From Pseudomonas mohnii (lineage in GTDB: Bacteria; Pseudomonadota; Gammaproteobacteria; Pseudomonadales; Pseudomonadaceae): DNA of 64,000 nt. Positions 1 through 64,000 of this stretch are shown here, piece by piece. How positions within the stretch are numbered: position 1 is the stretch's first letter; each line of letters opens with the position of its first letter. The stretch spans positions 3,643,501 to 3,707,500 of the forward strand of contig NZ_FNRV01000001.1 of NCBI RefSeq assembly GCF_900105115.1, in the 5' to 3' direction. Both the position numbers and the translations under genes were made by a program. The notes below the pieces were generated by a model. It made no database searches, was not told the origin of the DNA, and worked only from the letters and a program-made list of their open reading frames with translations.

Positions 1-474
1 ATCGAGATTCCGGCGGCGGTGTACCAGACGAAGGAATTGGCGCGGCAGGTGGATTTCCTGTCGGTCGGCTCCAACGACCTGACCCAGTACCTGCTAGCCG
101 TGGACCGTAACAACCCACGGGTGGCCGATCTCTACGACTACCTGCACCCGGCGGTGTTGCAAGCGCTGCAAAACGTGGTGCGCGATGCCCATGCCGAAGG
201 CAAGCCGGTGAGCATTTGCGGTGAGATGGCCGGTGATCCGGCGGCGGCGGTGCTGTTGATGGCCATGGGTTTCGACAGCCTGTCGATGAACGCCACCAAC
301 TTGCCGAAAGTGAAGTGGATGCTGCGCCAGATCAACCTGAGCAAGGCCAAGGAATTGCTGGCCGAGCTGATGACCATCGACAACCCGCAAGTGATCCACA
401 GCTCGCTGCAACTGGCGCTGAAGAACCTTGGGTTGTCGCGGATGATCAATCCGGCTTCGGTCAAAACCCTCTGA
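1..474 (+). CDS. ptsP: Phosphoenolpyruvate-protein phosphotransferase PtsP, C-terminal part (5' end outside window)
   Basis: The reading frame is open from the first base and ends at 474, so only about the last 157 residues are present. The segment reading SVGSNDLTQYLLAVDRNN, followed by LHPAVL and a CGEMAGDP stretch, is typical of the PEP-binding TIM-barrel domain of Enzyme I proteins; the Cys in CGEMAGDP is the usual catalytic cysteine. PtsP is the nitrogen-PTS version of Enzyme I, which passes phosphate from PEP to NPr and PtsN in the cytoplasm. The choice of PtsP over the sugar-specific Enzyme I rests on the neighbourhood (TauE-family gene, lgt, thyA downstream, as I recall for PAO1). The GAF domain expected at the N-terminus cannot be seen here. 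Confidence 0.88.
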   Translation: MEIPAAVYQTKELARQVDFLSVGSNDLTQYLLAVDRNNPRVADLYDYLHPAVLQALQNVVRDAHAEGKPVSICGEMAGDPAAAVLLMAMGFDSLSMNATNLPKVKWMLRQINLSKAKELLAELMTIDNPQVIHSSLQLALKNLGLSRMINPASVKTL

Positions 475-487
475 AACACTGACCGCC

Positions 488-568
488 CCATCGCGAGCAA
501 GCTCGCTCCCACACTGGATCTGCGAACGACGCAAATCCCTTGTGGGAGCGAGCTTGCTCGCGATGAGG
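488..568. repeat. REP doublet (REPIN), short-spacer family
   Basis: Two REP palindromes in opposite orientation: CGCGAGCAAGCTCGC at the left and GCGAGCTTGCTCGCG at the right, each with the conserved TCCCACA/TGTGGGA flank facing inward. The spacer contains TGGATCTG and CAAATCCC, shared with the copies near 13977 and 58138. It lies 14 bp after the ptsP stop, between convergent genes, and may help to end both transcripts. Confidence 0.9.
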
Positions 569-588
569 CCTGTCCATGCAATACAAAA

Positions 589-1335
589 TTAAAGCCTGAT
601 CTCTATCTCGCCCAAATGTCCGCCATAGGGCCCGAAGCTCCTTTCGACCAAATGCCGCGAACCGTCCGCGTGCACAATCAGCGCCGTACTCGCCCGAGTG
701 CCGTAACTCTGGCTGGCAATGAACACGCTCGACAGCAACGTCTCGGTCGCCAGTCCCACCCCCGTATCCGGCAGCTCGGCGAACGGCGCGGTCTGCGGAT
801 CGCTCAACAAGTCCAACAATGCTTGAGGCTGGGGATCATCCAGTACTTTGCCCAGGGCTGCTTTCGCCTTGATCAGCTTCGGCCACGGCGTATCCAGCCC
901 GGCATTCGACACCCCGTAGGTTCCCGGTTGCAGCATCACGGCTTCCGACTCCCGGGCGTTGAAGTGCCACAACTCATGCATGTTGCCCACCAGCAGGTTA
1001 AAGCCGCCATATTCCGGCGAACGTGCGACAACGTCGTCTAAATAGTCATCAATCGGCAGTTCGCCGGTGAGAAAGCGTGCCACCAGTTCACCGCGGGATC
1101 GGCGGCCGGGTTGTCGATGCGGATCGCGGATATTGGTCAGCGCGGCAAAGCGCCCGTTGGCGCCAATGCCGAGCCAGGTTCCACCCGCCTCCAGGTCGCG
1201 TCCGGCGTGGACCTGCGGTGTTTCGGGCCATTGCGCCAGCGGCAGGCTGGGGCGAGCGTAGAATTCGTCGCGGTTGGCCGCCACGATCAGTGGTTGGGCA
1301 TGGTCCGGGCGCCAGGCGAAAACAATCAGGCACAT
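589..1335 (-). CDS. NRDE family protein (TANGO2-like)
   Basis: A 248-residue cytoplasmic protein starting MCLIVFAW, with the defining Asn-Arg-Asp-Glu motif at about residues 21-24. The Cys at position 2 is where N-terminal nucleophile hydrolases of this superfamily carry their catalytic residue once Met is removed. Eukaryotic TANGO2 proteins belong to the same family and have been linked to haem or lipid handling; the bacterial role is not established. The ATG is preceded by an AAGGA ribosome site at suitable distance. It converges on ptsP across a REP doublet and diverges from the TauE-family gene. Family assignment is firm; function is unknown. Confidence 0.82.
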   Translation of the reverse strand: MCLIVFAWRPDHAQPLIVAANRDEFYARPSLPLAQWPETPQVHAGRDLEAGGTWLGIGANGRFAALTNIRDPHRQPGRRSRGELVARFLTGELPIDDYLDDVVARSPEYGGFNLLVGNMHELWHFNARESEAVMLQPGTYGVSNAGLDTPWPKLIKAKAALGKVLDDPQPQALLDLLSDPQTAPFAELPDTGVGLATETLLSSVFIASQSYGTRASTALIVHADGSRHLVERSFGPYGGHLGEIEIRL

Positions 1336-1467
1336 AAGGTTGTCCTTGTGTGTTTTTTGCTCACTCTACGCAGTCATCGTGCGGGTATCCATCGCCATCC
1401 AGTGGAGCCGGGGGCCATGCATCCGTTACCATGCCGCTCCGGTTTTGGGGTTGGGTGGTGAAGCACC

Positions 1468-2250
1468 ATGGAATTTCTGCTCTATCTGGCGCTTGGCGCC
1501 TGTGCCGGCGTGCTGGCCGGGCTGTTTGGCGTCGGCGGCGGGATCATTATCGTCCCGGTGCTGGTCTTTAGTTTCAAGGCGCAAGGGTTCGATCCGTCGA
1601 TCCTCACGCACCTGGCAGTCGGCACGTCCCTGGCGACCATCATTTTTACTTCGGTCAACGCCATTCGCGAGCATCACCGGCGCGGCGCCGTGCGTTGGCC
1701 GATTTTCGTCTGGCTGACCGTTGGCATCCTGATCGGCGCCGGTTTCGGCGCACTGACCGCCGAAGCGATCTCCGGGCCAAACCTGCAGAAAATCATTGGT
1801 GTGTTCGCCCTGGTCATCGCCGCGCAACTGGCGCTGGACCTCAAACCCAAGGCCAGCCGAACGGTGCCGGGTAAATTCGGTCTGACCGTGGCCGGCAGTG
1901 TCATTGGCTGGGCGTCGGCGATTTTCGGGATTGGTGGCGGTTCGCTGACCGTGCCGTTCCTGACCTGGCGCAGTGTGCCGATGCAGCAAGCGGTGGCCAC
2001 GTCATCGGCCTGCGGCTTGCCGATTGCGTTGTCCAGTGCATTATTTTTCATGATTCTAGGCTGGCACGATCCATTGCTGCCGGCCCATAGTCTCGGTTTT
2101 GTTTATTTGCCGGCGTTGTTGGGCATTGCCCTGACCAGCATGTTCTTCGCCCGCATCGGCGCGCGATTGGCCCACAAGCTGTCGCCCAAGTTGCTGAAAA
2201 GACTGTTTGCCGCTTTGCTGTTCTGCGTCGGCCTGAACTTCTTGCTCTGA
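1468..2250 (+). CDS. TauE/SafE family sulfite/sulfonate-type membrane exporter
   Basis: A 260-residue integral membrane protein with about eight hydrophobic segments. It shows the internal duplication of this family: a glycine-rich GLFGVGGGIIIVP stretch at residues 18-30 and a matching IFGIGGGSLTVPFL stretch at 151-164. TauE/SafE proteins export small organic or inorganic sulfur anions across the inner membrane, but many members have other or unknown substrates, and nothing nearby fixes this one. It is followed 83 bp later by lgt on the same strand and could be co-transcribed with it. Confidence 0.82.
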   Translation: MEFLLYLALGACAGVLAGLFGVGGGIIIVPVLVFSFKAQGFDPSILTHLAVGTSLATIIFTSVNAIREHHRRGAVRWPIFVWLTVGILIGAGFGALTAEAISGPNLQKIIGVFALVIAAQLALDLKPKASRTVPGKFGLTVAGSVIGWASAIFGIGGGSLTVPFLTWRSVPMQQAVATSSACGLPIALSSALFFMILGWHDPLLPAHSLGFVYLPALLGIALTSMFFARIGARLAHKLSPKLLKRLFAALLFCVGLNFLL

Positions 2251-2333
2251 CACCCGGCGCAATCCTGGCTTAATCCTGAGGTGGCAGCGTCGCCCGGGAA
2301 TTTTTGAGATTTGAACTCTAACGAGGAGTCGCA

Positions 2334-3146
2334 ATGCTGCCTTACCCGCAGATCGACCCGGTGGCCCTGGCCATCGGTCCGCTGAAAATCCACTGGTACG
2401 GTCTGATGTACCTGATCGGCATCGGCGGTGCCTGGCTGCTGGCGTCGCGCCGGTTGAACCGCTTCGACCCGACCTGGACCAAGGAAAAGCTCTCCGACAT
2501 GGTGTTCTGGATGTCGATGGGGGTGATCGTCGGCGGCCGCCTCGGCTACGTGCTGTTCTACGATCTGAGTGCGTACCTGGCCAATCCGACGCTGATTTTC
2601 GAAGTATGGAAGGGCGGCATGTCGTTCCACGGCGGCTTCATCGGGGTGATGCTGGCGGCCTTGTGGTTCGGTAAAAAGAACAACAAGTCGTTCTTCCAAC
2701 TGATGGACTTCGTCGCACCCATGGTGCCGATCGGCCTGGGTGCCGGGCGCATCGGCAACTTCATCAATGCCGAGCTGTGGGGCAAGCCGACCGACGTGCC
2801 GTGGGCGATGATCTTCCCGCCGTTCAGCGATCCGGCGCAGTTGCCGCGTCACCCGTCGCAGCTGTATCAGTTCGCCCTCGAAGGCGTGGCGCTGTTCCTG
2901 ATCCTCTGGCTGTTCTCGCGCAAGCCGCGGCCAACCATGGCGGTTTCCGGGATGTTCGCGCTGTTCTACGGCATCTTCCGTTTCATCGTCGAATTCGTCC
3001 GCGTACCGGACGCACAACTGGGCTATCTGGCCTGGAACTGGCTGACCATGGGCCAGGTGCTGTGCGTGCCGATGATCGTTGGCGGGCTGTTCCTGATCTG
3101 GCTGGCGTATCACCGCGCCCCGGCAACGCCAGCGGCAGCTGTATAA
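2334..3146 (+). CDS. lgt: Prolipoprotein diacylglyceryl transferase
   Basis: Lgt moves a diacylglyceryl group from phosphatidylglycerol to the lipobox cysteine of prolipoproteins, the first step of lipoprotein maturation in the inner membrane. The 270-residue protein has about seven membrane segments, the HGGFIG motif at residues 99-104 and the Lgt signature [13 protein letters not shown] at 138-150. An AACGAGGAG ribosome site lies just upstream of the ATG. thyA follows 48 bp after the stop, the common lgt-thyA order of gammaproteobacteria, so co-transcription is likely. Confidence 0.96.
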
Positions 3147-3194
3147 ATTCGAACCCCGGAGCCACGGCTCCGGGTTCAAGGACACAGGTAACTC

Positions 3195-4166
3195 ATGAAG
3201 CAATATCTCGAACTGGTCGCCCACGTCATCAAGAACGGCACCAAACAGGCCAACCGCACGGGCGTGAACACCATCAGCTTTCCTGGCGCGATGCTGCGCT
3301 ATGACCTCAAGGAAGGCTTCCCGGCGATCACCACGCGCAAGATGGCCTTCAAATCCGCCATCGGCGAGATGTGTGGCTTCCTGCGTGGCGTGAACAACGC
3401 GGCAGAATTCCGCGCCCTGGGCTGCAAGGTCTGGGACCAGAACGCCAACGAAAACGCCCAGTGGCTGGCCAACCCGTTCCGTCAGGGCGAAGACGACCTC
3501 GGCGAGATCTATGGCGTGCAATGGCGCAAGTGGCCGGCGTACAAACAGATCCCGGTCAACAACCAGGCGGCCATCGAGCAGACCCTGAAACAAGGCTACC
3601 GCCAGATCGCCGAAGGCGAAGAGGACGGCCAGGCCTATGTGGTGCTGTACAAAGCCATCGACCAGGTTCGTCAATGCGTCGACACCATCATCAAGGACCC
3701 GGGCAGCCGCCGCATCCTGTTCCACGGCTGGAACGTCGCCCAGCTCGATGAAATGGCCCTGCCGCCGTGCCACCTGCTGTACCAGTTCCACCCGAATGTC
3801 GAGACCAAAGAGATTTCCTTGACCCTCTACATCCGCTCCAACGACCTGGGCCTGGGCACGCCGTTCAACCTCACCGAAGGCGCCGCGCTGCTGAGCCTGA
3901 TCGGTCGCCTGACCGGCTACACGCCGCGTTGGTTCACCTATTTCATCGGTGACGCCCACGTCTACGAAAACCACCTGGACATGCTCAACGAGCAGCTCAA
4001 GCGCGAGCCGTTCCCGATGCCGAAACTGGTGATCAGTGATCGTGTGCCGGAGTTTGCCAAGACGGGTGTCTACCAGCCGGAATGGCTCGAATTGGTCGAG
4101 CCGAGCGATTTCTCGCTGGAAGGCTACGAGCACCATCCGCCGATGACGGCGCCGATGGCGGTCTGA
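3195..4166 (+). CDS. thyA: Thymidylate synthase
   Basis: ThyA converts dUMP and methylene-tetrahydrofolate to dTMP and dihydrofolate. The 323-residue protein has the catalytic Cys192 in [10 protein letters not shown], the phosphate-binding RR pair in [11 protein letters not shown] at 171-180, and the [14 protein letters not shown] nucleotide site. It is longer than the 264-residue E. coli enzyme because of an insert around residues 85-165. The product dihydrofolate is recycled by FolA, encoded 13 kb downstream in this window. It is followed by a REP doublet and the convergent cadR gene. Confidence 0.96.
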
Positions 4167-4183
4167 AGCCGTACGCTGTACCC

Positions 4184-4288
4184 CTGTAGGAGCGAGCCTG
4201 CTCGCGATGGTGGTCAACGATAACGCGGGGAGCCTGATACCACGCGGCGTCCTTGAATCCATCGCGAGCAGGCTCGCTCCTACAAGGG
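4184..4288. repeat. REP doublet (REPIN), long-spacer family
   Basis: Outer flanks are CCTGTAGGAGCGAG and CTCGCTCCTACAAGG; the stems are GCGAGCCTGCTCGC and its inverse. The spacer holds GTCAACGATAACG and AGCCTGATACC, nearly the same as in the copy at 20233 and related to the two copies beside the RAYT gene. It lies between the convergent thyA and cadR. Confidence 0.9.
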
Positions 4289-4296
4289 GCATGTTT

Positions 4297-4746
4297 TCAG
4301 TGGCCGTGGCTACGGCCCACATGTGAATGCTCAACCTCCGTCGCCACCACCCCGCCACTCACTTCCAGCCGTTGCAAAATCCCGCATTGATCAATATCCG
4401 GCCCTTCGCCGCAGCGTTGGCGCAGGTCGAGCAGTTGTGCCTGTAGTGCGAGCAACCCATCGATCCGTGCCTTGACGTGATGGATGTGTTCGTCGATCAG
4501 CGCATTCACGCTTTCGCACTGATCCTGCGGGCTGTCGCGCAAAGCCAGCAGGCTACGGATTTCTTCGAGGGTCATGTCGAGGGTGCGGCAATTGCGGATG
4601 AAAGTCAGGCGCTCGGCGTGGGCCTGAGTGTAGACGCGGTAGTTGCCGTCGCTGCGGGCCGGCTCCGGCAGCAGGTTTTCGCGCTCGTAGTAGCGGATGG
4701 TCTCCACGGCGCAGTCGGTGAGTTTGGCCAGTTCTCCGATCTTCAT
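4297..4746 (-). CDS. cadR: MerR-family Cd(II)/Pb(II)-responsive regulator CadR
   Basis: A 149-residue MerR protein. The N-terminal winged helix (MKIGELAKLTDCAVETIRYY) is followed by a dimerisation helix and a Cys-containing metal loop (DQCESVNALI, then QRCGEGPDIDQCGIL), with a His-rich tail ending HSHVGRSHGH as in P. putida CadR. An upstream in-frame start would add 20 residues without homology; the start at 4746 begins directly with the MerR domain. It is divergent from the efflux ATPase gene and very likely controls it, and itself, from the dyad at 4773-4793. Metal specificity is inferred from family resemblance and partner. Confidence 0.92.
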   Translation of the reverse strand: MKIGELAKLTDCAVETIRYYERENLLPEPARSDGNYRVYTQAHAERLTFIRNCRTLDMTLEEIRSLLALRDSPQDQCESVNALIDEHIHHVKARIDGLLALQAQLLDLRQRCGEGPDIDQCGILQRLEVSGGVVATEVEHSHVGRSHGH

Positions 4747-4769
4747 GACGGCAATCTCCAAATGGGTGC

Positions 4770-4800
4770 TTGACCCTATAGTGGCTACAGGGTCTTTACT
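4770..4800 (+). promoter_or_regulatory. MerR-type cadA promoter and CadR operator
   Basis: TTGACC (4770-4775) and TTTACT (4795-4800) form a -35/-10 pair with a 19-bp spacer, the over-long spacing typical of MerR-activated promoters. Between and overlapping them is the dyad ACCCTATAGTGGCTACAGGGT at 4773-4793. It lies 31 bp before the cadA start and 23 bp from the cadR start. Confidence 0.85.
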
Positions 4801-4831
4801 TGGCAACAGGCACCTTCATGGACGCGACCCA

Positions 4832-7117
4832 ATGAGCGATTCCCTTCACACCCACAAACCCGAGACTGATCACGATCACGATCACGATCACGATCACGAT
4901 CACAGCCACAAGCTGCAGCCTGTGCAGAAGCATGAGCATGGTGGTCACGGCGATTCCTGCTGTTCGGCCAAAGTGACGGCACCGTCGCTGGTCAAGTTGA
5001 GCGAAACGCCGACGGCTGGCGCGCGGCTGAGCAGTTTCCGCATTGAAGCGATGGACTGCCCGACCGAGCAAACACTGATCCAGAACAAACTCGGCAAGCT
5101 GGCGGGTGTGCAGCAGCTGGAATTCAACCTGATCAACCGGGTGTTGGGTGTGACCCACGACCTGCCGAACACCGCACCGATCATCGATGCCATCAAGTCC
5201 CTCGGCATGCAGGCCGAGCCGCTGGAGCAGGGCGTTGAAGCGCCAGCCCCGGCCGTCGAGAAAAAGCCCTGGTGGCCCTTGGCGCTGTCCGGCGTGGGCG
5301 CATTGCTGGCCGAAGTCATTCATTTCACCGGTGCCGCGCCGAACTGGGTGGTAGCGATCATTGCGCTGGTGTCGATCCTCAGCGGCGGGCTGGGTACTTA
5401 TAAAAAGGGCTGGATCGCCCTGAAGAACCTCAACCTGAACATCAACGCATTGATGAGTATCGCGGTGACCGGCGCGATCCTCATCGGGCAGTGGCCGGAA
5501 GCGGCCATGGTGATGTTCCTGTTCACCGTGGCCGAGTTGATCGAAGCCAAATCCCTCGACCGCGCGCGCAACGCCATCGGCGGCTTGATGCAGATGACTC
5601 CCGAGCGGGCCACGGTGCAGCAGGCCGACGGCACCTGGGTCGAACAGGACGTCAAAACCATCGAGCTCGGTGCACGGGTGCGCGTACGCCCCGGTGAGCG
5701 CATCGGCCTGGACGGCGAGGTGCTGTCCGGCACGTCGACCATCGATCAGGCGCCGATCACCGGCGAAAGTCTGCCGGTGGAGAAAACCGTCGGCGATAAA
5801 GTGTTCGCTGGCACTATCAACCAGGCCGGCTCCCTGGAGTACGCCGTGACGGCCGCCGCCAACAATTCGACCCTGGCGCGGATCATCCACGCCGTCGAGC
5901 AGGCCCAGGGCGCGCGGGCGCCAACCCAACGATTCGTTGACCAGTTCTCGAAAATCTACACCCCGGCCGTGTTCATCCTGGCCCTGGCGGTAGCGGTCAT
6001 CCCGCCGTTGTTCATGGGCGCGCTGTGGTTCGACTGGATCTACCGCGCATTGGTGTTGCTGGTGGTGGCCTGCCCGTGCGCCCTGGTGATCTCAACCCCG
6101 GTGACCATCGTCAGCGGCCTCGCGGCGGCGGCGCGCAAAGGCATTCTGGTGAAGGGTGGCGTTTATCTGGAGGGTGGTCACAAGCTCGATTACCTGGCCC
6201 TCGACAAGACCGGCACCATCACCCATGGCAAACCGGTACAGACCGATTACCTGTCACTCGATCCCGTTGCCGCAACGTTGGCCCCGGCCCTTGCGGCGGC
6301 GCTGGCCGGTCGCTCGGATCACCCGGTGTCTCTGGCCATCGCCAACGCGGCTGTGGATAAACAGCTCGCGCCGCTGACTGTGGATAACTTCGAGGCCCTG
6401 GCCGGTCGTGGGGTGCGCGGCGAGGTGGGGGGGCAGGTCTATCACTTGGGTAACCACCGCCTGGTGGAAGAGCTGAATCTCTGCTCGCCTGAACTGGAAG
6501 AGAAACTCTTCGCGCTGGAAAAACAGGGCAAATCCGTGGTGCTGTTACTCGACCAGTCCGGCCCGCTGGCGCTGTTCGCCGTGGCCGATACCGTCAAGGA
6601 ATCGAGCCGCGAAGCGATCCAGCAACTGCATGAGCTGGGCATCAAAACCCTGATGCTCACGGGCGACAACGTGCACACCGCCCAGGCCATTGCGGCTCAA
6701 GTCGGTATCGACGAGGCCAAAGGCGACCTGTTGCCGACCGACAAACTGCAAGCCATCGAAGCGCTTTATGCACAGGGCCATCGCGTCGCAATGGTTGGCG
6801 ACGGTATCAACGATGCGCCGGCACTGGCCAGGGCGGAAATCGGTTTCGCCATGGCCGCCGCGGGTACCGATACTGCCATCGAAACCGCTGATGTCGCCCT
6901 GATGGACGACGATCTGCGCAAAATCCCGGCGTTCATTCGCCTGTCACGGCAAACCTCGAGCATCCTCAAACAGAACATCGCGTTGGCATTGGTCATCAAA
7001 GCGGTCTTTCTTGGGGTAACCTTCGCCGGACTCGCGACCATGTGGATGGCGGTGTTCGCCGACATGGGCGTGAGCCTGTTGGTGGTGTTCAACGGTTTGC
7101 GCCTGTTGCGCAAGTAG
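4832..7117 (+). CDS. cadA: Heavy-metal translocating P1B-type ATPase (Cd/Zn/Pb efflux) CadA
   Basis: A 761-residue inner-membrane pump that exports Cd(II), Zn(II) or Pb(II) with ATP. In order: a His-rich N-terminus with six Asp-His pairs; a ferredoxin-like metal-binding domain with a MDCPTE motif; the actuator domain with TGES; the transmembrane VVACPCALVIS motif; phosphorylation site DKTGTIT; the SDHP motif of the P1B nucleotide domain; and the hinge GDGINDAPAL. The ATG at 4832 lies just after the CadR-type promoter; an upstream in-frame start would run through that promoter and was rejected. A LysR gene follows only 16 bp after the stop, so some read-through is possible. Confidence 0.94.
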   Translation: MSDSLHTHKPETDHDHDHDHDHDHSHKLQPVQKHEHGGHGDSCCSAKVTAPSLVKLSETPTAGARLSSFRIEAMDCPTEQTLIQNKLGKLAGVQQLEFNLINRVLGVTHDLPNTAPIIDAIKSLGMQAEPLEQGVEAPAPAVEKKPWWPLALSGVGALLAEVIHFTGAAPNWVVAIIALVSILSGGLGTYKKGWIALKNLNLNINALMSIAVTGAILIGQWPEAAMVMFLFTVAELIEAKSLDRARNAIGGLMQMTPERATVQQADGTWVEQDVKTIELGARVRVRPGERIGLDGEVLSGTSTIDQAPITGESLPVEKTVGDKVFAGTINQAGSLEYAVTAAANNSTLARIIHAVEQAQGARAPTQRFVDQFSKIYTPAVFILALAVAVIPPLFMGALWFDWIYRALVLLVVACPCALVISTPVTIVSGLAAAARKGILVKGGVYLEGGHKLDYLALDKTGTITHGKPVQTDYLSLDPVAATLAPALAAALAGRSDHPVSLAIANAAVDKQLAPLTVDNFEALAGRGVRGEVGGQVYHLGNHRLVEELNLCSPELEEKLFALEKQGKSVVLLLDQSGPLALFAVADTVKESSREAIQQLHELGIKTLMLTGDNVHTAQAIAAQVGIDEAKGDLLPTDKLQAIEALYAQGHRVAMVGDGINDAPALARAEIGFAMAAAGTDTAIETADVALMDDDLRKIPAFIRLSRQTSSILKQNIALALVIKAVFLGVTFAGLATMWMAVFADMGVSLLVVFNGLRLLRK
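4868..4903 (+). repeat. In-frame hexanucleotide microsatellite (GATCAC)6 in cadA
   Basis: Six perfect tandem copies of GATCAC encode six Asp-His pairs near the N-terminus of CadA. Loss or gain of units would stay in frame and change only the number of metal-binding histidines. Confidence 0.92.
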
Positions 7118-7133
7118 AAGGAGAGGGACGGGT

Positions 7134-7997
7134 GTGCTGAGTGCCGAGCTGAAGGCTTTTTACATGGTGGCGCGCCTGGGCAGCATTACCCTGGCGGCAA
7201 AAAAGCTCGGCCTGAGCCAACCGACGGTGACGACGCAGATTCGCAACCTCGAGAGTCAGTACTCGGTAGAACTGTTCTACCGTGGCGGCCGCCGCCTCAG
7301 CGTCAGCGACGAGGGCGCGCGGCTGTTGCCGATGGTCAAGGCGCTGATGCAGCAGGAAGCCGACATCGAGTTTTTCCTGCGCAACAGCGGCCAGGTTCAA
7401 GGCACGCTGCGCATCGCGGCCACGGCGCCTTACTACATCCTCGATCTGGTGAAGACCTTTCGTGAGCGTTTGCCCCAGGTCGAAGTGTCGGTGGAAATCG
7501 GCAACTCGCAACAAGTGCTTGAAGCGCTCGAGGAGTATCGGGTCGATGTCGCGGCATCCTCGCAACTGCTGGAGGATGCGCGTCTGATTCGCCGGGTGCT
7601 TGGCAGCGATCCGCTGGTGCTGGCGGTGCATCGCAATCATCCGCTGGCGGTGCACGATCATGTGCCGCTCAGGGCACTGGCGGGGCATACCCTGCTGATG
7701 CGTGAGCCGGGCTCGACCACCCGTCGCCTGACCGAAGAGCTGTTGGCTGGTGCAGGCGTGTGTTTTGGGCCTTTGTTGGAGATTGGCAGTCGCGAGTCGA
7801 TCCGTGAGGCGGTGCTGCGCAACATCGGCATCAGCATCATTGCCCGCCAGGAAGTCCCACATGATCCGCAATTGCGGGTGCTGACCATCGAGAACGCTCC
7901 GCAGATCCCCGAGTATTTGTACTGCCTCAAGGAGCGGAAAAACGCGCGGTTGCCGGCGGCATTTCTGGGGCTGGCGCAGGAAATGTCACCGGCCTGA
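7134..7997 (+). CDS. LysR-family regulator of the phosphonate module
   Basis: A 287-residue LysR protein: winged helix-turn-helix at about residues 1-60 (AFYMVARLGSITLAAKKLGL, then SQPTVTTQIRNLE), then a periplasmic-binding-protein-like effector domain. The gene begins with GTG at 7134, preceded by AAGGAGAGGG. The most similar family I know is the LysR group found with aminoethylphosphonate catabolism genes, and it lies upstream of, and in the same direction as, the phosphonate transporter. Likely it activates the transporter/oxidase genes in response to a phosphonate; the binding site is probably in the 8181-8253 leader. Only 16 bp separate it from cadA. Confidence 0.82.
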   Translation: MLSAELKAFYMVARLGSITLAAKKLGLSQPTVTTQIRNLESQYSVELFYRGGRRLSVSDEGARLLPMVKALMQQEADIEFFLRNSGQVQGTLRIAATAPYYILDLVKTFRERLPQVEVSVEIGNSQQVLEALEEYRVDVAASSQLLEDARLIRRVLGSDPLVLAVHRNHPLAVHDHVPLRALAGHTLLMREPGSTTRRLTEELLAGAGVCFGPLLEIGSRESIREAVLRNIGISIIARQEVPHDPQLRVLTIENAPQIPEYLYCLKERKNARLPAAFLGLAQEMSPA

Positions 7998-8020
7998 GAG
8001 TTGTGTTGCCTGTGCTGGCC

Positions 8021-8118
8021 TCTTCGCTGGCAAGCCAGCTCCCACAGGTGTCGTTGGTGTTCATAAGATCTGTGTTCACTGGAGAACCCTGTGGGAGCGG
8101 GCTTGCCCGCGAAGGCGT
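8021..8118. repeat. Mixed REP doublet
   Basis: Left REP has stem GCTGGC-AAG-CCAGC and right REP has stem GCGGGCTTGCCCGC, so the two members belong to different stem types although both carry the TCCCACAG/TGTGGGAGC flank. It lies between the LysR gene and the ABC ATPase gene. Confidence 0.82.
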
Positions 8119-8212
8119 CAGTCCAGACACCACCTGCCTTGAAGGCCCAACCCAAATCCCTGAATACCACTATCAGCCGTTTTGGCCTCACTGCCACATG
8201 ACGGACGCATTA

Positions 8213-8243
8213 CATCCCTAGGATGAGCTTCATCTGCTTGATG
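8213..8243 (+). promoter_or_regulatory. Nested CATC/GATG palindromes before the phosphonate transporter operon
   Basis: Three overlapping inverted repeats lie just upstream of the ATPase start: CATCC-CTA-GGATG (8213-8225), GATGA-GCT-TCATC (8222-8234) and CATC-TGCTT-GATG (8231-8243). Stepped dyads like this suit a LysR or other dimeric regulator. They sit 10-40 bp before the start codon, close to or after the transcription start, so repression is as possible as activation. Confidence 0.4.
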
Positions 8244-8253
8244 AGGCCTGTCC

Positions 8254-9330
8254 ATGAACCACTCGATCGCAACTGCCCTGACCAACCCGGGCGCACCCAT
8301 GAAAGTGCGTGGCGTCCAGAAACGCTTTGGTGCGTTCACTGCGCTGGATAACGTTTCCCTCGACGTGGCGGCCGGTGAGCTGGTGTGCCTGCTCGGCCCG
8401 TCGGGCTGTGGCAAAACCACCTTGCTGCGTTGCATCGCCGGTCTGGACAAGCAGGACGGCGGCGAGTTGTACCTGGGTGATCGCGACGTTTCCCATCTGG
8501 CGCCCCAGGCCCGTGACTACGGCATTCTGTTTCAGTCCTACGCGTTGTTTCCCAATCTGACGGTCGAAGCGAACATTGCCTACGGCCTCGCCGGCAGCGG
8601 TCGCGATGAAGTACGCCGCCGCGTCGGTCAGATGCTGGAACTGGTCGGCCTGAGCGGCAGTGAGAAAAAGTACCCCGGCCAGTTGTCCGGTGGTCAGCAG
8701 CAACGCGTTGCCCTGGCGCGCGCCCTGGCACCGGCACCTTCGCTGTTGCTGCTGGATGAGCCGATGTCGGCCCTCGACGCTCGAGTCCGCGAGCATCTGT
8801 GCACGGAGCTGCGCCAGCTGCAACGCAACCTCGGCATCACCACCCTGATGGTCACCCACAATCAGGACGAGGCCATGCTGATGGCCGACCGCATCGCGGT
8901 GATGAACAACGGCAAGGTCGAGCAATACGCCACCCCACAGGAAATCTACAACCGCCCGGCCACGCCATTCGTGGCGGAGTTCGTCGGCCAGGGTAACTGG
9001 CTGCCCTTCCATCGCAGCAGTGACAGTCACGCCCAGGTCGGCGGCATGAACATGCGCCTGGCCGACGGCAGCGCCAAAAGTGCCTCGGGCCGTTTGTTCT
9101 GTCGCCCTGAAGCGATCAACGTCAACCCGCCGGTGCACGAAGAAAACCTGTTCCCGGCCAAAGTTCGCGAAATCACCTTCCTCGGTAATCGCTGCCGCAT
9201 GAGCTTTGAACTCGATCAGTTGCCGGGGCACGCGCTGCTGGCCGAACTGGCGCCGGAAGCCATGCCGCGTCTGGGCTCGCAACAGATCATGGTCGCCTTG
9301 CCGCCGCGCAGCCTGCAGGTGTTTGCCTGA
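8254..9330 (+). CDS. phnT: ABC transporter ATPase, 2-aminoethylphosphonate type (PhnT-like)
   Basis: A 358-residue importer ATPase: Walker A GPSGCGKTT at about 49-57, ABC signature LSGGQQQR, Walker B LLLLDEPMSALD, switch His in VTHNQDEA, then a C-terminal TOBE-like regulatory domain from about residue 245. Starts at 8254 or at the ATG at 8299, 15 codons later, cannot be separated; the second directly precedes the conserved MKVRGVQKRFG. Its stop overlaps the permease start (TGATG). The substrate is inferred from the downstream FAD/HD phosphonate genes; related Fe(III) and polyamine importers share this architecture. Confidence 0.82.
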   Translation: MNHSIATALTNPGAPMKVRGVQKRFGAFTALDNVSLDVAAGELVCLLGPSGCGKTTLLRCIAGLDKQDGGELYLGDRDVSHLAPQARDYGILFQSYALFPNLTVEANIAYGLAGSGRDEVRRRVGQMLELVGLSGSEKKYPGQLSGGQQQRVALARALAPAPSLLLLDEPMSALDARVREHLCTELRQLQRNLGITTLMVTHNQDEAMLMADRIAVMNNGKVEQYATPQEIYNRPATPFVAEFVGQGNWLPFHRSSDSHAQVGGMNMRLADGSAKSASGRLFCRPEAINVNPPVHEENLFPAKVREITFLGNRCRMSFELDQLPGHALLAELAPEAMPRLGSQQIMVALPPRSLQVFA

Positions 9331-11054
9331 TGAGCGCAAACATCGCGCTGCCGCTACCGCACAAACAAGTGCGGCAGACTTCCCGTGCCGAGATCGGCGA
9401 TCGGTTGTTCGTGGTCGGCGGCAAAGTCCTCTTGTTGGTGTTGCTGGGCGTCGCGGTGTTGATGCCGTTGCTGGCGATTTTCTGGCGTGGGTTCAGTGCT
9501 GAAGCCGGGCAGGGCGGTGGTTGGGTCGCTGCCAGGGAGTTGGTGACCAGCGACAATTTCCACTGGTTGTTGGGCAATAGCCTGAAAGTTTCCCTCAGCG
9601 TCGCGGCCATTGTCGTACCGCTGGCCTACCTGTTTGCCTACGCCCTGCAACGCACCTTGATCCCGGCCAAAGGCATCTGGCGTGGCATTTCCTTGCTGCC
9701 GTTGATGGCGCCGTCGATGCTGCCGGGGATCGCGTTGGTTTACCTGTTCGGTAACCAAGGCCTGTTGCGTGGTCTGCTCTCGGACAACATCTATGGTTTC
9801 TGGGGCATTGTGCTCGGTGAGGTCATCTACACCTTCCCCCACGCGCTGATGATTTTGCTGTCGGCCTTGTCCCTGGCAGATGCGCGGCTGTTCGATGCCG
9901 CTTCCAGCATGGGCGCGAGCCCGGCAAAAGCCTTTCGCAGCATCACATGGCCGGCGACGCGTCAGGCCGTGTTCGCCGCGTTCTGCCTGGTATTCACCCT
10001 GACCATCACCGACTTCGGCGTGCCCGTGGTGGTCGGTGGCGACTATCAAGTGCTGGCGCTGGAAGCCTACAAGGCCGTAGTCGGCCAGCAACAGTTTGGT
10101 CGCGGTGCGCTGATCGGCATGGTGTTGCTGCTGCCGGCGCTGTTCAGTTTCGGTGTCGATGCCTGGTTGCGCCGTCGTCATGGTGACGCCATGAGCGGGC
10201 GGGCCCAGGTGTTCAAACCGGCGCCATCGAAGCGGCGCGACGGTTGCTACCTGGCCATCGTCCTGCTGATCAGTGCCGCGCTGTTGCTGGTGTTCGGCAT
10301 GGCGGTGTTCTCTTCGCTGGTGAAGTTCTGGCCATACAACCTGTCGCTGTCGCTCAATCATTACCAGTTCAACGAAACCGCCGGCGGTGGCTGGCTGGCC
10401 TATGGCAACAGCCTGAAGATGGCCCTGGGCACAGCGTTGATCGGCAGCCTGCTGATCTTCACCGGCGCGTATCTGATGGAAAAAACCAAGGGCCAGCGCG
10501 GCCTGAACCTGACCCTGCGCATGCTCAGTTTCGTGCCGATGGCGGTGCCGGGCCTGGTGCTGGGGTTGGGGTATGTCTTCTTCTTCAACCTCACCGGCAA
10601 CCCGCTGCATGTGCTCTACGGAACCATGACGCTGCTGATCGTGTGCACCATTGCTCACTATTTGACCACCGCGCAAATGACCGCCACCACCGCGCTGCGC
10701 CAACTCGATGCCGAGTTCGAAGCCGCCGCGCTCTCGCTCAAGGCGCCGCTGTACCGGCACTACTTGCGCGTCACCGTGCCGATCTGCCTGCCGGCGCTGC
10801 TGGACATCGTGCGCTACCTGTTCGTCTCGGCCATGACCACCGTCTCGGCGGCGATCTTCCTCTACAGCCCCGACACCATCCTCGCGGCGGTGGCGGTGCT
10901 GAACATGGACGACGCGGGCAACGTTGGTGGCGCAGCGGCGATGTCGACCCTGATTCTGTTCACTTCGGCGGGCGTGTCCCTGCTGCTGGCCTGGGCTTCG
11001 CGCGGCTTGCTGCGCCGTTCCCAGGCCTGGCGGCAGACCGCGCCCGGTCACTGA
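9330..11054 (+). CDS. phnU: Fused double ABC permease, 2-aminoethylphosphonate type (PhnU-like)
   Basis: A 574-residue inner-membrane protein with two permease halves in one chain, each with about six membrane segments and an EAA-type coupling loop (EAASSMGASPAKAFRSITWP-like around residue 190; EAAALSLKAPLYRHYLRVTVP-like around 465). A single fused permease with one ATPase and one binding protein is the arrangement of the putative aminoethylphosphonate importer and of Fbp-type iron importers. Starts within the ATPase stop codon, so translation is probably coupled. Context favours phosphonate. Confidence 0.82.
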   Translation: MSANIALPLPHKQVRQTSRAEIGDRLFVVGGKVLLLVLLGVAVLMPLLAIFWRGFSAEAGQGGGWVAARELVTSDNFHWLLGNSLKVSLSVAAIVVPLAYLFAYALQRTLIPAKGIWRGISLLPLMAPSMLPGIALVYLFGNQGLLRGLLSDNIYGFWGIVLGEVIYTFPHALMILLSALSLADARLFDAASSMGASPAKAFRSITWPATRQAVFAAFCLVFTLTITDFGVPVVVGGDYQVLALEAYKAVVGQQQFGRGALIGMVLLLPALFSFGVDAWLRRRHGDAMSGRAQVFKPAPSKRRDGCYLAIVLLISAALLLVFGMAVFSSLVKFWPYNLSLSLNHYQFNETAGGGWLAYGNSLKMALGTALIGSLLIFTGAYLMEKTKGQRGLNLTLRMLSFVPMAVPGLVLGLGYVFFFNLTGNPLHVLYGTMTLLIVCTIAHYLTTAQMTATTALRQLDAEFEAAALSLKAPLYRHYLRVTVPICLPALLDIVRYLFVSAMTTVSAAIFLYSPDTILAAVAVLNMDDAGNVGGAAAMSTLILFTSAGVSLLLAWASRGLLRRSQAWRQTAPGH

Positions 11055-11093
11055 TTGCGTACAACCCCCTCAACTCAAAAACAGGAAAAGATC

Positions 11094-12119
11094 ATGTTCA
11101 AGCCTATGGCCCTGGCCGCTGCTGTCCTCACCGCTTTCAGCCTGAACGCCTTCGCGGCGAAAACCGAGTTGACGGTGTACACCGCCCTCGAAGCCGAACA
11201 GTTGACCGCTTACAAGGCCGCTTTCGAAAAGGCCAACCCAGACGTCGAAATCAAGTGGGTGCGTGACTCCACCGGGATCATCACCGCCAAACTGCTCGCC
11301 GAGAAAGCCCGGCCACAGGCCGATGCCGTGTGGGGTCTGGCCGCTTCGAGCCTGGCAATCCTCGACCAGCAAGGCATGCTGCAAAGCTACGCGCCAAAGG
11401 ACCTGGGCAAGATCGGCGGCAACTACCGCGACGCCGCCAACCCGCCAGCCTGGGTCGGCATGGACGTCTGGGCCGCGACCATTTGCTTCAACACCGTCGA
11501 AGCCGAGAAGCAGGGCCTGAGCAAGCCAGTGAGCTGGCAGGACCTGACCAAGCCTGAGTACAAAGGCAAGATCGTCATGCCGAACCCGGCGTCGTCCGGC
11601 ACCGGTTTCCTCGACGTCAGCGCCTGGTTGCAAACCTTCGGCGAGAAGCAAGGCTGGGCCTACATGGACGGCCTGCACCAGAACATCGGCCAGTACGTTC
11701 ACTCCGGCTCCAAGCCGTGCAAACTGGCGGCCGCCGGTGAATTCCCGATCGGTATTTCCTTCGAATACCCGGCCGTACAGCTCAAGCGCCAAGGCGCGCC
11801 GCTGGACATCATCCTGCCGAAAGAAGGCCTGGGCTGGGAAATTGAAGCCACCGTTGTGATCAAAGGCACGCCACACGAAGACGCGGCGAAGAAACTCGCG
11901 GACTTCTCGGCCAGCCCGGAGGCCATGGAACTCTACAAAGAGAACTTCGCCGTCCTCGCACAACCGGGCATCGCCAAGCCGCAGACCGAACTGCCGGCCG
12001 ATTATGAGCAGCGCCTGATCAAGAACGACTTTGCCTGGGCCTCGAAAAACCGCGACGAGATCCTGACCGAATGGCGCAAGCGCTATGACGGCAAGTCAGA
12101 GAAAGTCGTGGCCAAGTAG
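11094..12119 (+). CDS. phnS: Periplasmic substrate-binding protein, 2-aminoethylphosphonate type (PhnS-like)
   Basis: A 341-residue secreted protein. The start at 11094 (MFKPMALAAAV) is chosen because it begins a clear signal peptide ending AFA-A at about residue 22 and follows the ribosome site AGGAAAAG; an earlier in-frame start would put 13 polar residues before the signal. The mature part (ELTVYTALE, AVWGLAASS, PNPASSGTGFLDVSAW) resembles the iron/thiamine/phosphonate class of binding proteins. It is the last gene of the transporter set; a REP doublet separates it from the two enzyme genes. Confidence 0.85.
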   Translation: MFKPMALAAAVLTAFSLNAFAAKTELTVYTALEAEQLTAYKAAFEKANPDVEIKWVRDSTGIITAKLLAEKARPQADAVWGLAASSLAILDQQGMLQSYAPKDLGKIGGNYRDAANPPAWVGMDVWAATICFNTVEAEKQGLSKPVSWQDLTKPEYKGKIVMPNPASSGTGFLDVSAWLQTFGEKQGWAYMDGLHQNIGQYVHSGSKPCKLAAAGEFPIGISFEYPAVQLKRQGAPLDIILPKEGLGWEIEATVVIKGTPHEDAAKKLADFSASPEAMELYKENFAVLAQPGIAKPQTELPADYEQRLIKNDFAWASKNRDEILTEWRKRYDGKSEKVVAK

Positions 12120-12140
12120 TTCCTCATAGTCTGACAGGGC

Positions 12141-12236
12141 CTCATCGCTAGCAGGCTAGCTCCCACATTGGATCTTCAGTGGACACAAACTTTGTGAACA
12201 CCCCCGATTTCCTGTGGGAGCTAGCCTGCTAGCGGT
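12141..12236. repeat. REP doublet with GCTAGC stems inside the phosphonate operon
   Basis: Stems read CGCTAGCAGGCTAGC and GCTAGCCTGCTAGCG, with CTCCCACA/TGTGGGAG flanks. The spacer includes TGTGAACACCC, shared with the copy at 17414. It sits between the binding-protein gene and the FAD gene, on the same strand, and might lower expression of the downstream enzymes or protect the upstream mRNA. Confidence 0.88.
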
Positions 12237-12264
12237 AGCGGTCTCCCATTCAGGGAAAATCTAC

Positions 12265-13398
12265 ATGACACAACACAACGACATGCTGATCGTCGGCGCT
12301 GGCATCCTGGGTTTGTCCCACGCCTATGCCGCCGCCAAACGCGGTCTCAAGGTCACCGTTTTTGAGCGCAGCGAAACGCCGGTCGGTGCTTCGGTGCGTA
12401 ACTTCGGCCAGGCACTGGTCACCGGCCAACCGCCGGGTCCGATGCTGGAGCTAGCCCGCGCCAGTCGCGGCATCTGGGGCGACTGGGCGCAACTCGCCGG
12501 CCTGCAACTCAAGCGCAATGGCTCGTACCTGTTCGCCCGCACCGAGGCAGAAGAGCAATTGCTGGAAGCTTTCTGCGCCGGTCGCGCCGTGGAGCACGGT
12601 TATCACGTCGAACTGTTGCGCGGTGCCGCCCTGCGCGATTTGTATGGCGGTCAATTCAGTCATCATCGCGCCGCGTTGCACGGCATGGATGATCAACAGT
12701 TGTATTCCCGCGAAGCGATTCCGGCGCTGATCGATTTCCTGCGCCGCGACCTGGGCGTCGAGTTCCACTTCTCCACGCTGGTGTGTGATATCGAGCCGGG
12801 GCGCTTGTACAGCACCGCCGGCAGCTTCAGTGCCGAGCAGATCATTGTCTGTTCCGGCCACGATTATCAGACCTTGCTGGCCGAGCAGATCGCCGAACTC
12901 GATCCGCAAATCTGCCGCCTGCAAATGCTCCGCGCCCGACCGCAAATCAAGCTGAACCTGCAACACGCCTTGCTCACCGGTTTGAGTGGCGTGCATTACG
13001 GCGCCTTCTCCGACCTGCCGGAAGCCGCGGCGGTGCAGGCGGAGATCCTGCGGGACGCACCGCATCTGCACGAAAACGGCATTCACCTGCTGATCAGCCC
13101 GACGCCTTATGGCGAGCTGATCATCGGCGATTCCCATCATTACGGCCGCGATCCCTCGCCCTTCAATGCCGAACAGGTCGACGACTGGATGATCGGGCTG
13201 GCCGAACAGACGCTGGGCTGCAAGGTGCAAGTGGTTGAGCGCTGGCAGGGTGTCTATGGTTCACGGGGGCCGGGGCCGTTTTCGTTCCTGCGTCCGGCGC
13301 AAGGCTTGAGTGTGGCATTGATGCACACCGGCGTCGGCATGAGCGTCGGGCCCGCGATGGCCGAGCGCAACGTGGCCACTGTTCTTGGAGAAATCTGA
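12265..13398 (+). CDS. FAD-dependent oxidoreductase of phosphonate clusters (DAO fold, TIGR03364-like)
   Basis: A 377-residue protein with an N-terminal dinucleotide-binding motif (MLIVGAGILGLSHAYAAAKRG, GxGxxG at about 11-16) and a C-terminal HTGVGMSVGPAMAE segment, both typical of the D-amino-acid oxidase/sarcosine oxidase fold. This branch is known from phosphonate gene clusters, and FAD oxidases of this kind have been reported to act on the amine of aminoethylphosphonate or its N-methyl derivatives. The start at 12265 opens directly on the FAD motif; an upstream start lies inside the REP. Its stop overlaps the HD-oxygenase start (TGATG), so the two are coupled. Substrate is inferred. Confidence 0.8.
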   Translation: MTQHNDMLIVGAGILGLSHAYAAAKRGLKVTVFERSETPVGASVRNFGQALVTGQPPGPMLELARASRGIWGDWAQLAGLQLKRNGSYLFARTEAEEQLLEAFCAGRAVEHGYHVELLRGAALRDLYGGQFSHHRAALHGMDDQQLYSREAIPALIDFLRRDLGVEFHFSTLVCDIEPGRLYSTAGSFSAEQIIVCSGHDYQTLLAEQIAELDPQICRLQMLRARPQIKLNLQHALLTGLSGVHYGAFSDLPEAAAVQAEILRDAPHLHENGIHLLISPTPYGELIIGDSHHYGRDPSPFNAEQVDDWMIGLAEQTLGCKVQVVERWQGVYGSRGPGPFSFLRPAQGLSVALMHTGVGMSVGPAMAERNVATVLGEI

Positions 13399-13955
13399 TG
13401 GCGCGTCATGAGCAAGTGATCGCTGAAGTGTTCGGGTTGTACGAGCGTTTTGGCGACAGCGATTACATCGGCGAGCCGGTGTCGCAGATCGAGCACATGT
13501 CCCAGGCTGCGCAGTGTGCGCTGGCCGAAGGCTTCGATGACGAAGTGGTGCTGGCGGCGTTCTTTCACGATATCGGGCATATCTGCACGAAAGGTGCGCA
13601 GAACATGGGCGGCTTCGGCGTGGTCAGCCATGAACGGTTGGGTGCCGATTACTTGCGCAGTGCTGGCTTCAGCGAGCGCGTGGCGCGCCTGGTGGAGTAC
13701 CACGTTCAGGCCAAGCGTTATCTGACGCTCAAGGAGCCGGGGTACTACGAACGCTTGAGCGAAGCCAGCCGCCGGACGCTGGAGTATCAGGGCGGGGTGA
13801 TGACCGAGGCGCAGGCCCAGGCGTTTGAACGGGATCCTTTGTGCGAAATCAGCCTGCGCATGCGGCACTGGGATGAACAGGCCAAAGAGAGGCATGTGCC
13901 GCTCATTGATCTGGCGGTATTGAAGGACAAGGCATCGCGGTTGTTGGCGGCGTAA
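13398..13955 (+). CDS. phnZ: PhnZ-like HD-domain diiron oxygenase for phosphonate C-P cleavage
   Basis: A 185-residue HD-superfamily protein. All known PhnZ metal ligands have counterparts: His33, the His57-Asp58 pair, His61, His78, His102 and Asp159. The PhnZ-specific pair Tyr23/Glu26 in DYIGEP, which gates the second iron until substrate binds, is also kept, as are Lys106 (VQAKRY) and Lys163. PhnZ oxidises (R)-1-hydroxy-2-aminoethylphosphonate to glycine and phosphate using a mixed-valent diiron centre. Retention of these residues points to an oxygenase rather than a phosphohydrolase. There is no PhnY partner here; it is translationally coupled to the FAD enzyme. The exact substrate is uncertain. 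Confidence 0.82.
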   Translation: MARHEQVIAEVFGLYERFGDSDYIGEPVSQIEHMSQAAQCALAEGFDDEVVLAAFFHDIGHICTKGAQNMGGFGVVSHERLGADYLRSAGFSERVARLVEYHVQAKRYLTLKEPGYYERLSEASRRTLEYQGGVMTEAQAQAFERDPLCEISLRMRHWDEQAKERHVPLIDLAVLKDKASRLLAA

Positions 13956-13976
13956 ACCGTTGGCACCGAGTCGCGG

Positions 13977-14055
13977 CCATCGCGAGCAGGCTCGCTCCCA
14001 CATTGGATCTGTGACCGGCACCAATCCCCTGTGGGAGCGAGCCTGCTCGCGATGG
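13977..14055. repeat. REP doublet (REPIN), short-spacer family
   Basis: Stems CGCGAGCAGGCTCGC and GCGAGCCTGCTCGCG with TCCCACATTGGATCTGTG at the left of the spacer and CAATCCCCTGTGGGAG at the right. It lies 21 bp after the PhnZ-like stop and between convergent genes. Confidence 0.92.
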
Positions 14056-14069
14056 CGTCAGACCAGACG

Positions 14070-15434
14070 CTATAAATCTTTTGCCAAGACTTCGATCTGC
14101 TCCTGCCGCTCCGCCTGATTCAACTTCCCATGGGGATTGAGCGACGACCACTGCGGATACGCCCGCGCCTTGTTCAAGGCTTCCGGCAGTTTGCCTTCGC
14201 GCCAGGTCTTGTCCTGGGGCGTGGCCACTTGAATGCTGTCCATCGCCGCGTGCCCTCGTGCGTCCAGCGCTTGCAGCAGCTGCCGTTGGCGTAGCGCCAA
14301 TAACCGCAACACGCTGTCATCGACAGTCAGTTCGCGCTGGCCTTTGATCTTGCCCAGCAACCGGCTGCCATAACTGCGCGCGGTTTGCAGGGCGCCACCC
14401 GCGATGGCCCCGGCCAGTGCCGCTGCGCCAAGGGTCAGGCCGCCGACCAGCAAATCGACCCCGGCTCCGGCGGCCGCACCGGCGGCGATGCCACCACCGA
14501 CCCGCACGCCCAGTTGCTTGAGGGTCTCGGGGTTGAACAGGTCATCGCCCCAGCGACCATCGAGCAGCGGCAGATCACTGGCCGCCGCATCCTGGGGGCG
14601 GAAAGCGTAGAGCTTGAGCAAGGCTTCGACGCAGCGCTGTTCCCGTTGACGCACGGCTTTGCGCAATTCGCCGATGGCTTGTTGTTCCTGTTCGGCGTCA
14701 CTGGCCACGCTGCGTCGGCACGCAGCGCAGTCGATCAACAACTCGGCGATCAAGCGCACCGCACTCTGCTGGCGTGCCCGGCGTTGAGCCTGTTGATCGG
14801 CAATCAAGCGCTCCAGCTGAGGGCGGGCATGTTCGAGCAGTAGCGCGAGGCTTTCATAGAGTCGGCGTTCGCCATCCTCGGGCGGTGCGACGCTGTCGAA
14901 ACGCACCAGCGCATGCAGGCCGAGGCGCGCCAGGGCTTCGCGCCAGGCCGGTTCGCGGTGGTTGGCGCTGCTGACAAAATTCAGCACCGGCAGCAGCGGT
15001 TTGCCACAACCGGCCAGCACTTCCAGTTCATCGCGGTACTTGGCCAGCACCGGCTCGCGGGCATCGATCACATAGAGGCCGGCGTCGCAGGCCAGCAATT
15101 GCCGCAGCACCTTGGCTTCCTGTTCGAAACGCTGTCGTGCTTCGCTGCCCTCGAGGAAGCGTGCCAGCCGGGCCGGGCCGTCGAGGCGTTCGCCGGGGCG
15201 CTCCAGGCGTTCGAGGTAATCGAGCAGGGCGATGGCGTCTTCCAGGCCGGGGGTGTCGTAGAGGTCGAGCAAGGGCTCGCCGTCGACCGACAAGCGCGCG
15301 CCTTCGACGTGTCGCGTGGTGCTGGGGCGATGGGACACTTCACCAAAGCCGACGTCACGGGTCAGGGTGCGCAGCAATGAGGTCTTGCCGACATTGGTGT
15401 GGCCGACGACGGCGAGCTTCAGCGGTTTAGTCAT
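14070..15434 (-). CDS. P-loop GTPase with DUF3482 domain
   Basis: A 454-residue protein. The N-terminal GTPase domain has the P-loop GHTNVGKTS at 11-19, a candidate switch-I Thr near 39-40 and the G3 motif DTPG at 60-63. Where a NKxD guanine motif is expected the sequence reads VLNFVSSANH, so base specificity may differ. Further on is a long charged helical region and then a strongly Gly/Ala-rich hydrophobic stretch (GVRVGGGIAAGAAAGAGV and following), which could associate with membrane. The ATG at 15434 is chosen because it overlaps the stop of the membrane-protein gene by 8 bp and begins with the GTPase fold. No function is established. Confidence 0.8.
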   Translation of the reverse strand: MTKPLKLAVVGHTNVGKTSLLRTLTRDVGFGEVSHRPSTTRHVEGARLSVDGEPLLDLYDTPGLEDAIALLDYLERLERPGERLDGPARLARFLEGSEARQRFEQEAKVLRQLLACDAGLYVIDAREPVLAKYRDELEVLAGCGKPLLPVLNFVSSANHREPAWREALARLGLHALVRFDSVAPPEDGERRLYESLALLLEHARPQLERLIADQQAQRRARQQSAVRLIAELLIDCAACRRSVASDAEQEQQAIGELRKAVRQREQRCVEALLKLYAFRPQDAAASDLPLLDGRWGDDLFNPETLKQLGVRVGGGIAAGAAAGAGVDLLVGGLTLGAAALAGAIAGGALQTARSYGSRLLGKIKGQRELTVDDSVLRLLALRQRQLLQALDARGHAAMDSIQVATPQDKTWREGKLPEALNKARAYPQWSSLNPHGKLNQAERQEQIEVLAKDL

Positions 15435-16797
15435 GACCCGTCTCCAGCCAATTGAGCGGTGCGCAATCGGCAAATGGCAGCTCCAACTGTTGCAACGCGA
15501 CGTGCCAGTCGCCAAGGCGCTCGGCGTCCAGCGCCTCACCGGGCGGTGCTTGCAGCAACCAGATGCGGGTGGCGCTGGCGCTGCGGGCCAGTTCGGCGAT
15601 CAGCGCAAGACTGCCGCGATCCGGCGAACGCCGTGGATCGCAAGCGATGGCCAGGCGCGCAGGCGGGAAGCGGCTGAGTTGTTCGAGGAGTTTGTGCCGC
15701 GATTCGCGACTGTCGAGGATGCCGGCATTACTCACATTCTTCGGCAGTGGCGGCGGCCACGGACGCTGGTCGTCCAGTTCGATGGCCACCAACAGCGCGC
15801 CATCGCTTTGCTGGTCGCTGACACCGCTTTCGACCCGATGAAGTTGCTCGGGCGCGGCATCGCTGATGCCCAGGCGTTCGCTGGTCGGCATCAAGCGTTC
15901 GCGCAATTGCGCATAGCCGGGCAGGTTCAAATCCAGGTGCAAGGACGCCTGGCCGGTTTTCCAGCGCCACAGACAAAACCCGGCGAGCAGCAGGCGCGGC
16001 ACAACGCCGTAGACCAGCAGCACGCCCACCAGCCAGGCGGCCCAGGCCTGGCGGGCGCTTTCGATGTTCAATGCGGCATCGCCACTGGCGCGGATCATCT
16101 CCACGGTCGGCACGCTGAACCCGAGCAAGGACGGCAGCGCACCGAGCGCCTGGGTCACGCTGATGAAGGTATCGGCGCCGAGAATGGTGGTTTCCCAGAC
16201 AAAGCCATAGCGCCGGGTCGCCAACAGCGTCAGCAGAATCACCAGCGCGCTGAGCATCGCCAGCAACCACAAGCTGTTGACCAGGACGCCGATGGCCCAG
16301 CGATTGAGTTTGTGTCGTTGCAACATCAGGATCAGGGCCGGGGCCAGTTGCGCGGCTTTGGCGTCGCGGGCGAGCTTTTCGCTGAGCCACAGCCACAAGC
16401 GCCCGAGGCTGGCGCCATGTTCGCCGGCAAACACCAGGCCCAACGCCCAGCTCAGCAGCAGGATCAGGTTCAATCCGAGCAAACTGCCCAAGGCCCAGAA
16501 CACATTGACCGGCATCTGGCCGTCACCCAGGGCGGCAAACGCCAGACCGGCGCCACTGATCACGGACAGCACGGCCAATACCAGCAGCGCCAGCCGCGCA
16601 CCTTGCAGCCAGTGTTTGAGCGCGTCGCTCAGGCCATCGCGCTCGGCCAGCCACAGGGCGCGGCGTTGAATGCGTGTCGGCAAGTCACCGCCGGCGCTGC
16701 GGGCGAGGCGATTGGCTTCCTGATCTTCCAGTGGGCCGGCGTGCGCTTCGCGCAGGCGGATGGTTTCTGTCAGCCAGAGGGTATTCAGTTCAGTCAC
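15427..16797 (-). CDS. DUF2868 membrane protein, partner of the DUF3482 GTPase
   Basis: A 456-residue protein with several hydrophobic segments: a pair near residues 90-155 (ALLVLAVLSVISGAGLAFAA; LGSLLGLNLILLLSWALGLV), one or two near 200-250 and one near 300, then a long soluble C-terminal region of about 150 residues containing a WPPPLP segment. It belongs to the uncharacterised DUF2868 group, which I recall next to DUF3482 GTPases in Pseudomonas. Its 3' end overlaps the GTPase start, so the products are probably made together and may form a complex at the inner membrane. No function can be assigned. Confidence 0.78.
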   Translation of the reverse strand: MTELNTLWLTETIRLREAHAGPLEDQEANRLARSAGGDLPTRIQRRALWLAERDGLSDALKHWLQGARLALLVLAVLSVISGAGLAFAALGDGQMPVNVFWALGSLLGLNLILLLSWALGLVFAGEHGASLGRLWLWLSEKLARDAKAAQLAPALILMLQRHKLNRWAIGVLVNSLWLLAMLSALVILLTLLATRRYGFVWETTILGADTFISVTQALGALPSLLGFSVPTVEMIRASGDAALNIESARQAWAAWLVGVLLVYGVVPRLLLAGFCLWRWKTGQASLHLDLNLPGYAQLRERLMPTSERLGISDAAPEQLHRVESGVSDQQSDGALLVAIELDDQRPWPPPLPKNVSNAGILDSRESRHKLLEQLSRFPPARLAIACDPRRSPDRGSLALIAELARSASATRIWLLQAPPGEALDAERLGDWHVALQQLELPFADCAPLNWLETGHD

Positions 16798-16897
16798 GCG
16801 GCATCCCGTCGCTTAGATTGAGTCGTGAGCATAACCGCTGTGGCGCTCGTCGGGGGGCTGCGTTGCGAGAAGCTGAGCCTCTGGTATCCTCGCCGGC

Positions 16898-17410
16898 ATG
16901 ACTAAATCACTCCCCCTCAGCCTGATCGCAGCCCTCGGTGAAAACCGTGTGATCGGCGTCGATAACAGCATGCCCTGGCACTTGCCGGGGGACTTCAAAT
17001 ACTTCAAGGCCACCACCCTGGGCAAGCCGATCATCATGGGTCGCAAGACCTGGGATTCCCTCGGTCGTCCGCTGCCGGGCCGCTTGAACATCGTGGTCAG
17101 CCGTCAGGTCGATCTGGTGCTGGAAGGCGCGGAAGTCTATCCGTCGCTGGAGGCCGCTGTGGTTCGCGCCGAGGAATGGGCGAAGGCACAAGGCGTCGAT
17201 GAGCTGATGCTGATTGGCGGCGCACAGTTGTATGCGCAAGGGCTGGCGCAGGCCGATCGCCTGTACCTGACGCGTGTGGCGTTGAGCCCGGAGGGAGACG
17301 CGTGGTTTCCGGAGTTTGATTTGGGCCAGTGGAAGCTGGTGTCCAATGTGCCGAACCCGGCCGAAGGCGACAAACCGGCGTACAGCTTCGAAGTCTGGGA
17401 AAAAGCCTAA
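16898..17410 (+). CDS. folA: Dihydrofolate reductase
   Basis: FolA reduces dihydrofolate to tetrahydrofolate with NADPH and is the target of trimethoprim. The 170-residue protein has the expected IAALGENRVIGVDNSMPWHL start, catalytic Asp32 in PWHLPGDF, the nucleotide motif GRKTWDSLGRPLPGR and the GGAQLYAQGL segment. It diverges from the DUF2868 gene. It closes the folate cycle opened by ThyA. A REP doublet starts 3 bp after the stop. Confidence 0.96.
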   Translation: MTKSLPLSLIAALGENRVIGVDNSMPWHLPGDFKYFKATTLGKPIIMGRKTWDSLGRPLPGRLNIVVSRQVDLVLEGAEVYPSLEAAVVRAEEWAKAQGVDELMLIGGAQLYAQGLAQADRLYLTRVALSPEGDAWFPEFDLGQWKLVSNVPNPAEGDKPAYSFEVWEKA

Positions 17411-17413
17411 AAG

Positions 17414-17510
17414 CATTGCCAGCAGGCTGGCTCCCACAGTGGGTTTGAGGTGAAACACAGAATGTGTGAACACCCAAAATCCCTGTGGGAGCCAGCCTGC
17501 TGGCAATGAG
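17414..17510. repeat. REP doublet with GCCAGC stems
   Basis: Stems TTGCCAGCAGGCTGGC and GCCAGCCTGCTGGCAA, with CTCCCACAG/CTGTGGGAG flanks. The spacer carries TGTGTGAACACCC and AAATCCC, linking it to the copy at 12141 despite the different stem. It lies immediately after folA, before the convergent cystine transporter. Confidence 0.9.
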
Positions 17511-17532
17511 GCCAAATCAGACGCTAAAGAAT

Positions 17533-18924
17533 TTAAGCGTGCGCCAACGCCGAATGCTCATCCGCATCCAGCAACGCTTTATCCGTCTGTTGCATCACCT
17601 GACTGGTAATCGCCCCGGCCGTGATCGAACCGCTCACGTTCAACGCCGTGCGCCCCATATCAATCAGCGGCTCGACCGAAATCAGCAACGCCACCAGTGA
17701 CACCGGCAAACCCATTGCCGGCAACACGATCAGCGCGGCGAAGGTCGCGCCACCGCCCACCCCGGCCACCCCGGCCGAACTCAGCGTCACAATCGCCACC
17801 AGCGTCGCGATCCACAACGGGTCCAACGGGTTGATGCCCACGGTTGGCGCGACCATCACTGCCAACATCGCCGGGTACAGACCGGCACAGCCGTTCTGGC
17901 CAATGGTCGCACCGAACGAGGCGGCGAAACTGGCGACGGATTGTGGAATGCCCAGGCGGCTGGTCTGCGCTTCGATGCTCAGCGGGATCGTCGCCGCACT
18001 CGAGCGGCTGGTGAAAGCGAACGTCAGCACCGGCCAGATTTTGCGGAAAAAGCGCAGCGGATTGATCCCGGCCGCCGACACCAGCACGCCGTGGACCACA
18101 AACATCAGGCCCAGGCCAATGTAGGACACCACCACGAAACTGCCGAGCTTGATGATGTCCTGCAGGTTGGAGCCGGCGACCACTTTGGTCATCAGCGCCA
18201 ACACGCCGTACGGGGTCAACTTCATGACCAGGCGTACCAGGCGCGTCACCCAGGCTTGCAGGGTGTCGATGGCATTGATCACTTTCTGACCTTTTTCCAC
18301 GTCATCCTTCAGCAGTTGTAGCGCCGCGACACCCAGGAAGGCGGCAAAGATCACCACGCTGATAATCGACGTCGGCTTGGCCCGCGCCAGATCGGCGAAC
18401 GGGTTTTGCGGGATGAACGACAGCAACAGCTGCGGCACATTCAGGTCGGCGACCTTGCCGGCGTAGTCGGTCTGGATGGTTTGCAGGCGGGCCAACTCCT
18501 GGGTGCCGGCGACCAGGCCTTCGGCGGTCAGGCCGAACAGGTTGGTCAGGCCAATGCCGATCAGCGCCGCGATGGCGGTGGTAAACAGCAGCGTGCCGAT
18601 GGTCAGGACGCTGATTTTTCCCAGCGACGAAGCATTGTGCAGACGGGCCACGGCGCTGAGGATCGAGGCGAACACCAGTGGGATCACGATCATTTGCAGC
18701 AACTGCACATAGCCGTTGCCCACCAGATCGAACCAGCCGATCGAGGCTTTGAGCACCGGGTTACCGGCACCGTAGACCGTGTGCAGGGCCACGCCGAATG
18801 CCACGCCCAGCCCTAGTGCGAGCAGGACTTTTTTCGCCAGGCTCCAGTTGGAGCGGCGGGTTTGTGCCAGGCCCAGGAGCAGGGCGAGGAACACCAGCAG
18901 ATTCAGAATCAGTGGCAGATTCAT
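17533..18924 (-). CDS. tcyP: L-cystine/dicarboxylate:cation symporter (DAACS family, TcyP-like)
   Basis: A 463-residue inner-membrane symporter with about eight helices. It has the hairpin and substrate-binding features of the glutamate transporter family: [13 protein letters not shown] in the serine-rich loop, [16 protein letters not shown] in helix 7 and a [18 protein letters not shown] segment near helix 8. The long N-terminus and overall sequence are closer to the cystine branch (YdjN/TcyP) than to glutamate/aspartate GltP. The ATG at 18924 has a GGAG site 5 bp upstream, so it is preferred over one 4 codons earlier. The upstream region has a TTGATAT/ATATCAA inverted repeat, perhaps an operator. 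Confidence 0.8.
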
Positions 18925-18990
18925 TGGAACTCCCATTAGACATGTGCCAACTGCCTTGCGGGGCAGCTGCGAACCGGCAAGCCTAACAGC

Positions 18991-19015
18991 TTGATATCTA
19001 ATGAATTAATATCAA
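18991..19015 (-). promoter_or_regulatory. TTGATAT-N11-ATATCAA inverted repeat before the cystine symporter
   Basis: A perfect 7-bp inverted repeat (18991-18997 and 19009-19015) in an AT-rich patch 67 bp upstream of the symporter start. The T-N11-A geometry is compatible with a LysR-type regulator such as CysB or a cystine regulator, but no such link is shown. Confidence 0.4.
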
Positions 19016-19164
19016 AAACATCTCGTAACTGTCGTTTTTGGAATAAGCGTGTGTCGCTCTCGGAGATGCAACTGGCGCGATAGGTACGTTGGCGGTCGCT
19101 GACAGACGAGGACTGTCACACTTATTTGTTAGCGTCGATGTCTTTCTATCAGGGAGAAATGCCG

Positions 19165-20220
19165 ATGAAGTTCGCACCGAAATTTCTGGCAGCAGCACTT
19201 TGCCTGGGTCTCGCGGGCCAAGTGTTTGCAACGGATCTTAAACACTGGCCTGCCGATCAGGCCAAGGCACTGGACGCAATGATCGCGGCCAACGCCAACA
19301 AGGGTAACTACGCGGTGTTCGACATGGACAACACCAGTTACCGCTACGACCTCGAAGAGTCGTTGCTGCCGTTCATGGAAAACAAGGGCCTGATCACTCG
19401 CGAAACCCTTGATCCCTCCCTGAAACTGATGCCGTTCAAGGACACCGCCGACCACAAGGAAAGCCTGTTCAGCTACTACTATCGCCTCTGCGAAGTCGAC
19501 GACATGGTTTGCTACCCATGGGTTGCCCAGGTGTTCTCGGGCTTCACGCTGCAAGAACTCAAGGGCTATGTCGACGAGATGATGGCCTCCGGCAAACCGG
19601 TGCCGACCACGTATTACGATGGCGACGTGGTCAAGAACCTCGACGTCAACCCGCCGAAAATCTTCACCGGCCAGAAAGAGCTCTACAACAAGTTGATGGA
19701 GAACGGCATCGAGGTCTACGTGATGACCGCCGCCTCCGAAGAACTGGTGCGCATGGTCGCGGCCGACCCGAAGTACGGCTACAACGTCAAACCGCAGAAC
19801 GTGATCGGCGTGACCACGCTGCTCAAGGACCGCAAGACCGGCGAACTGACCACCGCGCGCAAGCAGATCACCGCTGGCAAGTATGACGAGAAAGCCAACC
19901 TCGGCCTCGAACTGACCCCGTACCTGTGGACACCTGCGACCTGGATGGCCGGCAAGCACGCGGCGATCCTGACCTACATCGACGAGTGGAAAAAACCGGT
20001 GCTGGTCGGCGGTGACACCCCGACAAGTGACGGCTACATGCTGTTCCACGGGGTCGACGTGGCCAAGGGCGGTATTCACTTGTGGGTCAACCGCAAGGAT
20101 AAGTACATGACCCAGATCCAGGGCATGATGGCCAAAAACGCTGCGGCCCAGGCCAAGGAAGGGCTGGCGGTAACGGCGGACAAGAACTGGGTGATCGTCA
20201 AACCTGAGGAAATTCAGTAA
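19165..20220 (+). CDS. pchP: Secreted HAD-family phosphatase, phosphorylcholine phosphatase-like
   Basis: A 351-residue protein with a signal peptide (MKFAPKFLAAALCLGLAGQVFA). The HAD motif I is DMDNT in YAVFDMDNTSYRYDLEESLLPF, the form seen in the Pseudomonas phosphorylcholine phosphatase PchP; motif II is in VYVMTAASEELVRMV and the acidic motif in VGGDTPTSDG. PchP works in the periplasm, releasing choline and phosphate from phosphorylcholine made by phospholipase C. The ATG at 19165 lies 8 bp after AGGGAG and is preferred over one at 19159, only 2 bp from it. Another phosphomonoester substrate is possible. Confidence 0.75.
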   Translation: MKFAPKFLAAALCLGLAGQVFATDLKHWPADQAKALDAMIAANANKGNYAVFDMDNTSYRYDLEESLLPFMENKGLITRETLDPSLKLMPFKDTADHKESLFSYYYRLCEVDDMVCYPWVAQVFSGFTLQELKGYVDEMMASGKPVPTTYYDGDVVKNLDVNPPKIFTGQKELYNKLMENGIEVYVMTAASEELVRMVAADPKYGYNVKPQNVIGVTTLLKDRKTGELTTARKQITAGKYDEKANLGLELTPYLWTPATWMAGKHAAILTYIDEWKKPVLVGGDTPTSDGYMLFHGVDVAKGGIHLWVNRKDKYMTQIQGMMAKNAAAQAKEGLAVTADKNWVIVKPEEIQ

Positions 20221-20232
20221 GGATTTGCTTCA

Positions 20233-20333
20233 CTGTAGGAGCGAGCCTGCTCGCGATGGTCGTCAACGATAACGCTGGAAGCCTGATACCCCGCGGTGCT
20301 CTCAGGTTTTTCGCGAGCAGGCTCGCTCCTAAG
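20233..20333. repeat. REP doublet (REPIN), long-spacer family
   Basis: Outer flanks CTGTAGGAGCGAG and CTCGCTCCTAAG; the spacer holds GTCGTCAACGATAACG and AGCCTGATACC, as in the copy at 4184. It starts 12 bp after the PchP-like stop. Confidence 0.9.
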
Positions 20334-20350
20334 TTGACCGGATGTTGTCC

Positions 20351-20386
20351 AAAAAAATACCCCGCACTTGGCGGGGTATTTTTTTG
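20351..20386. terminator. Bidirectional intrinsic terminator between pchP-like gene and ilvD
   Basis: AAAATACCCCGC (ending 20365), loop ACTTG, and GCGGGGTATTTT (from 20371), with A-run and T-run at either side. The symmetric 15-bp stem and flanking tracts suit termination in both directions, serving the plus-strand phosphatase gene and the minus-strand ilvD, whose stop is at 20402. Confidence 0.93.
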
Positions 20387-20401
20387 TTCGACGGTTAAGC
20401 C

Positions 20402-22243
20402 TTACAGCCCGTCGAGCATTGCCTTGTTACGTACTGCGCCCTTGTCGGCACTGGTCGCCAGCAGGGCATAGGCCTTCAGGGCGGTGGTCACTTTACGTGG
20501 ACGCACTTCCACCGGCTTCCAGCCTTTCTTGTCCTGCTCGACCCGGCGCGCGGCCAGTTCTTCGTCGCTGACCAACAGGTTGATCGAGCGGTTCGGAATG
20601 TCGATCAGCACTTTGTCGCCGTCCTGCACCAGGCCGATGGCGCCACCGGCAGCCGCTTCAGGCGAAGCGTGGCCGATGGACAGGCCCGAGGTGCCACCGG
20701 AGAAACGGCCGTCGGTGAGCAGGGCGCAGGCTTTGCCCAGGCCTTTGGATTTCAGGTAGGACGTCGGGTACAGCATTTCCTGCATGCCCGGGCCGCCTTT
20801 CGGGCCTTCGTAGCGAATGATGACGATGTCGCCTTCCTTCACTTCGTCGGCGAGGATGCCGCGTACGGCGCTGTCCTGGCTTTCGAAGATCTTCGCATTG
20901 CCTTCGAAGACGTGGATCGACTCGTCGACGCCCGCGGTTTTCACCACGCAGCCATCAAGCGCGATGTTGCCGTACAGCACGGCCAGGCCGCCCTCTTTCG
21001 AGTAGGCGTGCTCGACACTGCGGATGCAGCCGTTTTCACGGTCGTCGTCCAGGGTTTCCCAGCGGGTCGACTGGCTGAACGCGGTCTGGGTCGGGATGCC
21101 TGCCGGGCCGGCCTTGAAGAAGTGGTGCACGGCTTCGTCGGTGGTCTGGGTGATGTCCCACTTGGCGATGGCTTCTTCCATGCTGCGGCTGTGCACGGTC
21201 GGCAGGTCGGTGTGCAGCAGGCCGCCACGAGCCAGCGAGCCGAGGATGCTGAAGATCCCGCCGGCACGGTGCACGTCTTCCATGTGGTACTTCTGGATGT
21301 TCGGTGCGACCTTGCACAGTTGCGGCACGTGACGGGACAGACGGTCGATGTCGCGCAGGTCGAAATCGATCTCGGCTTCCTGGGCAGCGGCCAGCAAGTG
21401 CAGGATGGTGTTGGTGGAACCGCCCATGGCGATGTCCAGGGTCATGGCGTTTTCGAACGCCTTGAAGTTGGCGATGTTGCGCGGCAATACCGACTCGTCG
21501 TTCTCGCCGTAGTAACGCTTGCACAGCTCGACGATGGTGCGGCCGGCCTGCAGGAACAACTGTTCGCGGTCACTGTGGGTGGCCAGGGTCGAACCGTTGC
21601 CCGGCAGTGCCAGGCCCAGTGCTTCGACCAGGCAGTTCATCGAGTTGGCGGTGAACATGCCGGAGCACGAACCGCAGGTCGGGCAGGCGCTGCGCTCGTA
21701 CTCGGCGACTTTCTCGTCAGAAGCGCTGGAGTCGGCGGCGATCACCATGGCGTCGACCAGGTCGAGGCCGTGGGAGGCGAGTTTGGTCTTGCCGGCTTCC
21801 ATCGGGCCGCCGGAAACGAAGATCACCGGGATGTTCAGGCGCAGGGACGCCATCAGCATGCCAGGGGTGATCTTGTCGCAGTTGGAGATGCAGACAATCG
21901 CGTCGGCGCAGTGGGCGTTGACCATGTACTCGACGGAGTCGGCGATGATCTCGCGGCTCGGCAGCGAATACAGCATGCCGTCGTGGCCCATGGCGATACC
22001 GTCATCGACGGCGATGGTGTTGAATTCTTTCGCCACACCGCCAGCGCGTTCGATTTCGCGGGCGACCAGTTGGCCCAGGTCCTTGAGGTGCACGTGGCCC
22101 GGTACGAACTGGGTGAAGGAGTTGGCGATGGCGATGATCGGCTTTTTGAAGTCGTCATCTTTCATCCCTGTTGCGCGCCACAGTGCGCGGGCGCCGGCCA
22201 TGTTGCGGCCGTGGGTGGATGTTTTCGAGCGATAATCAGGCAT
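20402..22243 (-). CDS. ilvD: Dihydroxy-acid dehydratase
   Basis: IlvD dehydrates 2,3-dihydroxy-isovalerate and -methylvalerate in valine, isoleucine and leucine synthesis, using an Fe-S cluster. The 613-residue length fits the 4Fe-4S form. Cluster ligands are seen in [11 protein letters not shown] and in [19 protein letters not shown]; the RFSGGTSG segment lies near the C-terminus. It starts [30 protein letters not shown], as in the E. coli enzyme. It has its own terminator downstream and 258 bp of non-coding leader upstream, in which I could not identify a promoter or attenuator with confidence. Confidence 0.97.
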
Positions 22244-22502
22244 GAAGCACTCCGGGCGGCTAAATCAGGTATCAAAAGGGAAGTGAGCTTCTATTGACGT
22301 CTGGAACACTCAGAAATGGCCGTGTGTCCGGAAGTTGCCGAAAACTTTGCGGGATCGCCGCGCGCTTCAGCTTGAGCTCATAAACCCGCCGGGGGATGAC
22401 TGGCGATGAATGTCGCGATTCTACACGGCTGGCGTCAGGAGGGAATGCCGGGAAGCGTCGATCCGGTATCGGTGGCGCGTACGGGATGACGACCGGCAGG
22501 TG

Positions 22503-23705
22503 TCATACACCGTCCAGCGCCCTTTGATTCTCGTGGTCGATCAACGCATTCAGACCCAGACCTGCAAGACTCAATGTCAGAAAACCAATGGCCAGTGTCG
22601 TGGTCAGGTCCCCGGACACGAGATTGATCACCACGCTGGTGACGCCGCCGCCCATGAAGATCAGCACGGCACCGACCGAAGTCGAGGTTCCGGCGTATTG
22701 CGGGTGGATACTCATCGCCTTGTTATTGACGACTGGCCTGGTGATGGTGGTCCCGATCGTGCAGATCAGCATGGATACCAGCACGGCAGCGGCAGACAGG
22801 CCGAAGTGGCGAATCAGCCACAGCATCAGCACACCCGAAACCGCGATCAGCCCCAAGCCAACAACGATCTGCGTATGCCCTCGCAGGCGTTCTTGCAAGG
22901 CGTTGGCGACTGCGCCGCCGCTCGCGTACGCAACGCCGTACAGCATTAGCGTCCAGGCGTATTCATAGGGTGAGAGGGCCAGGTGTTCCATGAAAATAAT
23001 GGGTGACGTCACGATGAACGAAAAATGGCAGGCGAAGGCCAGGGCCGAAATCAGCCAGTAAGCCATGAAGCGTGCATTCGAACAGACATGCCAATAGGCA
23101 CTGAAAAATCCCCCTCGCGATGCGGTGCGCATGGCTGAAGACTCCTTGAGCAGCCAGCAGGCGCTTGACCCGACTGAAACGGCCAGTGCGACAAATACAT
23201 AAAAGCTGCCTTGCCAGCCAAGCTGCAATTGCAACCAGGTCCCCAGCAACGGCGAAATCGAAATGAATACGCCACTGGCGGTCACCATCCAGATCCTCAG
23301 TCGCTGCCTTTCCTGGCCTTCGAACAAATCCTGCACCAGCGCCTGTGACAGCGAGAAGGCCCCGCAGCCGATTGCCTGGACCACACGAAAACCCAGGAAC
23401 CAACAGTATTCGCTGGAAACTGCGCATCCCACCGCACCAATGGCCGCGATGGCGATACCGCCCAACAACAGCTTCTTGCGGCCCCACATGTCGGACAGGG
23501 GACCAACCAGCATTACGGAGAACGCCAGACTGACGGCGAACAGGCTGACAGACAGGGCAGCTTCGGAAGGCGAAATCCGGAAGCAGGCCGACAGGTCTGG
23601 AAAGGAGGGGAGAACCACGTCTAACGGGAATACGCCCAGCAGGGTCATGCTCATCAGCAGCAGGACGATTAACGGCTTTTCGTTGGCGTCATTGGCGTGC
23701 GGCAT
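22503..23705 (-). CDS. MFS efflux transporter, Bcr/CflA-like
   Basis: A 400-residue protein with about 12 membrane helices. It shows the MFS motif A region GPLSDMWGRKKLL between helices 2 and 3 and an RVVQAIGCGAFSLSQALVQD segment of the drug:H+ antiporter-1 type. The Bcr/CflA group exports drugs such as bicyclomycin and sulfonamides, or small peptides and siderophores. No biosynthetic genes lie nearby to indicate a substrate. The base composition looks less GC-rich than the neighbours, and with the adjacent RAYT it makes an accessory pocket between ilvD and rlmI. Only the transporter class is certain. Confidence 0.78.
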   Translation of the reverse strand: MPHANDANEKPLIVLLLMSMTLLGVFPLDVVLPSFPDLSACFRISPSEAALSVSLFAVSLAFSVMLVGPLSDMWGRKKLLLGGIAIAAIGAVGCAVSSEYCWFLGFRVVQAIGCGAFSLSQALVQDLFEGQERQRLRIWMVTASGVFISISPLLGTWLQLQLGWQGSFYVFVALAVSVGSSACWLLKESSAMRTASRGGFFSAYWHVCSNARFMAYWLISALAFACHFSFIVTSPIIFMEHLALSPYEYAWTLMLYGVAYASGGAVANALQERLRGHTQIVVGLGLIAVSGVLMLWLIRHFGLSAAAVLVSMLICTIGTTITRPVVNNKAMSIHPQYAGTSTSVGAVLIFMGGGVTSVVINLVSGDLTTTLAIGFLTLSLAGLGLNALIDHENQRALDGV

Positions 23706-23799
23706 ACATCAACGCGCTCGTTCCGTGAGGGGTGAGCGAGAATTGATTTGATGAAGACGCAAGTCAATGCGACAGGGTGTGGGCCCTTTCTGAGTTTGT

Positions 23800-23906
23800 T
23801 GTAGGAGCGAGCCTGCTCGCGATGAACGTCAACGATAACGCGGTGTGTCTGGCTATCCGCGGTGTCTTTGCGTTTTTCGCGAGCAGGCTCGCTCCTACAG
23901 GGGGGG
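23800..23906. repeat. REP doublet (REPIN) at the 3' side of the RAYT gene
   Basis: The 100 bases 23801-23900 match 24461-24560 at 97 positions, in the same orientation, 660 bp apart, with the RAYT gene between them. Stems GCGAGCCTGCTCGC and GCGAGCAGGCTCGC; spacer GAACGTCAACGATAACGCGG followed by a GTGTGTCTGG stretch. It ends about 3 bp from the RAYT stop codon. Confidence 0.95.
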
Positions 23907-23908
23907 TA

Positions 23909-24367
23909 TTAGAGCCAGATGGCGTCCCAGAGTGGATAGTTACCGACATGGTCGACTAGCCCTGCACGAAGCGGGTTGGCGATGATGTATCGAGCCATGG
24001 CTTTCAGATCTTCCTCTCGACGCAGGGCTCGGTCGAAGTAGCCCTTTTGCCATACAGGAGCATATAGATCTCGTTTCTGATTGATGAGGCGTGTGCAGCG
24101 AGATTTGGTGGCCTGCACCAGTTTCGGCAAGTCACCGTTGTGCAATTCAATCAACCAGTGGAAGTGATCAGGCATGACTACCCAGGCTATAGATGTGGCA
24201 TGGCCGGCTTCCTGAGCCCTTCTGAACTCGTGCACCAACAATCGGCCCGTGCGCCAATCCTGGAAGAAAGGTTGTCGTTCATGGGTGACAGCGGTCAGGT
24301 GATAGAGGCGACCGGATTGCGAGTGTCGACCTGTGCGTAATCGATGGGCTTTTGGCGTGTTGGACAT
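23909..24367 (-). CDS. REP-associated tyrosine transposase (RAYT, Y1 HUH family)
   Basis: A 152-residue IS200-like single-domain nuclease. The HUH metal motif is His68-Phe-His70 in VVMPDHFHWLIE; the segments WQKGYFDRALRREEDL and ARYIIANPLRAGLV are typical of RAYTs. The likely nucleophile is Tyr127 in ARYIIANP (Tyr110 is the alternative). RAYTs cut single-stranded REP DNA and are thought to spread or maintain REP doublets; they are single-copy, chromosomal and not known to move themselves. Here the gene lies between two nearly identical REPINs. The ATG at 24367 is chosen because it starts the conserved region. The gene appears intact. Confidence 0.93.
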   Translation of the reverse strand: MSNTPKAHRLRTGRHSQSGRLYHLTAVTHERQPFFQDWRTGRLLVHEFRRAQEAGHATSIAWVVMPDHFHWLIELHNGDLPKLVQATKSRCTRLINQKRDLYAPVWQKGYFDRALRREEDLKAMARYIIANPLRAGLVDHVGNYPLWDAIWL

Positions 24368-24459
24368 TCCGTTGTCCTCTTCAATGGTGGGAAGAGAAAA
24401 CGGTAGGCGTGGGGCGGGTGGTTGTCGTATCGACAGTGGATCAGGATATGTCCTGCACC

Positions 24460-24565
24460 TGTAGGAGCGAGCCTGCTCGCGATGAACGTCAACGATAACG
24501 CGGTGTGTCTGGTTGTCCGCGGTGTCTTTGCGTTTTTCGCGAGCAGGCTCGCTCCTGCAGGGGGG
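24460..24565. repeat. REP doublet (REPIN) at the 5' side of the RAYT gene
   Basis: Near-identical direct copy of the element at 23800 (three differences in 100 bases: two in the spacer and TACAG to TGCAG at the outer flank). Sequences outside the two elements are unrelated, so the duplicated unit ends at the REPIN borders. It abuts the stop codon of the rlmI-like gene at 24568. Confidence 0.95.
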
Positions 24566-24567
24566 TG

Positions 24568-25764
24568 TTAGCTGTTTGGCAGCAGGCGGCAGGTGATGCT
24601 CTTGATGTAACGGGTTTCGGCAATGGCCGGGTGTACCGGGTGATCCGGGCCCTGGCCGCCGCGCTCGAGCATCTGGATGTTGCGATCCAGGTGACGGGCG
24701 CTGGTCAGCAGGATGTTCTGCAGGTCATCTTCAGGCAAATGCATCGAGCACGAAGCGCTGACTAGGATGCCGTCCTTGCTGAGCAGGCGCATGGCTTGCT
24801 CGTTCAGGCGACGGTAGGCGCCTTCGCCGTTCTTCATGTCCTTCTTGCGTTTGATGAACGCCGGCGGGTCGGCCACGATCACGTCGAAACGTTCTTCGCT
24901 GGCTTTCAGCTCTTTCAGGGCTTCGAAGACGTCGCCTTCGATACAGGTCATTTTGTCGGCGAAACCGTTCAGCGCGGCGTTGCGCTCGACGCCGTCGAGG
25001 GCGAAGGCCGACGCATCGACGCAGAACACTTCACTGGCGCCGAAGGCAGCAGCCTGTACGCCCCAGCCGCCGATGTAGCTGTAGAGGTCCAGTACGCGCT
25101 TGCCCTTGGCGTACGGCGCCAGGCGTGCGCGGTTCATGCGGTGGTCGTAGAACCAGCCGGTTTTCTGGCCCTGGATGACGGGCGCTTCGAATTTCACGCC
25201 GTTCTCTTCCAGTGCAACCCACTCCGGCACCAGGCCGAAGACGGTTTCTACATAGCGATTGAGGCCTTCGGCATCACGGGCAGCGGAGTCGTTCTTGAAC
25301 AGAATGCCGCTTGGCTTGAGCACTTGGGTCAGCGCTGCGATCACGTCATCTTTATGGGCTTCCATGGTCGCCGAGGCGATCTGCACGACCAGGATGTCGC
25401 CGAAACGATCGACCACCAGACCTGGCAGCAGGTCGGAGTCGCCGTAGACCAGGCGATAGAAAGGTTTGTCGAACAGGCGATCGCGCAGCGACAGGGCGAC
25501 GTTCAGGCGATGCACCAGCAGCGACTTGTCCAGCGGCAGCTTGATGTCGCGCGACAGCAGGCGGGCGCAGATCAGGTTGTTCGGGCTCATGGCCACGATA
25601 CCCAGGGGCTTGCCACCTGCGGCTTCGAGGATCGCCTGGTCGCCGGCCTTGAAACCGTGCAAAGGGGTCGCCGCTACATCGATTTCGTTGCTATAGACCC
25701 ACAAATGACCGTTGCGCAGACGACGGTCGGCGTTGGCTTTGAGGCGCAGGCTAGGCAGGGACAT
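24568..25764 (-). CDS. rlmI: 23S rRNA m5C methyltransferase, RlmI-like (PUA domain + SAM methyltransferase)
   Basis: A 398-residue protein: an N-terminal PUA domain (LRLKANADRRLRNGHLWVYSNEID and following, to about residue 75), then a SAM-dependent methyltransferase domain with RVLDLYSYIGGWGVQAAAFGASEV as motif I and VIVADPPAF as motif IV; a Cys lies in LVSASCSMHL. RlmI methylates C1962 of 23S rRNA in E. coli. Family members differ in target, so the exact position is inferred. It is monocistronic on the minus strand and diverges from the HDOD gene. Confidence 0.85.
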   Translation of the reverse strand: MSLPSLRLKANADRRLRNGHLWVYSNEIDVAATPLHGFKAGDQAILEAAGGKPLGIVAMSPNNLICARLLSRDIKLPLDKSLLVHRLNVALSLRDRLFDKPFYRLVYGDSDLLPGLVVDRFGDILVVQIASATMEAHKDDVIAALTQVLKPSGILFKNDSAARDAEGLNRYVETVFGLVPEWVALEENGVKFEAPVIQGQKTGWFYDHRMNRARLAPYAKGKRVLDLYSYIGGWGVQAAAFGASEVFCVDASAFALDGVERNAALNGFADKMTCIEGDVFEALKELKASEERFDVIVADPPAFIKRKKDMKNGEGAYRRLNEQAMRLLSKDGILVSASCSMHLPEDDLQNILLTSARHLDRNIQMLERGGQGPDHPVHPAIAETRYIKSITCRLLPNS

Positions 25765-25938
25765 GACGTCGCTCCAGAAAAAAGAGCGGGAGTATAGCGT
25801 GTTGAGACGTATGCAGGGTCAGCGGTAGACATGCGGTGAGGGGGCTGTCCGCTCGCGATAAAGCCCTGTCTCTCGATTTGTCATGTCGAATCCCGCTTTT
25901 AGACGCTAGAATCTGCGCCTGACCCAGAGTGTGTACTT

Positions 25939-26808
25939 ATGTCCCAAGAGCTGACTCCCGAACAAATCCAGCAATCCCTGCAAGGCATCAGTGTGCCGGC
26001 CCAACCGCAGATCATGGTGGATTTGCAGATGGAGCAGTACATGCCGGACCCGGATCTGGAGGTGATCGCGAAGCTGATTTCCCAGGATCCAGGTCTCTCG
26101 GGCTCCCTGTTGAAGATCGTCAACTCACCTTATTACGGCCTGACGAACAAGATCGCCTCGATCCAGCGCGCGGTGAATCTGCTGGGCAGCCGTTCGATCA
26201 TCAACCTGATCAACGCCCAGTCGATCAAGGGTGAGATGAACGATGAAACCATCGTCACCCTGAACCGTTTCTGGGATACGGCCCAGGACGTGGCGATGAC
26301 TTGCCTGACCCTGGCCAAGCGCACCGGCACCCAGGCTGGCGATGAAGCTTATGCCCTGGGCTTGTTCCACGACTGTGGCGTACCGCTGATGCTCCAGCGC
26401 TTCCCTGACTACATGGGCGTTCTGGAACAGGCCTATGCCAATGCCGGCCCCGAGTGCCGGGTGGTGGATACCGAGAACAAAGCGTTCAACACCAACCACG
26501 CGGTGGTCGGTTACTACACGGCCAAGTCCTGGCGCCTGCCGGAACACGTAACGGCTGCGATTGCCAACCATCACAATGCCCTGGCGATCTTCAGCGATGA
26601 ATCGTCGCGCAACAGCACGTTGAAAAACCTGCTGGCGATCCTGAAGATGGCCGAGCACATTTGTGCGTCCTACCGCGTGCTGGGCAATCAGACCGAAGAC
26701 CACGAATGGAACAGCATCGGGCATCTGGTGCTCGATTACGTCGGTTTGTCGGACTACGACTTCGAAACCCTCAAGCAGACCATTCGCGATCTCGGCACTC
26801 ACCGCTGA
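25939..26808 (+). CDS. HDOD-domain protein
   Basis: A 289-residue protein filled by one HDOD domain, a degenerate HD relative. Typical features are the [19 protein letters not shown] stretch near residue 50, [18 protein letters not shown] near 75, [10 protein letters not shown] near 141 and NHHNALAIF near 215. HDOD proteins act in signalling, often with chemotaxis or cyclic-di-GMP systems, and usually lack phosphohydrolase activity. No receiver, GGDEF or EAL domain is fused to it. mutM starts 44 bp downstream on the same strand. Its partner is not evident. Confidence 0.85.
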
Positions 26809-26852
26809 GTGTCGGACCTTCTTCTTTTTCGAGCGCCCGATTCGAGAGCACC

Positions 26853-27665
26853 ATGCCTGAACTGCCAGAAGTCGAAACCACCCGTCGAGGCATTGCACCG
26901 CACCTGGAAGGCCAGCGTGTCAGTCGGGTAATCGTGCGCGATCGTCGGCTGCGCTGGCCTATTCCCGAAGACCTCGATGTGCGGTTGTCCGGGCAGCGTA
27001 TCGTGCTGGTCGAGCGGCGCGCCAAGTACCTGCTGATCAATGCCGAGGTCGGTACGTTGATCAGTCATCTGGGCATGTCGGGCAATCTGCGGCTGGTGGA
27101 GGTCGGCACGCCGGCGGCCAAGCATGAGCACGTGGATATCGAGCTCGAATCGGGCCTGGCCCTGCGCTACACCGACCCGCGACGGTTTGGTGCGATGTTG
27201 TGGAGCCTCGACCCGCTCAACCACGAATTGTTGATTCGCCTCGGGCCAGAGCCACTGACCGACCTGTTCGATGGCGAGCGGTTGTTCCAGCAGTCCCGCG
27301 GGCGTTCGATGGCGGTCAAGCCGTTCATCATGGACAACGCGGTGGTGGTGGGCGTCGGCAACATCTACGCGACCGAAGCGCTGTTCGCCGCCGGGATCGA
27401 CCCGCGTCGCGAGGCCAAGAGCATTTCCCGGGCGCGCTATTTGAAGCTGGCGATCGAAATCAAACGCATCCTGGCCGCCGCCATCGAGCGCGGAGGTACC
27501 ACGTTGCGGGACTTTATCGGTGGTGATGGTCAGCCGGGCTACTTCCAGCAGGAACTGTTCGTGTACGGCCGTGGCGCTGAACCGTGCAAAGTCTGTGGGA
27601 CAGAGCTGCGGGAAGTGAAGCTCGGGCAGCGCGCCAGCGTCTTTTGCCCACGCTGTCAGCGCTGA
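26853..27665 (+). CDS. mutM: Formamidopyrimidine-DNA glycosylase
   Basis: MutM removes 8-oxoguanine and formamidopyrimidines and nicks the abasic site. The 270-residue protein begins with the invariant PELPEVE (catalytic Pro after Met removal, and Glu), has Lys in RRAKYLL, the helix-two-turn-helix at 150-220 with [17 protein letters not shown], and a C-terminal zinc finger [10 protein letters not shown]10-FCPRCQR. The start at 26853 is fixed by the essential N-terminal proline; longer in-frame starts overlap the HDOD gene. Confidence 0.97.
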
Positions 27666-27701
27666 AACGCCTGCGGTCTCCCACAGGGTTTAAGCGATCC
27701 T

Positions 27702-27729
27702 TGTGGGAGCGGGCTTGCCCGCGATGGCG
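27702..27729. repeat. Single REP with GCGGGC stem
   Basis: TGTGGGAGCGGGCTTGCCCGCGATGGCG. A worn left partner (GGTCTCCCACAGGG, about 27675-27689) suggests a decayed doublet. It lies between the convergent mutM and ferredoxin genes. Confidence 0.8.
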
Positions 27730-27750
27730 TTCGAACAGATATCGAAAGAC

Positions 27751-28041
<291 letters not shown>

Positions 28042-28097
28042 TCAATGCGCGTAATTGTGCCGCATTGGCGCCTGCGTTGCACGCAGGTGCGACGTAC

Positions 28098-28178
28098 TGC
28101 AGGCGCCAGCCTGCTGGCGATGAACCCGAGAACGCCGCGGGGTGTCGTTTTCCCGCCCAGCAGGTTCGCTCCTGCGGT
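28098..28178. repeat. Degenerate REP doublet
   Basis: Left half GCGCCAGCCTGCTGGCGATG and right half CAGCAGGTTCGCTCCTGCGG no longer match well as stems. The spacer GAACGCCGCGGGGTGTCG resembles the long-spacer family. It lies between coaD and the ferredoxin gene; a decaying copy. Confidence 0.65.
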
Positions 28179-28187
28179 TTGCGGGGG

Positions 28188-28715
<528 letters not shown>

Positions 28716-28782
28716 CTAACCGGTCGGCCAAGTCGCCTGTTGGGTAAGGACGCACTATAGACGATGGGAATATTCGTCGTTT

Positions 28783-30378
28783 TCATGAGTTTTTCAAACG
28801 TTCGGCCAGGGAAGTCGCCAGTTGCGCGGTCAGCCCGTAGACCGACAACTGCGGATTTGCGCCAATGCTGGTGGGGAACAGCGAGCCGTCGTGTATCGAC
28901 AGATTGGCCAGCTGATGATGTCGACCGAGGCTGTCGGTCACGGCGGTTTTCGGGTCTTCGCCCATGGCACAGCCGCCCATTACATGGGCGCTGCCCAGCC
29001 GGGTGCGGTACAGCTCCAGGCTCAAGCCATCGATCAGCGTGCGCGCTTCGCCCAGGGTTTTCACATAACGGGCATCGGCGTGCATTGGCATCACCGCCTT
29101 GGCGCCACCGGCGAACTGAATCTCGGCCATGCTGTGGAACGCACGGCGCAAGCCTTCCCATACATAAGGCGTCATCGGGTAATCGAGCACCGGCGTGCCA
29201 TCACCGCGCAACTCGACGGCGCCGCCGGTGCTGTCCGGGTGAAAACCGTCCCGCAGCAACGCGAGCATGGCGTGAGTATGGGGAAGGTTGGCCATGTGCT
29301 GTGCGTTTTCCTGGCCAAAACCGCCGAGCAGCGTGCTTGCCAATGCGGGGTGCAGTGGCGGGACTTCCAGTTTGTAGGCCATTCTGCCCGTGGTGCCGTC
29401 CAGCCATTGGAAATAGTCTGAATAAATCGACTGGGGTGCCCCGTAAAACGGATTGATCACTTCATCAAACAGCCCGGCGGACATGTTCACCACATGCAGG
29501 AAAGTCCGTTTGCCCAGCCGTTTGTGCGGATCAGGCGCGTCGGAACGCAGCAACAGCGCCGGGCTGTTGATTCCGCCGCCCGCCAGTACGTAATGCCGCG
29601 CCTTGACCGTGATGCGGCGCCCTGTGGGTTCGACGCAGCGCTCGTCCATCGCCACGCATTGCAGGCCCGTGACCTTGTCGCCCGCCAGAATGAGCTTTTC
29701 AGCGCGGGCCAGGAACAGCAATTCGCCACCCTTTTCCAGCGTGGCGGGAATGGTCGTGACCATCATCGATTGCTTGGCGTTGGTCGGGCAGCCCATGCCG
29801 CAGTAGCCGAGGTTCCAGCAGCCGCGCACGTTGCGCGGGATCACGTGCCAGCTGTATCCGAGCTTTTCGCAGCCTTTGCGGATCACGTCGTTGTTGGCGT
29901 TGGGCGGAACCCTCCACGGGGCGACCCCCAGACGCTGTTCCATTTTCTCGAACCACGGCGCCATTTCAGCCGGCGAGTGGCCCTTGACGTTGTGCTCCCT
30001 GGCCCAGTGTTCCAGGGTCGGTTCCGGGGTGCGGAAGCTGGAGGTCCAATTGATTAGCGTGGTCCCGCCCACCGCGCGGCCCTGGAGGATGGTGATCGCA
30101 CCGTCCTTGCTCATGCGGCCGATGCCTTCCTGATAGAGGCTGGCGTAGGCCTGGTCTTCAAGCAGCTTGAAGTCGCTGCTGGTCTTGAGTGGACCCTCCT
30201 CAATCAGCAGTACTTTGTAACCGGCTGCGCTGAGGATTTCGGCCGTGGTTCCACCGCCGGCGCCACTGCCAATGATCGCCACATCCGCTTCGAGGGTCAG
30301 GTCCTGGGTCAGTTGTGAGCCGTTGTAGGTTTTCCAGCCACGGGCCATGCCTTCGCGGAACGGATCGGGTACGGGCAT
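28783..30378 (-). CDS. GMC-family FAD-dependent alcohol dehydrogenase, large subunit
   Basis: A 531-residue GMC oxidoreductase: FAD motif VAIIGSGAGGGTTAEIL at 33-49, GRAVGGTTLINW near 100-112, and a C-terminal HVMGGCAMGEDP with IHDGSLFPTSIGANP. It has no signal peptide of its own. The gene just upstream encodes a small Tat-signal protein, and upstream of that an aldehyde dehydrogenase. By analogy with gluconate and fructose dehydrogenases, the Tat subunit could carry the folded flavoprotein to the periplasm. It probably oxidises an alcohol to an aldehyde; the substrate is unknown. Confidence 0.82.
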   Translation of the reverse strand: MPVPDPFREGMARGWKTYNGSQLTQDLTLEADVAIIGSGAGGGTTAEILSAAGYKVLLIEEGPLKTSSDFKLLEDQAYASLYQEGIGRMSKDGAITILQGRAVGGTTLINWTSSFRTPEPTLEHWAREHNVKGHSPAEMAPWFEKMEQRLGVAPWRVPPNANNDVIRKGCEKLGYSWHVIPRNVRGCWNLGYCGMGCPTNAKQSMMVTTIPATLEKGGELLFLARAEKLILAGDKVTGLQCVAMDERCVEPTGRRITVKARHYVLAGGGINSPALLLRSDAPDPHKRLGKRTFLHVVNMSAGLFDEVINPFYGAPQSIYSDYFQWLDGTTGRMAYKLEVPPLHPALASTLLGGFGQENAQHMANLPHTHAMLALLRDGFHPDSTGGAVELRGDGTPVLDYPMTPYVWEGLRRAFHSMAEIQFAGGAKAVMPMHADARYVKTLGEARTLIDGLSLELYRTRLGSAHVMGGCAMGEDPKTAVTDSLGRHHQLANLSIHDGSLFPTSIGANPQLSVYGLTAQLATSLAERLKNS

Positions 30379-30429
30379 CTTCGGGTTCTCTTGTTGTTAT
30401 GGTTTGGACCAGTGGTGTTCATGAGGCCG

Positions 30430-30501
30430 TCTTCGCGAGCAGGCTCGCTCCCACAAGGGGTACGCGATCCTCTGCGGGAACGTGGCTTGCCCGCGATAGG
30501 G
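30430..30501. repeat. REP doublet between small- and large-subunit genes
   Basis: Left REP CTTCGCGAGCAGGCTCGCTCCCACA is intact with a GCGAGC stem; the right member (GCGGGAACGTGGCTTGCCCGCGATAGG) is a worn GCGGGC type. It lies between two same-strand genes of the dehydrogenase operon. Confidence 0.78.
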
Positions 30502-30512
30502 CCGACTCGATT

Positions 30513-31058
30513 TCAAACCGTTGGCGGCCCTGGATACCCGCAATGAGCCCACGATTCCTTGCGGCCGTACCAGGCCATCATCACCAGTTGCAGTAACGAG
30601 TTGTGACCCATGCGCAACAGGCCCAAGGCGCTGTTCTCCCAGCGATCGAGGAAATGCCGGATCTCAGCGCCGCTGGCGTTCTCCCAACTGCCCCAGATGC
30701 CGGTCAGTGGCCCACGGGTCACGGCCATGCCCAGCACGTCGAACAGTTGCCGGGTCAGCTTGAGCATTTCCGGCGACAGGTGATCAAGGTTGTAATCCAG
30801 GCTTTTCAGGGTGCCTTCGACGGCGTCGGACATACCTTCGACGGCCACGGCGCCATCGAGCATGACCGGCACCAGTGCCCGCAGAAACAGCAGGTCGCCA
30901 CCGCGCAAAGACGAAAACCCGCTGGCCGGGATGCTCGACGAGCACCCGCTCAGGCTGGCTCCCAACCCGGCCGTGGCAAGAAAGGCGCTGGCGCCGAGGC
31001 TGAACTTGAGCAGGCCGCGCCGTGACAGCGCGGGTGTATCGGACAGGCTTGGGCTCAT
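30513..31058 (-). CDS. Tat-exported small subunit (gluconate 2-dehydrogenase subunit 3-like)
   Basis: A 181-residue protein with a twin-arginine signal SRRGLLKFS at residues 12-20, then a hydrophobic stretch and an LSGCSSS sequence that could also be a lipobox (Cys about 39). The rest is helical and without recognised catalytic motifs. Position between the aldehyde dehydrogenase and the GMC gene suggests it is the export chaperone/small subunit of that flavoprotein. Gene order matches what I recall as PA0364-PA0366. Confidence 0.75.
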   Translation of the reverse strand: MSPSLSDTPALSRRGLLKFSLGASAFLATAGLGASLSGCSSSIPASGFSSLRGGDLLFLRALVPVMLDGAVAVEGMSDAVEGTLKSLDYNLDHLSPEMLKLTRQLFDVLGMAVTRGPLTGIWGSWENASGAEIRHFLDRWENSALGLLRMGHNSLLQLVMMAWYGRKESWAHCGYPGPPTV

Positions 31059-31086
31059 TGTTGTTATTACCCGACGGTGACGATCG

Positions 31087-32517
31087 TTAGCGGATGAACA
31101 GCTTCTGGATCAGTTTCTGAATGGATTTTCCATACGGCGGGTAGATCAGTTTCGCCGCGTTGAATCGCTGTTTGATCAGCACACCCTTGGCCTTGCTGAA
31201 GGTCAGGAAACCTTCGTGTCCGTGGTAATGACCCATGCCCGAAGCGCCAATGCCGCCGAAGGGCATGTCGTCCTGGGCAACGTGCAGCAGGGTGTCGTTC
31301 AGGCACACGCCGCCGGAATGGGTTTCATGAAGCACGCGGTTTTGCTCGCGTTTGTCGTAACCGAAGTAGTACAGCGCCAGTGGGCGAGGGCGCTGGTTGA
31401 TGTAGGCAAACGCCTGATCCAGATCCTTGTACGGCACGATCGGCAGCAGTGGACCAAAGATTTCGTCCTGCATCACCGTCATGTCGTCGCTGACGTTGAG
31501 CAGCAAACTGTGGCCCATACGGCGTCCCTGGCCCTGTTCGAACAGCGGTATCAGCAGCGCGCCTTTGCTGGTGGCATCGCTGATATAGCCATTGAGTCGC
31601 GCCAGTTGGCGATCATTGATGATCGCGGTGTAGTCCGGGTTGTTGGCCAGGGTCGGAAAAAACCCGCAAACCGCCTGGCGATAGGCTTCGACGAAAGAGC
31701 CGACGCGGTCTTCGGGCACCAGCACGTAGTCCGGCGCCACGCAGGTTTGTCCGGCGTTGAGGGTCTTGCCGAAAGCGATGCGTTCGGCGGCGTCCTTGAG
31801 GGGCACGTCGTGGGACACGATGGCTGGGGATTTGCCGCCCAATTCGAGGGTAACGGGCGTCAGGTTCTCCGCAGCGGCCCGCATCACGTGTTTGCCGATG
31901 CTGGTGGCGCCGGTGAACAACAAATGATCGAAACGCAGTCGTGAAAACGCGACCCCGATATCGGCCTCGCCCAGTACCACGCAGACCAGGTCTTCGGGAA
32001 AGATTCGTCCCAGCAGGTCCTTGAGCAGCAAACCGGTAGCAGGCGTGGACTCGCTGAGCTTGAGCATCACCCGATTACCCGCCGCCAATGCGCCGACCAG
32101 AGGCCCGATGGCCAGGTACAACGGGTAGTTCCACGGCACGATCACCCCGACCACGCCCAGCGGCTGGTAAACCACTTTGGCCGAGGCAGGCTGGAAGGCC
32201 ACGCCGACCTTGCGGCGCGACGCTCGCATCCAGCCTTTGAGGTGGCGGCTGGCGTAATGAATGCCATGCAGGCTGGGCATCAATTCGGCGAGCAGGGTTT
32301 CGTCGGCGCTGCGGTGGCTGAAGTCCTGGCTGATGGCATCAATCAGGGGTTCGCGTTCAGCGCTCAACAGGTCGCGCAATGCCTTGAGCCATTGCTGGCG
32401 CTGGGCCGCGGGTGGCATCGGGTTGGCGGCGTAGGCGGCGCGCTGCGCGTTGAAGAGGTTGTGGAGTTCTTCCAGAGGCTGCTGCAGGTCTTGCAGGTAG
32501 GAAATTCCAGCGGTCAT
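31087..32517 (-). CDS. calB: Aldehyde dehydrogenase, coniferyl aldehyde dehydrogenase type
   Basis: A 476-residue NAD(P)-dependent aldehyde dehydrogenase with the general base Glu225 in LELGGKSP, catalytic Cys259 in NAGQTCVAP and PWNYPLYL near 128-135. The sequence and length fit the coniferyl aldehyde dehydrogenase branch, which also contains enzymes for fatty and other aldehydes. It is first in a likely three-gene operon with the Tat subunit (28 bp gap) and the GMC dehydrogenase: the GMC enzyme would make the aldehyde and this one the acid. A divergent TetR gene is the probable regulator. Confidence 0.82.
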   Translation of the reverse strand: MTAGISYLQDLQQPLEELHNLFNAQRAAYAANPMPPAAQRQQWLKALRDLLSAEREPLIDAISQDFSHRSADETLLAELMPSLHGIHYASRHLKGWMRASRRKVGVAFQPASAKVVYQPLGVVGVIVPWNYPLYLAIGPLVGALAAGNRVMLKLSESTPATGLLLKDLLGRIFPEDLVCVVLGEADIGVAFSRLRFDHLLFTGATSIGKHVMRAAAENLTPVTLELGGKSPAIVSHDVPLKDAAERIAFGKTLNAGQTCVAPDYVLVPEDRVGSFVEAYRQAVCGFFPTLANNPDYTAIINDRQLARLNGYISDATSKGALLIPLFEQGQGRRMGHSLLLNVSDDMTVMQDEIFGPLLPIVPYKDLDQAFAYINQRPRPLALYYFGYDKREQNRVLHETHSGGVCLNDTLLHVAQDDMPFGGIGASGMGHYHGHEGFLTFSKAKGVLIKQRFNAAKLIYPPYGKSIQKLIQKLFIR

Positions 32518-32550
32518 GGTCGGCTCCGGATTTATTGTAATGAGGCTCGT

Positions 32551-32572
32551 TTTAGAGTCTATGCTCTATAAA
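32551..32572. promoter_or_regulatory. Candidate TetR operator between aldehyde dehydrogenase and tetR-family gene
   Basis: TAGAG-TCTATG-CTCTA at 32553-32568, extended by TT and TAAA outward, in the only AT-rich part of the 146-bp divergent region. Location and symmetry fit autoregulation by the divergent TetR-type protein. Confidence 0.45.
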
Positions 32573-32663
32573 GTCAAATGACATCCTGCCGCAGCTTTGT
32601 TTTATCCCTGTCCGGTTAGGTCGTAAGATGCTCATCAACGCACTCTGAATTAAAGCTCAAGCC

Positions 32664-33332
32664 ATGGCCCCAAGGATCAAAACCAGCGAGCGCATCGTGC
32701 AGAACAGCCTCGAGCTGTTCAATCAGCAGGGCGAGCGCAGCATCAGCACCAATCACATCGCTGCTCACATGGAGATTTCTCCGGGCAACCTGTACTACCA
32801 CTTCCCCAACAAGCAGGCGATCATCGCTGTGCTGTTCAGTGAGTACGAAAGCCTGGTGGACAGTTTCCTGCGCCCGCCCCAGGGCCGCGCCGCCACGGTG
32901 GAAGACAAGCGCTTCTACCTCAAGGAGCTGCTGTCGGCGATGTGGCGCTACCGGTTTTTGCATCGCGACCTCGAGCACTTGCTCGACAGCGATGCAGAAC
33001 TGGCCGGACGCTATAGGCGCTTTTCCCAGCGTTGCCTGATCCAGGGCACGCACATCTACGAGGGCTTCGTCGAGGCGGGCATCCTGAAGATGGATCGGGT
33101 GCAGATCGAATCCCTGACCCTCAATGCCTGGATCATCCTCACGTCCTGGGTGCGCTTTCTGTGCACCACGCGGGAAAACTCCAGCCACCTCAGCGAGCAA
33201 GCGATCAAGCGCGGGGTCTATCAAGTGCTGGTGCTGGAGGCTGGCTTTGTCACGGATCAGGCGCGCGATGCGGTCAACGCCTTGTTCGAGGAGTTTTATG
33301 TGCCGTTGGCCCAGGCGCTGGAAGAGCTGTGA
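32664..33332 (+). CDS. TetR-family transcriptional regulator
   Basis: A 222-residue protein with an N-terminal TetR helix-turn-helix (RIVQNSLELFNQQGERSIST, then IAAHMEISPGNLYYHFPNKQAIIAVLF, residues 9-60) and a variable ligand-binding C-terminus. It is divergent from the aldehyde dehydrogenase operon, which it probably represses until an alcohol, aldehyde or fatty acid derivative binds. The C-terminal half resembles TetR_C_13-like or PA0367-type regulators, from memory. The rhodanese gene follows on the same strand after 50 bp. Confidence 0.88.
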   Translation: MAPRIKTSERIVQNSLELFNQQGERSISTNHIAAHMEISPGNLYYHFPNKQAIIAVLFSEYESLVDSFLRPPQGRAATVEDKRFYLKELLSAMWRYRFLHRDLEHLLDSDAELAGRYRRFSQRCLIQGTHIYEGFVEAGILKMDRVQIESLTLNAWIILTSWVRFLCTTRENSSHLSEQAIKRGVYQVLVLEAGFVTDQARDAVNALFEEFYVPLAQALEEL

Positions 33333-33382
33333 AGCGCAAAGTGCAGTAGGATCGTCATTCGACAACCTCACAGGAGCCCGTT

Positions 33383-34237
33383 ATGCCCATTGCGCAACTG
33401 ATCAGCCCGCAAGCGCTGGACCTGAAGAAGGACCAGCCGGGGTTGGTGATTCTGGATTGTCGTTTTGCCCTCGAAGACCCGGATTACGGTCAGCGTAGCT
33501 ATGCCGAAGGGCACATTGCCGGGTCGAGCTTCGCCGATCTCGAGCGCGATCTCAGCGGCAAAGTGGTCAAGGGTGTGACCGGGCGTCATCCATTGCCTGA
33601 GCCGGCCGCCCTGATCGAGCGTCTGCAAGCCTGGGGCATCAATGCCGACAGCGAAGTGGTTTTGTATGACGACGGTCCGGGTGCCTATGCGGCGCGGGCC
33701 TGGTGGCTGCTGGCATGGTTGGGCAAGCGTGAGGGTGTGTTCATCCTCGATGGTGGGCTCAAAGCCTGGCACGGCGCAGGGTTGCCGTTGAGTCTGGATG
33801 CGCCGTCCATCTCGCGCGGCACCTTTAGCGGGAGCCCTGACGGTTCGCTGCTGCTCAGCGCAGAACAGCTGCAAAAACGCCTCGGCCAACCCGCGCTGAC
33901 GTTGCTCGATGCCCGCGCCTTGCCGCGCTTCAAGGGAGAAGTGGAACCGATCGATCCGATTGCCGGGCACATCCCCGGCGCTCAGTGTGCGGCGTTCACC
34001 GATAATCTGGGCAGCGACGGGCGTTTCCTGCCGGCCGATCAGCTCAAGCAGCGTTTTGCGGCGAAGCTGCAAGGCCGTTCGCCGACCGGGCTGGTGGCGT
34101 ATTGCGGGTCCGGTGTGACGGCTTGCCATAACCTGTTCGCGTTGTGCCTGGCGGGTTATCCATTGGGCTCGTTGTATGCCGGGTCGTGGAGCGAATGGAT
34201 CAACGAGCCTGCTCGCGGCGTCGCCAAAGGCGAATAG
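33383..34237 (+). CDS. sseA: Thiosulfate/3-mercaptopyruvate sulfurtransferase (two-domain rhodanese)
   Basis: A 284-residue protein with two rhodanese domains. The N-terminal one (about 1-135) is inactive; the C-terminal one carries Cys241 in the active loop CGSGVTAC, the loop found in mercaptopyruvate sulfurtransferases. It moves a sulfane sulfur to cyanide or another thiol acceptor in the cytoplasm. A GGAG ribosome site precedes the ATG. A short palindrome of REP origin follows the stop. Choice between thiosulfate and mercaptopyruvate as donor is from the loop only. Confidence 0.86.
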   Translation: MPIAQLISPQALDLKKDQPGLVILDCRFALEDPDYGQRSYAEGHIAGSSFADLERDLSGKVVKGVTGRHPLPEPAALIERLQAWGINADSEVVLYDDGPGAYAARAWWLLAWLGKREGVFILDGGLKAWHGAGLPLSLDAPSISRGTFSGSPDGSLLLSAEQLQKRLGQPALTLLDARALPRFKGEVEPIDPIAGHIPGAQCAAFTDNLGSDGRFLPADQLKQRFAAKLQGRSPTGLVAYCGSGVTACHNLFALCLAGYPLGSLYAGSWSEWINEPARGVAKGE

Positions 34238-34250
34238 TCACCGCAATCCT

Positions 34251-34274
34251 TGTGGGAGCGAGCTTGCTCCCACA
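34251..34274. repeat. Collapsed REP palindrome
   Basis: TGTGGGAGC-GAGCTT-GCTCCCACA: the outer flanks of a REP doublet brought together with the inner parts lost. It lies 14 bp after the rhodanese stop, between convergent genes, and the stable hairpin may serve as a bidirectional terminator. Confidence 0.75.
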
Positions 34275-34295
34275 GGGGGAGGTGGATTTCAGATA

Positions 34296-35126
34296 TCAAG
34301 ACAGGCGCGCACTGCGATACGCCCCTGGCCCCACCCCATACACCTGCTTGAATTGCCGACTCAGATGACTCTGGTCGGCAAACCCCAATTGCGTCGCGAC
34401 TTCCAGTGGCAAGCAACCGCCCTGCAACAGTGCCCGTGCCCGAGCGATGCGTTGTTGCATCAGCCAGGTGTGCGGCGGCATGCCGGTGGCGCGGCGGAAC
34501 ACCCGGGCAAAGTGAAAGGGCGACAGGTTCACCGCCGCTGCCAGTTCTTCCAGCGAGGGCGGTGCCGCCAGTTGCGTTTGCAACAAGTCCTTGGCCAATG
34601 TCACCGCCCGGTGTTCCTTGCCCGGTTTTCCGGCATCCGGAACCGCTGCGTGACGCTGCAGCAATGAAAGCATCAGTTCACGCCAGGCGGTCTGTTGTTG
34701 CAGTGCGGTGGACGGGCTTTCCAGCAAACGGTGCAATTGGCAGAAACCATTCACCAGATCCGGATCGCGGTACAGCGTGGCGCCGAACGCCGGCAGGTGA
34801 CGGGTGGGCAATTCGAGTTCGGCCAGCAGCGACAGGATCTGCCCGCTATCGGGATAAAACGCCCGGTACAGCCAGCCATCCTCCGTACCCTTGTGGCCGG
34901 TGTGCAGTTCGTCCGGGTTGATCAATACCAGCGTGCCGCTGCCTGCCAGATGCTCGGCGCCGCGATACCGGTAGCGCTGGGCGCCCGCCATGATCATGCC
35001 GATCACGTAACCGTCGTGCACATGAGGGGCGAAACGGTGTTCGATGTAGCGCGCAGACAACAACTCGACCCCGGCCAGTGGCGCGGTCTGCCAGAAGAGG
35101 ATGGATTCGCCCTGATGGTTATTCAC
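34296..35126 (-). CDS. AraC-family transcriptional regulator
   Basis: A 276-residue regulator: an N-terminal cupin sensor domain (HRFAPHVHDGYVIGMIMAG, then LVLINPDELHTGH) and a C-terminal pair of helix-turn-helix motifs (LEELAAAVNLSPFHFARVFR; LEVATQLGFADQSHLSRQFKQVYG) at about 190-265. Proteins with this layout bind small ligands and often control efflux or amino-acid export genes. Its gene begins 3 bp after the stop of the YheT gene and may be co-transcribed with it. Target unknown. Confidence 0.88.
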   Translation of the reverse strand: MNNHQGESILFWQTAPLAGVELLSARYIEHRFAPHVHDGYVIGMIMAGAQRYRYRGAEHLAGSGTLVLINPDELHTGHKGTEDGWLYRAFYPDSGQILSLLAELELPTRHLPAFGATLYRDPDLVNGFCQLHRLLESPSTALQQQTAWRELMLSLLQRHAAVPDAGKPGKEHRAVTLAKDLLQTQLAAPPSLEELAAAVNLSPFHFARVFRRATGMPPHTWLMQQRIARARALLQGGCLPLEVATQLGFADQSHLSRQFKQVYGVGPGAYRSARLS

Positions 35127-35129
35127 GGT

Positions 35130-36116
35130 CTACTTGCGAGCCAAGGTGGCCAGCCATTGTGGGATACGCCGTTCCAGGTAATACCCCGGTTGCCGGAACG
35201 AACCGTCGACAAATCCGACGTGCCCACCCTTGGCTTGCAACTCGAATTGCGTGCAGGCCGATAACTCTTGTGCCTGGGGCAGGCTGTGGGAAAACACGAA
35301 GGGGTCATCGGCTGCCTGAATGAGCAAGGTTGGCGTGCGGATTTCGCCCAGGAAGTAGCGGCTCGATGCACGGCGATAGTAGTCCTCGGCATCGGTGAAG
35401 CCATTAAGCGGTGCGGTGACCCGGCCATCGAAATCCCAGAACGTGCGCATGTTTTCCAGCGAGCCCAGCGCGGCGAGCGCTGCCAGGCCATCCTCGCGCC
35501 CGTCGTGCTGGAACTGCCGCTGCTTGTTCTTGATGTAGGCCAGCATCTCGCGCATGAAGTGCGCCTGATAAACCTTGGAAAAACCCTGGCCGATACGGTC
35601 GGCGCACTGGTCCAGGCGAAACGGCACCGACACCGCCACCGCGCCGAGCAGGCCGCTGGCGCTGCCGGTTTCGCCCAGATGCTTGAGCAACACATTGCCG
35701 CCCAGGGAATAACCGACGGCATACAGCGGAGCGAGAGGGCGTTTGGCCCGCAGGTGCCTGATGGTTTCGGCGAGGTCTTCACTGGCGCCGGAATGGTAGC
35801 TGCGCGGCAGCAGGTTGGGTTCGCCAGAGCAGCCGCGCCAGTTCAGTGCGACGCTGGCCCAGCCCCGGTCGCCCAGCGCTTTTTGAATCCCGGCCACGTA
35901 AGGCGAATTCGACGAACCGGTCAGTCCGTGCAACACCAGGACCAGGGGCGCGTCGACGCTGTGCGGGCCGTGCCAGTCGAGGTCGAGGAAGTCGCCATCC
36001 TCGAGCCACAGGCGTTCACGCTCGCGCTCAAGGTGTGTGGTTTTGCGCCACAGCGGTCCCCACAAGGTTTGCAAGTGCGGGTTGCCGAGACCGAAGGCGG
36101 GGGTGAAGGTTTCCAT
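35130..36116 (-). CDS. YheT-family alpha/beta hydrolase
   Basis: A 328-residue alpha/beta hydrolase. The nucleophile elbow is YSLGGN (Ser near 136 in YAVGYSLGGNVLLKHLGE), the oxyanion region VLVLHGLTGSSNSPYV is near 60-75, and the C-terminal His lies in KGGHVGFV. YheT/ABHD1-type proteins are esterases or lipases with poorly known substrates. It is upstream of the AraC gene, almost touching it. A hairpin lies further upstream at 36264-36289. Confidence 0.82.
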   Translation of the reverse strand: METFTPAFGLGNPHLQTLWGPLWRKTTHLERERERLWLEDGDFLDLDWHGPHSVDAPLVLVLHGLTGSSNSPYVAGIQKALGDRGWASVALNWRGCSGEPNLLPRSYHSGASEDLAETIRHLRAKRPLAPLYAVGYSLGGNVLLKHLGETGSASGLLGAVAVSVPFRLDQCADRIGQGFSKVYQAHFMREMLAYIKNKQRQFQHDGREDGLAALAALGSLENMRTFWDFDGRVTAPLNGFTDAEDYYRRASSRYFLGEIRTPTLLIQAADDPFVFSHSLPQAQELSACTQFELQAKGGHVGFVDGSFRQPGYYLERRIPQWLATLARK

Positions 36117-36263
36117 GGGGAATTGGGGGCAACTTGTAGTGAGACATTCTGTTCAATTGCAGACCGCTGCTTGTGAAATGCAGAGGAATTCATGGGGCGT
36201 GTCTTGCTCGCCGCAAGTTGCTAACTTGCCATAAACCACAAGGGTTCGCGACCGGCAAGAGAA

Positions 36264-36300
36264 GCCCCTGTGCATGGTCACACAGGGGCCGGTTTTCAGG
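36264..36300. terminator. Hairpin between the M16 homologue and the YheT gene
   Basis: GCCCCTGTG (36264-36272), loop CATGGTCA, CACAGGGGC (36281-36289), then CGGTTTT. The 9-bp stem lies 36 bp past the stop of the minus-strand M16-like gene. The T-run is on the plus strand, so its role as terminator for the minus-strand gene is uncertain. Confidence 0.45.
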
Positions 36301-36325
36301 GGTTGATGGTTACACTGGGCTTTCG

Positions 36326-37579
36326 TTAAGCCGAGGTCTTTTTCTCGATGGGAAACACATGTGCCACGGTTGCGCGTTCGCGAGTGAAGCAGGCATTGAC
36401 GGCGCGCTGAACATCCTGCGTCGTGACGCTGCGCAATTGCGCGACCTCAAGATCGATCAACTGCCATGGCTGAGCCGATCCTACAAGATAGCCGATACCA
36501 CTCGCCTGCGTTTGAGGGTTGTCGTAGAGCGCCTGTCGGGTAGTACTTTCTTGAATGATAGCGGGCTCGAGCTCCTCGGGTGTGAACGGCACGCGCTTAA
36601 GGTCATCCAGTAATGCCCACAGGTCGGCTTCGGCCTGCTGCGGATCACCATTGAAGTAGAAAGCGAGGGTGAATTGATTATTGACTCGACTGAGTCGAAG
36701 GACATTTGCAAAGATTGTCGAGCGGTCGTCATTCTCGAATGACTTCAGGCGTGCGGAGGACTCAAACAGGGAGGACAATACTTCCAGTGCCCTGACGGAT
36801 TGCGGATCGGGGGCGTTCTCCATCCCCGGTGTGTTGAATATGACGAGCATCAGCGGGTATTCGGTTTCCAGAAATTGCGTTATCTGGCGGTAGCCGGGTT
36901 CTGACGGTCCTTTTATCAAGGGTCTGAAGGGAGCGGCGCGCTGGTCTTCCGATCCAAAGTGTCGCTCGACCAGTCGTCTTGCCTCCTCAGTATCGACATC
37001 GCCGACAATCACCAGGCAGGCATTACTGGGGCAATACCGGCTCTGGCGCCAGTTTCTGAGGTGTTCAAAGGTCAGTCGTTCAAGATTGGCTGCAATCGCG
37101 TCGCGGGGCCTGTAGTAACTGTGCCCGGTGGTTATCAGCGCGTCGATTTCCGGACTGAAACTAACTGTAGATATGAACAAGGATTTTTCCTTGTTGCACA
37201 GAAGTTCTTCGTCCAGCCAGGTGCGTAGCAATTCATCCGATGGTTCGTCCGTCATGATGGTCGACTGGACTTTGAGCGCACTTTCCAGGTGTTCGGCGGC
37301 GATCAGTAGGATGTCTCTCAGCCCTTTAGAGTCTCCGAAGTTTTGATGAATGGCTCCGGTCTCTTTGATGAAGTCGTCATAGTCAGGCATCAGTGCATTT
37401 TGTAATACATCTGTGACCCCGAAGTCTTCGGGGTGCTCGTCATCAGTTCCTACGGCAAAAACCAGTGTGATTCCGACCTGAGGGGTTCTGTGATCCTCGC
37501 GGACAATGACCCTCAGGCCATTGTCGAGGGTGAACTCATGGGTGGGGTGGGGCGTTCGTTCAGTCATTAGCGTGTTCAT
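36326..37579 (-). CDS. M16 peptidase homologue lacking the zinc motif (third copy)
   Basis: A 417-residue M16-fold protein without a signal peptide. Its first 35 residues (THEFTLDNGLRVIVREDH) and its end (CFTRERATVAHVFP) closely match the secreted peptidase encoded at 39821-41176, but the zinc motif HxxEH of that enzyme is replaced by Asp57-Val-Leu-Gln60-Asn61 in GVTDVLQNALM. It is therefore probably not a zinc peptidase. The gene has AAGGA before the ATG, no frameshift, and visibly lower GC than its neighbours. It lies between yheT and rsmD, where PAO1 as I recall has no such gene. Possible roles: regulatory partner, binding protein or a decaying duplicate. Confidence 0.82.
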   Translation of the reverse strand: MNTLMTERTPHPTHEFTLDNGLRVIVREDHRTPQVGITLVFAVGTDDEHPEDFGVTDVLQNALMPDYDDFIKETGAIHQNFGDSKGLRDILLIAAEHLESALKVQSTIMTDEPSDELLRTWLDEELLCNKEKSLFISTVSFSPEIDALITTGHSYYRPRDAIAANLERLTFEHLRNWRQSRYCPSNACLVIVGDVDTEEARRLVERHFGSEDQRAAPFRPLIKGPSEPGYRQITQFLETEYPLMLVIFNTPGMENAPDPQSVRALEVLSSLFESSARLKSFENDDRSTIFANVLRLSRVNNQFTLAFYFNGDPQQAEADLWALLDDLKRVPFTPEELEPAIIQESTTRQALYDNPQTQASGIGYLVGSAQPWQLIDLEVAQLRSVTTQDVQRAVNACFTRERATVAHVFPIEKKTSA

Positions 37580-37720
37580 CCGTTAATCCTTCATTGCATC
37601 CATGCGAGACATTTCGCACGGTTACGATGAGCCAGGAGCAGATAAACAAGCCACTTCAGATGTGTTGCGTTTTAAGAAACAGTCGCGACGCAAGGCAGAC
37701 CACTGGTCTGCCCGTACGCT

Positions 37721-38338
37721 TTACTCAGCAAGTTTTTCCGCGAGGCGCTGCCATAACGAGTAGTACACACGCCCGGATTTCTGCTCGCGATGAAGACGCC
37801 AGTTTTGCGGCAGGCCCAGGGTCGAGGGTGCGCTTTCGCTTTCGGTATAAACCCAGGCGTCGTCTGCCAGCCACTGACGCTCTTCAAGCAGCGTGCAAAC
37901 GGCGGGCAACAGGTTCTGGTTGAACGGCGGGTCGAGGAACACCAGGTCGTAGGCCGTTGCAGTCTGGGTTTCCAGGTAGCGCAGGGCGTCGGCGGTCTGG
38001 ACCTGTCCGTTGGTGCAGCGTAGCGTACCCAGATGCTCCTTGAGGCTGGACACCGCGATACTGCTGGCGTCCAGCGCCTGGCCCATGGCTGCGCCACGGG
38101 ATAAGGCTTCGAGAAACAGCGCGCCACTGCCCGTGAACGGGTCGAGCACCTTGGCGCCAGGGACGTAGGGGGCTAGCCAGTTGAACAGGGTTTCACGCAC
38201 CCGGTCCGGCGTCGGGCGCAGGCCTGGAGCGTCAGGGAAGCTCAGCTTTCGGCTGCGCCATTCGCCGCCGATGATGCGCAGTTGGTTCACGCCGTTATGC
38301 ACGTTGTGAACCGGTTTTTTAGGACGGGAAGTGGCCAT
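37721..38338 (-). CDS. rsmD: 16S rRNA (guanine966-N2)-methyltransferase
   Basis: RsmD methylates G966 of 16S rRNA in the 30S subunit. The 205-residue protein begins with a basic tail, then RIIGGEWRSRKLSFPDAPGLRPTPDRVRE-type residues typical of the family, SAM motif VLDPFTGSGALFLEALSRGA and catalytic motif VFLDPPFNQ. Its start codon overlaps the stop of the upstream M16 gene (TAATG), so they are co-translated. rsmD next to M16 peptidases and opposite ftsY is a common order in gammaproteobacteria. Confidence 0.95.
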   Translation of the reverse strand: MATSRPKKPVHNVHNGVNQLRIIGGEWRSRKLSFPDAPGLRPTPDRVRETLFNWLAPYVPGAKVLDPFTGSGALFLEALSRGAAMGQALDASSIAVSSLKEHLGTLRCTNGQVQTADALRYLETQTATAYDLVFLDPPFNQNLLPAVCTLLEERQWLADDAWVYTESESAPSTLGLPQNWRLHREQKSGRVYYSLWQRLAEKLAE

Positions 38339-39828
38339 TAATGCTCCGGAACCCCGAGCGGTTGCTCGGCAGGTTTATCAGTAGGGGCCGGTAACGGCTT
38401 TTGTGGCACGGTCGGGCCAGCGCTGACGATGACCATTTTGTCCGTGCTCAGGTGTTTGTTCAGTGCGGCTCGGACTTGCTCGACAGTCAGGTTCTGCGAC
38501 TGTTGCATGAAGTCCTCAAGATGACTCAGCGGCAGGTTATAGAAGCCGATGGCGCCCAGTTGGCCGACAATATCGGCGTTGCTGGCGGTCGACAGCGGGA
38601 AGCTGCCGGACAGTTCGCGCTTGGCGTCGTCGAGTTCTTTTTCGGTCGGGCCGGTTTTAAGGTAGTCGGCGAGCACGTCCTGCACCAGCTTCAGGGTGCC
38701 TTCGCTCATCTCGGCGCGGGTCTGCAGATTGATCATGAACGGGCCGCGTGCCTGCATCGGGGTGAAGCCCGAATACACGCCGTATGACAGGCCACGCTTC
38801 TCGCGGACTTCGCTCATCAGGCGAGTGCCGAATCCGCCTCCGCCGAGGATCTGATTACCCATGGACAGGGCCGCGTAGTCCGGATCGTCACGGTCGATGC
38901 CCAGTTGCGCGAGCATCAGGTTGGTCTGCTTGGACGGAAACTCGATATGACCAATGCTGGCCTTGGGTTCAGCCGGTTGCGCGATTTTCGGCAGGGCGGA
39001 GCCTTTGGGCAAGGCAGCGGAAACCTGCGCCGCAATGGCTTCGGCTTCACTGCGGGACAAGTCACCCACCAGTGCGATCACTACGTTCCCGGCGGCGTAG
39101 GCTTTCTGGTGGAACGCGCGCAGTTGCTCCAGGGTGATGCCCGGAATGGTGCTCGCCGTGCCGTCGCTGGAGTGCGCGTACGGGTGATCGCCATACAGGC
39201 GATTCATCAATTCGACGCTGGCCAGTTTGCCGGGGTTCTGTTTCTGGTATTCGAAACCGGCGAGCAACTGGTTCTTGATGCGGGTAAAGGAATCAGCGGG
39301 GAACGTCGGTTTGCCGACGACTTCGGCAAACAGCTTCAAGGCCGGCTCGCGTTTGTCCGCGGCGCTGAGGCTGCGCAGGGAGGCGACCGCCATGTCTTTG
39401 TAGGCCCCGTTGCCGAAATCGGCGCCCAGGCCTTCGAAACCCTGGGCAATCGCGCTGACATCTTTACCGGCGACGCCTTCGTTGAGCATGGCATTGGTCA
39501 GCGTGGCCAGACCGGGTACATCGCCATCCTGGCTGCTGCCGGCGGCAAAGATCAGGCGCATGTCGAACATTGGCAGCTCACGGGCCTCGACAAACAACAC
39601 CTTGGCGCCTTCGGCGGTGTTCCAGCTCTGGACATCGAGTTTGCGATGGCTCGGCGCCTTGCCGTTGAGCTCGGTCAATGATTGCAGTTTCTGGCTGGCC
39701 TTGGCTTTATCCAGCGCTTCACTGGCAATGGAATCATCAGTCTTGGCGAAATAGAACGCGGCAGAGCCGATCAGCATGGCAGCGATCAGGCCCAGCAGGG
39801 CCAGGCGCGGTTTTTTACGCTCACTCAT
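38338..39828 (-). CDS. M16 family partner subunit (non-catalytic), membrane-anchored
   Basis: A 496-residue M16 protein with an N-terminal signal anchor (LALLGLIAAMLIGSAAFYFA, about 10-29). The HxxEH zinc motif is absent (LATLTNAMLNEG in its place), but the Arg/Tyr pair region REKRGLSYGVYSGF, which binds substrate in M16B partner subunits, is present. It should form the heterodimer with the catalytic subunit encoded just upstream. The ATG at 39828 is chosen for its AGGAGA site; it overlaps the upstream stop by 8 bp. The pair acts in the periplasm; the substrate is unknown. Confidence 0.88.
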   Translation of the reverse strand: MSERKKPRLALLGLIAAMLIGSAAFYFAKTDDSIASEALDKAKASQKLQSLTELNGKAPSHRKLDVQSWNTAEGAKVLFVEARELPMFDMRLIFAAGSSQDGDVPGLATLTNAMLNEGVAGKDVSAIAQGFEGLGADFGNGAYKDMAVASLRSLSAADKREPALKLFAEVVGKPTFPADSFTRIKNQLLAGFEYQKQNPGKLASVELMNRLYGDHPYAHSSDGTASTIPGITLEQLRAFHQKAYAAGNVVIALVGDLSRSEAEAIAAQVSAALPKGSALPKIAQPAEPKASIGHIEFPSKQTNLMLAQLGIDRDDPDYAALSMGNQILGGGGFGTRLMSEVREKRGLSYGVYSGFTPMQARGPFMINLQTRAEMSEGTLKLVQDVLADYLKTGPTEKELDDAKRELSGSFPLSTASNADIVGQLGAIGFYNLPLSHLEDFMQQSQNLTVEQVRAALNKHLSTDKMVIVSAGPTVPQKPLPAPTDKPAEQPLGVPEH

Positions 39829-41176
39829 GAGTCGTCTCCTCTGGCAGAACATGGGCGACGCTGAGACGTTCGCGGGTGAAATACAGCTTGGCGGCTTTCT
39901 GGATGTCTTGCGGGGTCACGCTTTCCAGTTCGGCGAGTTCGGTGTCCATCAATTTCCAGGACAGCCCGACGGTTTCGAGTTGGCCGATGGCGGTGGCCTG
40001 ACTGGTGATTGAGTCACGCTCATAAACCAGGCCGGCGATGACCTGTGCCCGCACGCGTTCAAGTTCTTCGCTGGACGGCGCGGTGGTTTTCAACTGTTCG
40101 AGCAGCTTCCACAAACCGGCTTCTGCCTGCTCGATGGTTTTGTTTTTCTGGCTGTTGGGTGTTGCCGACAGCGTGAACAGGCTGTCGCCACGGGTGTAGG
40201 CGTCGTAGCTCGACGAAGCGCCGGACACCAGCTCTTCGCCACGCTCCAGTTGGGTCGGGATGCGTGCGCTATAGCCACCGTCGAGTAGGGCGGAAATCAG
40301 GCGCAAGGCATTCACCGAGCGTTTGTCTTCGGCGGTGGCAATGCTCGGTACGTTGAATGCCAGCATCAGGCTGGGCAGTTGGGTCTTCACGTGCAGGATG
40401 ATCTGGCGCTCGCCGGGTTCGGCCAGTTCCAGCGGAATCTTCGCCGGCGGCACATCGCGTTTGGCGATCGGGCCGAAGTAACGCTGGGCCAGGGCTTTGA
40501 CTTCATCCGGGGTCACATCGCCGACCACTACCAGCGTGGCGTTGTTCGGCACGTACCAGGATTCATACCAGTGGCGCAGCTCTTCGACCTTCATGCGGTC
40601 CAGATCCGCCATCCAGCCGATGGTGGGCGTGTGATAGCCGCTGGCCGGGTAAGCCATGGCCTTGAAGCGCTCGTAGGCCTTGGACATCGGTTTGTCGTCG
40701 GTGCGCAGGCGGCGTTCTTCTTTAATGACTTCGATTTCCCGGGCGAACTCATCGGGCGGCAGACGCAGGCTGGCCATGCGGTCGGCTTCCAGTTCGAAGG
40801 CCACGCCCAGGCGATCGCGGGCCAGTACCTGGTAATAAGCGGTGAAGTCGTCGCTGGTGAAGGCGTTCTCCTCGGCGCCGAGGTCGCGCAGGATCAGCGA
40901 GGCTTCGCCGGGGCCGACTTTCTCGCTGCCCTTGAACATCATGTGCTCCAGGGCGTGGGACAACCCGGTCTGACCCGGAGTCTCGTAGCTGGAGCCGACC
41001 TTGTACCAGACCTGTGACACCACCACCGGCGCGCGATGATCTTCGCGCACGACGACCTTCAGACCATTGTCGAGGGTGAATTCGTGGGTGGGTTGCGAGT
41101 CGGCGGCCAGGGCCGAAAGGGGCAGGCAAACTGTGCTGAGCAGCAGGCCAGCAGCGCGGCGGGCTAGAGCATTCAT
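39821..41176 (-). CDS. M16 family zinc peptidase, catalytic subunit
   Basis: A 451-residue secreted peptidase. A signal peptide (RAAGLLLSTVCLPLSALA) precedes the M16 domain. The inverted zinc motif His74-Ala-Leu-Glu77-His78 lies in GLSHALEHMMFKG, with the third ligand likely in the EIEVIKEERR segment near 150. M16B proteins of this kind process peptides in the periplasm as heterodimers with an inactive partner, encoded next. The gene diverges from ftsY over a 344-bp region. Confidence 0.92.
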   Translation of the reverse strand: MNALARRAAGLLLSTVCLPLSALAADSQPTHEFTLDNGLKVVVREDHRAPVVVSQVWYKVGSSYETPGQTGLSHALEHMMFKGSEKVGPGEASLILRDLGAEENAFTSDDFTAYYQVLARDRLGVAFELEADRMASLRLPPDEFAREIEVIKEERRLRTDDKPMSKAYERFKAMAYPASGYHTPTIGWMADLDRMKVEELRHWYESWYVPNNATLVVVGDVTPDEVKALAQRYFGPIAKRDVPPAKIPLELAEPGERQIILHVKTQLPSLMLAFNVPSIATAEDKRSVNALRLISALLDGGYSARIPTQLERGEELVSGASSSYDAYTRGDSLFTLSATPNSQKNKTIEQAEAGLWKLLEQLKTTAPSSEELERVRAQVIAGLVYERDSITSQATAIGQLETVGLSWKLMDTELAELESVTPQDIQKAAKLYFTRERLSVAHVLPEETTHE

Positions 41177-41520
41177 TCGTTTTTAAACCTTTGGGACTGT
41201 CCGCTTGGTCTTAGCCTAGGCGGGCGAGGAGGTGCTAGGATACTGATCCGTTTTAGCGGCGGCCACGCCTATCAGGCCTTTATGCTTGATCAGGTTGATT
41301 GGGTTTTCGACGGAAGGTGGATATTTATCAACTGAATTCCGCTTTTTCGCCGATTTTGCTGCTTTAGTCCTATGAGAAGTCGATTTCTTGAGGTGCCGAT
41401 GAGCGCCTCGACAAAATGTTGCGCGTGAACAAGCTGGGTCAATCGCAGTCTGTTCTGCATCGAATATTTATTTGCCGGGGCGCCCGTTGGCGCGTCGCTA
41501 CCGTGAGATAGCCGTCCCCC
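41177..41520. other. 344-bp divergent intergenic region, M16 peptidase / ftsY
   Basis: No convincing gene. The part nearest ftsY is AT-richer than the surroundings (TGGATATTTATCAACTGAA near 41320). It must hold promoters for both directions, but I could not pick a reliable -35/-10 pair. The ftsY ATG follows CCGTCCCCC with no clear ribosome site, so its start is less certain than its product. Confidence 0.5.
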
Positions 41521-42975
41521 ATGTTTGGTTCCAACGACGACAAGAAGACCCCAGCTGCGGCTGGCGAAAAGAAAAGCCTGTTCGGATGGCTGCGCAAAAA
41601 GCCGCAGGAACCCGCCGTCGAACAGCCACAGCCAATTCCTGAACCAACGCCAGCGCCAGAGGCAGAGCCTGCGCCCGTTGTGTTGCCAATCGCCGAGCCA
41701 GTGCTGCAACCGGTTGCAGCGCCTGCTGACGAAGCCCCGACCGAATTGCCACAGACCCCGGTCGCTCAGCCCTGGCTGACGTTGCCGGTGGCGGAAGAGC
41801 CGGTGGCCCTGGTCGAAGATGAGCAGGCGCCCCATGTGACGCCGCCGATTCCTGTGCACACGCCAGTGGCGCAGGAGCCGGTTCGGGCGCCAGTGATTGA
41901 GCCGGTGGTTGCCGCGCCGGTTGTCGAGGCTGCGCCGGTATTCGTCCCGCCGGTTGCACCGGTTGTCAAAGCGCCAGAGCCTGCACCTGTTGTCGCCGCA
42001 CCGGTCGAACCGCCGGTCGAGCCTGTTCGCACCGAAGAAACCAAGGCGGGTTTCTTCGCCCGCCTCAAACAAGGCCTGTCCAAGACCAGCGCCAGCATCG
42101 GCGAAGGCATGGCCAGCCTGTTTCTGGGCAAGAAAGCCATCGATGATGATCTGCTCGATGATCTCGAAACCCGTCTGCTGACTGCCGACGTCGGGGTCGA
42201 AGCCACTTCGGTGATCATTCAGCGCCTGACCCAGAAGGTCGCGCGCAAGGAGCTGGCTGACTCCGATGCCTTGTACAAGTCCCTGCAAGCCGAACTGGCC
42301 GCAATGCTCAAGCCCGTCGAGCAACCGCTGAAAATCACCTCGCAAAGCAAGCCGTTCGTGATTCTGGTCGTTGGCGTCAACGGTGCCGGCAAGACCACCA
42401 CCATCGGCAAGCTGGCGAAGAAACTGCAGCTGGAAGGCAAGAAAGTCATGCTCGCTGCCGGTGACACCTTCCGTGCTGCAGCGGTCGAGCAATTGCAGGT
42501 CTGGGGTGAGCGCAACAAGATCCCGGTGATTGCCCAGCACACCGGCGCCGACTCGGCTTCGGTGATTTTCGACGCTGTGCAGGCCGCCAAGGCCCGTGGC
42601 ATCGATGTGTTGATCGCCGACACGGCCGGTCGTCTGCACACCAAAGACAACCTGATGGAAGAGCTGAAAAAAGTTCGCCGGGTGATCGGCAAGCTCGACG
42701 CCGATGCACCGCACGAAGTGTTGCTGGTGCTCGACGCCGGCACCGGCCAGAACGCCATCAACCAGGCCAAACAGTTCAACCAGACCGTCGAGCTGACGGG
42801 CCTGGCACTGACCAAGCTCGACGGAACCGCCAAGGGCGGGGTGATTTTTGCCCTGGCCAAGCAATTCGGTCTGCCGATCCGCTACATCGGTGTCGGTGAA
42901 GGCATCGACGATTTGCGCACTTTTGAAGCTGAACCCTTTGTCCAGGCGCTGTTTGCCGAGCGGGAGCGTTCATGA
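41521..42975 (+). CDS. ftsY: Signal recognition particle receptor FtsY
   Basis: FtsY receives SRP-ribosome complexes at the membrane and passes them to SecYEG. The 484-residue protein has a long Pro/Ala/Val/Glu-rich A domain (about 1-170) and the SRP GTPase NG domain: KTSASIGEGMASLFLGKKAIDDDLLDDLE helix region, P-loop GVNGAGKTTT, AGDTFRAAAVEQL, DTAGRLHT and TKLDGTAKGG. It forms an operon with ftsE and ftsX: its stop overlaps the ftsE start by 4 bp. Confidence 0.96.
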   Translation: MFGSNDDKKTPAAAGEKKSLFGWLRKKPQEPAVEQPQPIPEPTPAPEAEPAPVVLPIAEPVLQPVAAPADEAPTELPQTPVAQPWLTLPVAEEPVALVEDEQAPHVTPPIPVHTPVAQEPVRAPVIEPVVAAPVVEAAPVFVPPVAPVVKAPEPAPVVAAPVEPPVEPVRTEETKAGFFARLKQGLSKTSASIGEGMASLFLGKKAIDDDLLDDLETRLLTADVGVEATSVIIQRLTQKVARKELADSDALYKSLQAELAAMLKPVEQPLKITSQSKPFVILVVGVNGAGKTTTIGKLAKKLQLEGKKVMLAAGDTFRAAAVEQLQVWGERNKIPVIAQHTGADSASVIFDAVQAAKARGIDVLIADTAGRLHTKDNLMEELKKVRRVIGKLDADAPHEVLLVLDAGTGQNAINQAKQFNQTVELTGLALTKLDGTAKGGVIFALAKQFGLPIRYIGVGEGIDDLRTFEAEPFVQALFAERERS

Positions 42976-43643
42976 TTCGTTTCGAACAGGTCGGTAAACG
43001 CTACCCGAACGGTCACGTCGGCTTGCATGAGCTGAGCTTTCGAGTGCGTCGCGGTGAGTTTTTGTTTGTAACCGGTCATTCAGGTGCCGGTAAAAGTACG
43101 TTGTTGCGCCTGCTGCTGGCCATGGAACGACCCACCAGCGGCAAGTTGCTGCTGGCCGGGCAAGACCTGAGCACCATCAGCAACGCCCAGATACCATTCC
43201 TGCGCCGGCAGATCGGCGTGGTGTTCCAGAACCATCAACTGTTGTTTGATCGCACAGTGTTCAACAACGTCGCGCTGCCGTTGCAGATTCTTGGCCTGTC
43301 CAAGGCGGAAATCGCCAAACGTGTGGATTCGGCCCTGGAGCGCGTGGCGCTGTCGGACAAGACCGATCTGTACCCCGGCGACCTCTCCACCGGCCAGCAA
43401 CAACGCGTTGGCATTGCCCGCGCCATCGTTCACCGTCCGGCTTTGCTGCTGGCGGACGAACCGACCGGTAACCTCGACCCGCGGCTGGCGGCGGAAATCA
43501 TGGGCGTGTTCGAAGATATCAACCGTTTGGGCACCAGCGTATTGATCGCCAGTCACGACCTGGCACTGATCGCGCGCATGCGCCACCGCATGCTGACCCT
43601 GCAGCGCGGTCGATTGATCGGCGACGGGGAGGCCGGCGTATGA
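42972..43643 (+). CDS. ftsE: Cell division ATP-binding protein FtsE
   Basis: A 223-residue ABC ATPase: Walker A GHSGAGKST near 36-44, signature LSTGQQQRVGIARAI, Walker B LLLADEPTGNLD and switch His in ASHDL. With FtsX it forms a transporter-like complex at the septum that controls peptidoglycan hydrolases through EnvC and helps assemble the divisome. Overlaps of 4 bp with both ftsY and ftsX show tight translational coupling. Confidence 0.97.
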   Translation: MIRFEQVGKRYPNGHVGLHELSFRVRRGEFLFVTGHSGAGKSTLLRLLLAMERPTSGKLLLAGQDLSTISNAQIPFLRRQIGVVFQNHQLLFDRTVFNNVALPLQILGLSKAEIAKRVDSALERVALSDKTDLYPGDLSTGQQQRVGIARAIVHRPALLLADEPTGNLDPRLAAEIMGVFEDINRLGTSVLIASHDLALIARMRHRMLTLQRGRLIGDGEAGV

Positions 43644-44662
43644 GTGCGACTCGCAGTCCGAAGGTTTCAGAACGCGTGGCGCCGAAGGCCGCCGATCCGC
43701 AACCGACCAAGAAAAAAGGCGACGACGATGATGGCCCGGACTTCGCGACGCTGTTTCGCGCCTGGATCGAGAGCCATCGCGCCAGCCTGCTGGACAGTCT
43801 GCGCCGGCTGGGTAAACAGCCCATCGGCAGTTTTTTCACCTGCATGGTGATGGCGGTGGCCCTGAGTTTGCCCATGGGCCTGTCACTTTTGCTAAGTAAC
43901 GTTGAACGTCTGGGTGGTTCCTGGCAGCGTGCTGCGCAGATTTCACTGTACTTGCAGCTCGAGGCCAGCCCGGCTGAGGGCGAGGCGCTACGCGCGCAGA
44001 TCAAGGGCATGCCGGGCGTGGCCGATGCCGAATACGTTGGCCGGGATCAGGCGCTGGAAGAGTTCCAGCAGCAGTCCGGCCTGGGCGACGCCCTCAAGGA
44101 GTTGCCGGAAAACCCGCTACCCGGCGTGGTCCTGGTGACGCCGAAAGAAGTCGATAAGCCGACACTTGAAGCATTAAGACAAAAACTTTCCGATCTGCCG
44201 AAGGTACAGCAGGCGCAGCTTGATTTAGTCTGGGTGGAGCGTCTGGCAGCCATTCTCAAGCTGGGCGACCGTTTTGTCTTCGGTCTGACCGTGCTTCTGG
44301 TTTCTGCATTACTTTTGGTGATAGGCAATACCATTCGTCTTCATATTGAAAACCGCCGCACAGAGATCGAAGTGATTAAACTGGTCGGCGGCACTGACAG
44401 CTATGTGCGCAGGCCCTTTCTCTATATGGGCGCGCTTTATGGCTTCGGTGCGGGGATTTTTTCCTGGGGCGTATTGGCGTTTGGCCTTGACTGGCTGAAT
44501 GACGCGGTAGTCGGACTGGCCGGTTTGTACGGCAGCAATTTCGCGCTGGCCGGAGTACCAGTTGCCGACGGTCTGTCTCTCTTGCTTGGCGCTGTGCTGT
44601 TGGGGTATATCGGTGCATGGATTGCAGTCGCACGCCACCTGAGGGAGCTTGCGCCTAAGTAG
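43640..44662 (+). CDS. ftsX: Cell division protein FtsX
   Basis: A 340-residue membrane partner of FtsE. After a charged cytoplasmic N-terminus of about 65 residues there is a first helix (FTCMVMAVALSLPMGLSLLL), a periplasmic domain of about 100 residues, and three more helices (FGLTVLLVSALLLVIGNTI; YMGALYGFGAGIFSWGVLAF; LLLGAVLLGYIGAWIAVA). This topology is that of the FtsX/MacB-type permeases. It transmits the ATPase state to periplasmic amidase activators. Confidence 0.96.
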   Translation: MSATRSPKVSERVAPKAADPQPTKKKGDDDDGPDFATLFRAWIESHRASLLDSLRRLGKQPIGSFFTCMVMAVALSLPMGLSLLLSNVERLGGSWQRAAQISLYLQLEASPAEGEALRAQIKGMPGVADAEYVGRDQALEEFQQQSGLGDALKELPENPLPGVVLVTPKEVDKPTLEALRQKLSDLPKVQQAQLDLVWVERLAAILKLGDRFVFGLTVLLVSALLLVIGNTIRLHIENRRTEIEVIKLVGGTDSYVRRPFLYMGALYGFGAGIFSWGVLAFGLDWLNDAVVGLAGLYGSNFALAGVPVADGLSLLLGAVLLGYIGAWIAVARHLRELAPK

Positions 44663-44775
44663 TATCATTTTGCTCGTATTGACCTTTCAGCATTTATGGG
44701 AACTTGTTCTACGGTTTCTGGTCAATTTTCGCAGTGCTTAACTGCACGAGTTATGTAAGTCGGAGGTTTTTTCGT

Positions 44776-45630
44776 ATGACCAATTCTTTGCAACCTGCAT
44801 ATGCTCTGGTCCCGGGTGCGAACCTGGAGGCTTATGTGCACACGGTGAACAGCATTCCGTTGCTGACGCCGGAGCAGGAGCGTGAACTGGCCGAGAGTCT
44901 CTACTATGAGCAGGATCTTGAGGCGGCTCGGCAGATGGTGCTCGCCCACCTGCGTTTTGTCGTTCATATCGCCCGTAGCTATTCCGGCTACGGTCTGGCT
45001 CAGGCTGACCTGATCCAGGAAGGTAACGTCGGCCTGATGAAGGCCGTGAAGCGCTTCAACCCGGAAATGGGCGTGCGCCTGGTGTCCTTTGCCGTGCACT
45101 GGATCAAGGCGGAAATCCACGAATTCATCCTGCGCAACTGGCGGATCGTGAAGGTCGCGACCACCAAGGCCCAGCGCAAGCTCTTCTTCAACCTGCGCAG
45201 TCAGAAGAAACGTCTGGCCTGGTTGAACAACGAGGAAGTCCATCGCGTGGCGGAAAGCCTCGGTGTAGAGCCGCGGGAAGTGCGCGAGATGGAAAGTCGC
45301 CTGACCGGCCATGACATGGCCTTCGACCCGGCTGCCGAAGCTGACGACGACAGTGCTTTCCAGTCGCCGGCCAACTACCTGGAAGACCACCGGTACGACC
45401 CGGCTCGTCAACTGGAAGATGCCGACTGGAGCGACAATTCCAATCACAACCTGCACGAAGCGCTGGAAGTGCTGGACGACCGCAGCCGAGACATCCTCTA
45501 TCAGCGTTGGCTGGCAGAGGAAAAAGCCACGCTGCACGACCTGGCGCAGAAGTACAACGTGTCGGCCGAGCGTATTCGTCAGCTCGAGAAGAGCGCGATG
45601 AACAAACTCAAGTTGTCGATTGCGGCGTAA
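44776..45630 (+). CDS. rpoH: RNA polymerase heat-shock sigma factor RpoH (sigma-32)
   Basis: A 284-residue sigma-70 family protein: region 2 ([36 protein letters not shown] with the core-binding and -10 residues), the RpoH box QRKLFFNLR at about 133-141, and region 4 [22 protein letters not shown]. The ATG at 44776 follows a strong GGAGG; longer in-frame starts lie in the leader. In related bacteria the 5' mRNA folds over the start as a thermosensor; the 113-bp leader from ftsX is long enough for this, but I have not folded it. Confidence 0.97.
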
Positions 45631-45647
45631 CCGGCAAGCAGGCAATA

Positions 45648-45681
45648 AAAAACGCCCCGATCATTGATCGGGGCGTTTTTG
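45648..45681 (+). terminator. Intrinsic terminator after rpoH
   Basis: AACGCCCCGATCA, then TGATCGGGGCGTT with a one-to-two-base loop, followed by TTTGTTT. It starts 18 bp after the rpoH stop and has an A-run on the other side, so it could also stop transcripts from the minus strand. Confidence 0.93.
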
Positions 45682-45704
45682 TTTCTGGCCTCACACATAC
45701 CCAA

Positions 45705-45732
45705 TGTGGGAGCGAGCAGGCTCGCTCCCACA
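45705..45732. repeat. Collapsed REP palindrome (perfect, 28 bp)
   Basis: TGTGGGAGCGAG-CAGG-CTCGCTCCCACA. It corresponds to the two outer parts of a REP doublet joined without spacer. It lies between the rpoH terminator and the end of mtgA. Confidence 0.85.
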
Positions 45733-45745
45733 GGGGATACGCATG

Positions 45746-46468
45746 TTACTGAGACCACGGCGCCCGACGGGAATCGTTCAGTCCAATCAAATAACTGTCT
45801 CCCCCCAGCTGGCTCATCTGCTGCCGTATCCACCCCGCACGCCGCGAAACGTACGAAGTCGGATGGCTGGCGCTCCACACGCGCGGGTTTGGCAGCACGG
45901 CAGCCAATAGACTCGATTGCTGGCGGCTGAGGTTTTTCGCGCTGATGCCAAAATGATGTCGTGCAGCGGCCTCGGCACCAAATACCCCGTCATCCCACTC
46001 GACGCTGTTGAGATACACCTCAAGAATTCGCTGCTTGGGCCAGAACACTTCGATCAGCCCGGTAAACCAGGCCTCCAGGCCTTTGCGCAACCAGCTGCGA
46101 CCTGACCACAGGAACAGGTTTTTCGAGACCTGCTGGCTCAGGGTGCTGGCGCCGCGAACCGTACCGCCGAGCTCGTTATGGGCCAGTGCGGCCTGGATCG
46201 CCCCGAAGTCAAAGCCCCAGTGCTCCGGGAATTTCTGATCTTCCCCGGCGATTACCGCGACTTTCAGGTCGTCCGAGATTTCATCCCAGGGCTTCCAGGT
46301 GCGTTGCAGGTCAATGGGCTCGCCGTTGAACCACGATTCAATCTTGCGTTCGACCATCAATGCCGTACCCGGTGGCGGCACTACGCGAAAGATCAGCACC
46401 AGCAATACGCTGCCGCCCATGAACCAGAGCACGGCCTTCGTGAAACGACGGAAATATATACGCAGCAT
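45746..46468 (-). CDS. mtgA: Monofunctional biosynthetic peptidoglycan transglycosylase
   Basis: MtgA polymerises lipid II glycan strands at the inner membrane. The 240-residue protein has one N-terminal membrane anchor (VLWFMGGSVLLVLIF) and a GT51 domain with catalytic Glu76 in AGEDQKFPEHWGFDF and the second motif GASTLSQQVSKNLFLW. No transpeptidase domain is present. It converges on rpoH and diverges from the DUF423 gene. Confidence 0.96.
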   Translation of the reverse strand: MLRIYFRRFTKAVLWFMGGSVLLVLIFRVVPPPGTALMVERKIESWFNGEPIDLQRTWKPWDEISDDLKVAVIAGEDQKFPEHWGFDFGAIQAALAHNELGGTVRGASTLSQQVSKNLFLWSGRSWLRKGLEAWFTGLIEVFWPKQRILEVYLNSVEWDDGVFGAEAAARHHFGISAKNLSRQQSSLLAAVLPNPRVWSASHPTSYVSRRAGWIRQQMSQLGGDSYLIGLNDSRRAPWSQ

Positions 46469-46542
46469 AGAGATGGCTTGGCCGAACCCGTTGAGCGGGC
46501 CATTATACAGACCCTGTTGATTGCGTCTGACTGGAGTTCTTC

Positions 46543-46923
46543 ATGCTGCGTGGCTTTCTGATGCTGGCCGCTTTTTTCGGTTTCACCGGTGTCGGCCTTG
46601 GCGCGTTCGCCGCCCACGGTCTGAAAAATCGCCTGAGTGCCGAGTACCTGGCCATTTTCCACACCGGCGTCACCTATCAGCTGGTGCATACCCTGGCGTT
46701 GCTGGGTGTGGCGCTGCTGGCCACGCAGATTCCCGGTCGACTGATCACCTGGGCCGGTGCGTCCTTTGCCATCGGCATCCTGCTGTTCTCCGGCAGCCTG
46801 TACGTGCTGACGCTGACAGGCTTTAGCAAGCTTGGCATCATCACGCCTTTTGGCGGCCTGGCATTCCTGGTTGGCTGGTTTTGCCTGGGCCTTGCCGCCT
46901 GGCGCTTGCAGCTTACCGCTTGA
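46543..46923 (+). CDS. DUF423 family small membrane protein
   Basis: A 126-residue protein with four hydrophobic segments and the family start LMLAAFFGFTGVGLGAFAAHGLK, with YQLVHTLALL near 44 and GGLAFLVGWFCLGLAA near the end. DUF423 (YgdD-like) proteins sit in the inner membrane; their role is not known. It is followed by thiS after 71 bp on the same strand. Confidence 0.88.
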   Translation: MLRGFLMLAAFFGFTGVGLGAFAAHGLKNRLSAEYLAIFHTGVTYQLVHTLALLGVALLATQIPGRLITWAGASFAIGILLFSGSLYVLTLTGFSKLGIITPFGGLAFLVGWFCLGLAAWRLQLTA

Positions 46924-46933
46924 CGCTTGTTGC

Positions 46934-46962
46934 TGACCTTTAGGTCACGATCGGGCTAGAAT
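46934..46962 (+). promoter_or_regulatory. Palindrome TGACCT-TT-AGGTCA and possible -10 before thiS
   Basis: A perfect 6-bp inverted repeat at 46934-46947 is followed 10 bp later by TAGAAT (46957-46962), a good -10 hexamer, 33 bp before the thiS start. The palindrome would lie over the spacer and -35 area. No thiamine-riboswitch (TPP) sequence is visible in this short leader. Confidence 0.35.
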
Positions 46963-46994
46963 GCCAGCCCCTAAAAATGATGGCGGCATCCGGC

Positions 46995-47195
46995 ATGCGC
47001 ATTCAGTTGAACGGCGAATCCTTTGAACTGCCCGACGGTGAAACCGTTGCGGCCCTGCTGACCCGTCTGGACCTGACCGGACGCCGGGTGGCGGTGGAAC
47101 TCAATCTGGATATCGTTCCGCGCAGTCAGCATGCCGATACCACGCTCAACGACGGCGACAGCGTCGAAGTCGTGCATGCCATCGGCGGCGGCTAG
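46995..47195 (+). CDS. thiS: Sulfur carrier protein ThiS
   Basis: A 66-residue ubiquitin-fold carrier ending in the required Gly-Gly (HAIGGG). Its C-terminus is adenylated, then made a thiocarboxylate that gives sulfur to the thiazole ring of thiamine on ThiG. The start at 46995 ([12 protein letters not shown]) is chosen because it opens on the first beta strand; two earlier ATG-type starts add six residues. thiG follows 60 bp downstream. Confidence 0.93.
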
Positions 47196-47255
47196 CCGTC
47201 TGGCCCGCATGGGCCGACAATTCTGCAAGACCCTCACTCCTACAGAGGATTTCCC

Positions 47256-48050
47256 ATGAGCATCGTTCGTAGCGACAAGCCTTTCGTCCTGGCCGGTCGT
47301 ACTTACCAGTCGCGTTTGCTGGTGGGTACCGGCAAATACCGTGACATGGAAGAAACCCGCCTGGCCATCGAGGCCTCGGGTGCCGAGATCGTCACTTTCG
47401 CCGTGCGTCGTACCAACCTTGGTCAGAACGAGAGCGAACCGAACCTGCTGGATTTCCTGTCGCCGGATCGCTACACCTTTCTGCCGAACACCGCCGGTTG
47501 CTACGACGCTGTCGAGGCCGTGCGCACCTGCCGTCTGGCCCGTGAGCTGCTCGATGGTCACAACCTGGTGAAACTGGAAGTGCTGGCGGACCAGAAAACC
47601 CTGTTCCCCAACGTGATCGAAACCCTCAAGGCCGCCGAGTCGCTGGTCAAGGAAGGCTTCGACGTGATGGTTTACACCAGCGACGACCCGATCATCGCCC
47701 GGCAACTGGCGGAAATCGGCTGCATCGCGGTGATGCCGCTGGCCGGTCTGATCGGTTCGGGCCTGGGGATCTGCAACCCGTACAACCTGCAGATCATCCT
47801 TGAAGAAGCCAAAATCCCGGTGCTGGTGGATGCCGGGGTCGGTACCGCTTCCGACGCTACCATCTCCATGGAACTGGGTTGTGACGCTGTGCTGATGAAC
47901 TCGGCGATCGCCCACGCCCAACAGCCGATCATGATGGCTGAAGCCATGAAACACGCCATCGTTGCGGGCCGTTTGGCTTACCTCGCTGGCCGCATGCCAA
48001 AAAAACTCTATGCCAGCGCCTCTTCGCCGCTGGATGGTCTGATCAAGTAA
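47256..48050 (+). CDS. thiG: Thiazole synthase ThiG
   Basis: ThiG joins deoxyxylulose phosphate, dehydroglycine and ThiS thiocarboxylate to form the thiamine thiazole. The 264-residue TIM barrel shows [15 protein letters not shown] near 20-34, the Schiff-base Lys in LVKLEVLAD near 108, and [25 protein letters not shown] near 195-218. An AGAGGA ribosome site precedes the ATG. It pairs with thiS upstream, and trmB follows 9 bp later. Confidence 0.97.
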
Positions 48051-48059
48051 GAGCCATTG

Positions 48060-48785
48060 ATGACTGAATCGAACGACACGCCTATCCAGACGGAAGAAGG
48101 CGACGAGCGCCAACACCGCCGCATCAAGAGTTTCGTGATGCGTGCCGGGCGCATGACCGAAGGCCAGCAACGTGGCCTGGAGCAGGGCACGCCGCTGTTC
48201 GTGCTGCCCCTGGCCGACGCGCCGGTGGACTTCGACCAGGTGTTCGGTCGCTCGGCACCGCGCTCGCTGGAAATCGGTTTCGGCATGGGCCATTCGCTGC
48301 TGGAAATGGCGGCAGCTTCGCCGGAGCAGGATTTCATCGGCGTCGAAGTGCACCGTCCGGGCGTTGGTGCGTTGCTCAACGGCGTGCTGACCCAGGGTTT
48401 GACCAACCTGCGGGTCTACGATTGCGATGCCATCGAAGTGCTCAACCGTTGCGTGGCCGACAACAGCCTTGATCGCCTGATGCTGTTTTTCCCGGACCCG
48501 TGGCACAAGAGCCGCCATCACAAGCGTCGTATCGTTCAGGCGTCGTTCGCCGAGTTGGTACGCAGCAAGTTGAAGGTCGGCGGTGTGCTGCACATGGCCA
48601 CCGACTGGGAGCCGTACGCTGAATACATGCTGGAAGTGATGAACGTCGCGCCGGGTTATCGCAACCTGGCCGAAGACGGCAAGTGTGTACCACGCCCGGC
48701 CGAGCGGCCGATCACCAAGTTCGAACGCCGTGGCGAGCGTCTTGGGCATGGTGTATGGGACTTGAAGTTCGAAAAGCTGTCGTAG
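48060..48785 (+). CDS. trmB: tRNA (guanine46-N7)-methyltransferase
   Basis: TrmB makes m7G46 in tRNA with SAM. The 241-residue protein has the SAM site [15 protein letters not shown], the [15 protein letters not shown] signature near 145-159 and the C-terminal [17 protein letters not shown], all typical. ATG at 48060 is preferred over the TTG one codon earlier. Its TAG stop (48783-48785) lies in the first bases of a REP doublet, which also provides a terminator-like hairpin. Confidence 0.96.
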
Positions 48786-48882
48786 GAGCGAGCCTGCTCG
48801 CGAAAAACCAGAGAGCAACGCGGGGCCCCAGATGCCCCGCGTTTTCGTTAACGATCATCGCGAGCAGGCTCGCTCCTACAGT
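48782..48882. repeat. REP doublet (REPIN) overlapping the trmB stop codon
   Basis: Outer flanks CGTAGGAGCGAG and CTCGCTCCTACAG; stems GCGAGCCTGCTCGCG and CGCGAGCAGGCTCGC. The inverted spacer part CGTTAACGATCATCG relates it to the long-spacer family. The TAG of the REP flank is the trmB stop. Confidence 0.92.
48817..48850 (+). terminator. Terminator-like hairpin inside the REPIN, after trmB
   Basis: AACGCGGGGC (48817-48826), loop CCCAGAT, GCCCCGCGTT (48834-48843), then TTCGTT. A perfect 10-bp GC-rich stem followed by a short T-rich tail, 31 bp after the trmB stop. Confidence 0.75.
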
Positions 48883-48903
48883 GGTTGTTCCGTGTAGCTG
48901 AAA

Positions 48904-49227
48904 TCAGCGGCGGTCAGCGACGACGCCGATCAGCACCAGCACCACCAGCAACACCGGCGCCAGGCTGTAGTTGTTGAATTGGCTCAAGCCCCGAACGATC
49001 CACGGCGTGGCGTAGATCAGGGCGGCGCCGCTGCCGATCATGCACAGCAGGGCCATCAGCGGCACGCGCAAGGCGCCGGCGATGCTGCCCAGTCGTTGGT
49101 CGACCCAGCCCTTGAAATCCGCGCCGAACAGCACCAGCAGACAGCCCATCAGAGCCAGGGCGATCTCCGAGAGATTGCTGCGGCTCCAGCGAGAAACGGT
49201 GGCGAGCAGGTCGAGTACCAGATCCAT
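48904..49227 (-). CDS. DUF3392 family small membrane protein
   Basis: A 107-residue protein with three hydrophobic segments (EIALALMGCLLVLFGADF; VPLMALLCMIGSGAALIYA; YSLAPVLLVVLVLIGVVA). It matches the DUF3392 family, whose role is unknown. It is the last gene of a long minus-strand series, 9 bp after hemW, so it is probably co-transcribed with hemW and rdgB. Confidence 0.8.
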   Translation of the reverse strand: MDLVLDLLATVSRWSRSNLSEIALALMGCLLVLFGADFKGWVDQRLGSIAGALRVPLMALLCMIGSGAALIYATPWIVRGLSQFNNYSLAPVLLVVLVLIGVVADRR

Positions 49228-49236
49228 TCGATTTCC

Positions 49237-50442
49237 TTATGTCAGAAACTTCTGCAGCAAGTCGTTGAGGAATAGCTGTCCGCGCTCGGTAGCCGCCAGA
49301 CGTGACGGTTCGACCTGCAACAGGCCGCTTTGTTCTGCCTCGCGGCGAGCTTCGGCCAGGGTGTCCAGGGGCAGTCCGGTGCGTTCCGGATACAGCCGCG
49401 ATTCGACCCCTTCGGTCAGGCGCAGGGCATTCATCAGGAACTCGAACGGCATCTCATCGTTGGTCAGGGCTTTCTCGCCCGCCTGGAAGCTTTTGGCAGG
49501 GTTGAGGTAGTCCTTCGGCAGGCGAGTCTTCCAGGTGCGCACGATGCGCCCGTCCGGATGGCTGAGCTTGCCGTGGGCACCGGCACCGATGCCAATGAAG
49601 TCGCCGAAACTCCAGTAATTGAGGTTGTGCCGTGCCGGGCGGCCCGGTTGGGCGTAGGCCGAGACCTCGTACTGCGCGTAACCGTGTTCGGCCAGCAGTG
49701 CCTGGCCGGCTTCCTGAATGTCCCACAACGTGTCGTCTTCCGGCAGCGTCGGCGGCTGGTTCCAGAACACGGTGTTCGGCTCCAGGGTCAACTGATACCA
49801 GGAAAGGTGGGTCGGCTTCAGGGCGATGGCCTGGCGCAGGTCGCTCAGGGCGTCCTCCAGGGACTGGTCCGGCAGACCGTGCATCAAGTCCAGATTGAAG
49901 TTGTCGAACCCGGCCTGGCGAGCCATGCCCGCGGCTCGCACCGCTTCGTCGCCGTTGTGGATTCGCCCCAGGGCCTCGAGCTTTGCTTGCTGGAAGCTCT
50001 GGATGCCGATCGACAGGCGATTGATGCCGAGCGCCCGGTAGGCGACGAATTTCTCTTGTTCGAAGGTGCCGGGGTTGGCTTCCAGGGTGATTTCGATGTC
50101 GTGGGCAAACGGGATGCGCTGTTCAACGCCTTCGAGCAATCGCCCCAACGCGGCGGCGCTGAACAGGCTCGGTGTGCCGCCACCGAAGAAAATCGAACTC
50201 AACTCGCGACCGTAGACGGCGTGCAGGTCCTGATCAAGATCGGCCAGTAAGGCGTCGACGTACTCTTCTTCCGGCAGCACCGGGCTGGCGGTATGGGAGT
50301 TGAAGTCGCAGTAAGGGCATTTGCGCACACACCACGGGATGTGGATGTACAGCGCCAGGGGTGGCAGTACCGGCAGAGCCGCCCGAGGCGATTGCGCGGC
50401 ACCGCCGAAGATCAGCGGTGACGCGGAGCGGTCGTGGGTCAT
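49237..50442 (-). CDS. hemW: Radical SAM haem chaperone HemW
   Basis: A 401-residue radical SAM protein with the 4Fe-4S/SAM motif Cys38-VRK-Cys42-PY-Cys45 in [14 protein letters not shown] and an extra Cys-type Phe position as in HemW. The GGGTPSLFS motif near 105 and the HemN_C domain follow. HemW inserts haem into respiratory enzymes; older annotations as a coproporphyrinogen oxidase are now doubted. The ATG at 50442 overlaps the rdgB stop by 4 bp; a longer start would overlap rdgB further. Confidence 0.93.
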
Positions 50443-51035
50443 TTCAGGCCCAGACGCTGGCGCAGCAGATCCATTGCGCGGGCGCGGTGACTGATCTGGT
50501 TCTTGTCGCCCGGGCTCAGCTCGGCGCTGGAGCAATCGCGCTCCGGCACCCAGAACAGCGGGTCGTAGCCAAAGCCGTGTTCACCGCTGGCCTCCGTCAG
50601 GATGCGACCGTGCCACAGGCCTTCGCAGAGAATCGGCAGCGGATCGTCGGCGTGTCGCACCAAGGCCAGCACACAGACGAACTGCGCGCCGCGCTCGGCC
50701 TCGGGCACGTCCTTCAGGACGTCCAGCAGCTTGGCGTTGTTCGCCGCATCGCCCTTGCCGTCGGCATAGCGCGCCGAGTAGATGCCCGGCGCACCGCCGA
50801 GGAAGTCCACCGCCAGCCCGGAATCGTCGGCCAGCGCCGGCAGGCCGGAAATGCGCGCGGCGTTGCGGGCCTTGAGAATGGCGTTCTCGACGAACGACAG
50901 TCCGGTTTCTTCAGGCTCGACCTGGCTGAACTCGCCGATCGAGCGCAGTTGCACCGATTCGCCGAGCATGGCCTGGAGTTCCTTGAGTTTGCCGGCGTTG
51001 TGGCTGGCCAGTACGAGTTGCGTGAAGTTGATCAT
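50439..51035 (-). CDS. rdgB: Non-canonical purine NTP pyrophosphatase (dITP/XTP)
   Basis: RdgB hydrolyses ITP, dITP and XTP to monophosphates and so keeps deaminated purines out of DNA. The 198-residue protein has the family motifs [14 protein letters not shown] at 7-20, [23 protein letters not shown] near 66-88, [11 protein letters not shown] near 150 and ISHRARAM near the end. It overlaps by 4 bp both the DUF4426 stop and the hemW start. Confidence 0.96.
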
Positions 51036-51466
51036 TCGCCGGGGAAGAGCTCTTGGTTGAAATTGATGGTGTTGATTTTGTCACCGGTCTGCACCTTGAT
51101 TTCGAAGGTGCGGGTTTCCTGTTGAGGCACAGGGTACTGGGCGATGTAGTAAACGGCGCCTTGCTCGGTGATCTGTTTAAAGATCAATGGCACGCTCTGG
51201 CTGGTCAGGTCTTTGACCGAGCCGCTCACTTGCGCCATCTGCGGCTTGCCGTCCTTGATCACCGAAATATTGATGACGCCCTGATTCTTGCTGCGAATGA
51301 GTTCGGCCGACTTGGCGATGTCCGGCGTCAGGTACGTGGAGTTGAAGGTGTTGTAGTGCACCGTCATGTCGCCAAAGGTTTCCTGGCGTTCGCCCTTGAT
51401 GACATCAGCAGCCATGGCCGTGACGCTCAGGCAGGCGGTGAGTAAAAACAGCGCTAGACGACCCAT
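51032..51466 (-). CDS. DUF4426 periplasmic protein
   Basis: A 144-residue secreted protein with signal peptide [19 protein letters not shown] and a beta-rich body ([22 protein letters not shown]). It matches DUF4426, a family found beside metW and rdgB in pseudomonads, as I recall, but without known function. The ATG at 51466 has a GAGGAG site and a clean signal peptide; a longer start reads into metW. Its place between methionine genes and rdgB looks like operon order rather than function. Confidence 0.82.
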
Positions 51467-51491
51467 GATTTTCTCCTCGGAATGTGGTGAT

Positions 51492-52112
51492 TCAGACCGC
51501 GACCTTGTGGTCCGCAAGCCCCGGGCTGCTGACGCGGTAGATACCGATCTCACCTAACAGATTAGGCCATAGCTTACTGGCCCACCCGTGCCGATGCTGT
51601 TGATCCACGGCAAGCCGATCAATGACCTTGGCTTCACGTTCGCGACACAAGGCTTCAAAGTCTTCGAAAGTGCAGAAGTGGATGTTCGGCGTGTTGTACC
51701 AGGTGTACGGCAGAAACTCGGAAACCGGCATCCGTCCCTTGCTGGCCAGGTACCAGCGGCACCGCCAGTGACCGAAGTTGGGGAAGGTGATGATGCACTG
51801 GCGACCGACCCGTAGCATTTCGTCGAGGATCTTGTCCGGGTAATGCACCGCCTGCAGCGCCTGGGTCATGACCACGACGTCGAAGCTGTTGCTGGCAAAG
51901 TTGCCCAGGCCCTTGTCCAGGTCCTGTTCGATGACATTGATACCCTTGGCCACGCATTCGGCGATGTTGTCCGCGTCGTTTTCCAGGCCATAACCGGTGA
52001 CCTGCTTGTTGTCGCGCAGCCAGGTCAGCAGCTCGCCATCGCCGCAACCGAGGTCGAGCACGCGGCTACCGGCGGGGATCCATTCCTGGATGATTTCCAG
52101 ATCAGCTCTCAT
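51492..52112 (-). CDS. metW: Methionine biosynthesis protein MetW
   Basis: A 206-residue methyltransferase-fold protein: VLDLGCGDGELLTWL is SAM motif I near 19-33, then VVMTQALQAVHYPDKILDEMLRV. MetW acts with MetX in methionine synthesis; in several bacteria it is needed for or stimulates homoserine acyltransferase activity. It starts 7 bp after metX, as usual in Pseudomonas. Confidence 0.94.
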   Translation of the reverse strand: MRADLEIIQEWIPAGSRVLDLGCGDGELLTWLRDNKQVTGYGLENDADNIAECVAKGINVIEQDLDKGLGNFASNSFDVVVMTQALQAVHYPDKILDEMLRVGRQCIITFPNFGHWRCRWYLASKGRMPVSEFLPYTWYNTPNIHFCTFEDFEALCREREAKVIDRLAVDQQHRHGWASKLWPNLLGEIGIYRVSSPGLADHKVAV

Positions 52113-52119
52113 GGCTATC

Positions 52120-53259
52120 TCACAACGTTATGCGGTTCATGTAATTGCCGAACGCCTGCAAGTAGCGCGGGATCGGAATCAGGAAGGCGTCGTGGCCCTG
52201 CGGTGCGTCGATCTCCAGGTAGCAGACGTCCTTGCGCGCGGCCATCAGCGCGTCCACCAGTTCCCGCGAGCGGGCAGGGGAGAAGCGCCAGTCGGTGGTG
52301 AACGACATCACACAGAACTTGGCGGTGGCACCGGCGAAGGTCTTCGCCAGGTCATCATCGAAATTGGCGGCCGGATCGAAGTAATCCAGGGCCTTGGTCA
52401 TCAGCAGGTAAGTGTTGGCGTCGAACCGCCCGGAGAACTCTTCCCCCTGGTAGCGCAGGTAGCTTTCGACCTGGAACTCGACGCTGTGGAAGTCGTAGTT
52501 GAGCTTCTCGCTTTTCAGGCCGCGACCGAATTTTTCGCCCATGGAGTCGTCGGACAGGTAGGTAATGTGCCCGACCATCCGTGCCAGCATCAGCCCGCGC
52601 TTGGGGATCACGCCGTGTTCCTGGAACGAACCGCCATGGAAGTCCGGGTCGGTGAGGATCGCCTGACGTGCCACTTCGTTGAAGGCGATGTTCTGCGCTG
52701 ACAGCTTGGGTGCCGAGGCGATGGCCAGGCAGTGCCGCACGCGGTCCGGGTAAGTGATGGTCCACTGCAGGGCCTGCATGCCGCCCAGGCTGCCGCCGAT
52801 GACGGCTGCCCATTGGCCGATGCCGAGCAAGTCGGCGAGGCGCGCCTGGCTGTGCACCCAGTCTTCCACGGTCAGCACCGGAAAGTCGGCGCCAAACGGC
52901 TTGCCGCTCTCGGGATTGATACTGCTTGGGCCGGTGGAGCCGTTGCAGCCACCGAGGTTGTTCAGGCTGACCACAAAGAACTTGTTGGTGTCGATGGGTT
53001 TGCCGGGGCCGATGCAACTGTCCCACCAACCGGGTTTGCGGTCGTCGGGGCTGTGATAGCCGGCCGCGTGGTGGTGCCCGGACAAGGCGTGACAGATCAG
53101 CACGGCGTTGCTCGCCGTCGCGTTCAGCGTGCCGTAGGTCTCGTAAATCAGGTCATAGGCCGGTAGCGAACGACCGCAGGCCAACGCCAGGGGTTCGCTG
53201 AAGTGCGCCATTTGCGGCGTCACCAGACCAACAGAATCGGGGGGGAAGGCAGCTGGCAT
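52120..53259 (-). CDS. metX: Homoserine O-acyltransferase MetX (succinyl or acetyl)
   Basis: A 379-residue alpha/beta-hydrolase acyltransferase for the first committed step of methionine synthesis. The nucleophile is Ser157 in [12 protein letters not shown]; the catalytic His lies in [12 protein letters not shown] near the C-terminus; [16 protein letters not shown] lies near 101-116. Pseudomonas MetX enzymes are reported to use succinyl-CoA although the family name is acetyltransferase; I did not resolve this from sequence. It heads the run metX-metW-DUF4426-rdgB-hemW-DUF3392. Confidence 0.93.
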
Positions 53260-53358
53260 CGACCCTGCTCTCGTTGAAATGAGGCGTAAGTCTAAAGACC
53301 AGTGGGGTTAGCGGCAAGCAAAGGGCGGGCCTGATTTTCCTGAAAGACCGGGGTGCGG

Positions 53359-53430
53359 CCATCGCGGGCAAGCCAGGCTCCCACAGGAGTACAGATTCCC
53401 ATGTGGTGAGCGGGGCTTGCCCGCGATGAG
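53359..53430. repeat. REP doublet with GCGGGC stems
   Basis: Left CGCGGGCAAGCCAGGCTCCCACAGG (slightly worn) and right GTGAGCGGGGCTTGCCCGCGATG. It lies in the 205-bp gap between yggT and metX on the minus strand; nothing else of note is seen in that gap. Confidence 0.78.
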
Positions 53431-53464
53431 CGATGACTCGCTCAACCAGGCCGCCGCATCAGTG

Positions 53465-54055
53465 TCAGATCAGCCCGAACAGCTCTTTTGGCATCAGGGC
53501 GTAGTACGCCAGGCGCGGAATCAGCCAGCTCTGCAGCAACTGCAGCGCGATAAAGGCGAAGATGGGCGAGATGTCGAGGCCGCCCAGGTTCGGAATGATC
53601 CGGCGGAACGGCGCGAGTACCGGTTCAGTGATCTGCTGCACCAGCTCTGCGCCAGGGTTATGGCTGCCCGGAGCGACCCAGGACAGGATCACGCTGATGA
53701 TCATCGCCCAGAACAGGATTTTCAAAAACAGCGCGAAAATGCCGATCAAACCCCATGGCACCAGGAACAGCACGTCCACCTTGTAGCCGCTGAGCAGCAG
53801 GATGACGGCGAACAGCACCATTTGCACGATCAGCGCCAACACCAGCGACGACATGTCCAGCCCGAACATGCTCGGGATGACCCGGCGCAGTGGCTTGAGC
53901 AACGGTTGAGTGGCCTTCACGGCGAACTGGCAGAGCGGGTTGTAGAAGTTCGCCCGCACCAGTTGCAGGATAAAGCGCAACAGCACGACCAGCAGATACA
54001 GGCTGCCCAGGGTTTGAATCACGAAAATGGCAGCGTCATTGAGTCCGAGCATCAT
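53465..54055 (-). CDS. yggT: YggT family membrane protein
   Basis: A 196-residue inner-membrane protein made of two repeated YggT units, each with two helices and a PLLKPLRRVIPSMFGLDMS- or PVLAPFRRIIPNLGGLDIS-type loop (near 60-80 and 150-170). YggT proteins have been linked to osmotic tolerance and to cell-division or membrane organisation, without a settled role. It follows proC by 21 bp in the yggS-proC-yggT order common in bacteria. Confidence 0.92.
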   Translation of the reverse strand: MMLGLNDAAIFVIQTLGSLYLLVVLLRFILQLVRANFYNPLCQFAVKATQPLLKPLRRVIPSMFGLDMSSLVLALIVQMVLFAVILLLSGYKVDVLFLVPWGLIGIFALFLKILFWAMIISVILSWVAPGSHNPGAELVQQITEPVLAPFRRIIPNLGGLDISPIFAFIALQLLQSWLIPRLAYYALMPKELFGLI

Positions 54056-54076
54056 TTATTCCTTTGTAAGAGCTGA

Positions 54077-54895
54077 TTAGCGACCGAGTTGCTCAGCCAT
54101 TTCGGCCGAGCGGTGCGCGGCGGCGCCCAATGCTTTTTCTACCAGTGCTTCGAAGCCGCCGGCCTGGAACGACTTGATCGCCGCTTCCGTGGTGCCCGCC
54201 GGCGAGGTTACGCGGCGACGCAGTTCAGCGGCGTCGACGTCGCTGGAGACCGCCATGTGAGCAGCGCCCAGTGCTGTTTGCAGGGTCAGTTGAGCGGCGA
54301 TGTCGGCTGGCAGGCCGAGTTTCACGCCCGCGGCGGTCATGGCTTCGATCAGCAGGAAGAAGTACGCCGGGCCGGAACCGGAGACCGCGGTGACCGCGTC
54401 CAGTTGCTGCTCCTCGTCCAGCCAGAGGGCGATACCGACAGCCGACAGCAGCTCTTGCGCCTGCTGGCGTTGTTCGGCGGTCACCTGGGCGGTGGCGAAC
54501 AAGCCGCTCACGCCTTGGCGCAGGAGTGCCGGGGTGTTGGGCATGCAGCGCACGATCGGTTGGGCGCCGAGCCAGTTATTCATGCTGGCGCAGGTGATGC
54601 CGGCGGCAATCGAAACCACCAGTTGCTCAGGCTTCAGGCTTGGACGGATCGCTTCGCAGACCGCTTTCATCGCTTGAGGCTTGACCGCCAGCACGACCAC
54701 ATCGGCACCGTCGATGGCCTGTGCGTTGTCGGCAAAGGTTTCGATGCCGTGTTCGGCGCTCACGCGGGCGCGGGTTTCTTCACCCGGATCGCTGGCGCGG
54801 ATCTGCGCGGCGTCCAGGCCTTTGGCCCGCAGGCCGCCGATCAGACTGGCGGCCATGTTGCCGGCACCGATAAAGGCAATACGCGTCTTGCTCAT
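54077..54895 (-). CDS. proC: Pyrroline-5-carboxylate reductase
   Basis: ProC reduces pyrroline-5-carboxylate to proline with NAD(P)H. The 272-residue protein has the Rossmann motif FIGAGNMAASLIGG near 7-20, AVKPQAM, and the C-terminal signature VSGSGPAYFFLLIEAM with LRRRVTSPAGTTEAAI. It lies 34 bp after yggS. Confidence 0.96.
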   Translation of the reverse strand: MSKTRIAFIGAGNMAASLIGGLRAKGLDAAQIRASDPGEETRARVSAEHGIETFADNAQAIDGADVVVLAVKPQAMKAVCEAIRPSLKPEQLVVSIAAGITCASMNNWLGAQPIVRCMPNTPALLRQGVSGLFATAQVTAEQRQQAQELLSAVGIALWLDEEQQLDAVTAVSGSGPAYFFLLIEAMTAAGVKLGLPADIAAQLTLQTALGAAHMAVSSDVDAAELRRRVTSPAGTTEAAIKSFQAGGFEALVEKALGAAAHRSAEMAEQLGR

Positions 54896-54929
54896 GTCAG
54901 GTCCTTATAAAAAGTGTGTAAGCCATGGA

Positions 54930-55616
54930 TCAAGGCTGTGAGTAGTCGCGAGCGCCAAACAGGGCCGTACCAATGCGGACCCAGGTGGCGCCTTGAGCGA
55001 TGGCCGATTCGAGATCGTGGCTCATGCCCATGGAAAGTGTGTCGAGCGGCAGATGGAGGCTGGCTTGCAGATTCTGCACGGCAGCAAAGGCGGCATCCTG
55101 GGCGGCGCGATCTTCAGTCGGCTCGGGAATCGCCATCAATCCGCGCAACTTGAGGCGAGGCAGGGCGCTGATGGCATTGGCCAGGGCCGGCAGGTCGGCC
55201 GGGGTGCAGCCGGATTTGCTGGCCTCACCGCTGACGTTGACCTGGATGCAGATGTTCAACGGTGGCAGATCGGCAGGTCGCTGTTCCGACAAGCGTTGTG
55301 CGATTTTCAGGCGATCCACGGAATGCACCCAGGCGAAGTGCTCGGCGATTGCGCGAGTCTTGTTCGATTGAATGGGGCCGATGAAGTGCCAGATCAAGGG
55401 CAGGTCGGCCAATTCGAGCTGCTTGCCCAGGGCCTCCTGCAAGTAGTTTTCGCCAAAGTCGCGCAGGCCGGCGGCATAGGCTTCGCGCAGGGCTTGTGCG
55501 GGTTTGGTCTTGCTCACGGCCAGCAGCTGGACGCTGTGTTCGTCCCGGTTGGCGGCGAGGGCGGCAGCGCGGATGCGCGAACTAACCAGTGCAATGTTGT
55601 CTGCTATCGTGGACAT
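54930..55616 (-). CDS. yggS: YggS/PLPBP family PLP homeostasis protein
   Basis: A 228-residue PLP-binding TIM barrel. The PLP lysine lies in LLAVSKTKPAQALREAYAAGLRDFGENY near 31-58; the segment GLMAIPEP and the C-terminal LSMGMSHDLESAIAQGATWVRIGTALFG bind the phosphate. YggS balances vitamin B6 forms and amino-acid pools and has no known enzyme activity. It diverges from pilT with 57 bp between starts. Confidence 0.94.
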   Translation of the reverse strand: MSTIADNIALVSSRIRAAALAANRDEHSVQLLAVSKTKPAQALREAYAAGLRDFGENYLQEALGKQLELADLPLIWHFIGPIQSNKTRAIAEHFAWVHSVDRLKIAQRLSEQRPADLPPLNICIQVNVSGEASKSGCTPADLPALANAISALPRLKLRGLMAIPEPTEDRAAQDAAFAAVQNLQASLHLPLDTLSMGMSHDLESAIAQGATWVRIGTALFGARDYSQP

Positions 55617-55673
55617 TCAAGGGGCGCCAGCGGGTCTGAGGTTGGCGGCATTCTACTGGAATTGAGGCGTGCT

Positions 55674-56708
55674 ATGGATATCACTGAGCTGCTGGCGTTC
55701 AGCGCCAAACAAGGCGCATCCGACCTGCATCTGTCCGCAGGCCTGCCGCCGATGATTCGAGTCGATGGCGATGTGCGGCGCATCAACCTGCCGCCCCTGG
55801 ACCACAAGGAAGTGCAGGCGCTGATCTACGACATCATGAGCGACACCCAGCGGGTGGCTTTCGAGAAGCACCTGGAAACCGACTTTTCCTTTGATCTGCC
55901 TGGGGTGGCCCGTTTTCGGGTCAATGCGTTCAACCAGAGTCGTGGTGCCGGCGCCGTGTTTCGCACCATCCCCTCCAGGGTCTTGAGCATGGAGGCGTTG
56001 GGCATGGGCGATGTGTTTCGCAAGATGACCGACGCGCCCCGTGGCCTGGTGCTGGTGACGGGCCCGACCGGCTCCGGCAAGTCCACGACGCTGGCGGCGA
56101 TGATCGATTACCTGAACAACCATCGCCACCACCATATCCTCACCATCGAAGACCCTGTCGAGTTCGTCCACGAGTCGCGCAAATGCCTGATCAATCAGCG
56201 TGAAGTCCATCGCGACACCCGCAGCTTCCCCGCGGCCTTGCGTTCAGCCCTGCGCGAAGACCCGGATGTCATTCTGGTGGGCGAGATGCGCGACCTGGAA
56301 ACCATTCGCCTGGCGTTGACGGCCGCCGAGACCGGCCATCTGGTGTTTGGCACGCTGCATACCACCTCGGCGGCGAAGACCATCGACCGGATCATCGACG
56401 TGTTTCCGGGGGATGAGAAGTCGATGGTGCGTTCGATGTTGTCCGAGTCGTTGCTGGCAGTTGTTTCCCAGACCCTGGTCAAGAAGATTGGCGGCGGACG
56501 TATGGCGGCCCACGAGATCATGCTCGGCACGTCGGCGATCCGGAACCTGATCCGCGAAGACAAGGTGGCGCAGATGTATTCGTCGATTCAGGCAGGTGGG
56601 TCGCTGGGCATGCAGACGTTGGACATGGGGCTAAAGGACCTGGTGGCCAAGGGCCTGGTCAGCCGCGACCATGCGCGTGAGAAAGCACGGTCACCGGATA
56701 ATTTCTGA
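55674..56708 (+). CDS. pilT: Type IV pilus twitching motility ATPase PilT
   Basis: PilT is the hexameric motor that retracts type IV pili. The 344-residue protein has an N-terminal PAS-like domain (MDITELLAFSAKQGASDLHLS), Walker A GPTGSGKSTT near 130-139, Asp box, Walker B EDPDVILVGEMRDLET, His box ETGHLVFGTLHTTSA and the retraction motif AIRNLIRE. The start at 55674 begins the family's conserved N-terminus and has a weak GAGGCG site; longer in-frame starts run antisense through yggS. Confidence 0.95.
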   Translation: MDITELLAFSAKQGASDLHLSAGLPPMIRVDGDVRRINLPPLDHKEVQALIYDIMSDTQRVAFEKHLETDFSFDLPGVARFRVNAFNQSRGAGAVFRTIPSRVLSMEALGMGDVFRKMTDAPRGLVLVTGPTGSGKSTTLAAMIDYLNNHRHHHILTIEDPVEFVHESRKCLINQREVHRDTRSFPAALRSALREDPDVILVGEMRDLETIRLALTAAETGHLVFGTLHTTSAAKTIDRIIDVFPGDEKSMVRSMLSESLLAVVSQTLVKKIGGGRMAAHEIMLGTSAIRNLIREDKVAQMYSSIQAGGSLGMQTLDMGLKDLVAKGLVSRDHAREKARSPDNF

Positions 56709-56732
56709 GGGGAAGCTGTGGCGCTTTACAGG

Positions 56733-56800
56733 AGGCTTCGCGAGCAAGCTCGCTCTCACAGGGGAATGCATTCCAGTGTGGGAGCTTGCTCGCGAAGAGG
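56733..56800. repeat. REP doublet after pilT
   Basis: CTTCGCGAGCAAGCTCGCTCTCACAGG and TGTGGGAGCTTGCTCGCGAAG; the right member lacks the usual GCGAG after TGTGGGA. Short spacer of about 18 bp. It lies between the convergent pilT and the C40 peptidase gene. Confidence 0.82.
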
Positions 56801-56833
56801 TCGTTACATCGAAGCAGGTTCCAGCGGATGTAA

Positions 56834-57454
56834 TCAGCGCTGAACAACCCGCATCGCGTTCTGATCTTTCGGCAGAACCCGTTTGGCAACGACGTAGTGG
56901 TTTTCCCAGTACGGCTTCTTCAGTGTGTCGATGGTCACCGACTTGCCACGACGTGGTGCGTGGATGAAGCGGTCGTTGCCCAGGTAGATGGCAACGTGAT
57001 TGACTCGACGGCTCTTGATGTTGAAGAAAATCAGGTCGCCTGGCTTCAGGTCGTTGCGATTGACTTTCTCGCCGTGACCGCTGGCCATGGCATTGGAGGT
57101 GCGTGGCAGGTCAAACGTAGCGTCGTTGAACGCGTATTTCACCAGACCGCTGCAGTCGAAGCCTTTGCTCGGGCTGCTGCCGCCCCAACGATACGGCGTA
57201 CCGAGGACGTTGACCGCACGGCTCAGCACGTTGCTGCTTTCCTTGTTCGCCATCGGCGGAACCAGGCCTTTTTTGTTGCTGGCCAGCTGTGGAGCGTGTT
57301 TGACTGATTTTTTGCTTTTGTTCGAAGGAGCAGAAGCATGGGATTTCGGGGTGTAACCATTAACGTTCGGAAGACGTTGCTCACGATTGGTGGCGTGGGC
57401 GGCCAGTGGCAATAATAGGCAAATGGTTAGCCATGTCTTTATAAATGGACGCAT
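56834..57454 (-). CDS. NlpC/P60 family cell-wall peptidase (C40)
   Basis: A 206-residue secreted peptidase. Signal peptide TWLTICLLLPLAAHA at about 7-21, a basic linker, then the NlpC/P60 domain with catalytic Cys101 in GFDCSGLVKYAF, His153 in VNHVAIYLG and a third polar residue at His165 in RFIHAPRRG. Such enzymes cut gamma-D-Glu-diaminopimelate or related peptide bonds of peptidoglycan in the periplasm. Start 57454 is chosen for the signal peptide; a longer start adds 40 residues before it. Confidence 0.9.
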   Translation of the reverse strand: MRPFIKTWLTICLLLPLAAHATNREQRLPNVNGYTPKSHASAPSNKSKKSVKHAPQLASNKKGLVPPMANKESSNVLSRAVNVLGTPYRWGGSSPSKGFDCSGLVKYAFNDATFDLPRTSNAMASGHGEKVNRNDLKPGDLIFFNIKSRRVNHVAIYLGNDRFIHAPRRGKSVTIDTLKKPYWENHYVVAKRVLPKDQNAMRVVQR

Positions 57455-57704
57455 TAGGCAGGGCTCGTATGGGTTAGCGCGCAACTTTATAACAGCTTTT
57501 TTGTCCCTTCCGAGGCCGTTGGTCGATTCAACCTGGGGGTCAACGGAACCAAATGAGCGGCAAATTGACGCCATTGTCGGACAGAAGTCAGGTGTTATAA
57601 GGCTTTGACGGGAGACAACGTACCATTTGCCATACGTCGGGTGCTCGTAAAAAAGTCACAAAGAATTCAAGAATATTTATCTATCGTGTGAATCGAGGTC
57701 ATCC

Positions 57705-58136
57705 ATGAACACCTATCAACAACCTGTTCCCCACCAAGATACCCACAGCAAAGTGATTGGTTATCTGTTGTGGATTTTCGGTTTCACCGGCGCTCACCGC
57801 TTTTATTACGGCAAACCAGTCACGGGGACGATCTGGTTCTTCACCTTCGGTTTGTTAGGGATTGGCTGGTTGATCGACCTGTTCCTGATCCCGTCCATGG
57901 ACCGTGAAGCCGATCTGCGGTTCACCGCTGGCCCGATCGAATACAACGTCGCGTGGATTCTGCTGACGTTTCTCGGGGTATTCGGTGTGCACCGGATGTA
58001 TCAGGGCAAATGGATCAGCGGGTTGATCTACCTGCTGACGGGCGGACTGTTCTTCGTGGGGGTGCTGTATGACTTCTGGACGCTGAATGATCAGGTTTCG
58101 CTGCGTAACGCGCAGAATCGAGCTGCCTTTCAGTAA
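57705..58136 (+). CDS. TM2 domain membrane protein
   Basis: A 143-residue protein with two TM2 units: WIFGFTGAHRFYYGKPVTGTI at about 23-43 and LLTFLGVFGVHRMYQGKWIS near 86-105, each followed by a second helix and a D(F/L) ending (IDLFLIP; YDFWTLNDQV). TM2 proteins are small inner-membrane proteins of unknown role. The gene stands alone with an AT-rich leader and is followed 1 bp after its stop by a REP doublet. Confidence 0.88.
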   Translation: MNTYQQPVPHQDTHSKVIGYLLWIFGFTGAHRFYYGKPVTGTIWFFTFGLLGIGWLIDLFLIPSMDREADLRFTAGPIEYNVAWILLTFLGVFGVHRMYQGKWISGLIYLLTGGLFFVGVLYDFWTLNDQVSLRNAQNRAAFQ

Positions 58137-58137
58137 G

Positions 58138-58216
58138 CCATCGCTAGCAGGCTAGCTCCCACTCGGGATCTGTGAACCACACAAATCCCCCGTGGGAGCT
58201 AGCCCTGCTAGCGATT
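58138..58216. repeat. REP doublet with GCTAGC stems, short-spacer family
   Basis: CCATCGCTAGCAGGCTAGC and GCTAGCCCTGCTAGCG (one extra C), with spacer GGATCTGTGAACCACACAAATCCCC split here as GGATCTGTG and CACAAATCCCC, as in the copies at 488 and 13977. It begins one base after the TM2 stop. Confidence 0.9.
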
Positions 58217-58230
58217 GGGGTGACACGGTC

Positions 58231-59502
58231 TCACGCCTGGTGACTGATCCGTCCATCCACCAAGGTGTAACGCACCAGGCCCGGCAGGCTGTGTCCGATG
58301 AACGGGCAATTCTCGCCTTTGGACAGCCAGGTTTCACCGGCCACGGTCGAAGCCGCAGGGTCGAACAGTACGATATCCGCCGCACCACCGACCGCCAGTT
58401 TGCCGGCCGGCAGGCGCAAGGCCTCGGCAGGACCGGCGCCAAGGCGCGCCAGCAGGGTCGGCAAGTCCAGCAAACCGTCTTCCACCAGCGTCATCGCCAA
58501 TGGCAGCAGCAGTTCGACGCTGCTGATGCCGGGCTCGGTGGCACCGAACGGCGCCAGTTTGGCATCGCGCTCGTGGGGTTGGTGATGGCTGGAAATCGCC
58601 GACACCACACCTGACTTCACTGCCGCACGCAGACCCTCGCGGTCGGCGCGGGTGCGGAGTGGAGGCTGGACGTGATACAGACTGCTGAAGTCGATCAGCG
58701 CTTCGTCAGTCAGGATCAACTGGTACAGGGCGACATCCGCGGTGACCTTCAGGCCACGGGCCTGGGCCTGGGCGATCAGGGCCACACCGCGAGCGCTGGT
58801 GAGCTGGCTGAAGTGCGCGCGCACGCCGGTTTGCTCGACCAGCAGCAGGTCCCGGGCCAGGGCCACGGTCTCGGCGGTTTCCGGAATGCCCGGCAAGCCG
58901 AGGAAACTGGCGGTCGGGCCTTCGTGGGCCAAACCGCCTTCGGCCAGATCATGATCCTGGGAGTTGAAAATCACCGTCAAGTCGAAGGTTGCCGCGTACT
59001 CCAGCGCCCGGCACAGGGTGCGGGTGTTGCGGAAACTCTCCAGACCGTTGCCGAAGGCCACGCAGCCGGCATCGCGCAACGCGACCAGCTCTGCCAGCTG
59101 TTCGCCGTCCAGGCCTTTGCTCAGGGCGCCGATCGGGAAAACTTTGGTGTTGCCGGCCTCGCGGGCGCGGTCGAGGATCAGTTCGGCCACCGCCGAGGTG
59201 TCCAGTACCGGTTTGGTTTTGGGCGGGCAGCACAGGCTGGTCACGCCACCGGCCGCGGCCGCGCGGGTTTCGCTGACGATCGAGCCTTTACGGCTGTAGC
59301 CCGGTTCGCGCAGGGCAACGTTGAGGTCGACCAGGCCAGGGGCGGCCACCAGGCCTTTGGCGTCGAGGGTGTCGACGGCGACGAAACCGGCCGGTGCGGC
59401 GCCAATGGCGACGATCTTGCAGGCTTCAATGTGGATATCGGTAACTTGATCCAGGCCGCTGGCTGGATCGATCACGCGGGCGCCGAGAATGCTGAGCTTC
59501 AC
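58231..59502 (-). CDS. pyrC': Inactive dihydroorotase homologue PyrC' (ATCase scaffold)
   Basis: A 423-residue amidohydrolase-fold protein. The zinc motif DxHxHLREPG of true dihydroorotases reads Asp59-Leu-Asn61-Val-Ala63-Leu-Arg-Glu-Pro-Gly, so both metal histidines are gone. In Pseudomonas this pseudo-dihydroorotase holds PyrB in a dodecameric aspartate transcarbamoylase; the active dihydroorotase is encoded elsewhere. The gene starts with GTG at 59502 overlapping the pyrB stop by 4 bp (GTGA), consistent with equal production of both subunits. Confidence 0.93.
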
Positions 59503-60503
59503 TGGGCGTTCTCCTGCTCGAATTGGCGCTGGGCAGTCTGCCCGCTCATGGCCATGGACAAAACGGCCATACGAATGGCAATGCCGTAGGTCACCTGATT
59601 GAGGATCACCGAGTGCGGGCCGTCGGCCACCGCCGACTCAATCTCCACGCCACGGTTGATCGGCCCCGGGTGCATCACGATGGCATCGGGCTTGGCGCCG
59701 GCCAGGCGCGCAGTGGTCAGGCCGAACAGGCGGTAGAACTCGCCTTCGCTCGGCAGCAGGCCACCGGTCATGCGCTCGCGCTGTAGACGCAACATGATCA
59801 CCACGTCGACGTCTTTCAGGCCTTCGGCCAGGTCGGTGTAGACCTTCACGCCGTATTGCTCGATGCCGATCGGCAGCAGGGTTTTCGGCGCGATCACGCG
59901 GATGTCCGGGCAGCCCAGGGTTTTCAGCGCCAGCATGTTCGACCGCGCCACCCGCGAGTGCAGGATGTCGCCGACGATGGCCACCGAGAGGTTCTCGAAA
60001 CCGCCCTTGTGCCGGCGGATGGTGAGCATGTCGAGCATGCCCTGGGTCGGGTGGGCGTGACGGCCGTCGCCGCCGTTGATGATCGCCACTTGCGGGCATA
60101 CGTGTTCGGCGATGAAGTGCGCGGCGCCGGAGTCACCGTGACGCACGACGAACATGTCGGCCGCCATGGCTTCCAGGTTGCGCAAGGTGTCGAGCAGGGT
60201 TTCACCCTTGCTCGCCGACGACGTGGACACGTTCAGGGTGATCACGTCCGCCGACAGGCGCTGGGCCGCCAGTTCGAAGGTGGTGCGGGTGCGGGTGGAG
60301 TTCTCGAAGAATACGTTGCACACGGTCTTGCCGCGCAGCAGCGGGACCTTCTTCACCGCGCGGGCGCCGACCTCGAGAAACGAGTCGGCGGTGTCGAGGA
60401 TTTCCGTTAACAGCTCGCGGCGCAAGCCGTCGAGCGAGAGGAAGTGGCGCAGCTGGCCCTGATCATTGAGCTGCAGCGGGCGCTTGGTTTCTAGAGGCGT
60501 CAT
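59499..60503 (-). CDS. pyrB: Aspartate carbamoyltransferase catalytic subunit
   Basis: PyrB makes N-carbamoyl-aspartate from carbamoyl phosphate and aspartate. The 334-residue protein has the carbamoyl-phosphate motif [13 protein letters not shown] near 65-77, SSASKGET near 97, [10 protein letters not shown] near 141 and the aspartate-side [12 protein letters not shown]. The N-terminal extension of about 25 residues is that of Pseudomonas enzymes, where it takes part in nucleotide regulation. ATG at 60503 is preferred over a TTG six codons earlier. Works with PyrC' encoded next. Confidence 0.96.
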
Positions 60504-60530
60504 CGCAAGGGGGACTCTCAATAGGGCGAA

Positions 60531-61034
60531 TTAAAGGGCGAGGTCTTGCACTTCGAGCTTGAGCTCCGGGCCGGACAGCTTCACGCGCTCGTGGGCGGCG
60601 AGTGACAGCGTTGCACCCACCACGTTCGGGCGGATCGGCAGTTCGCCGGCGTCCAGGTCCAGCAGGCACACCAGCGTCACACTGGCCGGACGCCCGTAGT
60701 CGAAGAGTTCGTTCATGGCCGCGCGGATGGTCCGGCCGCTCATCAGTACGTCGTCGATCAGCACCAGGTGCTGCCCTTCGATTTCGAACGGCAGGGCAGA
60801 CGGACGCACTTGAGGGTGCAGGCCGTTCTGGCTGAAGTCGTCGCGGTAGAAGGAAACATCGAGCGTGCCGAGGGGCTCATGGCTGCCCAGCTCTTTGAGC
60901 AGGGCCTGGGCGACCCAGACGCCGCCGGTACGAATGCCGATGTAACGCGGTTCGCTGATGCCACGGTGTTCCAGGTGTGCCTTGAGACGGATCGCCATCT
61001 GGCTGATCAGTTCGGTGGGATTGGGCAGGCTCAT
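60531..61034 (-). CDS. pyrR: PyrR bifunctional protein (pyrimidine regulator/uracil phosphoribosyltransferase)
   Basis: A 167-residue phosphoribosyltransferase-fold protein with the PRPP motif [16 protein letters not shown] near 98-113. In pseudomonads PyrR lies before pyrB and has been linked to control of pyr genes; in Gram-positives it binds mRNA to attenuate pyr operons. I see no clear anti-terminator structure in the 27-bp gap to pyrB. ATG at 61034 begins the conserved region and follows an AAGGAGCA site. Confidence 0.94.
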
Positions 61035-61128
61035 GGTTGCTCCTTCTTGGGCCCGAGTCGGGTTGTGCTTGGGTTGGCTCGGGTTGTTACTAAAAGAGCC
61101 GCATGGCGACTCTTCAGGATTGGGTGCA

Positions 61129-61566
61129 TCAGGATTCGAACAAGGCGCTGTTTTCGTCGAGCCAGCCTTGCAGCAGCAGGGCGGCGGCGATGGCATCGAC
61201 CGGGTTGTCGCGGTAACTGCCTTTCTGGCCGCCACGATCACGGCGTTCGCCCTTGGCCTCGAACGTGGTCAGGCGTTCGTCGTGGGTATAGAAGGGCAGG
61301 TTGAAGCGGCCATTCAGGCGACGGGCGAACTTTTCCGCGCGGACGCACATGTCGCTGGGCGTGCCGTCCATGTTCAGCGGCAGGCCGACCACCACGGCGT
61401 CGGGTTTCCATTCCTTGATCAGGGCTTCGACCTGATCCCAGTCGGGAATGCCGTTCTGCGCTTTCAGGGTACACAGTTCGCGGGCCTGGCCGGTAATCAC
61501 CTGGCCGACCGCAACGCCGATCTGTTTGGTGCCGTAGTCGAATCCCAGGATCAGCCGCAGGGCCAT
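61129..61566 (-). CDS. ruvX: Pre-16S rRNA nuclease RuvX/YqgF
   Basis: A 145-residue RNase H-fold protein: [18 protein letters not shown] at 5-22 holds the first catalytic Asp, [12 protein letters not shown] the second strand, and DERLTTFEA with [16 protein letters not shown] the last acidic residues. YqgF matures the 5' end of 16S rRNA. It starts inside the yqgE stop codon (1-bp overlap). Confidence 0.95.
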
Positions 61567-62138
61567 CAGGCGTGCCCCGCCTGGCTGGTCAGCAGGCTGA
61601 GGTTGACGCCCAGGTGTCGGGCGGCCGCTTCCAGGCGCAATTCACAGCTGGTGTTGAACAGGATGTCGGCGTCGAACGGGCAGGTCAGCCAGGCGTTCTG
61701 CGCCAGTTCGGCTTCCAGTTGCCCGGCTTCCCAGCCGGCATAACCGAGGGCGATCAGGCTTTTCGCCGGGCCAACGCCGTCGGCGATGGCGAACAGGACG
61801 TCCTGGGAGGTCGACAGGGATAAATCGCCTTCCAGATCAACGGTCGCCTGATAGCTCTGCCCCGAAGGATGCAGGACAAACCCGCGATCGGTCTGCACCG
61901 GGCCGCCGATGAAAATCGGCACATGCTGGCAGAGTGCGGGTGGTTCGATATCCGGGCGCAATTGCTCGAGGATATCGGCCAGATTCAGGTCTTGCGGACG
62001 GTTGACCACCAGCCCCATGGCACCGTTGGCCGTGTGCTCGACGATGTAGGTCAAGGTGTGCGCAAAGTTCGGGTCGACCATGTGCGGCATGGCGATCAGG
62101 AATTGATGCTTGAGGTAGCTGGGGCTGACGTTTTTCAT
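61566..62138 (-). CDS. yqgE: UPF0301 protein YqgE
   Basis: A 190-residue protein of the YqgE/AlgH group, starting YLKHQFLIAMPHM, with NGAMGLVVNRP near 37-47, GGPVQTDRGFVLH near 77-89 and LGYAGWEAGQLE near 130-141. The function is not known; AlgH has been linked to alginate control in P. aeruginosa. It is always next to ruvX, as here. The ATG at 62138 fits the family start; 12 extra residues upstream are unlikely. Confidence 0.94.
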   Translation of the reverse strand: MKNVSPSYLKHQFLIAMPHMVDPNFAHTLTYIVEHTANGAMGLVVNRPQDLNLADILEQLRPDIEPPALCQHVPIFIGGPVQTDRGFVLHPSGQSYQATVDLEGDLSLSTSQDVLFAIADGVGPAKSLIALGYAGWEAGQLEAELAQNAWLTCPFDADILFNTSCELRLEAAARHLGVNLSLLTSQAGHA

Positions 62139-62223
62139 GAGCGCTAGTGTGGCGTTGGAGGGGCAAACTGACAAGCTGGGGATGCGCAGGAAATGCTGTA
62201 AATTGCTGTTGGCGACACAATGC

Positions 62224-62326
62224 CTGTAGGCGCGAGCCTGCTCGCGATAACCCTGAGAACACCGCGTAGTGTCAATCTTCCAACGTTATCGTTGACGACC
62301 ATCGCGAGCAGGCTCGCTCCCACAAG
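62224..62326. repeat. REP doublet (REPIN), long-spacer family, inverted
   Basis: Reading on the minus strand: CCTTGTGGGAGCGAGCCTGC at one end, spacer GTCGTCAACGATAACGTTG, and GCAGGCTCGCGCCTACAGG at the other. One flank is the TGTGGGA type and the other the TGTAGG type. It lies between tonB and yqgE on the minus strand. Confidence 0.9.
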
Positions 62327-62337
62327 GTTACGCGAGG

Positions 62338-63237
62338 TCAGTTGCTTGAGAGTCTGTCCCCACGGGCAAACTTCCAGGTGCGAATGATTTCCAGCCGGTC
62401 AATATCCGACAGATCCCCGGTAAATGGAGCAAAGGGCGCGGCCAGGCGCACGATGCGCTGTGCCGCCTGATCCAGCAACGGTTGCCCGGAGGACTCTAGC
62501 ACCAGTACCTCATACAGCGAGCCGTCACGGTTGATCGACACCATCAGGCGCAAACTGCCGTAAATCTGTTGGCGCCGGGCTTCTTCGGGGTAATTGAGGT
62601 TGCCGATGCGCTCGATTTTCTTGCGCCAATCTTCCTTGTACCAGGCGCCCTTGTCTTTCATGGTCGAGGCGGCGCTCAGGCGGTGGATGCGCGGGCGCTT
62701 GGCGTACAACTGTTGTTCATTGGCCAATTCCGCTTCCAGGCTGGCGATGTCGCTGGACAACTGTTCAGTGTCAAACGTCGGCGCGGCCACGGCGGGTTTG
62801 GTGTCGGTCTTGGGTTCTTCGGTCTTGGCTGGGGCTTTTTTCTGCTTCGGCGCGACGGTGGTCACGGCCGCCTTGGGCGGGGCCTCCTGCACTTGAGGCT
62901 TGGCCGCTGGCGGTGGCGTGACTTTCTGAACCTTGTTGTCCTGGAACGGCGCGACCTCGGTGGTCTTGGGGATCGCCTTTTTATCCAGAGTGCCGCTGCC
63001 TTGCTGATTTTCCTGGGCGAGGAAGTCGGCTTTCTCAGGCTTCTTTTCGCTTTTGAAAGTGGCGAGGGTGATTTCCAGGGTTTTGCTGATTTGCTTGGGC
63101 TCGACCATCGTGAAGCCGACGCCCAGCAGCAAGGCCAGGTGAATCAGCGCCGCGAGAAACAGGGTAAAACCGAGGCGATCAGCCGGGCGCACGCCACGGT
63201 GGGCGAGTTCGGCGGGCAGATCGGACGGGAGGGTCAT
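62338..63237 (-). CDS. tonB: TonB-family energy transducer
   Basis: A 299-residue TonB protein with one N-terminal membrane helix (LGFTLFLAALIHLALLLGVGF, about 22-42), a Pro/Lys/Ala-rich spacer (roughly 90-150) and a C-terminal TonB domain (NLNYPEEARRQQIYGSLRLMVSINRDGSL). TonB couples proton motive force to outer-membrane receptors. This copy, next to gshB and yqgE, corresponds by position to what I recall as TonB3 of P. aeruginosa, which has been linked to twitching rather than iron uptake. ATG at 63237 begins six bases after a large hairpin. Confidence 0.9.
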   Translation of the reverse strand: MTLPSDLPAELAHRGVRPADRLGFTLFLAALIHLALLLGVGFTMVEPKQISKTLEITLATFKSEKKPEKADFLAQENQQGSGTLDKKAIPKTTEVAPFQDNKVQKVTPPPAAKPQVQEAPPKAAVTTVAPKQKKAPAKTEEPKTDTKPAVAAPTFDTEQLSSDIASLEAELANEQQLYAKRPRIHRLSAASTMKDKGAWYKEDWRKKIERIGNLNYPEEARRQQIYGSLRLMVSINRDGSLYEVLVLESSGQPLLDQAAQRIVRLAAPFAPFTGDLSDIDRLEIIRTWKFARGDRLSSN

Positions 63238-63243
63238 GGGGCA

Positions 63244-63298
63244 AAAAACCAACATCGCGTTTTCGTGGGCTGGGCATGATAACGCAATGTTGGTTTTT
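63244..63298 (-). terminator. 18-bp stem hairpin after gshB and next to the tonB start
   Basis: On the minus strand, AAAAACCAACATTGCGTT pairs with AACGCGATGTTGGTTTTT over 18 bp, including one G-U, with a 19-nt loop and a following T. It has the shape of an intrinsic terminator for gshB but ends six bases before the tonB ATG. Confidence 0.75.
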
Positions 63299-63300
63299 AG

Positions 63301-63468
63301 CTTCAAGCTTCAAGTGTCGAGCGACAAGATGTAGGGGGGCAGCCTCAAGCTGCAAGCCTCAAGCTACAAGCCTCAAGCCTCAAGCCTCAAGCCTCAAGCT
63401 ACAAGGGAGAGGCAAACTCGCGTGCGCTTCAAGCTTGGAGCTTGGAGCTTGCAGCTTGCAGCTTCTTG
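63301..63468. repeat. Heptanucleotide repeat array at the gshB 3' end
   Basis: Units of 7 bp: on the plus strand about a dozen variants of CCTCAAG/CTGCAAG/CTACAAG (63301-63405, with a break near 63329-63342), a 20-bp spacer, and then CTTGGAG/CTTGCAG units (63428-63468) which are the reverse complement of CTCCAAG/CTGCAAG. The right block lies inside gshB. Confidence 0.9.
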
Positions 63469-64000
63469 TCGATAGCCTCCATTAGCAGGCCGCCAATGTC
63501 GGTACCGAACGCATTATCGATCTCGCGAATGCAGGTCGGGCTGGTGACGTTGATTTCCGTCAGGTGCTCGCCAATGACGTCCAGACCCACGAACAGCAGG
63601 CCTTTTTCCCGCAGGGTCGGGCCGACTTGCGCGGCGATCCAGCGATCTTTCTCGGTCAGCGGACGCGCTTCGCCACGGCCACCGGCGGCCAGGTTGCCAC
63701 GGGTTTCACCCGCGGCGGGAATGCGCGCCAGGCAGTAGTCCACCGGTTCGCCGTCGATCATCAGGATACGTTTGTCACCATCGATGATGGCGGGCAGGTA
63801 GCCCTGGATCATGATCTGCTGCTGACCGTGCAGGGTCAGGGTCTCGAGGATCACCGAGAGGTTCGGGTGGCCTGCGGTGTGGCGGAAAATCGACGAGCCG
63901 CCCATGCCGTCCAGCGGCTTGAGGATCACGTCCCCGTGGTGGTCGGCGAATTCGCGCAGCACATCCGGGCGACGGCTGACGATGGTCGGCGGCGTGCACT
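63429..64000 (-). CDS. gshB: Glutathione synthetase, C-terminal part (5' end outside window)
   Basis: GshB adds glycine to gamma-glutamylcysteine with ATP. About 190 residues are present, starting in the ATP-grasp domain: [57 protein letters not shown], and the metal-binding [20 protein letters not shown]. The frame is open to the window edge; upstream codons read TIVSRRPD. The last residues, [11 protein letters not shown], are encoded by heptanucleotide repeats and may not be part of the ancestral protein. Confidence 0.95.

Follow-up and report, generated by a model that had tools for sequence, protein, structure and literature searches.

REP-associated tyrosine transposases (RAYTs) are regarded as domesticated genes that are inherited vertically, and the locus described here touches on the route by which such a gene is lost, is moved, or comes to be bordered by another class of REP. 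The window, which is the whole 64,000-nt stretch of Pseudomonas mohnii DNA that was analysed, contains a RAYT gene between two REPINs. A first-pass annotation had reported that these REPINs are nearly identical and co-oriented, and had proposed that they make the RAYT part of a composite unit that could excise or be lost by recombination, leaving one REPIN behind. The observation was confirmed, and the interpretation as a whole was partly supported: it is likely that the RAYT is resident between ilvD and rlmI, and that REPINs of its own class are the points at which it is lost, inverted or exchanged.

Structure of the RAYT locus

The features of the locus are listed in Table 1. The sequences at 23801-23900 and 24461-24560 are identical at 97 of 100 positions and lie 660 bp apart in direct orientation, and the DNA outside them is unrelated: across the adjoining 100 bp, 27 positions agree on the left and 30 on the right, which is the chance level. 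Each repeat has the layout of a REPIN, with a 22-bp REP, a 54-bp spacer of uniform length and a 22-bp inverted REP. On both sides of the RAYT the REPs begin with GTAG and include a palindrome, and the same class is abundant in the genome, where the REP pattern had 387 exact matches (197 + 190) and the reversed control had none. A genome that lacks the RAYT (G052) had 279 matches and one that bears it (G245) had 235, so the number of REPs does not simply track the presence of the RAYT. The window's genome also contains REPIN arrays with a spacing of about 117 bp, in which copies are up to 100% identical.

The RAYT reading frame is intact. Its product contains the Y1/IS200-like domain (Pfam Y1_Tnp, PF01797, E = 2.3e-12) and matches the solved TnpArep of PDB entry 4er8 (E = 1.3e-06). 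The HFH motif at residues 68-70 and the tyrosine at residue 127 aligned over the H-M-H and Y of 4er8, and by this alignment the protein retains the HUH-type histidine pair and the catalytic tyrosine. Between the end of the left REPIN (23898) and the stop codon (23909-23911) there are 10 bp, rather than the approximately 3 bp given originally. The ilvD-rlmI setting that had been named for the locus fits the flanking genes, but it left out an MFS transporter gene that separates ilvD from the left REPIN. The two gene names are those of the first-pass annotation and are consistent with the Pfam domains.

Table 1. Features of the RAYT locus in the window and positions of REPIN arrays in the window's genome
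Feature	Position	Strand	Basis
ilvD (dihydroxy-acid dehydratase), left edge of the home site	20402-22243	minus	ORF + Pfam
MFS transporter gene, left outer neighbour	22503-23705	minus	ORF + Pfam
Left REPIN (REP, 54-bp spacer, inverted REP), RAYT stop side	23801-23898
Stop-side inner flank	23899-23908
RAYT (REP-associated tyrosine transposase, Y1_Tnp) gene, 152 aa, intact	23909-24367	minus	ORF, Pfam, 4er8 match
Start-side inner flank, 93 bp	24368-24460
Right REPIN, co-oriented with the left, RAYT start side	24461-24558
rlmI-like SAM-dependent methyltransferase gene, right outer neighbour	24568-25764	minus	Pfam Methyltrans_SAM + PUA_3
REPIN arrays	G000:C1 161402-162786, 411485-412277, 5458186-5458982, 5749180-5749980, 5762480-5763014, 6019504-6020531

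The arrangement in related genomes

A scan of named genomes was analysed for its best 80 of 525 loci, of which 49 (L039-L087) have a protein identity of at least 70%. Within these best 80 of 525, the ilvD-rlmI interval holds 48 of the 49 orthologous loci, mostly with REPINs on both sides, and the one locus found elsewhere (L052) is an additional P. lini copy. An ortholog (at least 70% identity) is present in 26 of the 298 genomes of the genus that were searched. When the window was added to the 49 named loci from the best 80 of 525, a REPIN was called on both sides in 34 of 50; P. moorei was left out of the 34, as its left REPIN, with altered arms, went uncalled. The 34 pairs, from the same best 80 of 525, comprise 27 that are co-oriented and 7 that are inverted, and their left-right identity has a median of 0.89 and a range of 0.66-0.98, reaching at least 0.95 in three loci, with the window (0.97) at the high end. 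Since most of the orthologous loci have REPINs on both sides, the arrangement in the window is ordinary for this RAYT family, and two whole co-oriented REPINs are not the unusual feature they had been taken for.

At 33 of the 34 loci (scan of the best 80 of 525), a REPIN elsewhere is as close to the left or the right copy as the two are to each other, or closer, so left and right REPINs generally evolve as separate lineages. Concerted evolution of the two copies was rejected as a rule, the locus's own pair being strictly the best match in one of 34 cases, which is the window itself.

Likeness and age of the REPIN pair

The two window REPINs are mutual closest copies (0.969, with the next best at 0.879) in a pool of 73 REPINs taken from the same genome; this pool was picked by similarity to the window REPIN and is hence biased, and the fetched stretch L258 was omitted from it. 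A whole-genome search gave 89% for the best other place. For fourteen of the 73, a copy in a different region matches at 0.965 or more, so pairs this similar also occur without a RAYT between them.

The same pair is found in P. moorei (L039), where the left spacer is one base off that of the window and the right REPIN differs at three positions; between the two genomes ilvD+rlmI is 97% identical and the RAYT DNA 93%. The pair is thus older than the split between the window lineage and P. moorei, which contradicts its description as fresh and rules out a recent duplication private to the window strain. The two copies would have become near-identical in the window lineage before this split and would have been retained since. 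The left REPIN of P. moorei (ilvD+1557) has a complementary 15-bp extension in both arms and an unchanged spacer. This extension is part of a longer REP variant, CTCCGGGCGGCGTTCCGACGA, of which the window's genome has 29 copies and that of P. moorei 24; the two arms of a single REPIN have changed REP class together.

Vacant sites with a single REPIN

The ilvD-rlmI interval was fetched from 140 genomes, of which 10 have the ortholog, 4 have a distant RAYT and 126 have no RAYT. At three of the 126 RAYT-less sites (L120, L181 and L323), exactly one REPIN of the same class stands where the RAYT would be, and the outer flanks on either side of it are in register. The arrangement in L120 (G130) is MFS-95-REPIN-13-rlmI, compared with MFS-95-REPIN-RAYT-REPIN-12-rlmI in the window (distances in bp). 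That of L181 (G052) is ilvD-194-REPIN-41-MFS, compared with 194-195 and 40-42 in L025, L032, L057 or L031, and that of L323 (G276) is ilvD-275-REPIN-11-MFS, compared with 275 and 12 in L022. Outer-flank distances at occupied and lone-REPIN sites are therefore equal to within 0-2 bp. A genome search found no ortholog elsewhere in these three genomes, the best RAYT match being 54-60%. The left outer flank of L323 is that of the left REPIN, and its spacer is nearer to the right REPIN of L022 (42/54) than to the left (33/55), as expected if a crossover took place in the first arm. A fourth, non-strict case (L343) is like L181 but has an altered REPIN arm. The remaining RAYT-less sites contain no same-class REPIN, a single REP, or REPINs of other classes; because most of them lack a same-class REPIN, loss by other routes, or sites at which a RAYT was never present, must be commoner.

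A second site is located between two convergent TonB-receptor genes, where three genomes (G208, G090 and G017) have an ortholog and their home sites have no RAYT. REPINs are found on both sides of this RAYT in G208 and G017, and the outer distances are 10 bp on the left and 17 bp on the right in G208 and G090. The second-site RAYT of G017 has the opposite orientation. A relative (G320) has a lone REPIN here (L293), in the arrangement TonB-10-REPIN-17-TonA, with the same 10 and 17 bp. Its first arm carries a private base of the left copy, and its spacer matches the right copies at 52/54 (G090) and 51/54 (G208) positions, compared with 28/54 and 29/56 for the left copies. It looks like a hybrid of the left and right copies of its relatives, the left-arm evidence being one base relative to G208 and a second relative to G090, and such a scar fits an insertion as well as a deletion. 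The receptor-gene tree places G320 inside the group that holds the three occupied genomes but does not order it relative to G208 and G090+G358. On this tree loss is therefore no more parsimonious than separate gains, and gain in two lineages would require as little as one gain followed by losses.

The comparison of genomes supports the proposal that the unit can be lost with one REPIN remaining, on the basis of L120, L181 and L323 at the home site and L293 at the second site. The first-pass annotation had suggested a search of relatives for a vacant site with one REPIN, and the three strict cases at ilvD-rlmI are what this search returned.

Would independent insertion of the repeats account for the same observations? 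The REPINs would then have been inserted separately next to a RAYT that does not move and is inherited vertically, any likeness between them would come from repeated conversion by the REPIN population or insertion from it, and the vacant sites would be plain deletions that by chance spared a REPIN. REPINs insert often, and the 387 exact REP matches in the genome, the 33 of 34 loci with an equally close or closer REPIN elsewhere and the seven inverted pairs among the 34 (both from the best 80 of 525) are what such a history would predict. It does not readily predict outer distances that match within 0-2 bp between occupied and lone-REPIN sites, the left/right hybrids at L323 and L293, the co-orientation of 27 of the 34 pairs (best 80 of 525), or a window pair at 0.969 to each other and 0.879 to the next in the pool. 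We regard independent insertion as rather unlikely.

Inversion and allele replacement

Relative to ilvD and rlmI, the RAYT is co-oriented in 34 and inverted in 15 of the 49 loci with a neighbour (scan of the best 80 of 525). The median distance from the start codon to the REP is 93 bp in co-oriented loci (32 loci) and 92.5 bp in inverted loci (12 loci), and that from the last sense codon to the REP is 16 bp in both orientations (32 and 12 loci). A pairwise comparison of L049 and L066 found colinear outer flanks, a reversed interior, and breakpoints in the REPINs. Inverted forms were observed in assemblies, both between species and between strains.

Trees of 42 rows were built with FastTree and as quick trees. 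Seven orientation changes are needed on the ilvD+rlmI tree, where starred branches force at least five, and five are needed on the RAYT tree, where at least four are forced. Three sister pairs, picked after the core tree was viewed, were compared with the RAYT data, which reject L049+L066 (p 0.011) and L048+L058 (p 0.039) and do not reject L060+L071 (p 0.457); at least some of the apparent inversions are therefore allele replacements. A simple history of a single inversion was ruled out by the two trees together with the sister-pair tests. When the ilvD+rlmI data were set against groupings from the RAYT tree, the window with P. moorei and L082 gave p 0.088, and the ten inverted rows as one clade gave p 0.136, so that neither grouping was rejected.

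Among the best 80 of 525 loci are 31 further RAYT loci (57-64% identical), which fall into five shared sites (14, 3, 4, 5 and 3 loci) plus two that are unplaced. Within this same set of 80, four of the five sites (14, 3, 4 and 3 loci) have one orientation each, and the paralogous site with five loci is divided three to two. Between P. morbosilactucae (L091) and P. chlororaphis 14D6 (L113), one outer flank (799 bp) is 99.2% identical and the other (863 bp) 99.7%, and the REP-bounded RAYT segment of 675 bp is inverted and 95.6% identical. The simplest reading of this pair would be an exchange bounded by REPs. The lower identity of the inverted segment compared with its flanks (about 99%) indicates that allele replacement also occurs, although faster evolution of the RAYT alone could be a partial cause of the difference.

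Possible mechanisms

The preferred reading is that of a RAYT gene resident at the ilvD-rlmI site of Pseudomonas, with REPINs of its own class on either side; these REPINs would be where the gene is cut out of the chromosome, turned round in it, or swapped into it. Recombination between REPIN copies, or between REP arms, would remove the RAYT and leave one REPIN in place. The REP arms are also inverted repeats of each other, and the inverted form may have arisen when REPs in opposite orientation paired, or when a different RAYT allele came in at a REPIN. The agent would be the usual recombination of the host, or slippage as the repeats are replicated. Nicks introduced at REPs by the RAYT may or may not take part, and could raise the rate of rearrangement.

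A stronger form of this reading treats the REPIN-bounded RAYT as an exchangeable cassette: the gene would be excised with one REPIN remaining, would re-enter at other REPINs in either orientation, and would give way to foreign alleles, with the REPs as recombination sites and perhaps with help from the RAYT. This extension is doubtful; if it is true, a "domesticated" transposase still moves, by way of the repeat population and not by its own transposition.

It is improbable that the RAYT itself catalyses these events, cutting and joining the REPs beside its own gene and so excising or inverting it. According to the available text of PMC8266576, single-stranded REP is cut, joined and recombined in vitro by the TnpAREP of E. 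coli. The breakpoints of L049/L066 and L091/L113 lie in REPs, and the window protein has kept the HFH motif and Y127. However, no dedicated enzyme is needed for repeats this long to recombine. TnpAREP is also described in the text of PMC8266576 as acting on REP and not on inverted REP, so that inversion is not obviously explained.

An ordinary composite transposon, in which REPIN-RAYT-REPIN moves as a unit and is present in many copies, would fit the second-site orthologs of G208 and G017, which have a REPIN on either side, and the extra copy in P. lini, but is very improbable given that just 26 of 298 genomes have an ortholog (at least 70%), that one site holds 48 of 49 named loci (best 80 of 525), that no genome with a spread of near-identical copies was seen (Pseudomonas sp. 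ERMR1:02 has two, divergent and adjacent), and that in its own genome the window RAYT has one place at 100% and its 851-bp block no second full-length match.

Comparison with known systems

IS200/IS605 elements have hairpin ends, and their transposases belong to the same HUH/Y1 superfamily as the RAYT. The RAYT differs from them in a home site that is stable across species, in its low copy number, and in that the ends of its unit are whole REPINs of a genome-wide repeat population. Integron cassettes, with their folded attC sites, offer an analogy, though not membership, since they too place a gene that can be lost and reinserted between hairpin-forming repeats; the RAYT locus has no integrase and no array.

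If REPINs are sites of loss, inversion and allele exchange, the repeat population that a RAYT maintains would also decide the fate of the RAYT. The predicted REPIN junctions could then be sought in ordinary laboratory strains.

In the portions available, PMC3390384 and PMC3686654 describe flanking REPs on both sides of a RAYT as usual (the "REPtron"), and the window RAYT corresponds to this description in its Y1 domain, its REPs on both sides and its orthologs in local synteny. The same portions also agree with our data in describing several REP classes used by syntenic RAYTs, together with occasional loss, a novel locus and lateral gain, so that RAYT/REP synteny, loss and relocation are, on this text, already published. 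Inversion of the RAYT between REPs, lone-REPIN sites with matched flanks and hybrid REPIN scars go beyond what these portions contain, and literature searches among freely available papers, which for RAYT inversion gave mostly unrelated work, found no published REP-bounded RAYT inversion, lone-REPIN scar or hybrid scar. The consulted text of PMC3686654 (2013) calls the mechanism of its REP switches speculative. The repeats themselves resemble the REPINs of PMC3116915, as described in its available part, in having two inverted REPs, a short spacer (54 bp here) and a high genomic copy number. That part reports REPIN excision reads and treats the REPIN alone as mobile, whereas here the whole gene between two REPINs appears to be lost, inverted or exchanged.

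Other features of the ilvD-rlmI region

In Pseudomonas sp. ERMR1:02 (L045) the home site has the order ilvD-REPIN-RAYT(77%)-REPIN-MFS-REPIN-RAYT(82%)-REPIN-rlmI, so that the MFS gene has a divergent RAYT ortholog on each side. Many species have an MFS gene at ilvD-rlmI, to the left or the right of the RAYT and also where no RAYT is present. These MFS genes are 38-100% identical to that of the window, and a further REPIN is often present on the far side. A single clade of the distant same-site RAYTs (approximately 59%) and the home clade was not rejected (p 0.536). Distant RAYTs (58-59%) occupy ilvD-rlmI in another part of the genus (L118, L212, L214, L215 and L216), all of them inverted relative to ilvD.
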